NCBI GenBank assembly: GCA_024275515.1
Contig: JAJRYZ010000255.1
Location: 1 to 64,000 of the forward strand
Direction of reading: 5' to 3'
Source of the DNA: Spirochaetota bacterium
Lineage (GTDB): Bacteria; Spirochaetota; Spirochaetia; ARS1246
Length of the DNA stretch: 64,000 nt
This document shows, one piece after another, positions 1 to 64,000 of the stretch (the stretch's first letter is position 1; each line of letters starts with the position of its first letter). The notes under the pieces are model-generated. The model worked only from the letters and a program-made list of their open reading frames with translations. It was not told the origin of the DNA and made no database searches. The position numbers and the translations under genes were made by a program.

Positions 1-2
1 AC

Positions 3-728
3 GTAGAACGCGCAACCGGCGACGCGACGGGAATCTGTCGCGGCCCTTCCGTATCGCCGATCGAGGGAGAAGCTTTCGAGGCGAAGCTGCGGATACCCGA
101 TACGGCAGGTTTCCCCGTCACCGACATCGGCTTCGAGATCTCAGGCGGCGGTCGGGGTACCCTTCGATGCGCGGTCGACACCGTCTCATTCGCCGGGCCG
201 TTCCGCATCACTCTTCGGCACGGATTCCCTTTTGGCGCCGACGGACGCATCCTTGGTTGGATCGACGATATGGACACCTTTCATAACGTTCTGCGAAATA
301 TGGTGCCGGAGACTCAGTGCTTCGGCCGAGACGCGGGAGTCGGTCATCTCGCGACGGGGACGAGAGACTGGAAGGATTACGTGGTCGACACCGACCTCAT
401 GATCCACGTGGCCGACGCCGCCGGCGTTATGGTCCGCTACCAAGGACTAAAGCGGTATCTGGCGCTCGTTAAGACGCCGAAGTCGGTCAAAATCGTCCGC
501 GTGGTGTACGACAAAGAGGTTCTCTACGAAAAGGATGCCGAATGGAGAGAACACGAGTTTCACCGGATACGCATCGAAACCTCCGGTCGGCAGGTCCGGT
601 TCTTCCTCGACGGCGCGCTCATCTTCGAGTTGGACGAGAAGCTTCTTCTGTGCGGCGGGGTCGGGTTTCTCGTCGAGAACGGCGTTGCGGGAATAAGGTC
701 ACTCGACATCACCGGCCGACTTGTATAG
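3..728 (+). CDS. C-terminal part of a larger protein truncated by the window edge; beta-rich, concanavalin/carbohydrate-binding-like end
   Basis: Frame 3 is open from base 3 to the stop at 726-728; the listed ORF begins at an internal Met (270). C-terminus '...HRIRIETSGRQVRFFLDGALIFELDEKLLLCGGVGFLVENGVAGIRSLDI' resembles laminin G/DUF1080-like ligand-binding domains. Confidence 0.55.
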   Translation, partial: VERATGDATGICRGPSVSPIEGEAFEAKLRIPDTAGFPVTDIGFEISGGGRGTLRCAVDTVSFAGPFRITLRHGFPFGADGRILGWIDDMDTFHNVLRNMVPETQCFGRDAGVGHLATGTRDWKDYVVDTDLMIHVADAAGVMVRYQGLKRYLALVKTPKSVKIVRVVYDKEVLYEKDAEWREHEFHRIRIETSGRQVRFFLDGALIFELDEKLLLCGGVGFLVENGVAGIRSLDITGRLV

Positions 729-1893
729 ACCGGGCATTTGACGCGATCCTTCCGACGGCGTCGCACACAACATCCACGGTCCGCTCAATCTCTTCCTTGC
801 TCGTCGTTCTGCCCGTTGAGAATCGGAGGGTTCCTTTGGCCCACTCGAGGGGAACGCGCATCGCGGTAAGCACGGATGAGATCTCGACCGCACCCGAGTG
901 GCACGCCGCCCCCGCTGAGGCGGCAACATAGGGGCCGATTTCTTCCAGCAGCCGGTTCGCTTCGATCCCCCGAAAACTCACGCTGAGAGTATTGGGGAGA
1001 CGTAGCTCGGGGTGACCGTTCAACCGGATATCGCCGGCTCTTTCCTCAAGACCCCGGCACAGCAGGTCGCGCGTCTCGGTCATGTGCTCCATATTGGCCT
1101 GAAGGCCGCGTCCGGCAATCTCGCACGCCTTACCCAGTCCCACGATCTGCATAACATTCTCCGTCCCCGGGCGCCTGCCGTTCTCCTGACCGGCGCCGTA
1201 CATGAGCGGCTCCAGCTCCACACCCGTACGGATGTAGAGAGCTCCGACGCCTTTGGGAGCATAGACTTTGTGTCCCGCCACCGAGAGCAGATCGACGCCA
1301 AGCGCTTCCACATCGGCGCGGATCTTCCCGATCGACTGCGCGGCGTCGCTGTGGAGCACGATTCCGTTCCTGCGCGCGATCGCCGAGATCTCCGCGATCG
1401 GCTGTATCGTGCCCACCTCGTTGTTGGCGTGCATGACCGTGATGAGGATCGTCTCCTTCGAGACCGCGTTTTCAAGATCGGAAAGCCGGATCATTCCCGC
1501 TTCATCGACCGGTAGATAGGTCACCCGAAACCCGTTTCGTTCAAGGAAGCCGCATGTCCGGAGAACCGCAGGATGCTCGATCTGCGTGGTAATCACGTGG
1601 TTCCCGAGACCGCGCCGCGCCATGGCGGCGCCGATGATGGCGTAGTTGTTTGATTCCGTTCCTCCGCTCGTAAAGACGACTTCGTCGACCCGGCTGTTGA
1701 GCAGAGCGGCAACCTGCCGCCGACTCTCTGCAATCGCCTTCCTGGGCGTGACGCCGAATGCGTGGGAGCTTGAAGGGTTTCCGTACTCCGTCTCTAGATA
1801 GGGTCGGATTGCCTCGATAACCTCGGGAGCATGCGGGGTGGTTGCGTTGTAGTCGAGGTATATCGGCTTTGCGCCGCTTTGGTGTGCAGTCAT
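709..1893 (-). CDS. Cysteine desulfurase (NifS/IscS-type, PLP-dependent)
   Basis: IYLDYNATTPHAPEV start, SVAGHKVYAPKGVGALY PLP-lysine motif, AGAACHSG active-site Cys region. Internal Met at 1893 fits better than the ORF start at 1983. Confidence 0.93.
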   Translation of the reverse strand: MTAHQSGAKPIYLDYNATTPHAPEVIEAIRPYLETEYGNPSSSHAFGVTPRKAIAESRRQVAALLNSRVDEVVFTSGGTESNNYAIIGAAMARRGLGNHVITTQIEHPAVLRTCGFLERNGFRVTYLPVDEAGMIRLSDLENAVSKETILITVMHANNEVGTIQPIAEISAIARRNGIVLHSDAAQSIGKIRADVEALGVDLLSVAGHKVYAPKGVGALYIRTGVELEPLMYGAGQENGRRPGTENVMQIVGLGKACEIAGRGLQANMEHMTETRDLLCRGLEERAGDIRLNGHPELRLPNTLSVSFRGIEANRLLEEIGPYVAASAGAACHSGAVEISSVLTAMRVPLEWAKGTLRFSTGRTTSKEEIERTVDVVCDAVGRIASNARSIQVGR

Positions 1894-1992
1894 CTCTAGA
1901 ACCACCGGTGCAGCCAGTACTTCTCGAATAGCACCTTGCCGAGATGCAAGGCGAGGCTCGGTCCGTAAAGTCGAATCTTTCATACATGCCCC

Positions 1993-2343
1993 CTAGAACA
2001 CAATGACCTTGTCGGCCCACAGACTCCATGCCGTCAACTCGTCCAACGTGCTCGGACGGGCGCCCTCCAGCAAATCGTCCTTCGTAATACCTCTGGCTTC
2101 CATACAGGAGCCGCAGACACCGATTTCCCCACCTTGGCGAACGACCGCTTTGCTCATGAGCTCGATGTTGTAGTAGCAGTGGGGGACATTCTGGCCCTTC
2201 CGGGCACACGCGGCTGCGTCTCCGATGAGGAATACTTTAACATCGGTTTCTTTTCGCTTAGCGAGCGAGCCGGCGAGCCTTAGTCCGTTGTAGCTTCTCT
2301 CGGTTCCGTACGGCGGATCGTTCAAAATCGTTAATACTTTCAT
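1993..2343 (-). CDS. DsrE/DsrF-like sulfur relay protein
   Basis: 116 aa, MKVLTILNDPPYGTERSYNGLRLA...VFLIGDAAACARKGQ...GVCGSCMEARG, typical DsrE fold features with conserved Cys. Confidence 0.85.
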   Translation of the reverse strand: MKVLTILNDPPYGTERSYNGLRLAGSLAKRKETDVKVFLIGDAAACARKGQNVPHCYYNIELMSKAVVRQGGEIGVCGSCMEARGITKDDLLEGARPSTLDELTAWSLWADKVIVF

Positions 2344-2359
2344 GTTTGTCCTTCCTTTT

Positions 2360-3079
2360 TCATCCGGCGACTTCGTTATTTCGACCGTGCCCGGTCTCTG
2401 CCTCGGGTGCGCCGCTCAACCGCCAATCGACGACGCCTGCCGTCAGGCGATACGCGGCGATTCCGTGTCTTTTGAGGATTCCCACGGCTTCCTTCGACAG
2501 GAGGCAGAACGGTCCGCGGCAGTACGCGACGACCTCTTTCCCTCTTTGCAGCGATGCTACTCGTGCCTCCAACTCTTTGAGAGGAAGCGACACCGCTCCC
2601 GGGAAATGACCCGCCTCGTATTCGTCCGTCGGCCGCACATCCACCAAGAGAATTTCATTCCTCTCTACCATTTCCTGCAGCTCCGACATACCCACGACGC
2701 GGAACTCTTCCTCCGCATCGAAGAACGACAGGACCGCGCACTTTATCTCTGCGATGCTTTCGTTACCGATATCGACGAGGTTTTTCCACACTCGCATTCC
2801 GGCATGAGTCGCCCGATAGAAGACAAAGCGGCCCTGTTTGCGCGCCACAACGAGTCTCGACGCTTTCAGTATCTGCAGGTGATGCGAAGTCGAAGCAACG
2901 CTCATCTTAAGCTCGCCCGAAAGCCGCTCGACGTTTTTCTCCGATTGGCAAAGCAAGTCGAGCAATTCAAGCCGCCTGGGATCGGCAACCGCACTTCCCA
3001 CCTTTGCAAGCTCGCCGTAGGTGAGCGCTTTGAAGGCAGGTCCGGACAGCGGGTCGGCGAGATAATTTCTGCCGCTCAC
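2360..3079 (-). CDS. ArsR-family HTH regulator fused to a rhodanese domain
   Basis: wHTH 'VADPRRLELLDLLCQSEKNVERLSGELKMSVASTSHHLQILK' plus rhodanese 'LLVDVRPTDEYEAGHFPGAVSLPLKEL...VVAYCRGPFCLLS'. Confidence 0.92.
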   Translation of the reverse strand: MSGRNYLADPLSGPAFKALTYGELAKVGSAVADPRRLELLDLLCQSEKNVERLSGELKMSVASTSHHLQILKASRLVVARKQGRFVFYRATHAGMRVWKNLVDIGNESIAEIKCAVLSFFDAEEEFRVVGMSELQEMVERNEILLVDVRPTDEYEAGHFPGAVSLPLKELEARVASLQRGKEVVAYCRGPFCLLSKEAVGILKRHGIAAYRLTAGVVDWRLSGAPEAETGHGRNNEVAG

Positions 3080-3247
3080 GAGTCCCTCCTCATCGCGACT
3101 GCCCTCCGAAGCGGAGCTACCGGAGGACTTACGCCTCGATCACGTTCCGCAATCACGGGATTCATGGTCGCGCTTCATATTACATTCAAACTAATGTAAG
3201 AATATCGAAGAATCAAGTAGTTTCTGAAAGAAGCCGTGTCGGTGCTT

Positions 3248-4453
3248 TTACCGGCGCGAATCCTCTCCGGTACCGAAACGCGGTCGGTAATCTCGCACGA
3301 TACGCATTATCTCGAACGGCGGGACGACGGATACCTCTTTCGTAAGCGGATACGAATCGTCCCCGGGATATACCACGAACATCCGCTCCGGTCCTAGATC
3401 TTTACATGCCGAATGAAATCCGCGTTCCAGTTTCGGCGCAAGACTTCGCTTGACTTCAATTACCCACTTTTCACCACCGGGCCAGACAAGAAGCAAATCT
3501 ACCTCCGCGCCGCCGCTCGTCCGGTAGAAGTATGCCTGCGCGCCGTCCGCCGCCGCTGTGAGAAGATTTTCGATGATGAATCCTTCCCAGCTCCGTCCCA
3601 CGATGGGGTGCGAAAGCAGATTGTCAATGTCGTCGACGCCGAGCAGCGCGTGAAGAATGCCGGTATCGCGTATGAATATCTTCGGCGACTTGACTATCCG
3701 TTTTCCGACGTTTGCATGCCACGAGGGAAGGCGTCTGACCAAAAGCAGGTCGACAAGTAGATCGACATAGCTTCCGGCGGTCTTCGTGTCGATACCGATG
3801 TTTCTCGCAAGTTGTGCGGTATTCAAATTCGTGCCCTCGAGATGCGCGAGCATTGTCCAGAACCGCCGCAACGTCTCGGCCGCGATGCGCGGTCCGAATT
3901 GAGGGATATCCCGTTCGAGATACGTTCGTATAAAATCTTCTCTCCACCGCATGCTTTCCGCATCGCTATCGGAGAGAAAAGCATCCGGAAAACCGCCGCG
4001 CAGCCAGAGCCGATCGAGGTCTCGGATCTCGGACGCGGTTTCGAGAATGGAAAACGGGTGAAGCTCCAGGAAACTCACCCGCCCGGCGAGGGTTTCTCCG
4101 GACTGCTTGAGCAGGTCCAACGCGGCCGAACCGAGTAGCAAATAGAGTCCACGGCGATACCCGTTTCGACGCGCCCGGTCGATCAGTCCGCGAATGATCG
4201 GGAATAGACCGGGAACTCGATGCACCTCATCGAGAATTGTGAGCGTCTCGAACCGATTCGAAAGATAGAGTTCCGGTTCCGCGAGTTTCGATCGGTCTCG
4301 TTCCGATTCCAGGTCGAGATAGAGGGCGCCGCGCGATTCACCTACCGAAAGAGCAAGCGTGGTTTTTCCGACCTGACGCGGTCCGGTGAGGACGACCGCC
4401 GGAACCTCGCTGAGTCGCTGATTGAGACTTTTTTCCAGAGTACGCGGTATCAT
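3248..4453 (-). CDS. AAA+ ATPase with DUF4143-type C-terminal region
   Basis: Walker A GPRQVGKTTLA, Walker B LTILDEVH, C-terminal GGAEVDLLLVWPGGEKWVIEVKRS (PD-(D/E)XK-like). Confidence 0.9.
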   Translation of the reverse strand: MIPRTLEKSLNQRLSEVPAVVLTGPRQVGKTTLALSVGESRGALYLDLESERDRSKLAEPELYLSNRFETLTILDEVHRVPGLFPIIRGLIDRARRNGYRRGLYLLLGSAALDLLKQSGETLAGRVSFLELHPFSILETASEIRDLDRLWLRGGFPDAFLSDSDAESMRWREDFIRTYLERDIPQFGPRIAAETLRRFWTMLAHLEGTNLNTAQLARNIGIDTKTAGSYVDLLVDLLLVRRLPSWHANVGKRIVKSPKIFIRDTGILHALLGVDDIDNLLSHPIVGRSWEGFIIENLLTAAADGAQAYFYRTSGGAEVDLLLVWPGGEKWVIEVKRSLAPKLERGFHSACKDLGPERMFVVYPGDDSYPLTKEVSVVPPFEIMRIVRDYRPRFGTGEDSRR

Positions 4454-4459
4454 CCATGT

Positions 4460-4484
4460 AATTATGGAATTTTATTCCATAATT
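4460..4484. promoter_or_regulatory. Perfect 11-bp inverted repeat, AATTATGGAAT-TTT-ATTCCATAATT, directly upstream of the DUF4143 ATPase start
   Basis: Arms 4460-4470 and 4474-4484 are exact reverse complements, 6 nt before the - strand ATG at 4453. Confidence 0.7.
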
Positions 4485-4588
4485 TGCAAGGTTGACCGTG
4501 GTGCCGACGCAACAGTCTCTCCGGCTCGGGATGACAGTCATGCTATACTTCAAAGCCGCACCGGTATTGGCCGTGAGGAGATCCGAAT

Positions 4589-5761
4589 ATGAGCGATGAA
4601 GCAATAGTTGCGGAGCTACGAAAGTTATTTCCCGTCGTTGAGCACTGGACATATTTGTATAACGGCAGCATCCATCCGTGCGCGAGGCCGGTCGCAGAAG
4701 CAATGAGTTCGTTTCTGCAACAATGGCAAGATGGTGGAGAAGCGGCGTTCTTCCCGGCTTTTGAGGCGTTCGGTAGGCTCAAGGAAAAGTTCGCCCGCCT
4801 GGTTCACGCCAAGGCCCGTAATATCGTTATTACCGAATCCACCACCGCCGGGATCAACATAGCTGCACATCTTCTGAGGCCGCGGATCGGACAAAACGTG
4901 GTCGTGACCGATCTCGCTTTTATGAGCAATACCTACCCGTGGCTCGCCGGCCAGGCAGGGGCTGAAGCGGAAGTGCGATTCGTCGAAAGCAGCAATGGGA
5001 AGATTCGCCTGGAGGACATGGCGGCGCGGATCGACGAACACACCGCCGCCGTCACGCTTTGCGCGGTAACGGTTGGGAGCGGGTTTCGTTTTGATTTGTC
5101 GGCTGTTCATCAGATTACCGGCCGATATAATGTACCTTTGGTTGTCGACGGCGCGCAGGCTCTTGGGGTGATAGACATTGACGTCAATGATCCGCCTCTA
5201 GATTTTCTTGCGACGACCGCCGGCAAGTGGTTGATGGGACCGACCGGTATTGGATTCCTGTATGTAGACGATCGTTACTTGAAATCTACTCCGCCGACGG
5301 TTGGTTGGCTGTCGGCTGCCAACGTGGCCGATTGGGATGTACAACACTGTCAGTTGCACGACGATGCTATGCGTTTTCAGGGAGGCATCCCCAATCTCAT
5401 AGGAGTTGTCGGCGCTTTGGCGGGGCTTGAATTGCTGGATCAGATTGGGCGCGAGTTCGTTGAAAGGCGCGTACATCACTTGACCACCTATCTAATCGAA
5501 AAGTTGGAGGCGATCGGCGTGGCAATCTGGACGCCTCGCGTCGACTCCGAACGGGCGGGCATCGTGTTTTTCAATGTTCCGAATCACGAGTCGCTACATT
5601 CCAGGCTCAAGGACCGGCGGATCTATTGTGGTAGTTTTCTCGGCGGGATCCGGTGCGATCCGGCTTTCTATAACACCATTGAAGAGTTGGATCGATTTCT
5701 GGGTGTTGTCGAATCTCATGTAGCTGAACAGCGGAGAGGGGTACGTGACGGCAATGAGTGA
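4589..5761 (+). CDS. Class V aminotransferase (cysteine desulfurase-like fold)
   Basis: HCARPVAEAMSSF, VVDGAQALGVIDIDV, TAGKWLMGPTGIGFLYV (PLP-Lys). Confidence 0.88.
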   Translation: MSDEAIVAELRKLFPVVEHWTYLYNGSIHPCARPVAEAMSSFLQQWQDGGEAAFFPAFEAFGRLKEKFARLVHAKARNIVITESTTAGINIAAHLLRPRIGQNVVVTDLAFMSNTYPWLAGQAGAEAEVRFVESSNGKIRLEDMAARIDEHTAAVTLCAVTVGSGFRFDLSAVHQITGRYNVPLVVDGAQALGVIDIDVNDPPLDFLATTAGKWLMGPTGIGFLYVDDRYLKSTPPTVGWLSAANVADWDVQHCQLHDDAMRFQGGIPNLIGVVGALAGLELLDQIGREFVERRVHHLTTYLIEKLEAIGVAIWTPRVDSERAGIVFFNVPNHESLHSRLKDRRIYCGSFLGGIRCDPAFYNTIEELDRFLGVVESHVAEQRRGVRDGNE

Positions 5762-6992
5762 CAAACAATGTGGTCGCGACGATGGATGTGCTATTTCCCG
5801 AGAGGGTGTTTTCATGAGCGCGAACGACGATGCGTTAGGCGGCTCAAACGGCGCATCGATCTCAAGCGAAGGTGGAGCGGCAGGCACTATTGAAAAGATA
5901 GACATTCATCGTGTCCGCATGCCGCTGGACGAGCCGTGGACGACGGCCTACGGCAGCGATGACGCGGTCGAATCTGTTCTCGTTAGCATGACCGTCGACG
6001 GTGTAACCGGATGGGGCGAGTCGACTCCGCTGTGCGCACCAACGTATAGCCCGGAATACGCCAAGGGTGTTTTTTCCGTCATTCGTGATTTTTTGGCTCC
6101 GAGATTGATCGGACGGCATATTGAATCGGGCGTCGCGCTTCAGGATAGTCTGTCGTGTTTCAAGGGAAATCAGTTCGCCAAAGCGGCACTCGACCTGGCC
6201 TGGTGGGACGCCCACGCAAAACGGCTTGCTCAACCGCTGTGGCGCGTGCTGGGCGGAAAGACATCGACGGTGCAGGTGGGCGAAGACTTCGGAGTTCAAG
6301 CGAATATCGACCAACTGCTTGCCGAAATACGGCTCGCGACGGGGCGAGGCATCACACGAATCAAACTCAAATACAGACCCGGTTGGGATTTTCCGATTGT
6401 TGCCGCGGTGCGTCAACAATTTCCCGATCTTGTAATGCACATCGATTGCAATAGTGGATATACATTGGACGACCTGGAAATGTTTCGACAACTCGATGAA
6501 CTCAATCTTGCCATGATTGAACAGCCTCTGGCCCATGACGATCTAGTCGACCACGCGCGACTACAAGAGCTCATAGCAACACCCATTTGCCTGGACGAAA
6601 GCATCACTTCATTTGATAAGGCGCGCAAGGCTATTCAGCTCAATGCCTGCCGTTGGATAAACATTAAACCTGGGCGGGTCGGTGGATTAACCGAGGCCAA
6701 AAGGATTCACGATTATTGCGAGCAACGTGACATGCCTTGTTGGGTGGGGGGAATGCTCGAGTCCAGCCTGGGGCTATCGTTCATGGTGGCGCTGGCGACA
6801 CTGCCTAACATGAAGTATCCAAACGATATTCTGCCTTCAAGCAAGTTCTATAAACACGACTTGTCAACTCCCGCCGTCGAACGATCCGGACCTTCCTGCA
6901 TCACCGCTTCAACTCAACCCGGGGTGGGCTGTAGGCCGGATCCGGCGCAATTGCAGCGGCTAGGGCTGGAGCATGTAGAGGTTAGCGATTGA
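5745..6992 (+). CDS. Enolase-superfamily enzyme (muconate lactonizing / OSBS / dipeptide epimerase-like)
   Basis: IKLKYRPG, HIDCNSGY, IEQPL, ICLDES, INIKPGRVGGL match the KxK/D/E/D/K catalytic pattern. An internal start at 5814 is also possible. Confidence 0.9.
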   Translation: MTAMSDKQCGRDDGCAISREGVFMSANDDALGGSNGASISSEGGAAGTIEKIDIHRVRMPLDEPWTTAYGSDDAVESVLVSMTVDGVTGWGESTPLCAPTYSPEYAKGVFSVIRDFLAPRLIGRHIESGVALQDSLSCFKGNQFAKAALDLAWWDAHAKRLAQPLWRVLGGKTSTVQVGEDFGVQANIDQLLAEIRLATGRGITRIKLKYRPGWDFPIVAAVRQQFPDLVMHIDCNSGYTLDDLEMFRQLDELNLAMIEQPLAHDDLVDHARLQELIATPICLDESITSFDKARKAIQLNACRWINIKPGRVGGLTEAKRIHDYCEQRDMPCWVGGMLESSLGLSFMVALATLPNMKYPNDILPSSKFYKHDLSTPAVERSGPSCITASTQPGVGCRPDPAQLQRLGLEHVEVSD

Positions 6993-7038
6993 TCGGTGGT
7001 GTTGACCGATTCTTGGACTGCGTCCACAGGAGGGTGTC

Positions 7039-8511
7039 ATGCAGCTAAAGGAATTCAGGCTCTTTATCGACGGCCGGTACACGGATTCGGAAGGCGCCGA
7101 AACATTCGCGTCCGTCAATCCTGCCGACGGCTCTCGCATCGCAGAGATTTCCCAAGCGACACCGGCTGATGTTGACCGTGCCGTCGAAGCGGCCCGGCGG
7201 GCGTTTTCGACATGGTCTTTGATGTCCGGTGAACAACGGGGCGGTATTCTCAGGCGCGCTGCCGATATACTGGAGAAACGAACAGACGAGTTTGCTATGC
7301 TGGAGTCGCAGGATACGGGCAAGACACGTAAGGACACCAACGCAATCGACGTTCCCGCGTCGGTTGCGTTCCTGCGATGGTACGGCCAAGCATCACTTGA
7401 CTTCCAGGCTGAAACCATCCCCATCGGCAGCCCGAATCAAATAGATTTTACACTCCGGCAACCATATGGGGTTGTTGGACTGATTGCACCGTGGAATTTT
7501 CCGCTTCTGATCGCGATTTTGAAAATCGGTCCGGCGTTGGCTGTGGGGAATACCGCGGTCATGCTGCCGGCAAAGCAGACCAGCATCACTACCCTCCGAT
7601 TGGGCGAGGTCTTTGAAGATGCCGGCCTTCCTGAGGGAGTGCTTAACATCGTCGCCGGCGTCGGAGAGGTGGTGGGCGAAGCGATCGTTTCTCATCCGAA
7701 GGTAAGCAAGATCTTTTTCACCGGTTCGACGAGGACCGGCAAGCGCATCATGAAAGTCGCTTCGGAGAATCTAACCGACGTGGCCATGGAACTGGGAGGC
7801 AAAAGCCCCAACATTGTTTTCGCCGATGCCGACTGGAAACAGGCGCTGTCCGGCGCAACGTACGCAATCCTTTTTAACAACGGACAAAACTGTATCGCCG
7901 GCTCGCGACTATTGGTGCAAAAATGCATATATTCGAAATTTGTGACCGAACTGACCGAGCGTTTCAGAGCGATTAGGCTTGGAGATCCCGCGGACCGGTC
8001 AACACAGCTTGGACCGTTGGTTTCGCGAGAGCATTACGAGAGAGTCATGAGCTACATTGATGTTGGCCGCGACGAAGGGGCCGGGGTGGCGTGTGGCGGG
8101 ATTCATCCGGCAGGCGAAGCATTCGCGAAAGGTTATTATGTCGAGCCTACGCTTTTTACCGACGTTCACAACGGCATGCGGATTGCGCAAGAGGAGATAT
8201 TCGGGCCGGTACTTGCCGCCATTCCATTTGAAGATGAAGAGCAAGCTGTTGCAATTGCCAATGATACACCGTACGGCCTGGGCGCGGGAGTGTTTACGAC
8301 CGACGTAAACAAGGCCCACCGCATGATTCGTGCTCTCGAATGCGGAACCGTGTACGTTAATACGTACAACATGGTCTATCCGCAAGCACCTTTTCCGGCA
8401 TGGAAGGGAAGCGGCAATTGCGTCGAACGCGGTCGTCACGGACTCTTGGAAAACACGCGCTATAAAAACGTCATTATGGACATCAGCGGTGAGTCGATTC
8501 AGTGGGGTTAG
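7039..8511 (+). CDS. NAD(P)-dependent aldehyde dehydrogenase
   Basis: APWNFPLL, FTGSTRTGK, ELGGKSPNIVFADAD, FNNGQNCIAGSR (catalytic Cys). GGAGGG ribosome-binding site upstream. Confidence 0.96.
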   Translation: MQLKEFRLFIDGRYTDSEGAETFASVNPADGSRIAEISQATPADVDRAVEAARRAFSTWSLMSGEQRGGILRRAADILEKRTDEFAMLESQDTGKTRKDTNAIDVPASVAFLRWYGQASLDFQAETIPIGSPNQIDFTLRQPYGVVGLIAPWNFPLLIAILKIGPALAVGNTAVMLPAKQTSITTLRLGEVFEDAGLPEGVLNIVAGVGEVVGEAIVSHPKVSKIFFTGSTRTGKRIMKVASENLTDVAMELGGKSPNIVFADADWKQALSGATYAILFNNGQNCIAGSRLLVQKCIYSKFVTELTERFRAIRLGDPADRSTQLGPLVSREHYERVMSYIDVGRDEGAGVACGGIHPAGEAFAKGYYVEPTLFTDVHNGMRIAQEEIFGPVLAAIPFEDEEQAVAIANDTPYGLGAGVFTTDVNKAHRMIRALECGTVYVNTYNMVYPQAPFPAWKGSGNCVERGRHGLLENTRYKNVIMDISGESIQWG

Positions 8512-8646
8512 CGAGGCCTAACAATTCCTGGTGTGGCGCGAATACCTTTCCGGTTCTTAAGACACAGGTCATTGAATCTCCGACTTCCAACCTGAAAAGA
8601 CATAACAGTTGTTTGATAAGATTAGAAATGCACTTGACAAGAGGGA

Positions 8647-10428
8647 TCAGCATCCGCGCAAACTGTCATGGCCATTGAAGTCTGCATGCTCCACTATGGG
8701 GATCCGTATTGAAACTCTTGTTCCTTCCCCCTCTTTGCTTTCGTAATGCAGTCCGTACTTGGGGCCATAGTAGAGTTGAATGCGTTGATGAACGTTTTTG
8801 ATGCCGTATCCGTCGCTCTCTTGGTCGAGTATCGTCTTGAGGTCGTCCTTTGGGATGCCTACCCCGTCGTCGCAGACATTGATAATAATATCATTTTTGT
8901 TTTTGTTCGCTTGTATCAGAATACTGCCAGTTTTTCCTTCTTTTGCATGGATTCCATGGTATATGGCGTTTTCCACCAAAGGCTGCAGAATCATTTTGAT
9001 CATCTGATGTGTGAGGATGTCCGGCTGCAAGTCGCGTTTCAGCTGAATTCGCCGACCAAATCGCATATTCTGAATCAACACATAGTCTTCGACACTCCGC
9101 ACTTCTTCAGATAGGGAGACATAATCTTTGCCCCTGTTGAGGTTGAAGCGATAGAGTCCGGAAAGAGCCTCTAGAACCGATACGATGTCGTGTGCCCCTT
9201 TCCTCGCAGCCATCCATTTCATACTCTCAAGTGTGTTATAGAGAAAATGCGGATTTATCTGGGCTTCAAGTGCTTTGAACTGGGCCTCTTTCAAGCGGCT
9301 GGTTGTATCCGCCACCTTTTTTACCAGGCGGTGAATAGCCCTGACCATACTGTTGTGCTGTTTCTGGAGTTCAGTGATTTCATCGTTTCCTTCAACCGTG
9401 ACGAGCTGACCGTAGTTGCCCTTCCTGACTTGCCCCATGCTGTGAACTATCGCGTCTAGTCGTCTCGTGTAGAGCCGTGAGAAAAGGAACGCAACAATGC
9501 CATCTACAATAAGAAGACCCAGGGCAAACAAAACAGTGACGGCCGCCACGCGTTGGGAGGATTGCCTGAGTATACGTACCGGGGAGAGGGCGACGAGGGT
9601 CCACGGAGCGTCGGAAAGCTCTTTTTTGGAGATGAGAAACGATTCTCCGGCGAAAAGAACATGTTTCTCATTGCTCTGCAGAAGGAAGGAGGCGGCGTTT
9701 TCATCGACGGCATAGGTAGAAGGGGAGGATGCGACAAAACGATTCGTTGCGAGAACGACAATCCTGTCCTCTTCAGGCAGTCTTATCGCTTTCAGTACGT
9801 CTTCGAGGAGGTCCATGCGAACATCTATTTGCAGAGCTCCCAAAGCACGACGTGGAGTGTGCAGATCGGGAATACTTCGTGTCAGCTGGATAACATCCAG
9901 TCCGGAAGGATAGAGATCAGTTTTGACCGACACCACGTCCCAAAAAAGGCGACTATAGCTGCGAAGAAGAATTTCCTGATTGTCAAGCGCTTCGGTGAGA
10001 AAAATGATCGTGCCTTCCTGCGAGTAAAGTACGCGGGGCCTAATATATAGTCGTACATTTCCGACGTACTCATCATTCTGTACACTCTCGATAAGGTCGA
10101 CGAGGTCGCGATAGTCCTCGAGTTCTTGACCTTTGTCTTGGTACCCTCTTTCGGCGCGCTGGAGGATGACCTGCAAAGTTCTGCTTCTTACCAAGACCTC
10201 CGATACAGCGCCAATCTTTGCAAGTTTGTCTTCAATGCTATCGGCCGCTTGCGTGATCGTGGCATCTATGCGACTCATTGTCTGCAGGCGAATTTGATCT
10301 ACCGATCTGATGTAGGAATATGTTCCCAATAGCGCCAACGGTACCACACTGAGAACGATGAAAGTGAAAAGGAGCTTGGACCGATATCTCAGTTTCACCG
10401 TGAATCCCTGTATTGCGTCGGCGTGCAA
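8647..10428 (-). CDS. YesM-like sensor histidine kinase (cache/HAMP/His_kinase/HATPase)
   Basis: AQINPHFLYNTLESMKWMA, VLQPLVENAIYHGI, DDGVGIPKDDL. Confidence 0.94.
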   Translation of the reverse strand: MHADAIQGFTVKLRYRSKLLFTFIVLSVVPLALLGTYSYIRSVDQIRLQTMSRIDATITQAADSIEDKLAKIGAVSEVLVRSRTLQVILQRAERGYQDKGQELEDYRDLVDLIESVQNDEYVGNVRLYIRPRVLYSQEGTIIFLTEALDNQEILLRSYSRLFWDVVSVKTDLYPSGLDVIQLTRSIPDLHTPRRALGALQIDVRMDLLEDVLKAIRLPEEDRIVVLATNRFVASSPSTYAVDENAASFLLQSNEKHVLFAGESFLISKKELSDAPWTLVALSPVRILRQSSQRVAAVTVLFALGLLIVDGIVAFLFSRLYTRRLDAIVHSMGQVRKGNYGQLVTVEGNDEITELQKQHNSMVRAIHRLVKKVADTTSRLKEAQFKALEAQINPHFLYNTLESMKWMAARKGAHDIVSVLEALSGLYRFNLNRGKDYVSLSEEVRSVEDYVLIQNMRFGRRIQLKRDLQPDILTHQMIKMILQPLVENAIYHGIHAKEGKTGSILIQANKNKNDIIINVCDDGVGIPKDDLKTILDQESDGYGIKNVHQRIQLYYGPKYGLHYESKEGEGTRVSIRIPIVEHADFNGHDSLRGC

Positions 10429-11219
10429 CCTTCAATTCTGCGAAAGCATTTGGCGAAATAATTGGCGTCGCTGTAACCGATTCCCCTGGCTATATCACGG
10501 ATCCTGTGATTTGTTTCTTTAAGCAGAAGTTTCGCTTCCTGATGACGCCTGCGTATGAGATGTTCATGGACCGTTGAACCGGTTTGGTTTTTGAATATGC
10601 GGCAGAGATAGTTTGGGCTTAGGCATACACCGTCAGCGATAGTCTGAATAGAGAGATCAGACCGATAGTAGTTTGCATCAATGAACTTTCGTATCTGATG
10701 AATAATCCGCTTTTCGTCTGTGGCGTGATCCGATTCCCCGGTTGCATTGCTATCGCTCATGTCGGACGGGCCTTCCCTGTCCGAATACAATGAACTCACC
10801 GCCTTTTTTATGACGTCATGGAGTTCTTCGGTCCGCATTGGTTTGAACAGGTAATCAAGTGCGTCATATTTGAACGCACTTTTTATGAATTCCAAATCCT
10901 GAAAGGCACTCATCAAGATAATGCGTGTTCTGCTCGACGTTTTCCTAATCGTCCGGATGAGCTCGATCCCGTCGACTTGCGTCATCACCACGTCAGTCAA
11001 TACGATGTCAGGCTTATATGTTGTGAACTCGAGGAGTGCTGCTCTTCCGTCTTCCGCATCTCTTATTTCATCTACGCCTAAGGATTTCCAATCGACAAGA
11101 TCCCGTAAACCTTCCCGGATCTGTATCTCATCGTCCACTATTAGGAGTTTTACGGGCTTGCGCAGGCGTTCATGAACGTCCATCTGACAATGGTATGAGA
11201 TCGTCTCGATTACTGTCAA
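10395..11219 (-). CDS. YesN-like response regulator with AraC HTH output
   Basis: LLIVDDEIQIREGLRDLVDW, KPDIVLTDVVM, C-terminal AraC helices (IADGVCLSPNYLCRIFKNQTGSTVHEHLI...GYSDANYFAKCFRR). Confidence 0.95.
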   Translation of the reverse strand: MTVIETISYHCQMDVHERLRKPVKLLIVDDEIQIREGLRDLVDWKSLGVDEIRDAEDGRAALLEFTTYKPDIVLTDVVMTQVDGIELIRTIRKTSSRTRIILMSAFQDLEFIKSAFKYDALDYLFKPMRTEELHDVIKKAVSSLYSDREGPSDMSDSNATGESDHATDEKRIIHQIRKFIDANYYRSDLSIQTIADGVCLSPNYLCRIFKNQTGSTVHEHLIRRRHQEAKLLLKETNHRIRDIARGIGYSDANYFAKCFRRIEGCTPTQYRDSR

Positions 11220-11355
11220 TGATAAGGGTGCGGGTGGTCATCATCGACAAAACCATAGGCGCGATGTTCTACAAAGAACAACGCGCCGAATCGCCACCTG
11301 GTCTCCTTGTCCTTGTGCCGCGGCGGGTATCGCCGTACGATTCGCCGCGGAACTG

Positions 11356-13695
11356 TTACGACCCGACCGCGGCGGCAGTCGCCCTGTTTGTTAGCGATGA
11401 ATCTGCGTACGGACATGCCAATACACATGGTTCGGCTACCACCGGTCGGAACTTTTTAATCGGATCATGCTTTTTTAGTGCATCTGCAAGTTTGTCTGGA
11501 GTCACAGAATCGCCGGGGTTTTCATTCACAAGGGATCCGACGTACTTGAACCCGCTTTCTCCCATGAGAGCCCACCGCTTTGTCCAATCGCAAAGATCGC
11601 CCTTGATTTTATGGAAAGAAAATTCCCTGCCTTCACAGATGAACGTGATCTCATCGGCCCCGATCGCCTTGCTCGGACACGCGGCAATACACATTCTCTC
11701 GCAATTATCACACAGAGATCTGGCGTTGGATGAAATGAGATGTGAAGCGTCAAGCTCCGCGTCCGTAATTATGGCGATAAATCGTTGCCGTATGCCGAAC
11801 TCAGGCGTTACCGCATGCGCACTCACTGTGAGATCGGCTAGTCCGGCTGCGACGGCTGCAAACCTGTTGCTGAAAAGATCGGCTTGCGGTCCTCGTGGGT
11901 TCGCCGTGTATGATCCGGTTCCCAACAGATCCATGCTGATCGCGGCCTTGTAGCCGAGTCCTTCGAGACGCTTGACGATCTGAGACGCGATTACCGATCC
12001 CAACCATTGGGTGACATACGTGAGGAACGAATACGGTCCAACCGCTTCTGCGGGTGGCTTCGTAGCTTGTTTGAGTACTTCTTCATGGTAACGCAACGCG
12101 AAAACGAACACCGAATGAGCCGTACTCAGAAGATCCCTCGGCATGATAACGGTTCTGGTTTCCGTTTCTATTTCCGGCTCCCAGGCCCGGAAACGTATCG
12201 AGTTGTCGTTGGCGTTCAGGACCCTCTCGCCGTCGAAAAAAGGTGCAATCTGTCTAGCTATCTCTTCGATTCTGCTTACCGGCGCAACGCCAACCAGATC
12301 AGCTCCCAAATCTTCAGCGAGTGAGCTGACGGCACGAGTCACTGCAGAACGGTTTCGTCTTCCGGCGGCGCCGATCGCCGCTTCATCGCGTTTGCTATGC
12401 CTGGTCCTAATTACTTTTCGGGTGAGAATCGTGTTACCGTACGAACGATCCTTGTCTATTCCGTCGGCGCCGTCGAGAATGAGGGCAGAATAATTGGGTG
12501 TTGTCATTGGATCAGAATGAGATTCGTCCTCCTCGATCGTCATATATGATCGAAAGCCAAGCTCCTCCAACTCCCGAGTCAAGTCATAGCATAGTGAATT
12601 GACGAAATGACGGTATCCGAAGTCGAGTATCCGTTCTGTTTCCTCCGATGTGACCTCAGATGGTTTGCTCATAGCCAATGTGACGGCACTCTGAGCTCCA
12701 GGAAGAAGCCTTTCGATATCGATCCCGCGCCTTTTCAGCTCCCGTGCGGAGTGAACAAGGATGTGTTCGAGACCGCGTCCATGTAGACGAGAGAAAGATC
12801 TGTCCACTGTCGCTCGGGATTCGAGCTCTTCGTCAAGCCTGATGGAAAGCTTCCGCACCGGCGTTCGTGAATACTCTCTTTCCCAGGTCCGCAGATTCGC
12901 GGGGAGACAGAACTTGAGGCACTGTCCCATTTCGCCCTTTCTGATTCCGTATTTCTCGATATATTCGAGGATGTTTTTCTCATTCACCTTCTCCGGGATG
13001 TCGAGAAAGACTTCCAAATCAAAATGCTCACCCCAAGAACAGCGCCATAGGTTTTTATTGGGAAACCGGTACTCATTGTCCTCTATTATTAATACCTTAT
13101 CACCGTCGATCTCTTTTGAAAGCGCGTTGGTGGGACAGAACTTCCGGCACAGCATGCAGTTGTCGCAGACGGTTCCCGGCGGAATAAGGGGATCCGGTTC
13201 GATGTCGGCGTCCGTTATCACGGTGACGAAACGATTGCGTGCGCCGTACTCGGGAGTAAGCGCAAGCCCGTTAAAGCCCATGTCGGCGAGACCAGCCACT
13301 ACCGCCATATAGATATGGCTCACATCAGGAGCGAAGATAGCGTTGAGATCTTTGTATTGATTGTAGCGCCAGATATTGCTCGAAACAATGGGAATCGCAT
13401 TGTAACCAAGATCCTCAAGATACGTAGCCATGCGATAAGATGATTCGTCCAGACGTGAATTCATCAAATACTGGATAGAGTAAGGTCCGATGTCCTGTGG
13501 GTGCTTCTCGCCGCCCAACTCTATCGCGGTATCCGGATGATGAAAGGCCATCGAAATGACCGTGCGGCTACCGGGGAACAGCCCCTGTGGACTCATCATG
13601 ATAGGCGCGTGCTCACAACGTTCCACGTTTCCGAATCCCACAAGATTTGCGCCCAGCTGATACGCGTAGTCCTTGACGATCTCTTTTACGGACAT
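11356..13695 (-). CDS. Multi-domain QueG / reductive-dehalogenase-like 4Fe-4S protein
   Basis: Two related halves (GANLVGFGNVERCEHAP...CDNCMLCRKFCPTNAL and GADLVGVAPVSRIEE...CDNCERMCIAACPSKAI) with a degenerate segment between. Start ATG at 13695 preceded by TGGAGGAAAC. Confidence 0.85.
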   Translation of the reverse strand: MSVKEIVKDYAYQLGANLVGFGNVERCEHAPIMMSPQGLFPGSRTVISMAFHHPDTAIELGGEKHPQDIGPYSIQYLMNSRLDESSYRMATYLEDLGYNAIPIVSSNIWRYNQYKDLNAIFAPDVSHIYMAVVAGLADMGFNGLALTPEYGARNRFVTVITDADIEPDPLIPPGTVCDNCMLCRKFCPTNALSKEIDGDKVLIIEDNEYRFPNKNLWRCSWGEHFDLEVFLDIPEKVNEKNILEYIEKYGIRKGEMGQCLKFCLPANLRTWEREYSRTPVRKLSIRLDEELESRATVDRSFSRLHGRGLEHILVHSARELKRRGIDIERLLPGAQSAVTLAMSKPSEVTSEETERILDFGYRHFVNSLCYDLTRELEELGFRSYMTIEEDESHSDPMTTPNYSALILDGADGIDKDRSYGNTILTRKVIRTRHSKRDEAAIGAAGRRNRSAVTRAVSSLAEDLGADLVGVAPVSRIEEIARQIAPFFDGERVLNANDNSIRFRAWEPEIETETRTVIMPRDLLSTAHSVFVFALRYHEEVLKQATKPPAEAVGPYSFLTYVTQWLGSVIASQIVKRLEGLGYKAAISMDLLGTGSYTANPRGPQADLFSNRFAAVAAGLADLTVSAHAVTPEFGIRQRFIAIITDAELDASHLISSNARSLCDNCERMCIAACPSKAIGADEITFICEGREFSFHKIKGDLCDWTKRWALMGESGFKYVGSLVNENPGDSVTPDKLADALKKHDPIKKFRPVVAEPCVLACPYADSSLTNRATAAAVGS

Positions 13696-13697
13696 TT

Positions 13698-14450
13698 TCA
13701 GTTTCCTCCATTGCATAGGTTGCATGATATTTTTTTTGCGGTTTGAATGACTAAATTCAGAATTCGTTTCTTGTGCTTTCCCGTGAATCTTGATACGGGT
13801 AGGAAGACACCCAGCGCGGCGGCAATGATACCGTTGCTGCATATCCCCGCGGCAATACCGATCAGTTCACTGCCGCAAGGGCCGTATGAATAACAGTCCA
13901 TTGTTCTCAACTTCGCACAGGCCTCCTCGAGTTCTTCCACACTGGAGATGCCGTCCCACCGACCCGATGGCAGTCCTTGTGCCTTCGCCATCCGCGCCCG
14001 TTCGCGTGGATTAAGATGAGCAATCAGCAATCTGCCGGTCGCCGTCGTGTAGGGGTCCTGCTCCTCCATGTAATCCAGACGGAGTCTAAAAGGAGAATCA
14101 CGATCCACTTTACAGAGAATAACCTTTTTCCATCGGCTCAGGCGGGCAAGGAGGCATGTCTCATCCACTTCCTCGACAAGATGCTGCATGTGAGGTTGGG
14201 CTATGTCGATGAGCTTGTGTAAATAGGAATTGGCACGGGTAAGACGGAATGGCTCCGGCCCAAGAATGTAACTTCGAGATCCGGCGGCCGTTTCAAGGTA
14301 TCCGTTTCGAACTAGAGCCTGAACGATATTTGTGCATGTGGTTTGATTGATTCCGAGTTTTCTCGCGAGATCCGAAACACGTACAGGTTTTTCAGAATTA
14401 GCACTCACCAACCTGAGAATGTTAAAGGCTCGCTCAAGTACTTGTATCAT
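13698..14450 (-). CDS. IclR-family transcriptional regulator
   Basis: VLERAFNILRLVSANSEKPVRVSDLARKLGINQTTCTNIVQALVRNGYLE wHTH plus IclR effector domain (TGRLLIAHLNPRERA). Met at 14450 preferred over 14501. Confidence 0.92.
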   Translation of the reverse strand: MIQVLERAFNILRLVSANSEKPVRVSDLARKLGINQTTCTNIVQALVRNGYLETAAGSRSYILGPEPFRLTRANSYLHKLIDIAQPHMQHLVEEVDETCLLARLSRWKKVILCKVDRDSPFRLRLDYMEEQDPYTTATGRLLIAHLNPRERARMAKAQGLPSGRWDGISSVEELEEACAKLRTMDCYSYGPCGSELIGIAAGICSNGIIAAALGVFLPVSRFTGKHKKRILNLVIQTAKKISCNLCNGGN

Positions 14451-14457
14451 GCCTGTT

Positions 14458-14496
14458 ATCAATACTGTTGATGCGTAGCTATTATTATTGAATAGC
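14458..14496. promoter_or_regulatory. Two consecutive dyads upstream of iclR: ATCAA-TACTG-TTGAT and GCTATT-N7-AATAGC
   Basis: Exact inverted repeats at 14458-14472 and 14478-14496 in the divergent iclR/ABC region. Confidence 0.45.
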
Positions 14497-14654
14497 GTCA
14501 TGATGTCAATCGTTTTTTCGCGCCTCCGCAGAGTACTTGATCAGCAGACTTGAGTATTCACGTAAACCGGAGCTTCGCACTTGCGTATGGGCAGGCGGCG
14601 CCATCAAACTTTGATTTCAACGGATATTACCCGGAATCATAGTTTTTTCCTCTT

Positions 14655-15638
14655 GTGATCTGCAGTAGCAAGACCGCAAAATACTCTTTACTTATGCTGC
14701 CTACAAAGCTTCCGGCGGTAAAACGAAAACAAAAGCTTCTTGACTATTTGAGAAGCAACTATGACCTGTACCTGTTTCTCGTACCGGGTCTATTGGCTCT
14801 CGTCATTTTCAAATATATTCCCATACTCGGGATTTCGGTAGCCTTCAAGGACTTCACTTTGAGGGAAGGAATCATCGGCAGTCCATGGGCTAACCCCTGG
14901 TTCTTACATTTCCAAACCCTCTTCGCCTTGCCCCAATTCATCCGCGTTGTAACGAACACACTTATCATCAACCTGTACATGCTCGTGTTCCAATGGCCCA
15001 TTCCGATCATACTCGCCATCGCTATCAGCGAGATCGGTAGCATGGGATATAAGCGAGTAGCCCAGACGGTAACCTACATGCCCCATTTTCTTTCTTGGGT
15101 CGTAGTAGGCGCGATTTTCATTGACATCCTTTCCACGCAAAATGGATTGGTTAATATTGTTTTGGGATGGTTCGGCGTTGAACCCGTGCTTTTTTTGGCG
15201 AGGCCGCCTCTGTTTCGTCCGATCCTGGTCATTTCTCAAGCGTGGAAAGAGTCTGGCTGGGCGAGCATCATCTATCTGGCAGCCCTGCAGTCAATCGACC
15301 CGCAGCTGTACGATGCGGCGCGCATTGACGGGGCTACTAAGATGCAGCAGGTATGGCGGATAACATTGCCGGGTCTTCTTTCCACCATGGTATTCGTCGT
15401 TTTGCTTAGAATTGCTCGCGCCTTAGACTACAACGTTCAGCAGATTATCATGCTCTACAACCCGTTAGTTTATGAGAGAGGAGATGTAATTTCGAGCTAC
15501 ATCTATCGTGTAGGATTGCAGCAGCTCAAGTTCAGCCTGACAACCGCTCTCGGCGTCTTCAAAGGACTGATCGGCCTACTCATGGTTGTTTTTTCGAATT
15601 ATCTTGCCAGGCGCTTCGCAGGCAGGGGACTGTTCTGA
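14655..15638 (+). CDS. Sugar ABC transporter permease, LplB-like
   Basis: Hydrophobic MetF-type permease; 'AWKESGWASIIYLAALQSIDPQLYDAARIDGATKMQQVWRITLPGL' EAA loop. Confidence 0.95.
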   Translation: MICSSKTAKYSLLMLPTKLPAVKRKQKLLDYLRSNYDLYLFLVPGLLALVIFKYIPILGISVAFKDFTLREGIIGSPWANPWFLHFQTLFALPQFIRVVTNTLIINLYMLVFQWPIPIILAIAISEIGSMGYKRVAQTVTYMPHFLSWVVVGAIFIDILSTQNGLVNIVLGWFGVEPVLFLARPPLFRPILVISQAWKESGWASIIYLAALQSIDPQLYDAARIDGATKMQQVWRITLPGLLSTMVFVVLLRIARALDYNVQQIIMLYNPLVYERGDVISSYIYRVGLQQLKFSLTTALGVFKGLIGLLMVVFSNYLARRFAGRGLF

Positions 15639-16510
15639 TGGCAAGCAGAATCCGTGACCGTGATGAATTCCGTTTTAGGATGGCGAGCACCATAACAGTA
15701 ACAGTTTTCCTCATTGTGACTCTTATCCCATTCATAAACATCATTAGCAAATCCCTGAGTGATGAGGCGTCAGTGCTTGCCGGTGAAGTGCTCCTGTGGC
15801 CCATTAATTTCAATGTGCAGGCGTACAAGATCGTATTGGCTAACCATGAGTTTCTTCGCGCACTCAGTATTTCTGTCTATGTCACCGCCGTTGGAACTAT
15901 TCTGACCACTACCGCCACAGTGTTAGTGGCGTATGCTCTTTCACGAGACTATCTGAAGGGGCAAAGGGTTTTCCGCTTTCTCTATATCTTTACTATGCTT
16001 TTCAGCGGAGGACTCATTCCAACATACCTCGTCGTCAGGGCGGTCGGTCTCATCGATAATCTCTATGCCCTGATTCTACCCAACCTAGTGGGTGTGTTTC
16101 AAATGCTCCTAGTGTCGAACTACTTCTATACAATACCCAAAGACATCGAAGAGTCGGCAAAGATTGATGGAGCGGGAAACACATTGATTCTGCGCCGTAT
16201 TATGGTGCCTTTAGCCATGCCGGTCATTGCCACGATTATCCTCTTCTATGCCGTTGGCTTGTGGAATGAGTTCTTTGCGGCCCTCATGTACCTAAATCGC
16301 AGAGATCTCAGACCTCTGCAAATCTACCTGCGGGATCTTATTATGCAGGCTGATAATAATCAAATGAATGCAGACATTATGCGGGATGTACCAATGGAGA
16401 GTATCCAAGGCGCAACGCTGGTGGCTGCCACAGCGCCCATTCTGATCGTATATCCCTACCTTCAGCGATACTTCGTGAAGGGAATGATGGTAGGAGCGGT
16501 AAAGCAATAG
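15638..16510 (+). CDS. Sugar ABC transporter permease, YtcP-like
   Basis: 'PKDIEESAKIDGAGNTLILRRIMVPLAMPVIATI' EAA loop; C-terminal 'RYFVKGMMVGAVKQ'. Confidence 0.95.
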   Translation: MASRIRDRDEFRFRMASTITVTVFLIVTLIPFINIISKSLSDEASVLAGEVLLWPINFNVQAYKIVLANHEFLRALSISVYVTAVGTILTTTATVLVAYALSRDYLKGQRVFRFLYIFTMLFSGGLIPTYLVVRAVGLIDNLYALILPNLVGVFQMLLVSNYFYTIPKDIEESAKIDGAGNTLILRRIMVPLAMPVIATIILFYAVGLWNEFFAALMYLNRRDLRPLQIYLRDLIMQADNNQMNADIMRDVPMESIQGATLVAATAPILIVYPYLQRYFVKGMMVGAVKQ

Positions 16511-16555
16511 CATATCCCGGTTCCGCATGGGATCGGAAAAGCAATGGAGGTTTCT

Positions 16556-18022
16556 ATGAAAAGATTTTTGGTGGTTACGTTGATGGCGTTCGTTGTTGCA
16601 TCGGTTGGGTTCGCTGCAGCCGCCGCAGAACAGGAAGCGTCCTCTGAGCGTATTACGCTTACCGTTTGGACGAATTCAAACATGGAAGCGTTTCCTCCGG
16701 GACAAGATGAGAACAACAATCCCATCCATGCGTATCTGGAAGAAAAAACGGGCTATAAGCTTCACTGGCTTATTGGTTCTCAGGAAAACGCCCTGGCAAA
16801 ACTCAGCCTCCTCTTGGCATCAGGCGATCCTCCTGATCTGCTCTCTCCCATATCGAGGCAGTTTTTCGGCGAGCTCGTGAACCAGAGGGTGTTGTATGAA
16901 CTTGATGAACTGATAGAAAAACGCGGCTCAATCTTTAAAAGAGACGACGTCGTGCCGGCCGGTCTTTGGCTGGCAGCACGTTCCGGTGGCCACACGTACG
17001 GTATTCCACAGCAAGGCGCCGTTCAGTCGCTGGGCGGGCCGCTCATCCGGAAAGATTGGCTGGATGAAGCAGGCCTTGAAGTTCCGACAACAATCGAGGA
17101 CTTCTATAACGTTTTGCAGGCATTCAAAACCATGCGTCCGGAATCCATACCCATGACAGGAGATACAAACAGTGTCCGGGGGGGGATATCGCCGTTTGCC
17201 GGCCACTTCAATGCTGCAGTGATTTACGCGGAGTCGAATGGCAAGGTAATCGACACTCGGGTTACTGACGATATGAAAGAGTTTCTAGGCTTTCTTGCAC
17301 GGCTCGTTCGCGAAGAACTCTTGGATCAGGAATACGTGATCAACAAAGGTAAGAATATCAAGGAGAAAGTGGCCGGCGGTAAAGTTGGTCTCTTTTCGAG
17401 TGCTCCTTGGGGATTGCGAGATCTTCTTCCCGCCTTTGAGGAAAAGAATCCGGGAGGCAAGTACATTTTTATCGCGCCTGCGATAGATAAGAACGGAAAT
17501 GCAGGCGTACGTGAGCGGAACCCGATTCGAGGATTTGCCACGATTGCAGCCGATTCGAAGCATCCCGATGAAGCGTTTGATTTTCTCGTAAAATATGCTT
17601 CCAGCCGGGAAATCCAAGACTTTGTGTCCTACGGCGTGGAAGGAGTTCACTACAATAGGGACTCGAACGGCATTATCACAGCCACGGAAGCCGGGGCGGC
17701 GAGAAAGCACAACATTTACTACGTGATTTGGAATACGCCCGATGCGCACCTGATGCGGGCGAAAATGAAGGGCTTTTGGCCGGTCTATGAGCCAACATTC
17801 AAATACTCTCTGTACAAAGACGTCACTTCTTATGCACCCCCTATCGCCGACCTGGAGGCCGTAAAGACGCAGTTGGCGGATCTCACCGACGAGATGTTCG
17901 ATAAAATCATTATTGGTGCCGAACCCTTATCTGCTTTCGATGAGTATAAAAGGCAATGGAAGCAACTTGGCGGACAAAAAGCGCTTGATGCGGTAAACGC
18001 CTGGTACGCAAGTACACAGTAA
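16556..18022 (+). CDS. Extracellular solute-binding protein of ABC transporter
   Basis: Signal peptide MKRFLVVTLMAFVVASVGFAAAA, type 1 SBP features; follows the permeases. Confidence 0.93.
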   Translation: MKRFLVVTLMAFVVASVGFAAAAAEQEASSERITLTVWTNSNMEAFPPGQDENNNPIHAYLEEKTGYKLHWLIGSQENALAKLSLLLASGDPPDLLSPISRQFFGELVNQRVLYELDELIEKRGSIFKRDDVVPAGLWLAARSGGHTYGIPQQGAVQSLGGPLIRKDWLDEAGLEVPTTIEDFYNVLQAFKTMRPESIPMTGDTNSVRGGISPFAGHFNAAVIYAESNGKVIDTRVTDDMKEFLGFLARLVREELLDQEYVINKGKNIKEKVAGGKVGLFSSAPWGLRDLLPAFEEKNPGGKYIFIAPAIDKNGNAGVRERNPIRGFATIAADSKHPDEAFDFLVKYASSREIQDFVSYGVEGVHYNRDSNGIITATEAGAARKHNIYYVIWNTPDAHLMRAKMKGFWPVYEPTFKYSLYKDVTSYAPPIADLEAVKTQLADLTDEMFDKIIIGAEPLSAFDEYKRQWKQLGGQKALDAVNAWYASTQ

Positions 18023-18045
18023 CAAGCAGCCTGTCAATCCAAAGT

Positions 18046-18076
18046 GGAGCCGCAGGATGAGAATTCCTGCGGCTCC
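18046..18076. terminator. Perfect 12-bp hairpin between convergent genes
   Basis: GGAGCCGCAGGA-TGAGAAT-TCCTGCGGCTCC; no long U-tract on +; lies between the SBP stop and the convergent sulfatase. Confidence 0.6.
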
Positions 18077-18119
18077 AACAATTAGAAAGTTCCTGCAATC
18101 CGGCTGAACAGGAATATCT

Positions 18120-19580
18120 TTACATAGTCATTGGGTCCAGCCACGGATTGGAATCCGCACTCCAAAGAGTACCTCCGGAAATATCGCTTTCCGGCACTCC
18201 GGAGGAGTAACCTGCATTGATATAATTCGGATCGCCGTGTGGACCGTATCCAAGTTCAGAAAGACGTCGGCGGAAACGCCCCATTATGTCCACATATTCC
18301 GGCTCCAAAGCAACGTTCTGTAATTCAGCCGGATCGGCGTTCAAGTCGAAAAGCACTTCGGGAATATCTTCGCCGTAGTACTGATACTTAAGATGATCTT
18401 TCTTGATCATGACATGATCGCGATGGTGGCGGTTAATGTGAGAGACGACCTCGTTGGACCATTCTAGCGCATCCCCTCGCACAAGGGGAAGAAGCGTGCG
18501 GCTGTCCAATCCCGGCGGAGCATCCAATCCACTCAAGTCGCACAGGGTAGCATAGAGGTCGCAAAGACTCACGTTTTGTTCAACACGTTTGCCCGCGGGA
18601 ATCTGTCCGGGCCAACGGATGAAAAAGGGAACGCGTACGCTTGCGTCGTAAAACCGCGTTTTTTCCCAAATGCCGTGCTGACCGAGCATCTCGCCATGAT
18701 CCGACAGATACACGATAATCCAATCATCAAGATCTTGCCCACATTGACGCAATGTGCCTAGAAGCTCGCCAAAGTGGGTGTCGATCGTTTCGACCATACC
18801 ATAATAGGTAGCCGTCGCTCGGCGAATTTCATCCGGAGTTACATTGACCGGATCTTCCGCCTGGCTCTGTGAAAGAACAGGATGTTGACAAGGTTTTTCG
18901 GTATACACAGGTACTTTTGAGTAATAGTAATCAAATTTCTTTTGATCGGTACAGAAAGGATAATGAGGTTGTTTTAAACTCACCTTCAGCATCAACGGGC
19001 GGCATCGAGAAGTCCGCTCACTAAAATAGGACTGTATAAAGTGCTGTGCAGCGTCAACAGCATGAGCGTCGAACCACTGGTGTTTACCGAACTCTACCGA
19101 AGCGCCGCGAACAATGCTCTCATTAGTTGGCCGTCCGCGCGTAAGCGGTTGATCTTGGGCCAGCCACGCCTCCTTCAATAGGCCTTCCTGGTACTTCACA
19201 AATACTTTCGCATCCGGCGCCAGTCGCTGAGTCCAACCCTGCATTTGATCGGTGCCTATGTGATGGAGTTTGCCGGAACAGACGGTATTGTAAGCATTTT
19301 GAGAAAACCGCCGCGAAAAAGTCGGATACCCCGGAGCAAGATCCATCCAGCTTCCGTCACAACCACAGGTCTTAGGCAGTTGACCCGACATGAGACATTG
19401 CCGGGCCGGTACGCAGATAGGAGAGGGTGTGTAAGCATTATCAAAAACCGTTCCTTCTCGGGCAAGACAATCAAGAACAGGCGTTTTGACTATTGAATTG
19501 CCGCCGAATCCGGAAAGGTCGGCCCGATGTTCGTCACTCATGAGAATTAGAATATTAGGGTAACAGCTGTTATTAGACAT
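18120..19580 (-). CDS. Sulfatase (Cys-type, FGly-dependent)
   Basis: PNILILMSDEHRADLSGFGG and CVPARQCLMSG (C-x-P-x-R), YLSDHGEMLGQHGIWEKTRFYD. Confidence 0.95.
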   Translation of the reverse strand: MSNNSCYPNILILMSDEHRADLSGFGGNSIVKTPVLDCLAREGTVFDNAYTPSPICVPARQCLMSGQLPKTCGCDGSWMDLAPGYPTFSRRFSQNAYNTVCSGKLHHIGTDQMQGWTQRLAPDAKVFVKYQEGLLKEAWLAQDQPLTRGRPTNESIVRGASVEFGKHQWFDAHAVDAAQHFIQSYFSERTSRCRPLMLKVSLKQPHYPFCTDQKKFDYYYSKVPVYTEKPCQHPVLSQSQAEDPVNVTPDEIRRATATYYGMVETIDTHFGELLGTLRQCGQDLDDWIIVYLSDHGEMLGQHGIWEKTRFYDASVRVPFFIRWPGQIPAGKRVEQNVSLCDLYATLCDLSGLDAPPGLDSRTLLPLVRGDALEWSNEVVSHINRHHRDHVMIKKDHLKYQYYGEDIPEVLFDLNADPAELQNVALEPEYVDIMGRFRRRLSELGYGPHGDPNYINAGYSSGVPESDISGGTLWSADSNPWLDPMTM

Positions 19581-19590
19581 CAAGACTCCT

Positions 19591-20784
19591 CTATATGTCA
19601 AACTGCGCTATCAGGTTCCGGCCGTAGTCGGCCGCATCGTCTTTCGCCTGGTCGGTTGGAGTCCATTGGGCCTTGAATCCCTCGTCAACCACGGTAAACC
19701 CCGAGCGATCGAGCAGTTCGCCGATGCGTTTCGTTGCCTCACCGCTCCAACCGTAGCAGCCGAACATCGCAGCCTTCTTGCCCCGGAACCCCAGCCCACG
19801 CATTTCTTCCATGAGTCCCGCAATTGACGTGAGGATACCTTTGTTTATCGTGGGCGATCCGACGACGACGGCTTTTGATTTAAAGACTTCCGCGACGATA
19901 TCGTTCTTGTCAGTCTTTGCGCTGTTGTAGAGCTTCACCGCGACCGCGGGGGCTGCGGAAGTCAGTCCTTCGGCGATGTTCTCGGCGATGCATTTCGTTC
20001 CATTCCACATCGTGTCGTAGATAATCGTGATCTGGTTCTCGCAGTATTCGTTCGACCACTCCAGATACTTCTCCACGATCTGCCCCGGGTTGTCCCTCCA
20101 GATCACGCCGTGGCTGGGACATATGAGGTCGAGGGGTAGCTCAAGTGAAAGAAACTCCTCGATCTTTTTCCGCACCAGCCGATTGAACGGCGTCAGGATA
20201 TTCGCGTAGTATTTCAGTGCTTCGGCGAACAACTCGCACTGATCGACCTTGTCGTTAAAAAGAAACTCCGTCGCGTAGTGCTGCCCGAACGCGTCGTTGC
20301 TGAAAAGGATATTGTCTTCGGTCAGATAGCTGAACATGCTGTCGGGCCAGTGCAGCATCGGAGCCTCGATGAATACAAGCTCGCGGCTACCGAGGTTCAG
20401 GTGGTCACCGGTTCTTACGGTGTGGTAGTTCCAGTCCTGATGGTAGTGTCCCGACAGACACCTCGCACCGTTGGAAGTACAGTAGATCGGCACATCGGGT
20501 ATGCGACGCATAAGCTCAGGGAGAGCGCCGCTGTGATCGACCTCTGCGTGATTGGCGATCACATAGTCGATCTTCTTCAGATCGATCTCAGCCGCCAGAT
20601 TATCGACAAACTTCTCGCCGAACGGGACCCACACGGTGTCGACGAGTGCGGTCTTCTCGTCCCGTATAAGATATGAATTATACGACGAGCCGCGATCGGT
20701 CGAGTATTCGTCGCCGTGGAACTTCCGGAGCTCCCAGTCGGTTATGCCGACCCAGTAGACTTCGTTCTTTATCAGCCTCTTCAT
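19591..20784 (-). CDS. A-type flavoprotein / FprA-like (metallo-beta-lactamase + flavodoxin)
   Basis: NHAEVDHSGALPEL diiron motif, FSNDAFGQHYATEFLFND, C-terminal flavodoxin 'YDTMWNGTKCIAENIAEGL' and 'VVGSPTINKGILTSIAGLMEEMRGLGFRGKKAAMFGCYGWSGEATKRI'. Confidence 0.95.
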   Translation of the reverse strand: MKRLIKNEVYWVGITDWELRKFHGDEYSTDRGSSYNSYLIRDEKTALVDTVWVPFGEKFVDNLAAEIDLKKIDYVIANHAEVDHSGALPELMRRIPDVPIYCTSNGARCLSGHYHQDWNYHTVRTGDHLNLGSRELVFIEAPMLHWPDSMFSYLTEDNILFSNDAFGQHYATEFLFNDKVDQCELFAEALKYYANILTPFNRLVRKKIEEFLSLELPLDLICPSHGVIWRDNPGQIVEKYLEWSNEYCENQITIIYDTMWNGTKCIAENIAEGLTSAAPAVAVKLYNSAKTDKNDIVAEVFKSKAVVVGSPTINKGILTSIAGLMEEMRGLGFRGKKAAMFGCYGWSGEATKRIGELLDRSGFTVVDEGFKAQWTPTDQAKDDAADYGRNLIAQFDI

Positions 20785-21320
20785 CTTCTTCTCCTTCCGT
20801 TGCTGCAAAGACACTCACTCGACCGCCTCGATGAGTTTCCGACTTTCCTGCTCGGCCGATGGTGATTTGATCAGTAGATATTCCGTTCAGCGCGAAGTCT
20901 AACATCTTCGACCGGCCGAATCAAAGAGCTCGGCTCTTCGCGCTTCCGCGCACCGTTGCGAGCAATCGAAGACGGCTCTCCGCCATGCCCGGCACAGAGC
21001 AGAGGGTTGCGGAAAGGCCATCGCCGACTCGGCGCCCGGCGCGCAGAGATGAGGCCCTAATGAGGAAAGTGTCGGAAAAACCCCGCGATTCGCAGGAACC
21101 GAATAGCGTTGCCCTGTGGTGGCGAAAACCTTTTACGGAACAGAATTACACTCCGGGAAGGCGCGGTGCCAATCCGCAAGTTCGGCAGATCGCCGAACGG
21201 CAGGGGCCGCCGCGTCAACTTCCGGTCCGCCTTTGCGTTTTGCCCCCTCAGAATGCAGCAATGCCACCGTTTACGGTTGCCCGGGACCGTGCGACAATTA
21301 ATCAATAAGGACAAGCCTCT

Positions 21321-22670
21321 ATGCACATCGCCGAACGTCTCAAGACCCCCGTTGCGGGTGAATATGACGTCGTAGTAGCCGGCGGCGGACCCGCGGGCGT
21401 GCCCGCCGCGGTGGCGTCGGCCAGGAACGGCGCCGAAACGTTGCTCCTCGAGACAAACGGGTGCCTGGGAGGGGTATGGACCGCCGGGATATTGACGTGG
21501 GTTTTCGATATTGAAAAAAACGGCATCGGCAAGGAGATAATAACCGGACTGCGTGAACGAAATGCGTACGTCGAAGCAGCTTCGCGTGGCATGGTGAACT
21601 TTACCTACGATGTGGAAGCAATGAAGCTGCTGCTGGAGCGGATGTGCGCGGAGAGCGGGGTTGACCTGCTTCTTCACACGAGAGTGGTGGGCGCCGAAAT
21701 GTCCGGGGACGGCAGACGCCTGCGCGCCGTTATCACCGAATCGAAGTCGGGGCGCCAAGCCTGGAGAGCCAAGGCGTTCGTGGATTGCACGGGGGACGGC
21801 GATCTTGCGGCACGGGTCGGTTGCAGGTTTGATCTGGGATCCGCCGACACCGGAGAGATACAGCCGCTCACGTTCATGGCTACCATCGTTGTGGCGAATC
21901 ACCGGGAGTTGGAGCAATACATATCCTTTTACGGCGGAGTCCCCGAACACCGCCGGCGCACCGAAGCGTTCAAGGCACATCTCGCACGTCTGGGAATCGA
22001 TTCATCATACGCGGTGCCGACTCTTTTTCAGATCAGGGAGAACCTTTTGGCCATAATGGTCAACCACCAATACGGTGTAGTCTCTCACGACGCTAAGCAG
22101 ATGACCCGCGCAACCGTACAAGCCAGAGCCGAGGTCGCCGGAATAGTGGACGCCCTCGCGACTAGTGACGGTCCGTTCCGCGGGTGCTATCTCGCTTCCA
22201 CCGCGGAGCACATCGGCGTGCGGGACGGACGGCGCGTGCACGGTCGATATCGGGTTACGATCGACGACATCGCCAAAGGGGCGCGATTCGACGACGCGGT
22301 ATGCCGCGTACGCTTTGGTGTCGACATTCACGCGACGAGCGCAAGGATGCGGGATTTGAAGCATCAAAACTCGGCCAGAGGAGTGAGGATGAGGCCGTAC
22401 GACATTCCGATGCGGGCTCTCATCGCGAAAGACGTTCACGGACTGCTCCTTGCGGGCCGGTGCATAAGCGGCGATTGGTTTGCGCATGCCAGCTACCGTG
22501 TTACCGGTGAGGCTGTAAGTATGGGGGAGGCAGCGGGCGTGTTGGCGTCGCTGAGCGCGGATAGAGGGCGACTCCCCCACGAAGTGCCGTGGGCCGAGGT
22601 GAAGGCGTTGATTCCGGAAGTCCGTGACTATTGGCAGGATCCACAAGCGGACGTTGATTCATCCCGCTGA
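21321..22670 (+). CDS. FAD-dependent oxidoreductase (FAD_oxidored family)
   Basis: VVVAGGGPAGVPAAVASARNGAETLLLETNGCLGG dinucleotide-binding motif; C-terminal LLLAGRCISGDWFAHASYRVTGEAVSMGEAAG. Confidence 0.93.
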   Translation: MHIAERLKTPVAGEYDVVVAGGGPAGVPAAVASARNGAETLLLETNGCLGGVWTAGILTWVFDIEKNGIGKEIITGLRERNAYVEAASRGMVNFTYDVEAMKLLLERMCAESGVDLLLHTRVVGAEMSGDGRRLRAVITESKSGRQAWRAKAFVDCTGDGDLAARVGCRFDLGSADTGEIQPLTFMATIVVANHRELEQYISFYGGVPEHRRRTEAFKAHLARLGIDSSYAVPTLFQIRENLLAIMVNHQYGVVSHDAKQMTRATVQARAEVAGIVDALATSDGPFRGCYLASTAEHIGVRDGRRVHGRYRVTIDDIAKGARFDDAVCRVRFGVDIHATSARMRDLKHQNSARGVRMRPYDIPMRALIAKDVHGLLLAGRCISGDWFAHASYRVTGEAVSMGEAAGVLASLSADRGRLPHEVPWAEVKALIPEVRDYWQDPQADVDSSR

Positions 22671-22688
22671 TCGTGGAACTATGACGGC

Positions 22689-24287
22689 ATGGAGAAAGTG
22701 CTTATCGTCGACGACGAACCGGCGGCATTGAGAGGATTGCGCGCCTGCATCGACTGGGAAGGCCTCGAGCTGGAGATCTGCGCCGAGGCCCGAAACGGCG
22801 CGCGGGCGTTCGAACTAGTGGAAGAGCACAATCCGGCGGTGGTCGTGTCCGACGTGAGAATGCCGTTTGTCGACGGAATCGAGTTGGCACGCAGCATTCA
22901 AGAACGAGCGCCCGATACGAAAGTAATTCTTATAAGCGCGTATGCAGATCTGGATCAGATAAGATCCGGATTCAAACTGGACGCCGTCGATTACGTACTC
23001 AAGCCGATTCAGGTGCAGGAACTGGAAGCCGCCGTGTCTCGTGCTTTGCAGAAGCGCGCACGGGAAAAAAAGGCAAAGACGATTCTCAGAGAGAAATTCC
23101 TCGTCGAGCTTATCGCGGGGGTTCACTCCAAGAGTTCCTCCATACGGCAAAGAATGCGATGGCTCGACATCGATTTGCCGCTTTCCTGTCCTTATCTGGC
23201 CTGCGTCGTCCTTCCGGCTGAAGAGCTTGACGACCCGGCCGCAAAAGAGATGCTTTTGATGGCCGCCGGCGAGCTGATCCAAAGAATAATGCGTGACTAT
23301 TTTGACGGAGTAGCATTCCGATCACTGTCGGGAGAGATCGTGTGCTTGATTCCCGTGAATATGGAACGTACCGTCTTTTTTGACAGACTAGATGCATTCC
23401 TGGGCGCATCGCCGCGCGCCTTTGAAAGGGAGCGATTGGGAGATGTGTGGATCGGTGTCGGTACCGAAGCGGGCGACATCGGAGAGGTGAACGGCAGCTA
23501 TGACAACGCGCGAATCGCGTTGGAACAGCGCTTCTTCGAAGACGGTACGCAGGTGTACTATTGCGACTTTTCAGAAACGGCGAAGAACGATCATATTCAG
23601 ATACATCCCGGTGATCTCGAATCGGTCAGACACGCCGTCGCGGCGGGCAACGAACAGTTTCTTCGCTCCATCGTCGAAAAGCTCATCGCCGATGCGGTCT
23701 CTTCCCGCGCCAGGGACGTCGGCTTGGTACACAGTCTTGGCTTTCGCCTTATCATCGAGGCGGCCGACACGCTGGTAAAGCTCGGTGAGCCCGGAGCGGC
23801 CGTTGCGGTTGACGCGTATGGCGCGTGGAGAACGGCGGAACGGCAGAAGTCGTTTGTGGCGTTTCAAGAGGTGCTGCTGCAATACCTCCTTGGCGCCTGC
23901 CAAGAGATCGCCGAGCGCCGAAAGACTCATAATCAGGCGTTGGTTGATCAGATTCGGGATTACGTCGAAGAGAACTATGATCAGCCTATAGGTATTTCCC
24001 ACATTGCCGACACTCTGGAATACACCGTATCTCATATCTGCAATGTTTTCAAAAAACAGACCGGTATGACGATCAATGCCTATCTTACCCAGCATCGCCT
24101 GCGGCGAGCTGTTGAACTCCTCAGAAACCACTCCCTCAGACTGTATGAAATCTGTTCAAGAGTCGGATATGGAGACTACAAGCACTTTGTGTCTCTGTTC
24201 AAGCGGCACTACGGTGTTACTCCGTCTCGATATCGAGATCGACTGGTGTATGAAGAATGCGTACATGATTCTCGCCTCGGTCGGTAG
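22689..24287 (+). CDS. YesN-like response regulator, AraC output
   Basis: VLIVDDEPAALRGLRACIDWEG, VVSDVRMPFVDGIEL, C-terminal AraC HTHs. Confidence 0.95.
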   Translation: MEKVLIVDDEPAALRGLRACIDWEGLELEICAEARNGARAFELVEEHNPAVVVSDVRMPFVDGIELARSIQERAPDTKVILISAYADLDQIRSGFKLDAVDYVLKPIQVQELEAAVSRALQKRAREKKAKTILREKFLVELIAGVHSKSSSIRQRMRWLDIDLPLSCPYLACVVLPAEELDDPAAKEMLLMAAGELIQRIMRDYFDGVAFRSLSGEIVCLIPVNMERTVFFDRLDAFLGASPRAFERERLGDVWIGVGTEAGDIGEVNGSYDNARIALEQRFFEDGTQVYYCDFSETAKNDHIQIHPGDLESVRHAVAAGNEQFLRSIVEKLIADAVSSRARDVGLVHSLGFRLIIEAADTLVKLGEPGAAVAVDAYGAWRTAERQKSFVAFQEVLLQYLLGACQEIAERRKTHNQALVDQIRDYVEENYDQPIGISHIADTLEYTVSHICNVFKKQTGMTINAYLTQHRLRRAVELLRNHSLRLYEICSRVGYGDYKHFVSLFKRHYGVTPSRYRDRLVYEECVHDSRLGR

Positions 24288-26004
24288 GCTCTACGGACGC
24301 CTGAAACTCCGCTGGAAGATTCTCTTTTCCTATATGCTTCTTCTGGTTCTTCTCGTAATAAGCCTCGGAATCGCCGCATTGTGGCAGACATCCAGGCTGG
24401 TAGACGACAGGTTTCTCACGGCGGTCTCAAGCGCTCTCAACCAGTTGGGGATACATCTTTCCTACCGAATGCAGATTGTGGTCAACAGTTCGGAAATCGT
24501 AGCATGGAACAACGATCTGCTTCGGATCCTGAAATACGAATCAGGGACTTATCCTCTTGCCAGGCAGATTGACGATATCCAGATTGTCAAAGACATCCTC
24601 ATGACCGTCCGGTCGAACCGCGACGTATTGTCGGTCCGTTTGTACATGCCCGAAGACAGTCTCCTGAGCCGGGAGAGAAGCACCTTTTTCCCGTTATCCG
24701 AGATTGAAGGAATGTCCTGGTTTCCGTCGGTCACCGGCTCGGGCGGTCGCGTTCTTTGGCTTGGCGCGCGTGAAGAAAGGCAGGCGCGCGAATCCCCCAT
24801 TACCTGTGTCCGGTGCATTCGGGATCCGACCAATGTATCGGGGTGCCTTGCCGTTCTGGTAATAGACGTCGACCCCAAGGTCGTTACGAACGTGATGCGA
24901 CGCAGCGGCTTGCTTCACGAAGCGAGCGGTTTGGTCCTTCTGGACTCGGCAGGCGAGGCGGTCGCGACAGTGGGAGAGCCGCCCGACGATATCATATCGG
25001 AGATCAAGGAATACGATTACGCCGCCGGAATAACCGACCATAAACCATATCGAATTCTTCGTGCGCGTCTCGATTTTCCGGATTGGCAACTCTACGCGTT
25101 CATACCCGATGAGGCGGTGAAAAAGGGAAAAGTACGACTCATCCTCACGTTCCTTGGGATTCTCGGCGTCGTGAGTACGCTTGCCACCATCTTCACGCTC
25201 AGGCTCTCTCGTCGTATCAGCGAACGCATAACAAAGCTCGCAAAAGTTGTTTCCGACCCGCCGCAGCCGCAAAGCGCAGGTTTGAATAAGCCGGAACGGT
25301 ACGACGATGAAATAACCCAATTGGAGCAGTTTCTTCTGCAGCTCGTTGCAAAGAACCGGGAGCTTGTGGGCAGGGTATTCGAAGAACAGATGGCTGAAAA
25401 AGAGGCTAAACTGCAGGCGCTTCAAATGCAAATCAATCCGCATTTTCTCTACAACACTCTCGACACTATCAACTGGATGGCCCTTGAAAAGAGAGAGCTT
25501 GAAATCAGCGACCTCGTGAGTCTTCTGGCCCGCTACTACCGACTCAGCATCAATCGTGGCGTCGACGTAGTGACCATTGCGGAGGAAATCGAGCACGTGA
25601 AGGTCTTTCTGCGGATCTGCGAAAAACGCTACGAGGGATCCGTGCGTGCGATATTCGATGTCGCGGATGAAATACTCCGATACAAGACGGTCAAATTGGT
25701 CCTTCAGCCTTTGGCGGAAAACGCCGTCGTACACGGAATAGCCAACACTGAATCTCAATCCGGCGCCGTTACGATAGCCGGAGTGCTAAGAGAGAGTCAC
25801 ATAGAGATTTCGGTGGCCGATGACGGGATCGGAATGAAAAAAGAAGATTACGAGCGCATCATCGCGAATGAGCGGGCCGGTTTTGCCGTCAAGAATGTGG
25901 ATGAGCGCGTCAGGATGTTCTGCGGACCTCGCTACGGGCTGAGTTATGATTTTGGAGTACCGGTTGGTACGCGGGCGATCCTGAGACTGGCCAAGATCCG
26001 CTAG
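24250..26004 (+). CDS. YesM-like sensor histidine kinase
   Basis: Likely ATG at 24250 (MKNAYMILASVGRLYGRLKLRWKILFSYMLLLVLLV), overlapping the regulator by 38 nt. MQINPHFLYNTLDTINWMA, VLQPLAENAVVHGI. Confidence 0.93.
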   Translation: MKNAYMILASVGRLYGRLKLRWKILFSYMLLLVLLVISLGIAALWQTSRLVDDRFLTAVSSALNQLGIHLSYRMQIVVNSSEIVAWNNDLLRILKYESGTYPLARQIDDIQIVKDILMTVRSNRDVLSVRLYMPEDSLLSRERSTFFPLSEIEGMSWFPSVTGSGGRVLWLGAREERQARESPITCVRCIRDPTNVSGCLAVLVIDVDPKVVTNVMRRSGLLHEASGLVLLDSAGEAVATVGEPPDDIISEIKEYDYAAGITDHKPYRILRARLDFPDWQLYAFIPDEAVKKGKVRLILTFLGILGVVSTLATIFTLRLSRRISERITKLAKVVSDPPQPQSAGLNKPERYDDEITQLEQFLLQLVAKNRELVGRVFEEQMAEKEAKLQALQMQINPHFLYNTLDTINWMALEKRELEISDLVSLLARYYRLSINRGVDVVTIAEEIEHVKVFLRICEKRYEGSVRAIFDVADEILRYKTVKLVLQPLAENAVVHGIANTESQSGAVTIAGVLRESHIEISVADDGIGMKKEDYERIIANERAGFAVKNVDERVRMFCGPRYGLSYDFGVPVGTRAILRLAKIR

Positions 26005-26087
26005 AGCCTGTTTTCCAATTATCACCCCCACATAATGCGGAATCCTCCCCATTTACTCCACCTGTTTCCCGTGCGACGGTTTCTCAC

Positions 26088-26999
26088 ATGAACACCCGCC
26101 GGATGATGGCCGATATACGCAAAGATATGGCCCTACATATCCTGCTGTTCCCGCCCGTCGTGTTCATGATCGTTTTCAGGTTTCTTCCCCTCACATGGAT
26201 AGTCATGGCTTTTCAGGATTACAACATATTCCGCGGGCTCGCCGGGAGCCCCTGGGTGGGTCTGCACCATTTCAGGAAGTTGTTTTCCTCTGAAGAATTT
26301 TTGCTCGTCTTTCGAAATACGCTCATAATTAACATATACAGAATCGTTTTCTTGTTTCCTGCCCCGATCATTGTTGCTTTGCTCCTCAATGAAATCAGAA
26401 CTCTGTTGTTCAAACGGGTCGTGCAAACGATCATCTATATTCCTCATTTCCTGTCATGGGTAGTAATAGCCGCCATTTTTATTCAGATTCTTTCGGTAGA
26501 CGGCGGGCTGGTCAATCAGATGCTCATGGCCCTTGGCATCCGACCCGTACCCTTTCTGATGGACAAACGGTTTTTTCGAGGCATCCTCGTTTTTACGGCC
26601 GGCTGGAAAGACGTTGGGTGGAACACGATCATATATCTCGCCGCGATAACCGGAATAGATCCGAATCTCTACGAAGCGGCCATGGTTGAAGGGGCCGGGC
26701 GGTTTCGCAAGATGTGGCATATCACTCTGCCCGGAATAGCAACAACGGTCATCGTACTTCTTCTGCTCAGAATGGGACAGATTCTCACCAGCAACGTCGA
26801 TCAGGTTCTCATGCTGTACAACCCGCTGGTATATGAAGTGGGCGACGTGCTGGGCACCTATGTATACAGGATGGGTCTGGGAAAGATGGAGTATAGCTTC
26901 GGGACCGCTGTCGGACTCTTCAATTCAGTTATTGGTTTTGTCCTTTTGCTCGGGGCCAACGCGTTAACCAGGAAACTCGGCGACAGGAGCATATGGTGA
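26088..26999 (+). CDS. Sugar ABC transporter permease, LplB-like
   Basis: 'GWKDVGWNTIIYLAAITGIDPNLYEAAMVEGAGRFRKMWHITLPGI' EAA loop. Confidence 0.95.
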   Translation: MNTRRMMADIRKDMALHILLFPPVVFMIVFRFLPLTWIVMAFQDYNIFRGLAGSPWVGLHHFRKLFSSEEFLLVFRNTLIINIYRIVFLFPAPIIVALLLNEIRTLLFKRVVQTIIYIPHFLSWVVIAAIFIQILSVDGGLVNQMLMALGIRPVPFLMDKRFFRGILVFTAGWKDVGWNTIIYLAAITGIDPNLYEAAMVEGAGRFRKMWHITLPGIATTVIVLLLLRMGQILTSNVDQVLMLYNPLVYEVGDVLGTYVYRMGLGKMEYSFGTAVGLFNSVIGFVLLLGANALTRKLGDRSIW

Positions 27000-27877
27000 C
27001 GAGGCTGCGCCGATTGACGGCCTTCGGCGTAATTAACGCGCTTCTCTTGATCATGTTGTGCATCGTTACTCTGGCGCCGTTCCTTAACGTCCTGGCCAAA
27101 TCTCTGAGTTCCGAACAAGCCATACTCATGGGTAAAGTAACGGTGCTACCCGTAGATCCAAACTTCCGATCGTACGCATATGTATTGAAATCCAAGGACT
27201 TTTTTCGCGCTTTCGCGGTGCAAACGATCGTCACCGCATCCGGGACAGCCCTAGGAATGACGTTGACGCTGATGATGGCCTATCCTCTATCCCGAACCCG
27301 GTTGACCGGCAAGAATGTTGTTCTGGTCATGGTCGTAATAACAATGATCTTCAACGCCGGAATCATCCCGAACTATATGCTGATACGGAGACTTGGTCTT
27401 CTCAACTCGCTGATGGCGTTGATCGTACCCCTCTGCTTCAACGGATTCAACATGTTCATTGTCCGAAGTTACATGCAAACCATACCGCTTAGTGTTATCG
27501 AATCAGCGATGATAGACGGGGCGCACCACGCTCAGGTTTTGTGCAAAATCGTCATACCTTTTTCCATTCCCGTCATTGCCACTATTAGCTTGTTCTTCGC
27601 CGTAACGTATTGGAACGACTATTTCAACGCGATGCTGTATATCACCAACTATCGCCTTAAGCCGCTCCAGCTCTATCTCAGGGAGATTATCTACCTGGCG
27701 CTCGACCCGCAGGGCAGCGTGGGAACTCAGCAGACCAGCGAGAGCTTCATGTTCGTCTCACCCATTTCGGTCCGGGCGGCGACGATCATTGCTTCCACGC
27801 TGCCGATCCTGCTGGTATACCCGTTTCTACAGCGTTACTACATCAAGGGAATCATGATCGGTTCAGTTAAGCAGTAA
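26993..27877 (+). CDS. Sugar ABC transporter permease, YtcP-like
   Basis: 'PLSVIESAMIDGAHHAQVLCKIVIPFSIPVIATI'; C-terminal 'RYYIKGIMIGSVKQ'. Confidence 0.95.
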   Translation: MVTRLRRLTAFGVINALLLIMLCIVTLAPFLNVLAKSLSSEQAILMGKVTVLPVDPNFRSYAYVLKSKDFFRAFAVQTIVTASGTALGMTLTLMMAYPLSRTRLTGKNVVLVMVVITMIFNAGIIPNYMLIRRLGLLNSLMALIVPLCFNGFNMFIVRSYMQTIPLSVIESAMIDGAHHAQVLCKIVIPFSIPVIATISLFFAVTYWNDYFNAMLYITNYRLKPLQLYLREIIYLALDPQGSVGTQQTSESFMFVSPISVRAATIIASTLPILLVYPFLQRYYIKGIMIGSVKQ

Positions 27878-27926
27878 TCCGGACGGCGAAAATGGGGCCG
27901 TCAGTAAAAACTATTGGAGGTTCGAA

Positions 27927-29435
27927 ATGAAGCGAGTTATTTCGTGCTTGGTCTTGGTCATGCTGCTCCTGTTATCCGCGCAGGTGTTTGCTTCCGGGGA
28001 TCAAGAGAAGGCGGCCGACGCGGTTGAAAAACCGGTATTGAAGTTTCTGGGAGGAAGCATCGGGGTTTTTGGAGATCCCAACGAAGGACCGGCCAAGGAA
28101 GCGCTGGAGGCAATTACGGGGTATCGGCTTGAGGTTACCTCTCTACCGACGGAAAACAGAGCCCAGGCGCTGAATTTGCAGATGGCGTCCGGGGAAAAAT
28201 ATGATCTGATCCGGAACGTCGACGAATCGCAATTCCTCACCTTTGTCGCAAACGGCGCCGTGCTTCCGATCACGGAACTTGTCAACGAATATGGCCCACA
28301 TATCAAAGCCGCCGTTCCTGATGAAGTATGGGAAGCACTCCGGGCGAAAGACGGCTTGGTATACGGCTTTCCCAGTACCGCCTCACCTATTCTTGGAATG
28401 GCCATGGTCGCTCGGACGGATTGGCTGGAGAAGCTCGGACTGCAGGCGCCGCAGAATCTCGATGAGTTCCGGGACGCACTCAGAACGATAAAAGACCGGG
28501 ACCCGGGCAACATAGGCGCTCGACTGATTCCGTATACCGGATTCGACTGGTGGCGCTGGAAACATGTCGCTTTTCAGGAGCCGTTCCTTTCCGCGTTCGG
28601 TCTGACGTATGAGTGGATAGAGAAGAATGGCGAGATCATATCTCGATATGAATCTGATGGAATGATGAAGTACATCGAGTATATGAAAGGACTGTATGAG
28701 GATGGCCTTCTTGATCCCGATTTCGCCGTTCTTCAAAAGAATGTCGTGGATGAGAAAGTCACATCCGGACGCGTCGCTTTTGCACTCTATCACTGGGACT
28801 CGATGTATAAGACCCGAAACGCCTGGGCGGCGGAAGGGAAGGACTGGGAAATCGACTACATCAAGTATCCCGTTGGACCGAACGGGCGAACCGGGGCGGC
28901 GGTGGGTTCCGGCGTGGGTGTCTCTACTTTCATTCCTCAATTCGCTGAACACCCCGAGGACGCCGTGAAGTACGTCAACGAATTCATCAAACCGGAGAAC
29001 TATCAGAGACTGATTATCGGGGACGAAGGAGTTCATTGGAAATGGGAAGGTGAGAGTCGCGTCCCCATTCTTCCAATCTTTAACGAAGAGCGCGGCAATA
29101 TGTTCTGGTACGAACCCATTCGAATCGGAGAGGTCTACTACCCCTTGTGGAAAACCCGCGTTAACAAGATCAAGGGTATGGGTATCGCCTACAAGGAGAC
29201 CGAAGACGTGTTGCTGGATATCGTACTGCGAAATCCGATCGGCATGGCGACACAACTCAGCGCAACCGAGCTGCATGCCTCTTCGCTTCGACAGATGGCG
29301 GGGGATGAGGTATTGAAGTTCATTCTCGGCGCGCGCGACATCGTCGAATACGACAAGTTTCTGAAGAAGTGGATGGATGAAGGCGGGGCGGCTTCAAAGC
29401 AAGAGATAAACGCCTGGTATTCGTCCCGGCGGTAG
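27927..29435 (+). CDS. Extracellular solute-binding protein
   Basis: Signal peptide MKRVISCLVLVMLLLLSAQVFASGDQEK; 'INAWYSSRR' C-terminus resembles the other SBP ('VNAWYASTQ'). Confidence 0.93.
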   Translation: MKRVISCLVLVMLLLLSAQVFASGDQEKAADAVEKPVLKFLGGSIGVFGDPNEGPAKEALEAITGYRLEVTSLPTENRAQALNLQMASGEKYDLIRNVDESQFLTFVANGAVLPITELVNEYGPHIKAAVPDEVWEALRAKDGLVYGFPSTASPILGMAMVARTDWLEKLGLQAPQNLDEFRDALRTIKDRDPGNIGARLIPYTGFDWWRWKHVAFQEPFLSAFGLTYEWIEKNGEIISRYESDGMMKYIEYMKGLYEDGLLDPDFAVLQKNVVDEKVTSGRVAFALYHWDSMYKTRNAWAAEGKDWEIDYIKYPVGPNGRTGAAVGSGVGVSTFIPQFAEHPEDAVKYVNEFIKPENYQRLIIGDEGVHWKWEGESRVPILPIFNEERGNMFWYEPIRIGEVYYPLWKTRVNKIKGMGIAYKETEDVLLDIVLRNPIGMATQLSATELHASSLRQMAGDEVLKFILGARDIVEYDKFLKKWMDEGGAASKQEINAWYSSRR

Positions 29436-29462
29436 ATCCGACGGAACTCACATCGACCGTGT

Positions 29463-29497
29463 GGCGGCTGAGGCGTAGATATGATGCCTTGGCCGCC
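29463..29497. terminator. Imperfect hairpin between convergent SBP gene and cheW
   Basis: GGCGGCTGAGGC...GCCTTGGCCGCC, 10 of 12 pairs. Confidence 0.5.
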
Positions 29498-29562
29498 TCT
29501 CCACGAAAAGCCGCCTGTTCATGCTTGTTTCAGGAGCGCGGGCGCGTCGAGCCGGGCTAAGA

Positions 29563-30060
29563 CTAAGACACGGCCGCGCGCTCGGCGCTCTCGAACGCAA
29601 CGATCTCACGCACACGCAGGACATTGAGCAATTCAGCTTCCGTCTGAATCACTCCCAAGCTGAACCTGCCCGCCGCATCGCCGAGGTGAGCCGGCGGCGG
29701 CTCGATGTCGGAGTGTTCGACCGTGATTATGTCTTCTACCCGGCTCACGAGCAGACCGATCATATCCGGGCCGGTCTCGTCATCCACCACGCCTTTTTCC
29801 AAGAACCGGCTCATCATGCGCGAGTTTCTCAACACGACGCACCTAGATTCCGAGCGTATCTTCTGATCGCCGACGCCGATCCTGACGCCCAGGTCGATTA
29901 CGGTGACTATCTGACCGCGCAGATTGAGTAACCCGCAGACATACTCCGGCGCCCCCGCGACGGGAACAATGTCGAGCTGGCGATTGATTTCATAGACAAG
30001 CAAAACATCGATCCCGAAGAGCATCTCACCGATCCTGAAAGTGACAAACTGACGCTTCAT
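29563..30060 (-). CDS. cheW: Chemotaxis coupling protein CheW
   Basis: FVTFRIGEMLFGIDVLLVYEINRQLDIVPVAGAPEYVCGLLNLRGQIVTVIDLGVRIG. Confidence 0.96.
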   Translation of the reverse strand: MKRQFVTFRIGEMLFGIDVLLVYEINRQLDIVPVAGAPEYVCGLLNLRGQIVTVIDLGVRIGVGDQKIRSESRCVVLRNSRMMSRFLEKGVVDDETGPDMIGLLVSRVEDIITVEHSDIEPPPAHLGDAAGRFSLGVIQTEAELLNVLRVREIVAFESAERAAVS

Positions 30061-30183
30061 ATTTCAACCTCCACTCCGGCCGTCAAACCGGCCACCGCCG
30101 CACGACCATCTCGGTCGTCTCGACCGGTGGCCGGAGTTTCAGATGTCACAATGAGAACTCCTGTCTCGTGACGGTGGACCGCG

Positions 30184-32772
30184 TCATCGCGGAACCAACG
30201 CTTTCAGCGTCGTGCGGAGTCCCTCTTTGTCGAATTTCGCCTCGAAAGCGTCGACCCCGGCGTCCAGAATTCGCTTTCGATCGCTTTCGTGCACCATGGA
30301 AGTGAGTGCCACGACAGGAAGTCCCGTATGCTTCCGGGAAGAGCGCACCAACGCAGTCAACTCTAATCCGTCAAGTTTGGGCATCTGAATGTCCGTAACC
30401 AGCAGGTCGTAATCACTCGCGTTGAGCATGGACCACGCTTCTTCGCCGTCCTTCGCAACGTCCATTTCGCAGCCGATTTCCCTCAGGTAGGTGCTCACGA
30501 CTATGCGGAAGAACTCCGTATCCTCGGCAAGCAATACGCGCTTCCCGCGGAGCTCTTCGCCGGCGCCGGTTTCCTGGTACATCGTGGGTTCCGCCGCTTC
30601 CAGTAGGCCATACACCTCGAGACAGATGATGAGATCCCCTCCCGCAACTATGGATCCCAAGACGCCCGTACCCGTAATTGTCTCTCTGTCGAGCCGAGCG
30701 TCCGTCTCGAGAATATCCTCGACACGACTTGCGCAAATCCCGACCCGCTTGCTCACGAGTTTCGGCACGATGACGAAGAGTTCGTCGTCGTCTGATTCCG
30801 GACGCTTCACGGGAAGATAATCGTGAAGCCTGATAAGGCGCATCGTGGCGTCTTCGTATTTCAGGTACTCCTTGTCATCTATCCATTCGACGGCGCCTCG
30901 GTCGACTCTCTCTATCCGCTTTACCATCGACAGGTTGATCGCAAAGTGCTCGGAAGTGCCGCTTCGGAAGAGCAGCAGGGACTGCTTCTCCCTTATGCCG
31001 TCTCCGTCTTTGCCTTCAGATAGTGCCGATTCGATTCTCTCCAGGTCTCCTCCGAAACGCAGGCGAGCGGTAGTGGCCATGCCGGCCGCATCCAGGATCA
31101 TAGCGACGCGACCATCTCCCATAATCGTGGTGCCGGCGTAAAAGGGGCATTTTTTTAGATACGCCGGAAGAGGCTTAACGACGATCTCTTCGTTGTCTCT
31201 GAGAGTTTCGACGACAAGACCGTATGGGTTGGCGCCGACACGCAGGACGATTATGTTCAACGCGTTACGAAGATTGCGTCGCCGATCCGAAGCGTCGCGC
31301 CGTCGGTCGTCTTCGGCCTGTTTTCGTTTGGATTCGGACTCGCAGGATGCGTTCGCCGCCCGGTCGCTCGTTTCCCGCGAAATCGCGCCGGAGTCGAGCT
31401 CGGTAGCCCGTCGGTCCAGAATGCCTGTCCGCCGTTCGGCATGTCGCGTGCCCGTCGCGTCGACGTACGTGCTTTCGATTCCGAGCGCATCGTTCAAGCG
31501 GATGAGAGGAAGCACTTTTTCGCGCAACCTCATCACCGGCCGTCCATGGATGCTCTCAATTCGGCGCGGTACATCCCGCGCGCGAATGCGCACCAGCTCC
31601 TCGATGTCGACCTGAGGGATCGCGAACACCCGATCTTCGTTCTCAAGGATCAACGCCGGCATGACGGCCAGCGTGAGAGGCAGTTTGAGCGTGACGCGAG
31701 TCCCCTGCCCGAGTTTCGATTCGATATCCACCGTTCCGCCTATTTTCTCGATGTTGGAACGTACCACGTCCATTCCCACACCACGCCCGGAAACGTCGCT
31801 TACCTGCTCCGCCGTTGAAAAACCCGGCGCAAGTATCAGCCGTAGCGCCTCGCGGTCCGACATCTGGTCTGCGTCATTTGGGGAGATCATGTCACGTTCG
31901 ATCGCCTTTTGCTTGATTCTTTCGGGATCGATACCGCCGCCGTCGTCGACTATCTCGATGACGACCTGCCCGCCTTCGTGCCGCGCACTCAGTTCGACGT
32001 GTCCCTGGGCCGCTTTTCCCGCGGCCTTTCGTTCCTCGGGAGTTTCAATGCCATGATCGGCGCAATTGCGAATGAGATGCGTGAGCGGATCCCCGAGCGC
32101 TTCTATGATCGACTTGTCCAGCTCCACGTTTTCGCCTTGTATGACGAGCTCAATCTCCTTTCCCAGTTTTCGGCTCAAGTCACGGATCAGGCGGGGGAAT
32201 TTCGAGAAGACGGTTCCGACCAACTGCATGCGGGTTCCCATGACACCGCCTTGAAGTTCACTCGTAACACCGTCAATGTCGAGCATAGCGCCGTTCAATA
32301 GCGGCAAATCGGAAAAGGTGCCGTCCAACAACTGGCGTAGCGCGGCGTTGATGTTGTTGAACTCGCGTTCGACAAGCTCCGCGAACGCATCCGCGCCTCC
32401 ATTGCCCGACGTGCGCGCCGCGGCGTCTAGACTTTCCCGGGAGGAAGCCAGTTGCTTCCTCAGCCGGTTCAATTCGGGGCTGCGCGCCATTCCGGAGGAC
32501 AGTTTTTCCATGAGCGACCGCTTAATGCGGTTGCGGCTCAGCACCAACTCTCCCGTGAGGTTCATCAGGTTATCCAGCAGGTCGATCCGAACACGAAGCG
32601 ATTGGGAACTTGAGGACGCTCCCGTGTCTTTCTCTCGGCGCGGGGGATCCGTAACCGGCTCGCTCGATCGCGCGTCTCGGGTCGTCTCCTCCGGCGTCGA
32701 CTCGCCGGCGGCCGTTTGGGAAGGCAGGAAGGCCACCAGCGGCGCCAGCTTTTCCGCGATCGCTTCTCTCAA
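30184..32772 (-). CDS. cheA: CheA histidine kinase, P3-P4-P5 plus second CheW-like and REC domains (P1 is upstream of an in-frame UGA)
   Basis: VRIDLLDNLMNLTGELVLSRNRI (P3), HLIRNCADHGIETPEER (N box), DVSGRGVGMDVVRSNIEKIGG (G box), C-terminal REC 'VLLAEDTEFFRIVV...LLVTDIQMPKLDG'. Only a TTG 3 nt after the UGA is available as start. Confidence 0.92.
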   Translation of the reverse strand: MREAIAEKLAPLVAFLPSQTAAGESTPEETTRDARSSEPVTDPPRREKDTGASSSSQSLRVRIDLLDNLMNLTGELVLSRNRIKRSLMEKLSSGMARSPELNRLRKQLASSRESLDAAARTSGNGGADAFAELVEREFNNINAALRQLLDGTFSDLPLLNGAMLDIDGVTSELQGGVMGTRMQLVGTVFSKFPRLIRDLSRKLGKEIELVIQGENVELDKSIIEALGDPLTHLIRNCADHGIETPEERKAAGKAAQGHVELSARHEGGQVVIEIVDDGGGIDPERIKQKAIERDMISPNDADQMSDREALRLILAPGFSTAEQVSDVSGRGVGMDVVRSNIEKIGGTVDIESKLGQGTRVTLKLPLTLAVMPALILENEDRVFAIPQVDIEELVRIRARDVPRRIESIHGRPVMRLREKVLPLIRLNDALGIESTYVDATGTRHAERRTGILDRRATELDSGAISRETSDRAANASCESESKRKQAEDDRRRDASDRRRNLRNALNIIVLRVGANPYGLVVETLRDNEEIVVKPLPAYLKKCPFYAGTTIMGDGRVAMILDAAGMATTARLRFGGDLERIESALSEGKDGDGIREKQSLLLFRSGTSEHFAINLSMVKRIERVDRGAVEWIDDKEYLKYEDATMRLIRLHDYLPVKRPESDDDELFVIVPKLVSKRVGICASRVEDILETDARLDRETITGTGVLGSIVAGGDLIICLEVYGLLEAAEPTMYQETGAGEELRGKRVLLAEDTEFFRIVVSTYLREIGCEMDVAKDGEEAWSMLNASDYDLLVTDIQMPKLDGLELTALVRSSRKHTGLPVVALTSMVHESDRKRILDAGVDAFEAKFDKEGLRTTLKALVPR

Positions 32773-32775
32773 GAA

Positions 32776-33420
32776 TCAGTCGAGATCGGTCACTTTGACG
32801 ATGGCCAGGTAATCGGCGAGAACGTCCTCCGCGCCGGCTTTTCCTTCCGCGGTTACTTGTTCACATATGGTTCGCAGCAATTCGCCGAGCCGTTCGGCAA
32901 GCTCGGCGGGAAGCTCGTCGAAATCGGCGGACTGCAGAAGACTCATAGCCTCTATAAACTCGGGAGTCCCCTGGTTCCGTGAATGAGCCGCCGCCTCACC
33001 GCTCTTTTCGTCCGACTTGAGAGAATCGGGCCGTTCGGACGGGAGTATCTCCGACAACCGGGCAAGCTCTTCATCGATGGGGATGGTTTCGGAGGCATGC
33101 ACATCATCGATCAACACTCGAAGCTTATCGGCGCCTGCAAGCAGAACGTCCACGATTTCGGCCCGCACCGACAGCTTGCCGTCGCGTATCAGGCCCATGA
33201 TGTTCTCCATTGAATGGGCCAACTCGGTGATATGGGTCATCGAAAAGAAACCGAATCCCCCTTTCATGCTGTGGACGGCGCGGAAAATCCGATTCACCGC
33301 CTCCGGGTCCACGACATCGGGATGAGCCTCCAGCGCCATGAGCTCCGGTTCAATCGCCTCGAGATGCTCCTTCGATTCCGTGACCAGCTCATCGAGCAGG
33401 TCTTCATCAACATCGGCCAT
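32776..33420 (-). CDS. CheA P1 (Hpt) domain, in the same frame as and immediately upstream of the rest of cheA
   Basis: AVNRIFRAVHSMKGGFGFFSMTHITELAHSMENIM Hpt motif; ends ...VKVTDLD-TGA at 32776-32778. Confidence 0.9.
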   Translation of the reverse strand: MADVDEDLLDELVTESKEHLEAIEPELMALEAHPDVVDPEAVNRIFRAVHSMKGGFGFFSMTHITELAHSMENIMGLIRDGKLSVRAEIVDVLLAGADKLRVLIDDVHASETIPIDEELARLSEILPSERPDSLKSDEKSGEAAAHSRNQGTPEFIEAMSLLQSADFDELPAELAERLGELLRTICEQVTAEGKAGAEDVLADYLAIVKVTDLD

Positions 33421-33452
33421 GCGACGTACTCCTCTCTTTACCCGTCCGCGAA

Positions 33453-33833
33453 TCAGAACTCATCATCGATATCAAGTACCTCCATGAGCCGGGTCGTGAT
33501 ATCCTCGGGCGTGAACGGCTTGGTCACGTAATGTCTGGCGCCGAGCCGGATGGCCTTAAGCACGGACTCCTTCTCCGATTCGGCGCTGACCATGATTACC
33601 GGAATATGCTGGAAGTTCGGGTTCGCCTTGATAATCTCGAGGCATTCGATCCCGTCCATCTCAGGCATGGTGATATCCAGGGTAATGGCGGCTATGTGAG
33701 CTGCATCCGTCTCCAGAGCCTCCAGCGCCTCGCGCCCGTCCTTGGCTTCGATTATTTCATACCCCATTATTTGCGCAGCGCCGGATATCATCCGTCTCAT
33801 TACGGTCGAGTCGTCTACAACGAGTAGCTTCAT
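33453..33833 (-). CDS. Single-domain response regulator (CheY-like)
   Basis: LLVVDDSTVMRRMISGAA, ITLDITMPEMDGIECL, GARHYVTKPFTPEDI. Confidence 0.95.
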   Translation of the reverse strand: MKLLVVDDSTVMRRMISGAAQIMGYEIIEAKDGREALEALETDAAHIAAITLDITMPEMDGIECLEIIKANPNFQHIPVIMVSAESEKESVLKAIRLGARHYVTKPFTPEDITTRLMEVLDIDDEF

Positions 33834-34698
33834 TGTCGGCTCCTTGGTATTGAGTTTTTGACCTGGTAGTAGACGCCCGTCGTTCCCGTTCTCATGTCAA
33901 ACGCGGTGCTGTAGCCGGCCAACGACTCCGACGCACCGAGGAAAAAGTAGCCCCCGGGGTAAAGCGCTTTGGATATTCGGTCGAACAGGTCGCGCTTGAA
34001 CTCATCGGAGAAATAAATGGCGGTGTTTCGACAGAGAATAATGTCGAAACTTCCGAGCTGAGCAAAAGAGTTCTGGAGGTTGAATTTCTTCAATCTCACC
34101 ATCCGCTTGACCTCCGGAGCGATTTCCACACCCGCCCGTTCTGCACAAAGAACGCGTCCCGATACTCCGGCGGAAGTCCGCGGCTCATTGCAATGGATTC
34201 GTAGCGCCCAAGCTTGGCAAGGCGCAGGGCGCTCGTTGAAATGTCCGATGCGAGTATGTCGCAGCTCAGTTTTGCGATGTCCGGGTTCGAACGTGCGGCG
34301 TCTATGAAGGTCATCGCGATGGAGTACGGCTCCTGCCCCGTCGAGCAGGCTGCCGACCAGATTTTTATGGATGTGCGGCCGTTCTCGCGCGCCCGGTTTG
34401 CGTATTCGGGAAGCAGGATCTCCTTCAGGATGGTGAAGGGGTGACTGTCGCGAAACCACAGTGTCTCGTTCGTGGACATCAGATCGACGACCTTGTCGCG
34501 CAGATCGTCGTCTCCACCGTATTTGACTTTGTTGTAGAATTCGGAGAACGATTCGCACCCCGTTTCCAGAACCAGGGAACCCAGACGCGTCTCTATGAGA
34601 TATGCCTTATTTTCCGCAACCAGGATACCGCTCATCTCCGCCAACAGCTTGCGAAACGCCGAGAACTCGCGTGCACTTATGCTGAGCACCGCCATCAA
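33830..34698 (-). pseudogene. cheR: CheR methyltransferase interrupted by an apparent 1-nt frameshift
   Basis: N-terminal frame 34096-34698 (IKIWSAACSTGQEPYSIAMTF) continues in another frame to 33830 (IAPEVKRMVRLKKFNLQNSF...FDIILCRNTAIYFSDEFKRDLFDRISKALYPGGYFFLGASESL). Shift at the AAA run at 34123-34125. Confidence 0.88.
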
Positions 34699-35312
34699 TC
34701 GGTTCCCGACGGCTCCGTACCGCGTCGGTCCGCGCGGGGCGACAGAAGATCAATGACCTCCGCGATCCGACCTTTCGAATCGTCGATCTCGCGAAGGATC
34801 GACACGGCCTCGTCGATTTTCCGCCTCAACTCAAAAACACGCGCCTCGAGCACCCGTACTTCGTGTTCGGCATGACGTTCAACGACATCCTTCGCTTCAC
34901 GAACATCGCTCAGCTCCGCGTCACGCGACAGATAATCACAAACATTACTTATCTTTTCCAGCAGAAGTGTACCGTCCACCGGCTTCTCGATGTAATCGCG
35001 CGCTCCCATGCGCATCGCCTCCACGGCGGAGCGTACGGAATTACTCGCGGTAATGACGATAACCTCCAGCTCGGGACGTTCCGCCTTGCATCGGCGCAGC
35101 ACATCGAGACCCGATATTCCCGGCAGCATCAAATCCGTGACCAGCAGATCGTACGCGCCCGACGAAAGCCGCTCCAGACCTTCCTCCCCCGTTTCAACCG
35201 CGTCGACGATACACTCACCGAAACCGTATTCATCAAGTCCCTCTGCAAGAATACCCCTGAACATCTCAACCATTATCGGATCGTCTTCTATGTGTAGTAT
35301 TCTCATTGTCAT
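34695..35312 (-). CDS. Response regulator with C-terminal coiled coil
   Basis: MRILHIEDDPIMVEMFRGIL, YDLLVTDLMLPGISGLDVL, GARDYIEKPV. ATGA overlap with cheB stop. Confidence 0.88.
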   Translation of the reverse strand: MTMRILHIEDDPIMVEMFRGILAEGLDEYGFGECIVDAVETGEEGLERLSSGAYDLLVTDLMLPGISGLDVLRRCKAERPELEVIVITASNSVRSAVEAMRMGARDYIEKPVDGTLLLEKISNVCDYLSRDAELSDVREAKDVVERHAEHEVRVLEARVFELRRKIDEAVSILREIDDSKGRIAEVIDLLSPRADRRGTEPSGTD

Positions 35313-36379
35313 CCTGCTCCCTTCCGGGCGAGGGCTACGATACGTTCCGCGATTTTGTCCAGGTCCACTGACTCGTCGCTCAATCCCGCGGCATCGACGG
35401 CTTGCGGCATGCCGTACACGACGCATGTTGTCTCGGACTGCGTGATACAATAGCATCCTTTCCGCTTCAGCGCCTCTACGCCTTTCTTCCCGTCCGAACC
35501 CATTCCCGTCATTATCGCGGCAAGAACTCCTTCATCGCCGTAACATGCGGCGAGTGCGCGGAAAAGCACGTCGACCGCCGGCCGACAACTGTTTTCCTTG
35601 GGACCGTCGTTGACGCCGACCGTAACGCCGTTCGCAGTCTTGCGTACAACCATGTGCCGACTGCCCGGAGCGATCAGCGCAAGACCGGGTCGAAGAATAT
35701 CTCCCTCTTTGCCCTCCCGAACGACAAGTTCGGACTTCCTGTTCAAATCGGCGGCCAACGCCTTCGTAAACGGCGCGGGCATATGCTGCACCACGACGAC
35801 GGGCAGCGGAAAACTACGCGGCAGGGCGGGAATTACTCGAGCCAGCGCGTTCGGACCTCCGGTAGAAATACCGATACCCAGCACGCCAAACCGAGTGGGA
35901 ACAGGCGCGATGCGACGTTGCGCGGGCCTTTCGTCCGTTCTTCCCACCGCGCCGCGCATGCGTCGGCGAAGCCAAACGGCTTTGAGTACATCCTGCAAAG
36001 CGGTCTTCAGCTCCGTTGCGTTCTCCGCCGCGTCCGGGCCAATCGGCTTGCGGACAAACTCGAAAGCCCCGGCATTCATGGCTTTTATCGTCGTTGACGC
36101 GGCGTGTTCCGAGACTCCGCTTACCATCACGACGTCAACATCGGGGAAATCGCGCTTGATCCGGCCGAGCGTCTCGAGCCCGCCGATGCCCGGCATCTCG
36201 ACGTCCAGCAATACCAGATCAAACCTCGATGCGGCGAGTTTTTTAAGCGCAATTTCCCCCGTGGGAGCCCTCTCCCCTACCGTGGCGAAGGGGAGAGCAT
36301 CGACGGCGTCGGAAACCAAGGCGCGATAAGTTATCGTGTCGTCGACGACGAGTGCGACGAGTTGTTCGGTCATTCGCAT
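35309..36379 (-). CDS. cheB: CheB methylesterase (REC + CheB)
   Basis: REC N-terminus LVVDDTITYRALVSDAV; GIGISTGGPNALARVIPALP, VVVQHMPAPFTKALAADLN, AIMTGMGSDGKKGVEALK. Confidence 0.96.
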   Translation of the reverse strand: MRMTEQLVALVVDDTITYRALVSDAVDALPFATVGERAPTGEIALKKLAASRFDLVLLDVEMPGIGGLETLGRIKRDFPDVDVVMVSGVSEHAASTTIKAMNAGAFEFVRKPIGPDAAENATELKTALQDVLKAVWLRRRMRGAVGRTDERPAQRRIAPVPTRFGVLGIGISTGGPNALARVIPALPRSFPLPVVVVQHMPAPFTKALAADLNRKSELVVREGKEGDILRPGLALIAPGSRHMVVRKTANGVTVGVNDGPKENSCRPAVDVLFRALAACYGDEGVLAAIMTGMGSDGKKGVEALKRKGCYCITQSETTCVVYGMPQAVDAAGLSDESVDLDKIAERIVALARKGAG

Positions 36380-36429
36380 CGTGCCATATCACCATTCATA
36401 ATTCACATGTCGCTGAATTCGGAAAGTTC

Positions 36430-38814
36430 TCAACTCGTTTTGAATTGCCCGACCAGCTCGCTCAGGCGCGCGGCCATTTCCGCCAGATCCGCGCTGCCGG
36501 CGTTCGTCTGGTCCGCGCCGGACTTGACCACTTCCGACGACAACCTCAAACTCTGAATGTTCTCGGACACTTCGGCTGCGCCGGTCGACGCTTCCTGGAT
36601 GTTTCGTGAAATGTCGGTGGCGGCCTGCGATGCGCTCCCGACGCTGTGAGCGAGTTCATTGGTGGTGGCAGACTGTTCCTCGACCGCGCCGGCGATCGTT
36701 TGCATGACTCCACTGAGCTGGTCGATCGTTTCCGAAATAACGCCGGTGGCGACTACGGCTTCTCCCGTCTTACCCTGCATTTGGCCGATGAGCCGCCCGA
36801 TCTCTTCGGTCGCCTGGGCCGTCTGCTTCGCCAGTTCTTTTACCTCGTTTGCCACTACGGCGAAGCCCTTCCCGGCTTCCCCCGCGCCCGCGGCCTCGAT
36901 GGCGGCGTTGAGAGCCAACAGGTTTGTTTGGTCGGCGATGTCGCTGATAGTCTCGAGAACCTTGCCTATTTCCTCCGCGGATGTGTTAAGCGCCTCCATG
37001 GTCTTACCGGCCGCGTTCGATTTCGCGTTGGCGTCCATCGACATCCGCGAGCCGTCCGCGCAATTCCTGGCTACCTCCGAAAGCGACGAGCTCATCTGCT
37101 CGATCGCCGCGGCGGCCGTGGTAACCGTCGTCGACATTTCCTCGGCGGCCGCGGCGATGTTCGTGAGATTTGACGACAGTTCCTCAACGGCGGCCGCGGC
37201 GCCGGTAGAATGCATGTTCATCTCATCGGCCGAGGAAGCCGATTCTCCCGCGTTTGCCGTTAGCTCCTCGCTCGTCGAAGCCAGGACGGAGGTGTGAGTC
37301 GCCACCTCGCGGATGATGCCCTGCAGCTTTTCCATGAAAAAGTTGAAATAGCGGGCCAATTCGCCGAGTTCGTCCGTTCTCTTCAGGTCGATGCGCGCGG
37401 TAAGATCGCCTTCGCCTTCGCTGATATCTTTCAACATCGCGACGGTCCTGTTGAGTGGAGCGGATATTCCGCGCGACACGAAATAAACCAACACGATAAC
37501 GATAAGAGTCACGGCGACCGCGATGGAGGCGAGGGAAATGAGTGATGCACGTGAAGACGCTCGCAGCGACGCGACCTCGTCGAGCAAGTCCGCCGACAGT
37601 TTGTCTTCGACTTCCTTCATCAGGTCTATTTTGCGGGTGATCGTATCGAACCAAAACGACACATCGACGCCGAAATTGCCGTTTACCAACGAGTCGGCCA
37701 ACTCCGCCAAGGCGGCGAGGGCGGGACCGTCGTCGACTTTCACTATCGCGTCGGTTTCCGATATCGTTTTATGTTCGGTGTCGTACGCCTCGACAACCTT
37801 TGCTAGTCCGTCGTTGTATTCGGAGAGCGTGCTACGTATCGTCGCGTACCATTCGATCTCCCTATCACTCTCGGCCAACGACTCAAGCTCATCGAGCAAT
37901 CGGTTCGCCCGCTCGTAATTCTTTTGGAAACGGTCGCGGTACTTCGTGTCGTTTCGCAGCACATAGTTCTTGAAGTTGTGAATAGCGCCGCCGTAGCCGA
38001 TTTCGCTCATGAGCTTTGCGACTATCGTCGCTTTACCGGTAAGCTCTCCTTTCTTGTAGACGATGTCCCGGATCCTCTGTACTTCCTCTACGGCCGGATC
38101 CGAGAGTTTCCGTTCGAAAAAAGCGACATCGTCGGGCGAAGCTATCCTCCTGAAAGCGGACAGATAGGTTTCTTGAGCATTAACCAGAGACACGACCCGT
38201 TGCAGCGCGCCGGGTTCGAACCGATTCGCGGTGAGGATTCTGCTTACCACCGCCCTTTCGATTCCGGCCCGCTCTTTGCTTTGTAGAAAACTGTCGTAAG
38301 CGGTGGCGGTTCTGGACAGTTCGCTGACGTCGCTGAATCGCGACACCCCCGATACGATGTCCAGCAGGGAAGTGTTGTGTTCGGTGTACAAGCGCAACGC
38401 CTCGGCGGCCGGAATCGACAGACCGTCGACTTTGGCCCGGTAGTCGTCGATCGATTCCATATTCTTCACCGCGACCGCCAATTCCTCCTCGAACTCCCGA
38501 CCGAATGCGGAGGCGTCGAAGGAGTCCAGATACTCCAACAGAGTCGCCCGACCGGCGTCGGTAGCTCTTCGCTGCGCGGCCAACTCCTCGCCGAAAATAG
38601 CCCCGCCGCTCGTCATAAAGACGTAGGATGCACCGCGCTCTTTCTGCGTCTCGTGAACATACCCGCCGACGTGACTCACCAGTTGCACAAGGCGATTCAG
38701 ATCGTTCGTGTGGACGAAATCGCTCCAGGCGCCGTTCACCGAAATACCGGTAAGAACGAGCGCGAAAATAAGAGGAATCCCCGTAATCAACATCAGCCGA
38801 AACCGTATCGACAT
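36430..38814 (-). CDS. Methyl-accepting chemotaxis protein with NIT-type (nitrate/nitrite-sensing-like) periplasmic domain
   Basis: Periplasmic '[16 protein letters not shown]...' helical domain, HAMP, signalling hairpin '[48 protein letters not shown]'. Met at 38814. Confidence 0.93.
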
Positions 38815-39121
38815 ATTCACGTTCCTACTACTTTGCACAGCGACGTGTGGGCTTCTTCGGAATGTCTCCGTGAAAACTACAGAGATCACCCGCTTTTTTC
38901 AAGGCAACGTCGTCAATTGCGAGTAATTATCGATTTCGAAAACGAAATAGAGAACTTTTGATCGACAATTCAAAATCCGACGTGACGGATTTTAACGCCC
39001 TCACTTCCGATAGATTGCTTGACAGCAGGACGAGCATTCCGCATGTTTTATGTGTGTGTCGCGCGGCAGGTACAAGATGTTCGCAACGACTCACGTTCCG
39101 TATGAACGGTAGAGAGGAAAG

Positions 39122-40246
39122 ATGGATATCCCCGTGGGATTCTCGGAAAGCAAAAACATTCTGGTCGTGGACGATACCAAGGCGAACCTGGACATACTTG
39201 TCGAAGCGTTGGGCGACACATACAACGTAAGCGTCGCCTTGAACGGGAAAACGGCTCTCGAGAGTATTGACGACGTGCTGCCGGACCTGATTCTGCTCGA
39301 CATCATGATGCCCGGGATGGACGGTTTCGCGGTATGCCAAGCGTTGAAAAGCGATGTTCGCACCCAAGATATCCCCATCATCTTCCTTTCGGCCATGGAC
39401 CAGATCGACGCGAAAACACGCGGGTTTAGGGCCGGCGCGGTCGACTACATTACTAAACCGTTTGAGATTCTGGAAATCAGGGCGAGAGTGAGAAACCATC
39501 TGCTTATCGGGGAAGCGAAGATGTATCTTACGCGTCAGAACGAAATACTCGAACGGAAGGTGAAAGAAAGGACGAACGAGCTTCAGGTGACCCAGGACGT
39601 CACCATTCGGAGTCTCGCGTCCCTCGCCGAGACCAGAGATAACGAAACGGGACGCCACATACAAAGGACCCAGTATTATGTCCGGCTGCTTTCCGAACAG
39701 CTGATCAGCAAGCGTCAATATAGCGATCTGTTGACGCCGAGGGCGCTTGAGCTGTTGCCGAAGTCCGCACCGCTCCACGACGTGGGTAAGGTCGGAGTTC
39801 CCGACAGCATTCTTCTGAAACCCGGGAAACTCACCGACGAAGAGTTTGAGATTATGAAAACACACACAAAGCTCGGCAGGAACGCGTTTCTGCAGGCGGA
39901 AGCCGATCTCGGATCAAACTCCTTTCTCAAACACGCCAAGGAGTTCGCGTATACGCATCATGAAAAATGGGACGGAACCGGCTACCCGGAGGGCAGGTCC
40001 GGCTTGCAGATCCCGCTCGAAGGACGACTCATGGCCTTGGCCGACGTCTATGATGCGCTCGTCTCCAGGAGAGTCTACAAACCCCCCTTCACCCACTCCG
40101 AAGCGGTTTCTACCATACTAAACGACAGTGGTACGCATTTCGATCCCGTCGTCGTCGCCGCCTTCGAAATCGTGCAAGAGGATTTCCGGCGGTTCGCGTT
40201 GAAACACGCGGACTCCGAAGAGGAAAAAGAGACCCTCAAGGCATGA
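39122..40246 (+). CDS. Response regulator with HD-GYP domain (putative c-di-GMP phosphodiesterase)
   Basis: REC '[14 protein letters not shown]...[14 protein letters not shown]'; '[15 protein letters not shown]', '[34 protein letters not shown]', '[16 protein letters not shown]'. Confidence 0.95.
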
Positions 40247-43200
40247 CGTCCGGGTCGAGCTTTGCAAGGAGTTCTTGAAGAACTTTCGTTGCGCCGTCGA
40301 ACCGGTAGCTGAGAATCAGCTTGTTAAGTTCGTCGGTCCTTTGAGCATACTCCTCCGGAACCGAATACCGCCCCATCTCCTCGAGAATCGGCGCGCACAT
40401 TTTAGGCCGCCGCTTTTTCACTTCGGGCTCGAGACGTCTGAGGAACCGAAGAAAATCTTCGGGCGACAGCGCGTCTCGATCCTCTCCCCCGGACTGCCTG
40501 ACTTCCGTTCTTTCGCGTATACCCGCGTCGTCGATAGCCGCGATCAGTCGTTTCAAGGCGTCTTCGTATTTCGCAAGCAAAATCGGGTCGCCGTCGCCAC
40601 GCTGCAGCGCCGAATCCAGGGCCGTAACCGCCGTGTTAAGGTCCTTCGCTCCGAGATTCCCCGAGATGCCCTTAATCGTGTGCGTCAGCTTCTCCGCCGC
40701 GGAGGGGTCTCCGTGCCCGAGAAGCTTCCGAATCTCCTCGGCGGAACCCGCGAAGTCCTCGCGAAAGCTACCCAGCAGTTGTACGTAGAGTTGTCGATTG
40801 CCGTTTACCTTCTCGAGCCCTTCGGCCAAGTCGACGCCGCGGACCAAAGGGAGCACATCTTCATCGGCGTTCGGCGAAGCTCCGAATCCGTCGAATCCTT
40901 CGGGCAGGTCGCGCTCACCCGGCTTCAACCACCGGACAAGGACGTTCCACAACTCCTGAGAATCTATCGGCTTCGATACATAGTCGTTCATCCCGGCTTC
41001 TTTTACTCGGCGGCGCACTCCGGTCATCGCGTCGGCGGTCATTGCTACTATCGGCAAGCTCGCGTACCGAGGATCATCGCGAATTATCCTTGTCGCCTCA
41101 AACCCATCCATGACCGGCATCTGCAGATCCATCAGCACGAGCTCGTACCGATTCTCCTCGCGAAGCCGTTCGATCGCCTCCTTGCCGTTGCTCGCCACCT
41201 CCACGAAAAACCCCTCTTGCTTCAGCGTTTCGGCGGCGACTTGTTGATTGATCTCGTTGTCTTCCACCAGGAGAAGCACGGCGCCCCTTACGCTCTCGAT
41301 TCCCTTCGGCGTCCTCTCCTCCCGCTCGATGGTCGTTTCAGAATCGGCGCGTCTTCCGAAGGCTTTGAGAATCGCAGCAAACAACTTCTTCGGGGAAACA
41401 GGTTTGATCAGACACGCATCTATACCGTGGCTCTGCTTTGCGGCCGCCCTTCCTCTGCTTCCCGTTGTAATGATGATCCTGGGAGCTTTCTCATTCTCAA
41501 GCTCCGATCGTATTCTCTTCGCTATTTCAAGGCCGTTCATATCGGCCATACTGTCGTCAATCAGCGCGAGGTCGTAATTCCTCTCCGCCGACGTTTCCGC
41601 ATCGATGATTCTGCGATAGGCAAGCTCACCCGACGACGCGGAATCCACCTCGAAGGAGAGGGCCTCCAGATATGAGGTCAGCACGTCGAGCGAGGTCCTG
41701 TTGTCGTCCGCAACGAGCACTCTCAAGGCTCTCAGATCATCCGGAATCTTGACCGGTTCCTCGTCCGGGACGACGCCGAACGTTGCCGTGAAGTAGAAAG
41801 TGCTTCCCTTCCCGTATTCGCTCTCGACTCCGATCTCTCCCCGCATCATCTCGGCAAGCCGCTTGCAGATCGACAACCCCAAACCCGTGCCGCCGTACTT
41901 TCTCGTCGTCGACGAATCCGCCTGATTGAAGGAAAGAAAAAGCCTGTCCTGCTGCTCCGCGGTCAGTCCGATTCCGGTGTCCCGCACTTCGAAACGAACG
42001 ACCACCTCTCCGTCGGTTCTCGATACCGGGCTCGCCGAAACTACGATCTCCCCCTTATCGGTGAACTTGACCGCGTTGTTTGCCAGATTGAGCAGGACTT
42101 GACCAAGCCTCAATGGATCGCCGACCAGGAGACAAGGCGCCGCGGCCGCTCGGCTGAATACCAACTCAACGCCCTTTTCCCGCGCATCGTCTTCGATCAG
42201 ACTGAATAGGTTGTCCATCACATCATCAAGACTGAAAGTCGTCGATTCCAAAGCGAGCTTCCCCGCTTCGATTTTTGAAAAATCCAGAATATCGTTGATG
42301 ATCGTCAGCAGGTCTTTGGCCGACCGTTTTATCTTCTCTACATAATCTCGCTGTTTCGGGTCCAGATCGGTCTGCGCCAGAAGACTGTTCAATCCAATGA
42401 TCGCGTTCATCGGTGTACGAATCTCATGGCTCATGTTCGCCAGAAAACGGCTCTTTGCCGTCGTCGCGGCCTCCGCCATGTTCTTCGCTTCCAGGAGTTG
42501 TCGCTCCATCTGCTTCTGTTCGGTAATGTCGATCAACGTACCGGTCATTTGCACCGCCCGGTCGTTTTCGTCGCGGAACGGCACATTAGCTCTCGCCACG
42601 ATCCACCTGATCGTGCCGTCGGGCTGCAGGACCGGGTAGGTCGCGCGGAAAGAGTCGTATTTCCCCGACACGGTGCCGTAGTAGCGCTCGAGAGTCTCGT
42701 TGATGATCTGTTTGTATTCGGCGTTTCCGACTCCCGTTCGCTTCATCACGGTAAGCCAGTCGCTGATTCTGTAGGAATAATCATCGGATTGACTCGGAGG
42801 GATACCCATGAGCTTGGCGGCAATATCCAGAGCGTGCAAGGTGTCTTCTTCGGAGAAATCGATCCACCAGGCGCCCACGGCCGCCGATTCCAGAGACCCG
42901 TGGACCAGCTGATTCATCAACGACAAAGCCTCTTCGGCCTTCTTGCGCGCCGTTATGTCCTCCTTCAAACCGACGAAGTGAGTTATTCTGCCGGTTTCAT
43001 CCTTCAAAGGCGCGATTGCCACGGACTCCCAGTAGATCTCTCCCTGCTTGCTCTTGTTTGCGATCTCTCCGTGCCAGTGTTTTCCGGCGGCTATCGTCTC
43101 CCACAGCTCGGCGAAGAACTCCCTCGGCTGGATTCCCGCGTTCAGTATGCGGGGATTCTCGCCGATCGCCTCTTCCGCCGAGTAGCCGGTGACTTTCTCG

Positions 43201-45626
43201 AACTTCCGGTTGACATACTCGATGCGACCCTCCGGGTCCGTGATAACGATTGAGATGGGACTTTGTTCGACGGTCGCGGACAGTTTTCTGATTTCCTCGT
43301 CCGCTTTCTTCCGTCGCGTGATGTCGCGAACCGAGGCCATTATCAAATAGCCTTCCGGAGTTTCATGAGAACTGAAGCTGATTTCCGCCGGAAAAACATC
43401 GCCGTTTTTGCGTTTGACGTCGACCTCGAGACCGTCGCGCGATTTCCGTGAGCTCAGGAAACCCGGAAGATCATTCCGCATGAACTCAAGCCGCTCCCAC
43501 AACTTTTCGGGAAAGAGAATCGCGGCTCGCTCGCCGATCAGCTCGTTACGCGTATACCCGAACATTCGCTCCGTCGCGCTGTTTATCAGTACAATGGTGT
43601 AGTTCTTCTCATCGACGATGACCATTCCATCGGGCGACGCCTCCAGGAGCGCTTGAAAGCGTTTTTCCAGGGCCTTTCGCTCGGTGACATCCATGAAGGT
43701 GACCACCGCTCCCTCCAACCTTCCGTCTTTCCGAATCGGAGTGCTCGTGCAGGCGACCGAAAAAGGAGTTCGGTCCTTGCGCCAAAACGTCTCGTCCGCA
43801 ACAAATCGCGTCCCGTTGCCCAAATGTGCGGCGCACAACGGGCAAGTTTCGTCGGGATAATCGGAACCGTCGGCGCGGGAGTGATGGACCATTTCGTGGA
43901 AGTTCTTTCCGATGAGCTCATCTCTCGCGTACCCCAGCATCTTCTCCGTCGCGGGATTGACGAACGTCACCTCGCCGGTTGTGTTCATGCCGAGAATCCC
44001 CTCTCCCGCCGATTCCAACACAAGCCGTGATCGCGCCTCTTCTTCCTCCAGGCGCCTCTGTTTTTCTTCCAGTTCCGCGGTCCGCTCCGCCACCTCTTTT
44101 TCGAGATAGTCCTTTACTCCGCGAAGCGTGGTATTCGCGCGTTCCCCGAGGATGAGAACGAGAAAAGCGGCGCCGATAGTCAGGAGCAGGGCCGCTCCGA
44201 GAACAATCAGGACGGTAATCCGCAACGTGAAAACGGACGACAGCGCCTCCTCCACGTCGATTTCCGAAATAATCCCAATTCCAAGATTCGCCGCCCAGAC
44301 GCCGGCGCCGAACACAGGGACGCCGCGATAGTCCCGGTACCCGTTCATGTTCGTCTCGACGGCCGGACGGGAGTCGACGATAGAACGCAATACCGCTTCC
44401 GCCATTCGAGTCGGCGGTTGCTCGGTCCGCGACAGGAGCGGGCGCTTCCCTTTGACGAGATTCACTCCCGGATCCCGAACTTCAACATTCAGGGCCGAGA
44501 CTTGCGTCTCTCCGAGCAGACCAATATCGCGGAGCTGTTCCACGAAACGACTCTCCGAAAGAAGCACTCCGTCGCGGCTCATGGCGTAGACGTCGCCGGT
44601 GATACTGCTCGTCGAGCTCTGCAGCGCATCGGTAAACTCGTTCGACGGATCGACCCGCAACGCGACGAGAGCCTCGATAATTCCATCCGACCGCCGGACC
44701 GGGCCAAGCAAGAACATCGTGGGATCGGCCCGTCCCTGTCCGGCCCTCGGTGCTTCAGTAAGCGAAACATCGGACGCTATCGGCGGAACGAACACCGCCT
44801 CGCCACGAAACGCTCGGTCGATGAGATCCGGGCGCTGTCTCGCGATGAGATTCAGAGTGCCGAGATTCTTATCGCGACTCGAACCGATACTGATGCTTTC
44901 CGTATTGATGATAAAAAACCCTATGTTCGGGTAGATATCCTGTCGTTCGCTAAAGAAAAGCCTCATTTCGGCGAGTACGGGGGACGCATGCAGGCTCGGC
45001 AAAACCGGTTTCACCGTCATCAGACGCTCGACAAGAGCGGTGAACTCCGAGTCTCGCCCCAAATCTTCAAGATAGGATATCTTCTGGTCGATCCTCCGGG
45101 TCAGCCTTTCGCGGGCGTTCTGCAGGGCAATCTCGAGATTCGCTTCCGAAGCCGCGACGACTTCTCTCCTGTAGCGTTCGACGAGAAGGATTCCCAGAAC
45201 GGATAGAAGGATCGTAATGCTAAACAACCCGACGATGATGATCCAACGGAACTGTTTAGACCCGAAAGCAAAGGACAAGTTCTTTTTTTTTGCGGTCCGA
45301 TAGAGCATCCAGAAACCCAACCACAAAAGCAACAAAAGCAGCAAGAGATATACGACGATTCTGTCCGCCGCGAGCCAGCGACCCGTCGGCGACGCCTCGA
45401 AGTGAGCGCCGGTTCCGGACGCTCCCGACAACGATTCCGGTTTCAACTCGCCCGCAGGCCGCGACGACATCGACGCCGTTGCCGGTTCTGCGTCGTCGGC
45501 GAGTCCGAGCGACCGGGCGCCGCCGTGCGGGGCCGCTGCTATTCGTTCGTTCGGCTCTGCCTGCAAACCTATCGACGAACCGATGATAACGATACCACAC
45601 AAGAAGATCGTTCGGCGTGCTTTCAT
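40236..45626 (-). CDS. Giant hybrid sensor kinase: cache-like, about 4 PAS, HisKA/HATPase, 2 REC, Hpt
   Basis: 1796 aa; [33 protein letters not shown], two REC domains ([26 protein letters not shown]), C-terminal [14 protein letters not shown]. Confidence 0.95.
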
Positions 45627-45794
45627 TCGCTCTCCCGATTTGTTATTCTTCCATATTACCCCGTCTTTGATAACAGTGCTCCGCGTGGATGACGGGCATT
45701 GTTTTCACACCGGGGAAGGTGGTGCGGCGCCGACGGAGGGGCGAATGACTAGATTGCGAAACCTATTGCTCTTGGCCGGCTGCGAAGGACCGTC

Positions 45795-46250
45795 ATGCGG
45801 CGGATCACTTCCGGGGGACGTTCTCACGTGATCGCGGAAAAGAGCTTCGGAGAGAGCGGCGATTACGCGGATGACGCTCGATCGTTTGAGAAGATTCCCG
45901 GTATGGATTTCCAGGACGGCCTTCGTCGGTTGCGGGGCAATCGCACGCTTTATTTCACGCTATTAGGCAAATTGGCCGTCGATGTGGAGAAACGTCTTGC
46001 AGCGATGCGTCGGAAGCTCGCCGAGCAGGATTTTGCCGATATCACGTATCACGCGCATACGATAAAAGGCGCCGCCGCAAATCTTGGCGCAACGGCCGTC
46101 AGCGAGTTCGCCCTGAAGCTGGAAACGGAATTGAAACAAGGGAACGGCGCCGATGTTGAAAACCTGTTGAGCAGCCTTGAGAAAAGCCATGCGGCCATGG
46201 TTGAATGCCTACGCTCACTGGGAATAATAACGGATTCGCCGAGCCCGTGA
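45795..46250 (+). CDS. Stand-alone Hpt-domain protein
   Basis: ITYHAHTIKGAAANLGATAVSEFALKLE. Start uncertain; GTG at 45828 possible. Confidence 0.75.
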   Translation: MRRITSGGRSHVIAEKSFGESGDYADDARSFEKIPGMDFQDGLRRLRGNRTLYFTLLGKLAVDVEKRLAAMRRKLAEQDFADITYHAHTIKGAAANLGATAVSEFALKLETELKQGNGADVENLLSSLEKSHAAMVECLRSLGIITDSPSP

Positions 46251-46402
46251 CGCGTTTCGGTCGCGGTGCGTCGGCTCACCGATGAAACATTCTCGTGGAG
46301 CGATTCGGCGGAACCGCTGCTTCCTTGTGCGCCGAAACACGTAGCGGTACAATGAGGCGAGGCTTGACATTGCTCTCGATAAGGAGTGAATGAGGAGCGG
46401 GT

Positions 46403-46837
46403 ATGAAAGTAAAAGACGACATATTGTCGGCGATAAACGCCAAAAAACCCGACGGAATCAACGGGTTCGAGCGGTCATATCGCGTGCTCGTCGCCGACGA
46501 TTCTACCAGCATGAGAAAAATCGTGGGGCAACATCTCAGAAGCGAGGCGTATGAAATATGCGGGGAAGCCGCAAACGGGAAGGAAGCGCTCGAGTTATAC
46601 AAGGAACTCGGCCCCGACGCGGTGACCCTTGACATCAATATGCCCGTTATGGATGGTCTTGACGCCCTGAAGGCCATTCTCGAATACGACAAGGATGCCC
46701 GTATTGTTATGTTGACCAGCGAGGCGCAGAAATCCACGGTCGTCGATGCCCTCAAGATGGGTGCTCGGGGGTATGTCGTAAAGCCTCCCAACAAGGCTGC
46801 GGTGTGTGAAAAGGTCAAAAAGGCGATTCAAGGATAG
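46403..46837 (+). CDS. CheY-like response regulator
   Basis: RVLVADDSTSMRKIVGQHL, AVTLDINMPVMDGLDAL, GARGYVVKPPNKAAV. Confidence 0.95.
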   Translation: MKVKDDILSAINAKKPDGINGFERSYRVLVADDSTSMRKIVGQHLRSEAYEICGEAANGKEALELYKELGPDAVTLDINMPVMDGLDALKAILEYDKDARIVMLTSEAQKSTVVDALKMGARGYVVKPPNKAAVCEKVKKAIQG

Positions 46838-46843
46838 CGATCA

Positions 46844-47317
46844 ATGGATACACATCTGCGCGATGCCATAACCAAAGCAACCGTTGAAACAATCGCCGCT
46901 CTCGGCGGTGAGACTCTCGTCCCGAAGGAACCGTTGGATGGCGCGGGAGCGAAATCATTCGTTGCCGACACCAGTGTCGTGATCAGCGTGGTGGGAAACA
47001 TAAGTGGCGCGTTTGTACTCCGATGTTCCCAGAAATACGCCGCGGAGCTCGCCGGGAGCATGCTCGGCGTAGAAGTCGAACCTGGTTCCGAAGAGATGAA
47101 AGACGCGATCGGCGAGGTGCAGAATATGATTGTCGGCGCCGTAAAACGGCACCTGTCGTATTCCGCAGATCCGTATAAGATGTCGATACCCACCACGATC
47201 GTCGGCTCCGACTACACGGTTCACGTCCACGCTTCGAAAGCGACAAGCGTCGGGTTGGTTCCATTCGCGACGAAAGATGAAATCATCGGAATGGAAGCAT
47301 ACGTGGAAAAACGATAG
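46844..47317 (+). CDS. CheX-family chemotaxis phosphatase
   Basis: VVGNISGAFVLRCSQKYAAELAGSMLG...MKDAIGEVQNMIVGAVKRHL matches the CheX E-x2-N helix. Confidence 0.88.
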   Translation: MDTHLRDAITKATVETIAALGGETLVPKEPLDGAGAKSFVADTSVVISVVGNISGAFVLRCSQKYAAELAGSMLGVEVEPGSEEMKDAIGEVQNMIVGAVKRHLSYSADPYKMSIPTTIVGSDYTVHVHASKATSVGLVPFATKDEIIGMEAYVEKR

Positions 47318-47365
47318 GTGCGCCGTGTGCACCGTTTGAAAAGCCGGGACCATCGGGCGGTCCGC

Positions 47366-48133
47366 CTATCGGGCGCCGAGCTCCGCGATGAACGCTTCGT
47401 GTCTCCGTGGTGCGTCGCCGAACTCGGCGTCCACGTCTCTGAAACGAGAGAATAACTCCCCGACCTGGGATACGCTCAACCCGCGATCGATCCAGCGATA
47501 GAGTGCCTCGTCTTCCTTCCGGATGTGCTCGGTGAGAAGCGTTGCGTAGGCTTCAAGATGAGTTACGACGGCATCGTCGTCGCCGTCGTCGAGTGCCGTC
47601 ACGATCGCCGCCACGTGCGCCCGGGCCGCTTCGTGGTCACGATACATGACCTGGAAGATCTCGGCGGTGTCGTCGCAATACGTAAAGAGGATGTCCTCTT
47701 CCTTGGCGTGGTGATAACGATCCGCGTAGGAGCGAATAAAGTCGACCGCGTTTTCGACAAGGGATCTTCCCGATTCAGGTTTCGTTCTGAGCTCTGATAC
47801 GAGATATGGAACGCTCGCCAGGAGTTTCTTGATATGTACGTGCTCATCGACGAGTTTTTTCACCGGAGGTGAGTATGGTTGCCGTTCCGGAGCCGCCTTC
47901 CTGTGAGAACGAGGGATCGTCACCTCCCGACCGGGGAACATGACGTTCGCGATCCCGGACAGGACCGCGTGCTCTTCATCCGGGGTAAGATTGTGGATTT
48001 CGATGATGTCTCTCAAGATGCACGTGCCGACGTTGCAGGTGACACAGGCGATTCCGTGCGCGTCCAGCACATCTCCCACGGCCGGATACTCGTCGATAAT
48101 CTCTTTGATGTTTCTGTTTAGCTGGTCAATCAT
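47366..48133 (-). CDS. DUF1858-like + hemerythrin HHE cation-binding protein
   Basis: N-terminal DEYPAVGDVLDAHGIACVTCNVGTC; HHE helices LVDEHVHIKKLL, RYHHAKEEDILF, YRDHEAARAHV, LLTEHIRKEDEALY. Confidence 0.88.
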   Translation of the reverse strand: MIDQLNRNIKEIIDEYPAVGDVLDAHGIACVTCNVGTCILRDIIEIHNLTPDEEHAVLSGIANVMFPGREVTIPRSHRKAAPERQPYSPPVKKLVDEHVHIKKLLASVPYLVSELRTKPESGRSLVENAVDFIRSYADRYHHAKEEDILFTYCDDTAEIFQVMYRDHEAARAHVAAIVTALDDGDDDAVVTHLEAYATLLTEHIRKEDEALYRWIDRGLSVSQVGELFSRFRDVDAEFGDAPRRHEAFIAELGAR

Positions 48134-48234
48134 GGGCTCCCCAATGCCGATCCTTCGGCCGCGAGCTGACTACACCGGAGCACCTTGCGCCTCGGGGTTG
48201 TTCCGACGAGCTGCCGACGGGCGAATCTCTTTCC

Positions 48235-48708
48235 CTATATTTCGACCCATTCGTCCTGCAGTATCTCTCCTTCCACGCTTACCACCTGCAGCTTGATCGG
48301 CACCTGACGTTCCGCCTTTGCCGCGGCTTCGACCGCCATCGCGAGGAGACCACGACAGCACGGCACCTGCATGATCATGACGGTGAGAGTGTTGATTTTG
48401 GCCTCATCGATCAGAGCCACTATTTTTTGTTGGTAAATGTCGTGACCTTCGTCGAGCTTCGGACAGGCGATCCCGAGGGCTTTGCCTTTCAGGTGTTCCG
48501 CGTGAAAGCTGCCCATCGCATAGGCCACGCAGTCGGCGCTCAGCAACACGTCCGCGCCCTGGTAGTACGGTGCGCTCGGGGATACCAGATGCATCTGAAC
48601 CGGCCATTGCCGGAGTTGGGAAGACGCGTCGGTCGTCGCCGTCGCGGCCTCCTCCTGTTCGTTGCTCCGATCGATCATCCTCGATCCCGGACATCCTGCA
48701 AACTCCAT
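48235..48708 (-). CDS. Fe-S oxidoreductase-associated protein without the ferredoxin motif
   Basis: MEFAGCPGSRM...LRQWPVQMHLVSPSAPYYQGADVLLSADCVAYAMGSFHAEHLKGKALGIACPKLDE...MQVPCCRGL, as in the C-terminal parts of some 4Fe-4S proteins of anaerobes. Confidence 0.7.
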   Translation of the reverse strand: MEFAGCPGSRMIDRSNEQEEAATATTDASSQLRQWPVQMHLVSPSAPYYQGADVLLSADCVAYAMGSFHAEHLKGKALGIACPKLDEGHDIYQQKIVALIDEAKINTLTVMIMQVPCCRGLLAMAVEAAAKAERQVPIKLQVVSVEGEILQDEWVEI

Positions 48709-48773
48709 CTCAAACCTCCAATTGTGCGTCTGAAACCCGACGAAAACTTCACGCGGGCCACACGTTTAAACAT

Positions 48774-48804
48774 GCTAAACAGGATACTACATATCCCGTT
48801 TAGC
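48774..48804. promoter_or_regulatory. 13-bp imperfect inverted repeat (operator candidate)
   Basis: GCTAAACAGGATA-ctaca-TATCCCGTTTAGC, one mismatch, 66 nt upstream of the - strand gene starting at 48708. Confidence 0.6.
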
Positions 48805-49111
48805 CAATAATAAGTACCCGCTTCTCTCGTGTCAATGCTTTTCTGCGCTTATCCCAGCTTCAGGTGCTTCACGGGAAATCTGATACCGGCCTGGGCAAGC
48901 CTGTGTGCCTGCGGACTGCCTCTCCGAAACGCAACCGAACCGGTGGCGATCCCCGCCAAGCCTGAAGTAATATAGTACAAGTCGGCAATGCCGCGACGGT
49001 GGTGGACCCGGATGCGGATCGCGAGTTTCCCTGCATGAACGCTCGAATAGGCCGGTCCGGCGGACATCCCTTTCGGCCGATCCCGATCCGGTGTCCCGCG
49101 GAGGCAAAGAG

Positions 49112-51574
49112 ATGACCGAACGCGAACGTCCGCAGTCCGAAACAGAAAGAGACAATCGGGAATGGATCGAGTCGGTCGAGCCGCTCGATCTGACCAACAG
49201 GAGAGGAAACGATCTATCCGCGGACTACTGCCGGATCCTATCCCGATGGGTTGGCTTTGCAGACACGACCTTTGAAACGTGGCCCGAACGACCCGGATGC
49301 GGCCATTTCTTCGGCGGCTCCTATTGGTACGGTAACGATACGGCCAATCCGGTCCTCGTCTACGCCGTGATGTCTCGCGCCCCGGAGTACGACGAAACGC
49401 TCTCCGGCCTGACGCGAGCGGCGCTCGGCGAGAGGGCCGTCGCGGCCATTCGCTTCCTCTGCTATACCCACGACAGTGGCCCCGAGGACTGCGTCCGGCC
49501 GAAGGGGCCGAACCCTCACGCGAGCGGCCGAAAATGGGGCGGAAAAGGCGACACGTTCTTTCGCGCGATCGTACACGCAGTTCCGATTTGCGCTCTTGGT
49601 GTGGGTTCGTGGATCATCTGGGATGAGTTGGACTCGGAACTGAAGGCACGCATTGCAACTATCGTTACCGACTTTGCCGATCGCTGGAGCCGAGAAGATC
49701 CGCGAAACGGCGCCTACTACGACACCCAATCTGAAGAGAACGCGTGTACCGGAATGGGAATCGCGTTTGGCGCGAACATGTTTCCCGAACATCCTCACGC
49801 GCCGGCATGGGAAGAGGCGGCAAAGAAGTGGATCGTGAATTGCTGCACCGTGCCGGAAGACCGGTACGGCGATCTCATGCTCGACGGAAAGCGAGTGCGG
49901 GACTGGGTAACCACGACCACCACTCACCCGGACTTCACCGTCGAGAACCACGGCATCGTCCACCCGAATTATATGGGTTCCAAGATCGGCCTTGCCGGAA
50001 TCTACGCGCTGTGGCACCTGCTCTCCGGAAAGAACACCCCTGCAGTCGCCTGGTACCACGCGCCGGAAATCTACCGGGTTCTCAAACAGATGCACGATGT
50101 CGACGGCCAGTGCAACTTCGTCCAGAGTCAGGACTGGTGGTACATCCGGTACACCGACGCTGCCGTGCTTCACTGTTTCATGAACGTTCTCGGTAATGAC
50201 CCGGAGGCGGCGCTTCAGGAACGTATCGCCCTCGACTATGCGGTCAAGCTACAGAACAGCAACGAGTCCGGCTGCCTTTTCATCGAAAACGGGTCGGCGT
50301 TCAGGATTACCGAGTATCAAACCGCATGGAGCTTCGAGCCCCAGACTGCCGGACGGCTGGCTCTGGGCTACCTGCTCCATCTTTTCGGTGGAATCGGAGT
50401 CGAGCCCTGCACACCACAACAGTTCGCCAAGAATAACGGCGGGACATTCGTTTTCCCCCACGGAGGTTTTATCATCCATAGCGAACCGGGCAGTTTCGCC
50501 TCCACGTCGTGGCGAAACACCATTATGCATCTGACGATGCCCCGGGAGGGGAAGTGGGCGGTCTCACCATACCCCAAGAGCTACGTCGGAGAGTTCGTCA
50601 CCGCCGATTCGGCGAACGATCGACCTGCTCTGCTTGCTCATCGATATGAGCTTCGGGAAGCCGGGTATTCCAGCACCGCTCACTACGTACGAGCCGGCGG
50701 CGCGATCGACCAGTTCACGGCGTTCACCTCGCTGCCGGGGGGTGTCACCGTCTACTCGGAGATCTCCGTGGCCACAACGAACGTCGATCTCGATGAGATT
50801 CGTGGATGCCCGGTCGGCATCAGAAACGAGTCGTACGGCGAATTGGGATCCTTGGCGAAAGGCTTTCGACATATCTACAGCGCAGGCGGCGTGCTGGAGG
50901 CGAGGGGCTACACGGGAGGGGATAGTGACGAGTGGTTCCATTTCCCCGGACTCGACTGGATCAACATCGACGATACCATGGGCTACCTTCTATCGGGCAG
51001 CCTCGGAGTTTCCTACCGGAACCGCCACCTCTACCCCAAATGGAAAGGGATTGAGGACGTGCTCTATCTCAACTATTCGCGGGACCGCCGCCGGCTCGTC
51101 GCGGGAGCGCCGATAACGAGCCTGCTGGCTTGCACATTCGCAAACCAGCATCATGACACCACGAGAGCTCTCTCGGAACGAGTACCAACACCGGTCTCTT
51201 CGCGGGAGTCGACCGCAATAACAGTCGAGGATTTTCTCGTTGTGTCGAATTTCGCTTGCCATGAACGCAACGTCGAGGTCGAAATCGACATACGCGGATT
51301 GGACACCTTTCCGATCTTTCCGGGAAGCGGGCGAATCACCGCCGGTCGGTACCGTCTCGACGTCCCGGTCGGCGGTTTGTGTACCGAGGTTCTCCGCGCG
51401 GCCGCCTTCGTCGGCGGTGTGGATGCGGAGGATCTGACGATCGACGTGCCTTGCCGCAGCCGACTGCTTATTGAAAACAGAAGGCGCGCGGAGACGACGA
51501 TCATGGTGACGGTCGATCGGCGGAGGCGATCGATCCGTCTCGCTTCCGCCGCCGTCACACCCGTCGATCTTTAG
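49112..51574 (+). CDS. Uncharacterised approx. 820-aa protein, heparinase/polysaccharide lyase-like (alpha-toroid + beta domain)
   Basis: Trp/Tyr-rich helical N-terminus (YWYGNDTANPVLVYAV, TVENHGIVHPNYMGSKIGLAG), beta-rich C-terminus. ATG at 49112 after GCGGAGGC; listed ORF starts at an upstream GTG (49091). Confidence 0.55.
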   Translation: MTERERPQSETERDNREWIESVEPLDLTNRRGNDLSADYCRILSRWVGFADTTFETWPERPGCGHFFGGSYWYGNDTANPVLVYAVMSRAPEYDETLSGLTRAALGERAVAAIRFLCYTHDSGPEDCVRPKGPNPHASGRKWGGKGDTFFRAIVHAVPICALGVGSWIIWDELDSELKARIATIVTDFADRWSREDPRNGAYYDTQSEENACTGMGIAFGANMFPEHPHAPAWEEAAKKWIVNCCTVPEDRYGDLMLDGKRVRDWVTTTTTHPDFTVENHGIVHPNYMGSKIGLAGIYALWHLLSGKNTPAVAWYHAPEIYRVLKQMHDVDGQCNFVQSQDWWYIRYTDAAVLHCFMNVLGNDPEAALQERIALDYAVKLQNSNESGCLFIENGSAFRITEYQTAWSFEPQTAGRLALGYLLHLFGGIGVEPCTPQQFAKNNGGTFVFPHGGFIIHSEPGSFASTSWRNTIMHLTMPREGKWAVSPYPKSYVGEFVTADSANDRPALLAHRYELREAGYSSTAHYVRAGGAIDQFTAFTSLPGGVTVYSEISVATTNVDLDEIRGCPVGIRNESYGELGSLAKGFRHIYSAGGVLEARGYTGGDSDEWFHFPGLDWINIDDTMGYLLSGSLGVSYRNRHLYPKWKGIEDVLYLNYSRDRRRLVAGAPITSLLACTFANQHHDTTRALSERVPTPVSSRESTAITVEDFLVVSNFACHERNVEVEIDIRGLDTFPIFPGSGRITAGRYRLDVPVGGLCTEVLRAAAFVGGVDAEDLTIDVPCRSRLLIENRRRAETTIMVTVDRRRRSIRLASAAVTPVDL

Positions 51575-51906
51575 CGCATCATGACCGGCGTGAACGAATC
51601 AGTGAGAACCGACAAAAGATCACTTCGATCGGCGGGGCAACTGCTTGTACCGGACGGCTCAGACCGGATTCAGCTCACGACGGGAATTGTCGCATTCCGG
51701 CCACAGCTGAATGGCGTTTGAACCGGTCACGAGATCTCCGACGTCGATCCTCACCAGTGGGAAGGTGTAGGAACAACAATGTCGACGGGCCACGCCGGAG
51801 TCCGCCCATCCATGAGTGCAACCGGTCCAGGCTACGGTCGGTGACCGGAGGACGCCGCGTTTGCATCCGACATCGTTTCTCAAGAGCAATTTGCCCGGGT
51901 CGCGCG

Positions 51907-51939
51907 CAATTATTACAATTGGGTGTAGTTACGAATTGT
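51907..51939. promoter_or_regulatory. Fur-superfamily-like operator candidate(s)
   Basis: CAATTATTACAATTG at 51907-51921 (7-1-7 dyad, 6 of 7 pairs) and ACAATT-N13-AATTGT at 51915-51939, 17 nt or more before the fur-like ATG at 51957. Confidence 0.55.
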
Positions 51940-51956
51940 CGCAAGAAGGGGGAGCG

Positions 51957-52421
51957 ATGAGTCACGACTTACCGGCCATTGCAGTTCGATTGCGTCGGGC
52001 AGGCTACAGGATGACGCCGCAGCGACAACTTATTCTCGACGCGGTCTGTGATTTGGGCGGGCATGTGGCGCCGGAACAGGTGTACGAACACGTACAAAAC
52101 ACTGCGCCCACGCTCAACCGGGCGACGGTCTATCGTGCGCTCAGTTTCCTCACCGAGCAGCGTATTATCACCGCCACGCAACGGTCGCCCGGTCGTCTCT
52201 GCTACGAAATCCCCAGCCGGGAACCGCATCACCACCTGGTCTGTCGTCGGTGCGGCAAATCCATCGTACTGCCAAACACCACGCTCAAAAAACTCGTTGA
52301 GGCGGTGGAAACCCGACACGGCTTCCGTATCGATATGGACCACATCTCATTTTTCGGTCATTGCTCTCGTTGCCGCCGGAATGAGAAACGAGAAACCGAG
52401 TCAGGTCCGCCGGCGAGGTAG
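51957..52421 (+). CDS. Fur-family metalloregulator
   Basis: RMTPQRQLILDAVCDLGGHVAPEQVYEHVQ, LNRATVYRALSFLTEQRII, HHHLVCRRCGK, HCSRCRRN. Start supported by GAAGGGGGAGCG. Confidence 0.95.
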   Translation: MSHDLPAIAVRLRRAGYRMTPQRQLILDAVCDLGGHVAPEQVYEHVQNTAPTLNRATVYRALSFLTEQRIITATQRSPGRLCYEIPSREPHHHLVCRRCGKSIVLPNTTLKKLVEAVETRHGFRIDMDHISFFGHCSRCRRNEKRETESGPPAR

Positions 52422-52462
52422 AAGATAGGTCGGCGACAACAAGCATCTCTTGGGAGGTTTCT

Positions 52463-53290
52463 ATGTTCGACGGCGCTCCCGCACTCATTTTGCTCGGTCT
52501 TGCGCTTGGATTACGCCACGGGATCGACTGGGACCACATTGCAGCCATTACCGATATTACCGGCTCGGTCGTTTCAACTGAGGAAGCGGCAGGGCCGGCG
52601 ACGGTTGCCCGGTCGGGCACGCTGACGATGAATGCGAACGCGGCCGCCGCCAAGCGACGCGAGGTGAAGCACGGCTTCTTCCTGGGTACGCTTTATGCGC
52701 TGGGCCACGCGACGGTGGTCGCTTCCTTGGGTCTGTTGGCGATATGGGCCGGCGCCATCCTGCCGGGTTGGATCGACCCGATCATGAAGCGGATTGTGGG
52801 CGTAACGTTGTTGGCCCTGGGGGTCTGGATTTTTTACTCGCTCTGGCGCTACGGGCGTTCCTTTCGTCTCCGCAGTCGGTGGATGATCGTGTTTGCCCTG
52901 ATCGCCGGGGGCTGGAATCGGCTAAAGAGCCGGATAACCAGGCGGGTACCGACCCATGATCACGCCAAGGCAATCGTCCGGTACGGCGGCAAGGCCGCCT
53001 TTGGCATCGGGATGATTCATGGTGTCGGCGCGGAGACAGGCTCGCAGGCACTGCTGCTTGCCGGCGCGGCGGGGGCGACGACTCCGCTGAGCGGTTCGTT
53101 GATGCTACTTTCCTTTGTGGCGGGGTTGGTCATATCCAATTCGTTGATTACGCTCTTTTCGTTGATCGGGCTTGTTTCCTCAACTACCAAGCGAAATGTG
53201 TACGTGGTGGTCGGCGTCTTCGTCGGTCTTTTCAGCCTGATCGTCGGCGCCAGTTTTGTTTTCGGGCAGGGAGTGCGATTCCCGGAATAG
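52463..53290 (+). CDS. Nickel/cobalt transporter, NiCoT/NicO-like
   Basis: GLRHGIDWDHIAAITD (H-x4-DH signature), LYALGHATVV, multiple TMs. RBS GGGAGG. Confidence 0.88.
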   Translation: MFDGAPALILLGLALGLRHGIDWDHIAAITDITGSVVSTEEAAGPATVARSGTLTMNANAAAAKRREVKHGFFLGTLYALGHATVVASLGLLAIWAGAILPGWIDPIMKRIVGVTLLALGVWIFYSLWRYGRSFRLRSRWMIVFALIAGGWNRLKSRITRRVPTHDHAKAIVRYGGKAAFGIGMIHGVGAETGSQALLLAGAAGATTPLSGSLMLLSFVAGLVISNSLITLFSLIGLVSSTTKRNVYVVVGVFVGLFSLIVGASFVFGQGVRFPE

Positions 53291-53562
53291 ACTTCCTCCG
53301 ATTTTGCCGACGGACGAGACGAGTCTGAGCGACGCTTTCGGCGGCGAAGGAGTATTGAAACGTCACCTCGAATTGCCGCCCACAGCAATCGAAACCCCGC
53401 CATTTTCGTGACGATTCGGCGGTTCCTCCGACTAAACGTCAGAAAATGGTGCAGCGCCCGATGTTCCCAGTGTCACATTTCGAATTACTGACCCCGGATC
53501 ACGAGTGTAAACGACGACACGGAACGAGTATTTCCTGTTCATTTTGCCCGTCGGCCGACAAG

Positions 53563-54576
53563 CTATCCCATGCTTAAGTGTGTAACCGGCGGGCTGAATC
53601 CCACATAGATGATAAGAAACATCATCACCGCGGCCACGGAAATGTATCCCCAAACGATCACTTTCCGAGTCGTTGAATTCATCGATTGACTTCTGTCAAC
53701 ATAGGGAATCACCAGCAAACCTACCAGCATGATGAGCGGAGCGGTAAGGAGGGCGTAGAGGCCGATCCAATCCTCTAAGGCGTAGAGCACGAGGAACAAC
53801 CAGGGCGGCTTGGTCAATTCTACACCTGTGTACGGCCCCGGAAACAGAACCGACGGGAACTGAGCCGCCAGGAAGGCGACGGCGCCATAAATGATCATAC
53901 TGAACCAGAGCACCTTCTTCATGTGCGCGAAAAAGGTAGAGGTGCGCGACGAACTGCTCCCCGGTAGTGGTGAGAGGCCGTTCAGCTTCATAAGGGCAAG
54001 GTGCGGAAGAAGAAGTACCCCGAGCAGTACCGGCAGCACCAAAACATGAGTCGCGAGTATGCGCATTACCGCAAGGATGCCCTCCAGAAAAGAGGCCGTT
54101 AGCGCTCCTATCACGGGGATTACTTTGGTTGTCTCGACGACGTGTTCGTAGGCTTCGAAGCCTTCCTGGTCCCACTTGAGCACGGTGCCGGTAAAAAAGA
54201 ACCCAACGGTAACAAAGAGGAGGACGACTCCAAAGATCCAGTTGAGTTTCCGGCTTCCCCGATAGGAACCGGTAAAGATCACGCGGCTCAAATGCAGGAT
54301 CACGAGAAACGTGACCGCCTCGGCCGTCCATCTATGAAATGAGCGAACCCACAGGCCGAGCGGGGCGGAACTCAGTTTGAGAACGCTGCTTCTGGCATCG
54401 TCAACTGACGGGACGTAAAAGAAGACCATGATAATGCCGGTCAGAATGAGCAACGCGAACCCTACGACTACTATTCCGCCGATGGTGTAGCCGAAACGCC
54501 CCGCGTGTTCCGGTACCGAGTAGTTTAGATCGCTCAACTTCCACGATTTCTCTTCGGATAGACTCCCGGAGCTCAT
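53563..54576 (-). CDS. Cytochrome b (b6/bc1-type) membrane subunit
   Basis: HRWTAEAVTFLVILH (H-x13-H) and HVLVLPVLLGVLLLPH (H-x14-H) heme ligands; C-terminal KPPWLFLVLYALEDW (subunit IV-like). Confidence 0.88.
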   Translation of the reverse strand: MSSGSLSEEKSWKLSDLNYSVPEHAGRFGYTIGGIVVVGFALLILTGIIMVFFYVPSVDDARSSVLKLSSAPLGLWVRSFHRWTAEAVTFLVILHLSRVIFTGSYRGSRKLNWIFGVVLLFVTVGFFFTGTVLKWDQEGFEAYEHVVETTKVIPVIGALTASFLEGILAVMRILATHVLVLPVLLGVLLLPHLALMKLNGLSPLPGSSSSRTSTFFAHMKKVLWFSMIIYGAVAFLAAQFPSVLFPGPYTGVELTKPPWLFLVLYALEDWIGLYALLTAPLIMLVGLLVIPYVDRSQSMNSTTRKVIVWGYISVAAVMMFLIIYVGFSPPVTHLSMG

Positions 54577-54896
54577 TCAATGTCTCCTTGCCTTTTCCTC
54601 CCGAGGTACACTAGAGCGATACCCGCGATCGCGACGGCCAAAGCAAGAGTCTTGATGATGACAAAAACGGCGGAGCGGGCGACTTCGTCTCGAATGGTCT
54701 GGAAATCTTTCTCCATGGCGGCCTCGGCCTGCTCGTCATGACCGGATTCGGAGTGATCACCGGCTATGGTCTCGCTCGTCACCTTACGAGGTTCTTCGTT
54801 ATCCTCACCTTCATGGGCGTACCCATTGAGGGTGATCACCGTCAACAATCCCACCGCTAGAAGAAAAAAAACGACGCGTTTCATGAACCACCTCAC
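54573..54896 (-). CDS. Small exported/membrane protein with acidic, His-containing linker and C-terminal TM
   Basis: 107 aa; signal peptide VVFFLLAVGLLTVITLNGYA, HEGEDNEE...HSESGHDEQAE, C-terminal TM; ATGA overlap with the cytochrome b gene. Confidence 0.7.
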   Translation of the reverse strand: MRWFMKRVVFFLLAVGLLTVITLNGYAHEGEDNEEPRKVTSETIAGDHSESGHDEQAEAAMEKDFQTIRDEVARSAVFVIIKTLALAVAIAGIALVYLGRKRQGDIE

Positions 54897-55216
54897 TTCT
54901 CGTTAGTGAAAGCCGGCATCCGGGCGCTTCACGACATGACCGAGTCTGTCAGAGAGGCGTCCTTCCTACAGCAGCGATATTCCCTTATGTTAAACTTGTC
55001 TTTCGTCCGCACCGAATGTCAAGTTTTTTCACGGCTCGTGCCGCCCTCTTCCGGCCAACGGCGCCGGCGGCGAATCTGTTCGGCTCGAAAGAGGTTCATA
55101 CGGCGCTTCATGAGAGAAGAACGTGTTTTCCCGCTATTGCGGCAATTGTCGTCTTCTCCGACGCTTTTGCTTCCATTGTTGATAAAACTGGTTACATTCA
55201 CATCGGGGAGACAACA

Positions 55217-55594
55217 ATGAGTGATTATGATCATGAAAAGGAGCTGCTGGAAGAGCTCGAGAACTTCAAAAGAGACAAAGAGAGGATAAAAAAAGTCATT
55301 GGCTCAATTGGCGGAAGGAACTTCGCCAAGAAAGACAAGTTTCTGAACTATCTTTTCCTTGCCTTGATTCTGACATTCTTCACGCTTGAAATCACGACGA
55401 AGTTTTTGCCCACTTACATAAGCTTGGAATTTGCCGTCCTGCTAATATCGATTAAGATCATTTGGCTCATCAACAACATAACCAAGATGGATCATTTCCA
55501 GTTTTGGATACTGAACTCAATCGAGTTTAGAATTAACAACTTGGCGAACAAATTGACGGCAATCGAGAAAAGTCTGAACGAAAAAAAAACCTGA
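55217..55594 (+). CDS. Small two-TM membrane protein of unknown function
   Basis: MSDYDHEKELLEELENFKRDKERI... then two hydrophobic stretches; RBS CGGGGAG precedes ATG 55217. Lower GC than surroundings. Confidence 0.7.
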   Translation: MSDYDHEKELLEELENFKRDKERIKKVIGSIGGRNFAKKDKFLNYLFLALILTFFTLEITTKFLPTYISLEFAVLLISIKIIWLINNITKMDHFQFWILNSIEFRINNLANKLTAIEKSLNEKKT

Positions 55595-55807
55595 ACCCAA
55601 AGCTCCGCGTCTCGGCATGTTCGTGGCATCTATGGCGCCGCACGCCCGACGTCCGTGAACTCCGCTTCGGCCGGTGCGTTCGGTTGGTCGGGAGCATTTC
55701 TCGTTCCCAAGCTTGGCGATTACGGATCTCTTGGTTCATATGTGCACTGAAACAAGGCATTTCGGGAAAGGGCGTGCTATATATGCCTCCGTCCAGTGCA
55801 CGTATCA

Positions 55808-56893
55808 TTATTTTGACAGAAGCTCATACAGTCTGTCGTTCAGATACACCGTTTCCCGGCCGATTTTTTCCTTTCTCACGATGTTGATTCTCGCAAGCTC
55901 GTTCAGGTAGTCGCTCGCGATATTCCGGGAGGCGATTCCGGCGTCGACGAGAAAAGCGATTTTACAGTAGGGTCGCCGGAAAAGCAGCTCGATTAGCTCT
56001 TTTGAATAAACACGGCTCGGAAGTTCCCTGCGGGCCCTCTCTTCCGTCTCCTGCATCAAATCCCTGACGAGGAGAAACCGTTCGCGGGCGAACGCGGCGG
56101 TCTCTTCGACGGCCGCAAGCATGAAAAGGATCCACGGCTTCCATCTGTTTTTCCCGGCGACCCGTCTCAAGAGCCGATAATAATCGTCTTTGCGTTTGAC
56201 GATTGCTTTGCTGAGACACAACGCCGGAACGTTCAAAAGGCCGGAGTGGATCAGGAACAAGATGGTGATAATCCGACCCGCCCGCCCGTTGCCGTCCGGA
56301 AACGGATGGATAGCTTCAAACTGGTATTGAATCAATGCCGTCTTGATCAGCGGATCCAGCCCGTCCTCGGCATGAATGAATTCCTCAAGATTCTTGAGCT
56401 TGTCCCGAATGATTTTCCCGCCTTCCGGTGGCGTATAGACGGCTTTCTCGCCGGAACCGTTTTTGATTATCGCACCGGGCGTCGTGCGGATACCGGTTTT
56501 GTTATTCATAATCGTCCGAACGATCGCGATGAAAAGGTCGATCGAAAGAACCGGATGTTTTCCGAGCGTACTATAACCTTCCCAAAGGGCGGCGCGGTAA
56601 CGAAGCACTTCCTCGGTGGCCGGCGCCACCCGACCGGCATTCGCGCCGAGCGTCATGAACAGAGCACCATTGGTCGCGAATACACCGTCGATTTCCGAGC
56701 CGGCTTTCGCTTCCTGGAGCATAAGCGCGTTCACCAACAGAGCCTGATTGGGCGACGTTTCCGCCATTCCCTTTAGTTCGGCAAGCGCACGACTCGCGGC
56801 GACGGCCTGTCTGAGCACGGGCTTTGACTCTACGTCCGCGCCCGGCGGCAGCGACGGCAGGTTATTGAAAGGTCTGTTTCGGTCGAACTTCAT
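55808..56893 (-). CDS. Fic-family protein (putative AMP-transferase)
   Basis: HPFPDGNGRAGR Fic motif; N-terminal EAKAGSEIDG resembles the class II inhibitory motif. Confidence 0.95.
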   Translation of the reverse strand: MKFDRNRPFNNLPSLPPGADVESKPVLRQAVAASRALAELKGMAETSPNQALLVNALMLQEAKAGSEIDGVFATNGALFMTLGANAGRVAPATEEVLRYRAALWEGYSTLGKHPVLSIDLFIAIVRTIMNNKTGIRTTPGAIIKNGSGEKAVYTPPEGGKIIRDKLKNLEEFIHAEDGLDPLIKTALIQYQFEAIHPFPDGNGRAGRIITILFLIHSGLLNVPALCLSKAIVKRKDDYYRLLRRVAGKNRWKPWILFMLAAVEETAAFARERFLLVRDLMQETEERARRELPSRVYSKELIELLFRRPYCKIAFLVDAGIASRNIASDYLNELARINIVRKEKIGRETVYLNDRLYELLSK

Positions 56894-57041
56894 CTTACCT
56901 CGCCACTGTGAAGAATCTCCCCGCATTGTGCACTAATGTGCGCCGCGCTCCAATGTATGATATAAGCGATCTCGTTCTCGTCTTTCGACCGAACAGATGG
57001 TGTACAATGCGCGTCGGACGATGCCTGCGCGAAGGAGCGTT

Positions 57042-58754
57042 TCAATGATTAGATGTTTTGCCGAACACGAAAAGAGGAGTGTGACGGATCTCGAAGGCAT
57101 GTGGGATTTTACTTTCTTGGGAGACCTTGACGTCGCCCAAACCGATGTAGCGCGTATCGCTTACAACGACCGTATCGCGGTTCCCGGTTGTTTTGACGCG
57201 ACGCCGAAATACGCCGGCTGCCGCGGCCTCGCGGCGTACCGAAAGCGGATACATTTTGATGACGCCACACGCCATCGGTTCACCTTTAACGGCGTGCATC
57301 ACCGGTGTCGCGTGGTTGTAGTGCAGGGCGAAAAGACGATCACCCTCGCAGAACACGCGGGGGGATTTACCGTCTTTTCGACCGACAGTACCGACCACGA
57401 TCCCGGCGCCGCGGACCTCGTCGTGCTCGTTGACAATCGGTTCGATTACGACCGATGTCCGACTCATCTCGATTACTTCGACTGGTATCACTACGGCGGC
57501 ATTGCCCGAGGGGCGGAGCTTTCGCGACTCGGAAATACGTGGATCGAGTCGGTGCGGATAGATACCTCGGACTTCCGCTCGAAAACGGTGTCCGTCCGCG
57601 TCGTCTGTAGAACCGACTCCGTGTCCGCCGACGATGAGGCGGCGCTCGCGATTTCCATAAATGACGATGAGATTTCCTCCTTTCCCGTCGCGTTCGCCGC
57701 CGGCGTTGCTCGGGTCGACGCCGATTTTACCTTGGTCGACGCAAAGCTCTGGTTTCCGGATCGTCCCGCGCTCAATACCGCACGGTTCGCCCTCGGGGAT
57801 GATGATCTGATCGAGCGATTCGGCATACGCCGAGTTTCGATCGAACAGGGTGAAATCAGAATCAACGACCGTCCGGTCAGGCTGCTCGGTGTGTGCCGGC
57901 ACGAGGCGCATCCACAGTTCGGCTGCGGTCTGCCCAAATCGATTCTTGTCGAAGACATACAACTCATCGAAGAGATGGGCTGCAATTTCGTGCGCGGTTC
58001 CCATTACCCACAGGACCCGGCTTTCTTGGATCTCTGCGACGAACGCGGGATCTGCGTGTGGAGCGAGGCGATCGGCTGGCAGCATACCGCCGAACATCTG
58101 AATGATCCCGACTTCATCAACGCGCAGGTCGTCGACATCCGCGAAATGGTAGCGACGTCATGCAACCATCCGTCGGTGATAATGTGGGGGCTTCAAAACG
58201 AGAGTCATAGCGAAGATCCTGCGAACAGACGAGGTTACGAAACACTCATCGGAGAGATCCGCTCTCTCGATCCAAGCAGACCCGTGACTTTTGCCTCTAA
58301 TCACTGGCCCGACGATCTGTTTCACGATCTTATCGATATTATTTCGATTAACATGTATCCCGGATGGTACGACGGCGAGATAGGAGAAATACCGGCAAAG
58401 ATCGATGCAATCGTCGGTTCCATCGACGCATCGAGCTCGGGCGGGAAACCTATCATCATCAGCGAGATAGGCGCCGGCGCCGTGCCCGGCACACATGACA
58501 GAAACAAGACGCGATGGAGCGAAGAGTATCAGGCGGCATTGATCGACATTGTGATCGAACACCTGTTTGAGAAACGCGATCGCGTGTGCGGTCTGTCTCT
58601 CTGGCAGTTTTGCGACTGTCGAACAAGCGAAGAGGTGCGTCGGATCCTGTCTCGGCCCCGCGGATTCAACAACAAGGGCGTCGTTGACGAGTACCGCCGG
58701 CCGAAACTCGCGTTCGATGTCGTAAAGAGTCGATTCAACTCCCTTCGGCGATAA
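57042..58754 (+). CDS. Glycoside hydrolase family 2 (beta-galactosidase/glucuronidase-like)
   Basis: FTFNGVHHRCRVVV jelly-roll, GVCRHEAHPQFG, NFVRGSHYPQDPAFLDLCDERGICVWSE, MWGLQNESHSED (acid/base), IISEIGAGAVPG (nucleophile). ORF extends upstream to 56997; ATG at 57045 (MIRCFAEHEK) is also possible. Confidence 0.9.
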   Translation, partial: SMIRCFAEHEKRSVTDLEGMWDFTFLGDLDVAQTDVARIAYNDRIAVPGCFDATPKYAGCRGLAAYRKRIHFDDATRHRFTFNGVHHRCRVVVVQGEKTITLAEHAGGFTVFSTDSTDHDPGAADLVVLVDNRFDYDRCPTHLDYFDWYHYGGIARGAELSRLGNTWIESVRIDTSDFRSKTVSVRVVCRTDSVSADDEAALAISINDDEISSFPVAFAAGVARVDADFTLVDAKLWFPDRPALNTARFALGDDDLIERFGIRRVSIEQGEIRINDRPVRLLGVCRHEAHPQFGCGLPKSILVEDIQLIEEMGCNFVRGSHYPQDPAFLDLCDERGICVWSEAIGWQHTAEHLNDPDFINAQVVDIREMVATSCNHPSVIMWGLQNESHSEDPANRRGYETLIGEIRSLDPSRPVTFASNHWPDDLFHDLIDIISINMYPGWYDGEIGEIPAKIDAIVGSIDASSSGGKPIIISEIGAGAVPGTHDRNKTRWSEEYQAALIDIVIEHLFEKRDRVCGLSLWQFCDCRTSEEVRRILSRPRGFNNKGVVDEYRRPKLAFDVVKSRFNSLRR

Positions 58755-58812
58755 CGACCGTGTCTATTGTATGCACGGCGGACGCGCCGGGAAAACAAAC
58801 GGAGGAGTTTTT

Positions 58813-59649
58813 ATGCCCGCCCAACCCATGTCGGTGAACGAGCTCGAAGACACGGCAGTGACGATCCGTAAAGACATTATTGAGATGATTTCGACGGCCA
58901 AAGCGGGACATCCAGGGGGGAGTCTTTCCGCCGCCGACATAGTGACGGCGCTCTATTTCCGCATCATGCGCGTGGACCCCGACAACCCCGACCGGCCCGA
59001 CCGGGACCGCTTTATTCTTTCAAAGGGCCACGCGTGTCCGGTATGGTATGCCGCGCTCGCCGAAAGGGGCTTTTTCGACAAAAAGCATCTCGGCACTCTC
59101 CGCAGACTGAACAGCATTCTACAGGGACATGCCGACATGAGAAAAACCCCCGGCGTCGATATGACCGTCGGATCTCTCGGACAGGGAATTTCCGCCGGCC
59201 TCGGAATGGCGCTCAGCGGCAAGCTTCGGAAGAAGGACTACCACGTGTGGGTTATTGTCGGGGACGGTGAGTGTCAGGAAGGATCGGTGTGGGAGGCCGC
59301 CATGGCCGGCCCACGATGGAAGTTGGATAATTTCACCGTTATCGTAGACAAAAATCGCCTGCAAAACGACGCGTTTGTCGATGAAGTGATGCCGGTTGAT
59401 CCTTTGGCCGAAAAATGGCGGGCGTTCAACTGGAATGTCGTCGAGATCGACGGTCATGACATGCGGCAAGTTGTCGACGGTCTGGAGCACGCCGCCGCGA
59501 CGAAGGGCGGGCCGACGGTCGTCATCGCGCACACGATTAAGGGAAAAGGCGTTTCATTCATGGAAAATGTACCCAAGTGGCACGGCGCGGCGCCGAACGC
59601 CGAAGAAACGAAGATCGCCTTGTCGGAAATCATCGGAGCAAGAAAATGA
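58813..59649 (+). CDS. Transketolase, N-terminal (TPP-binding) subunit
   Basis: AKAGHPGGSLSAADIVTALYF, SKGHACPVWYA, VIVGDGECQEGSVWEAAM; GGAGG RBS before ATG 58813. Confidence 0.95.
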   Translation: MPAQPMSVNELEDTAVTIRKDIIEMISTAKAGHPGGSLSAADIVTALYFRIMRVDPDNPDRPDRDRFILSKGHACPVWYAALAERGFFDKKHLGTLRRLNSILQGHADMRKTPGVDMTVGSLGQGISAGLGMALSGKLRKKDYHVWVIVGDGECQEGSVWEAAMAGPRWKLDNFTVIVDKNRLQNDAFVDEVMPVDPLAEKWRAFNWNVVEIDGHDMRQVVDGLEHAAATKGGPTVVIAHTIKGKGVSFMENVPKWHGAAPNAEETKIALSEIIGARK

Positions 59650-60665
59650 AACGAACCGATGATTCTGTCTATAAATACGTGCTCCCGGAGGTGATCGGTT
59701 GCTTGCTCCACGGTGACGCGTACCAGCGGCTGGACAAGCAGGCGACGCGCCACGCGTACGCCGAGGCGATTATCGAGGTGGGCGAGACAAACCCGGATGT
59801 AGTCGTCCTTGACGCCGATGTGGCCAACTCGATCAAAACGACGGAGTTTCGAAAACGTTTTCCGGAGAGGGAGTTCAACTTCGGCATAGCCGAGCAAAAT
59901 ATGATGGCCGCCGCGGCCGGCATGGCTTCCACCGGTCTCATTCCCTTCGTGTCGACCTACGCGGTTTTTGCGAGTCTGCGGGCGTTGGATCAGTTGCGGA
60001 ACAGTATTCATTATCCGCGGCTCAACGTAAAAGTCGCCGCGAGCCACAGCGGAATCACGCCCGGGCCCGATGGAGTCACCCATCAGGCACAGGAAGACAT
60101 GTCCATTCTGCGAAGCCTCGCGAACTCCACCGTAGTCGCGCCGGCGGATCCCGTTACTACGAAAAAGGCGATTCACGAGGCCGCGGAGTTCGTTGGACCC
60201 GTTTATATCAGCCTGACTCGCGATCCGGCGCCGTATCTATACGGCGAGGATTTCCCCTTTGAGATCGGCAAAGCGGTCACTATTCGGGAGGGAAGCGATA
60301 TCGCGCTCATCGCCATCCGCGACCTGGTTTTTCAGGCCTTGATTGCGGCCGAGACACTGGCACGAGAAGGAATTGATGTTCGGGTAATCGATTGCCACAC
60401 CCTCAAGCCTCTCGACGAAACGACGATTCTGCGCGCGGCCGGGGAAACCGGCGCCGTCGTAACCGCCGAAAACAACGTGATTTTCGGTGGTCTGGGGAGC
60501 GCGGTGGCGGAATTGCTGGTGGAGAATCACCCGATTCCCATGAGGCGGGTCGGTGTGCAAGACACATTTGCCGAATCGGGTCCGTACCTGGAGGTGATCG
60601 ACAAGTACGGACTGACCTCGCCGCACATCGTGGAAGCGGTGCGGAATGTGCTGGCACGGCGATAG
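59646..60665 (+). CDS. Transketolase, C-terminal (PYR) subunit
   Basis: VVVLDADVANSIKTTEFRKRFPEREFNFGIAEQNMMAAAAGMASTG; ATGA overlap with the N-terminal subunit. Confidence 0.95.
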   Translation: MKRTDDSVYKYVLPEVIGCLLHGDAYQRLDKQATRHAYAEAIIEVGETNPDVVVLDADVANSIKTTEFRKRFPEREFNFGIAEQNMMAAAAGMASTGLIPFVSTYAVFASLRALDQLRNSIHYPRLNVKVAASHSGITPGPDGVTHQAQEDMSILRSLANSTVVAPADPVTTKKAIHEAAEFVGPVYISLTRDPAPYLYGEDFPFEIGKAVTIREGSDIALIAIRDLVFQALIAAETLAREGIDVRVIDCHTLKPLDETTILRAAGETGAVVTAENNVIFGGLGSAVAELLVENHPIPMRRVGVQDTFAESGPYLEVIDKYGLTSPHIVEAVRNVLARR

Positions 60666-60745
60666 GGACGGCGCACGAGACGACGCGGTTGTGGTCGGAC
60701 CGTACTTGACTTTTGCCCTAGCGGATACTAATGTGGACTCACCTA

Positions 60746-60763
60746 AACGTTACCGTTAACGTT
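60746..60763. promoter_or_regulatory. LacI-type operator candidate
   Basis: AACGTTACCGTTAACGTT: AACGTT at 60746-60751 and 60758-60763 plus palindrome CGTTAACG at 60754-60761, just upstream of lacI-like start 60789. Confidence 0.6.
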
Positions 60764-60788
60764 AATGGACGTCGAGACGGGCGGGAGA

Positions 60789-61784
60789 ATGAGATCACCT
60801 ACCATAAGAGATGTGGCGCAAGCCGCGAATGTTTCAACCAATACCGTTTCGCGAGCCCTCAATAATAAGCCCGATGTAAGCCCGGAGACCCGCCGAAGAG
60901 TTCTTGCGGCCGCGAAGGAGCTGAATTATTCGCCGAACAATCTCGCCAGGAGCCTCATATCAAAGAAAACCGGCACTTTGGGAGTCGTCGTCACCGACAA
61001 CGCCAATCCGTTCTACGCGCGAATAATAAAAGGCATAGAAGATGTGGGAAGGAGACACGGGTACAGCATCATTCTGTGCAACACCGACGAGGATTCGGAA
61101 CGTGAAGAGGAGGCAATCCGCCTTCTCCAACAGAAGCGTGTGGACGGGATTCTGATAACGCCGGTACAAAAAGATTTTCGGTATCTTGAAGTACTGCGGA
61201 ACTATCAGAGTCCTTTTGTGCTGCTCAACCGCCATCCGAAGAATGAAATGGTCGACTATGTAATCAACGACAATGCGTACGGCGCGCGTCTCGCGATCGG
61301 GCGGTTGATCTCCGTCGGTCGCCGGAAGATAGCGTATATCTGCGGACCCTCCACTATATCTAGTGTTCAAGAGCGCCTTGAAGGATGTTTCGCCGCGATG
61401 GAGGCGGGCGGGCTGTCGCCGAAATCCCTTCATGTCGAGAGAACCAATTTGAAAATGGAGGACGGCTTTGAGGCAATGCAGAAACTGCTCGAGAACGACC
61501 GGCCGGACGGCGTTTTCGCTTACAGCGACATTCTCGCCATAGGCGCCATGAAGTCCATTCTGGAGGCGAATCTGAGAATACCCGAAGACATCGCCTTGAT
61601 CGGTTATGACGACATCGAGTTCGCGAGTATGCTGGAGGTTCCTTTGACGACGGTGCGGCAGCCGCGGTATCGAATCGGAGAAAAGGCGGCGAATATGCTC
61701 ATAAACAAGTTGAACAACAAGAACGGTACGGAAGTCGAAAGCGTTGTTCTGCGACCGGAACTGATTCTTCGAAAATCTGCGTAA
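60789..61784 (+). CDS. LacI-family transcriptional regulator
   Basis: MRSPTIRDVAQAANVSTNTVSRALNNKPDVSPETRRRV; SD GGGAG before ATG 60789. Confidence 0.96.
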   Translation: MRSPTIRDVAQAANVSTNTVSRALNNKPDVSPETRRRVLAAAKELNYSPNNLARSLISKKTGTLGVVVTDNANPFYARIIKGIEDVGRRHGYSIILCNTDEDSEREEEAIRLLQQKRVDGILITPVQKDFRYLEVLRNYQSPFVLLNRHPKNEMVDYVINDNAYGARLAIGRLISVGRRKIAYICGPSTISSVQERLEGCFAAMEAGGLSPKSLHVERTNLKMEDGFEAMQKLLENDRPDGVFAYSDILAIGAMKSILEANLRIPEDIALIGYDDIEFASMLEVPLTTVRQPRYRIGEKAANMLINKLNNKNGTEVESVVLRPELILRKSA

Positions 61785-61869
61785 GAGACTGCCGTCGGAT
61801 CGACGTGAATCCCGCGAGGTTGCGGCGGCAAATCCGTTTGGGTTCGTGGACGGAGGAAGGGATACCGTT

Positions 61870-62016
61870 GTGGAGTATCATATGGCCGGCGCCCGGACGG
61901 GAACCGTGGAAAGGATTCTTCACCGGATCGAGCAGGATCGGAGAGTCATGCACGAGATGTGCGGCGGAGCGACCGGGGGTGTCGTCTTCGGCGGGTTGAC
62001 CGAGGCGGCCCGATGA
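61870..62016 (+). CDS. Putative 48-codon small protein, GTG start, coupled to the sulfatase
   Basis: GGAGGAAGG SD 9 nt upstream of GTG 61870; MEYHMAGARTGTVERILHRIEQDRRVMHEMCGGATGGVVFGGLTEAAR; stop overlaps the sulfatase ATG (ATGA). Not in the ORF track. Confidence 0.55.
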   Translation: MEYHMAGARTGTVERILHRIEQDRRVMHEMCGGATGGVVFGGLTEAAR

Positions 62017-63449
62017 ATCGGCCGAATATCCTTCTTTTATGCGCCGATATGGCCGGCGCCGCCGATTTCGGTTGTTACGGAAGCGTGTCCGACATTACGC
62101 CGAACATCGACGGCCTCGCCGCCGCCGGCGTGCTCTTTGAACAAGCCTACTGCCCGTGCCCGCCGTGTATTCCCGCTCGGGTTTCCCTGATGAGCGGTCT
62201 CTACGCTCATACCCACGGCAAGATCGCGCACCTCAAAATGCGCCCGGCGCCGCAGCCGCCGCTTCTCCCCGAGTTGCTGTCCCGGGCGGGGTATCGTGCC
62301 GGAATTGTGGGAAAAACCCACTGGTGGCCGCCGACGGCGACGCTCGGTTGTGACGATACATACATTACCATCGACAATCATCTTACTCCGGAGCTCGGGA
62401 AGAACGACGCGTACATGCAGTTCCTCGAATCGAAAGGCCTATTCGAGTACGACGACGACACGTGGGAACACGAAAAAGACAAACTCAAACCCGATCTGCT
62501 TCCATTCGACTGTCTGAAGGCGAATTGGACGGCCCGGCAGACCTGTGAGCTTCTTGCGACCTACGCCCGGAATGAAGAACCGTTTTTCCTTTTTTGCTCA
62601 TTTGTCGAGCCCCACGGCGCAGGCAAGGTCCCAAGCGAATACCTCGAAAAGATCGACGCCGCCACGCTTCCGCCTATAATCGAGCGGAACGGCGAGCATG
62701 AGGACAAGCCGCGGATTCAAAGACGGGCCGTTGAGCGCTGGACCGTTGAACGAGACGCAAAGGAGACATATCGCAGAGAGGTGTACGCCGGAATCGGGTT
62801 GGTCGATCAGAATGTCGGCAAAATTCTCGACACCGTGCGCGAGCTGGGTTTGGCGGAGAACACGGCGGTTGTTTTTTTGACCGATCACGGTGATCTGATG
62901 TATGACCACGGGTGTATCGAAAAGACCTTTCTCTACGAGCAGGCGATTCGCATCCCGTTTCTCATATCCGGACCGGGAATTCCATCAGGCGAGAGAAGGA
63001 AGCACTTGGTCAGTCAAATCGATCTTCTCCCGACCATTCTCGACCTCTGCGATATCGAAGTCGATTCTCTGAGAATCGAGGGGCGAAGCGTGCTGCCGAT
63101 AATACGGAACCCGGGCGTCGACTGGCGCACCAGGTTATATGCCGAAGTCGATCAAACGGTTCATCTCAAAGGGCTCGTCTCGAGCGCCTCGGCCAAGATG
63201 GTCCGGGAGGGATCGTGGAAGTATATCTACACGCTGGTTGAGGGCCATGTGGTGGAAGAGGAGCTTTACGATCTGGACGAAGACCCCGATGAGTTGTTCA
63301 ACAAGGCCGGCCTACCGGCCCACCGGGAGAGGCTGCGCGCGTTTCAGGCCGACATCCTTCGGTGGTTGGTGGCCACGGAGGTAAACAGATCGCATCCTGC
63401 GCCGGAGAATCACTACCCGGTGCCGAGCATTGACAAACGATTCTTCTAG
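62013..63449 (+). CDS. Sulfatase (Cys-type)
   Basis: RPNILLLCADMAGAADFGCYG, CIPARVSLMSGLYAHTHG (C-x-P-x-R), FLTDHGDLMYDHG. Confidence 0.95.
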   Translation: MNRPNILLLCADMAGAADFGCYGSVSDITPNIDGLAAAGVLFEQAYCPCPPCIPARVSLMSGLYAHTHGKIAHLKMRPAPQPPLLPELLSRAGYRAGIVGKTHWWPPTATLGCDDTYITIDNHLTPELGKNDAYMQFLESKGLFEYDDDTWEHEKDKLKPDLLPFDCLKANWTARQTCELLATYARNEEPFFLFCSFVEPHGAGKVPSEYLEKIDAATLPPIIERNGEHEDKPRIQRRAVERWTVERDAKETYRREVYAGIGLVDQNVGKILDTVRELGLAENTAVVFLTDHGDLMYDHGCIEKTFLYEQAIRIPFLISGPGIPSGERRKHLVSQIDLLPTILDLCDIEVDSLRIEGRSVLPIIRNPGVDWRTRLYAEVDQTVHLKGLVSSASAKMVREGSWKYIYTLVEGHVVEEELYDLDEDPDELFNKAGLPAHRERLRAFQADILRWLVATEVNRSHPAPENHYPVPSIDKRFF

Positions 63450-63465
63450 ACGGTGGGTTGAGTTT

Positions 63466-64000
63466 TGAATAACAACATTCTTGAGATAAAGAACCTGAGA
63501 ACCTATTTCTTTCTCGATGAGGGCACTCTGAAAGCGGTCGACGACGTCAGCTTCTCCGTGCGAGAGAGGCAGATTCTCGGTGTCATCGGGGAGAGCGGCT
63601 GCGGAAAAAGCGTTACCGCGCAATCGGTCATCCGCATAGTGCCTCGACCGGGGAAGATCGTCGGTGGGAGTATTCTTTTCCATCGGGACGGTGAACAGAT
63701 CGATATCGTCGGACTCGACGTGAACGGCGAAGCGGTCCGAGCGATACGGGGCAAAGAGATTACCATGATTTTTCAGGAGCCGATGACAAGTCTCTCTCCG
63801 GTTCACACGATCGGCAACCAGATCATGGAGGTGATTCTTCTTCATAAGACCAAGGATCGGAAAGAAGCGCGGGAGGCGACCATCGAGATGCTGGCGAAGG
63901 TAGGTATGCCCGAACCGGTCAAGCGCGTCGACTATTACCCGCATCAATTGTCGGGGGGGCTTCGGCAACGCGCGATGATCGCGATGGCGCTCTCGTGCGG
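63466..64000 (+). CDS. Oligopeptide-type ABC transporter ATP-binding protein (OppD-like), truncated by window end
   Basis: TTG start at 63466; NNILEIKNLRTYFFLDEGTLKAVDDVSFSV, GESGCGKS Walker A, IFQEPMTSLSPVHTIGNQI, LSGGLRQRAMIAMAL. Absent from the ORF track. Confidence 0.9.

Follow-up and report, generated by a model that had tools for sequence, protein, structure and literature searches.

An in-frame stop codon in a spirochaete cheA gene: a probable sequence error or recent knock-out mutation, with little to suggest a natural kinase split

A working split form of the histidine kinase CheA is known from Rhodobacter sphaeroides, where P1 and the catalytic part are divided between two separate proteins, CheA3 and CheA4, both of which keep a P5 domain for the array (PMC3591291). 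A passage of PMC10653900 that cites Garzon and Parkinson (1996) reports, for a laboratory construct with engineered expression and no natural termination-reinitiation, that the P1 domain of E. coli CheA, once liberated, can still support signalling together with a P1-less kinase. Closer to the locus described here are the CheA proteins of its own taxonomic class, among which relatives were sought in 395 genomes. Seven of these genomes encode a CheA (L043-L049) of full P1-to-REC architecture, with P1, P3, P4, tandem CheW-like repeats and a C-terminal receiver in a single open frame of 995-1079 codons containing no stop; one of the seven (L047) is truncated by the end of its contig and has masked bases in the linker. 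The main CheA of the class (e.g. L010-L038, L050) is also uninterrupted, and lacks both the tandem CheW repeats and the receiver domain.

The window analysed here, a stretch of 64,000 nucleotides from a spirochaete draft genome, carries a cheA of the P1-to-REC kind whose frame is broken once (Table 1). The gene opens at an ATG on the minus strand behind a good Shine-Dalgarno sequence (AGAGAGGAG), and its frame runs for 1,078 codons with a sole stop, a TGA at codon 215, where the strand reads AAA GTG ACC GAT CTC GAC TGA TTC TTG AGA. An earlier note had reported this codon, and its sequence, coordinates and frame are all correct. The frame is common to the P1 open reading frame (32776-33420, 214 aa) and to the one that follows (30184-32772, 862 aa from a TTG), giving the domain order P1, linker, UGA, P3, P4, CheW-type repeats and REC. 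Pfam finds only Hpt in the 214-codon 5' part (residues 7-101, E 2.8e-15), with the phospho-accepting histidine at residue 50, in AVHSMKGG, in an alignment column that is invariant. In the 3' part it finds H-kinase_dim, HATPase_c, three CheW stretches and Response_reg, so that what the note had called the rest of the kinase does continue in the same frame from P3 on, but is longer than described, with extra CheW-like repeats and a C-terminal receiver. All catalytic motifs are retained along with the phospho-histidine; the Hpt domain, P3 dimerisation domain, HATPase P4 and CheW-like P5 expected of a CheA are all present, and they do not stand on one open frame.

In a dicodon coding model, for which 729 kb of this genome served as training set, the cheA frame scores +0.59 over codons 151-214 and +0.33 over codons 216-240, where it is the best of the six frames (the others reach at most +0.03); the score drops to -0.09 across a low-complexity linker (codons 240-282) and rises again in P3. 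Since the frame is still coding-like past the TGA, the stop interrupts a coding frame and does not mark a gene boundary.

Table 1. Features of the chemosensory cluster in the window, and in-frame stops inside domain or family matches elsewhere in the assembly (G000; contig, with locus and position)
Feature	Position	Strand	Basis or remark
cheA 5' part: P1 (Hpt) and ~85 residues of linker	32779..33420	-	Pfam, AlphaFold2, invariant His
In-frame TGA of cheA, in poorly conserved P1-P3 linker	32776..32778	-	sequence; absent from 7 orthologues
TTG one codon past TGA, possible but unsupported restart	32770..32772	-	no Shine-Dalgarno, upstream AGTGACCGATCTCGACTGATTC
GTG 14 codons past TGA, in frame	32734..32736	-	weak purine run GGAAAAG ~12 nt upstream
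cheA 3' part: P3, P4 (HATPase), CheW-type repeats, C-terminal receiver	30184..32772	-	Pfam
cheR 5' part: CheR_N and CheR model positions 1-105	34096..34698	-	domain match
cheR 3' part, different frame: CheR model positions 107-193	33830..34130	-	frame switch near 34115-34131
CheY-like receiver protein between cheR and cheA, intact	33453..33833	-	ORF list
CheW, intact	29563..30060	-	ORF; homologues in syntenic clusters
CheB, intact	35309..36379	-	ORF; homologues in syntenic clusters
Methyl-accepting chemotaxis protein (MCP), intact	36430..38889	-	ORF; homologues in syntenic clusters
FeoB, TAA inside domain	C100 (L083 6559)		
Band 7/flotillin protein, TGA inside domain	C130 (L086 2360)		
SecD, TAA inside family match	C150 (L088 12285)		sole secD copy
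GatA, TAG inside family match	C245 (L114 12696)		sole gatA copy
TIM-barrel isomerase (AP_endonuc_2), TAA inside domain	C285 (L121 10774)		
Oligopeptide ABC ATPase (oligo_HPY), TAG inside domain	C329 (L130 3706)		

The window protein and its seven architecture-matched relatives share 39-44% identity over P4-REC, and the stop aligns to the P1-P3 region, where the linker upstream of it retains 13-26 identical among 91 aligned residues. The relatives differ in having a P2-like segment between P1 and P3, absent from the window protein, and a P3 about 64 residues shorter. Gene order (cheA-MCP-cheW-cheB-cheR) is broadly conserved in five of the seven, one of which has cheW ahead of the MCP gene. The earlier note had asked whether an alignment of orthologues would reveal a conserved UGA, and it does not: none of the seven same-class genomes has a stop at this site. 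No orthologue was found in the sister genus (G001), so no very close relative enters the comparison, and a wide contig scan returned a single full-span CheA relative (L039), which has no receiver domain and is too distant to align at the site. Judged by these alignments, the stop is private to this genome or its assembly. The architecture of the protein is itself mixed: its P3 region (32250-32610, minus strand) has the long hairpin of the main CheA of the class, with which it shares about 40% identity over P3-P5, joined to a tandem CheW-REC tail like that of the seven matched orthologues.

AlphaFold2 models the P1 piece confidently for residues 1-128, ending well before the stop, and gives a pLDDT below 50 around the stop itself. 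Because the stop follows a complete P1 and falls in the least conserved linker, both halves could fold, and its position alone is no argument against a split kinase. Under such a scheme the UGA would release a free P1 with its linker (214 residues) from the chemoreceptor array, translation of P3-REC would begin anew at the TTG or GTG through termination-reinitiation, and P1 would be phosphorylated in trans, much as the liberated P1 of E. coli can signal. If true, this would offer an easy way for a fused histidine kinase to become a split one. The R. sphaeroides pair, invoked in the earlier note as a precedent, is a weak parallel: P1 and the catalytic part would lie on different polypeptides here too if the stop is used, but as one frame with a stop in it, and the P1 piece, matching Hpt only, has no P5 tether of the kind that CheA3 has. 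The restart is also poorly equipped. The TTG that the note had named as the only nearby start indeed has no Shine-Dalgarno sequence, while cheA and cheY have clear ones; a GTG 14 codons past the stop had been overlooked and is preceded by a weak purine run, and the first in-frame ATG does lie within P3, as had been stated (32565-32563). With the stop absent from all seven matched relatives and the neighbouring cheR also broken, we consider termination-reinitiation of this kind unlikely, and a natural single-operon split that frees P1 from the array equally so. A conserved split was rejected, since none of the matched relatives shows it.

Readthrough of the UGA, by selenocysteine insertion or leaky termination, would yield a full-length CheA and would fit the coding-like frame past the stop, but we hold it to be highly improbable. 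Three segments that surround or follow the UGA (49, 79 and 76 nt) are no more stably folded than shuffled sequences (z +1.05, -0.24 and +1.26) and thus offer no SECIS-like hairpin; no tRNA-Sec scores above the family cut-off, the best candidates being ordinary tRNAs (ARAGORN), and the best match to SelB is EF-Tu. Recoding of the UGA as in a selenoprotein was accordingly rejected. UGA is moreover the commonest normal stop of this genome, ending 271 of 567 long open reading frames, and a U after the UGA is not known to make termination leaky. Other genes of the assembly are interrupted by TAA and TAG, and the presence of all three stop codons among the lesions argues against a UGA-specific mechanism.

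The cheA stop is not the only lesion of the cluster. Two genes upstream, at a distance of 1.3 kb, cheR is frameshifted: CheR model positions 1-105 match the open reading frame at 34096-34698 and positions 107-193 that at 33830-34558, in different frames, and the coding signal switches frame near 34131, while in syntenic relatives the two halves are adjacent and in register. Both lesions thus lie within 1.35 kb. The parts of the window that were tested showed no other lesion, and ten more open reading frames there that had looked suspicious proved intact or ordinary. These observations speak for a second reading, in which the UGA and the cheR frameshift would be real recent mutations in a cluster that is being lost, the cell relying on other CheAs; CheA-like proteins are indeed encoded on contigs C217, C192 and C165. 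Decay would have to be very recent, because no more than two lesions can be seen and neither the phospho-histidine nor any catalytic motif has been lost. We regard such a loss as a realistic possibility, though not the likelier one; it ranks close behind an error in the consensus sequence.

Elsewhere in the window, a hybrid kinase of 1,822 residues (PAS repeats, HisKA, HATPase, two receivers and Hpt; 40239-45704, minus strand) adjoins a stand-alone Hpt protein on the opposite strand (45753-46247, plus strand). At 1996-3139 (minus strand) an ArsR-type HTH is fused to a rhodanese domain and overlaps a DsrE-family gene, with which it looks like a sulfur-related pair.

The assembly carries false or disabling stops elsewhere. 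It is a draft metagenome-assembled genome of 329 contigs (94.8% complete, 6.5% contamination), and stretches covering about 17% of it (729 kb) were scanned for stops that interrupt a frame with coding signal on both sides and have neither ATG nor GTG within 12 codons. The scan returned 16 sites (17 after retraining), six of which are spanned by a Pfam or NCBIfam match (Table 1), a count that rests on this single coding-potential scan. When read through, GatA and SecD still score above curated cut-offs, and neither has a second copy in the genome. Similar lesions are therefore present in genes that the cell cannot lose, a TAG in gatA and a TAA in secD, a pattern that indicates errors in the assembled sequence; by the same token, the lesions of the chemosensory cluster need no decay to explain them. 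In two complete relatives (800 kb) the scan found seven sites, none spanning a Pfam domain, an outcome with P of about 0.001 at the rate of the draft genome. A fragmented draft used as a further control (G118, 191 kb) gave three sites, one of which resembles an interrupted PAS domain, by eye only.

Sensitivity on simulated stops was 0.29, and the cheA stop itself is missed owing to the low score of the 60 codons that follow it. With this sensitivity, the six cases in about 17% of the genome lead to a rough estimate of about 34 stops in each Mb of coding DNA (about 1e-3 substitutions per base), at which about two stops are expected in the 64-kb window. Other searches were less informative. A first, looser junction scan for stops was noisy, as was a same-strand frame-switch scan, not relied on, that gave 18 start-less switches in 729 kb versus 3 in 400 kb of a relative (G027). 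A tblastn search with proteins from two complete relatives was dominated by shadow open reading frames on the antisense strand, the only stop judged real being that of the ABC ATPase. The 92 ABC_tran matches include a further in-frame TAG and an apparently frameshifted pair, the latter on contig C328 (11805-12243), where the domain extends across two frames (model positions 3-113 and 107-137), apparently another assembly frameshift.

Taken together, these results make a sequence error or a recent knock-out mutation the most likely origin of the cheA stop, ahead of a naturally split kinase. The earlier note had left the choice open between nonsense mutation, sequencing error, stop-codon readthrough and a genuinely split kinase. 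The first two are supported by the uninterrupted orthologues, the stops in the sole gatA and secD and the frameshifted cheR, while readthrough and a genuine split find no positive support. Between the two that remain, we lean towards an error in the draft consensus, a preference drawn from the state of the assembly: the same P1-REC architecture is uninterrupted in seven same-class genomes, and six other genes of the assembly, two of them single-copy, carry domain-spanning stops. Against it, the contig, at 72.9 kb, is one of the longer ones, and such contigs usually have reasonable coverage; moreover, two lesions within one cluster fit real decay somewhat better, unless sequence quality is locally poor. 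If the consensus is indeed in error, the gene would be a normal single-chain cheA, broken once by a lesion private to the assembly, and the living cell would have a sense codon at the TGA site and produce a single CheA chain of about 1,078 residues.

As a finding in itself the cheA stop is of little importance, and its use is as a warning about this draft genome. With an estimated one disabling stop in roughly every 30 kb of coding DNA, a lone stop or frameshift here should not be taken as a sign of gene splitting, recoding or pseudogene formation unless the reads or a second genome bear it out.
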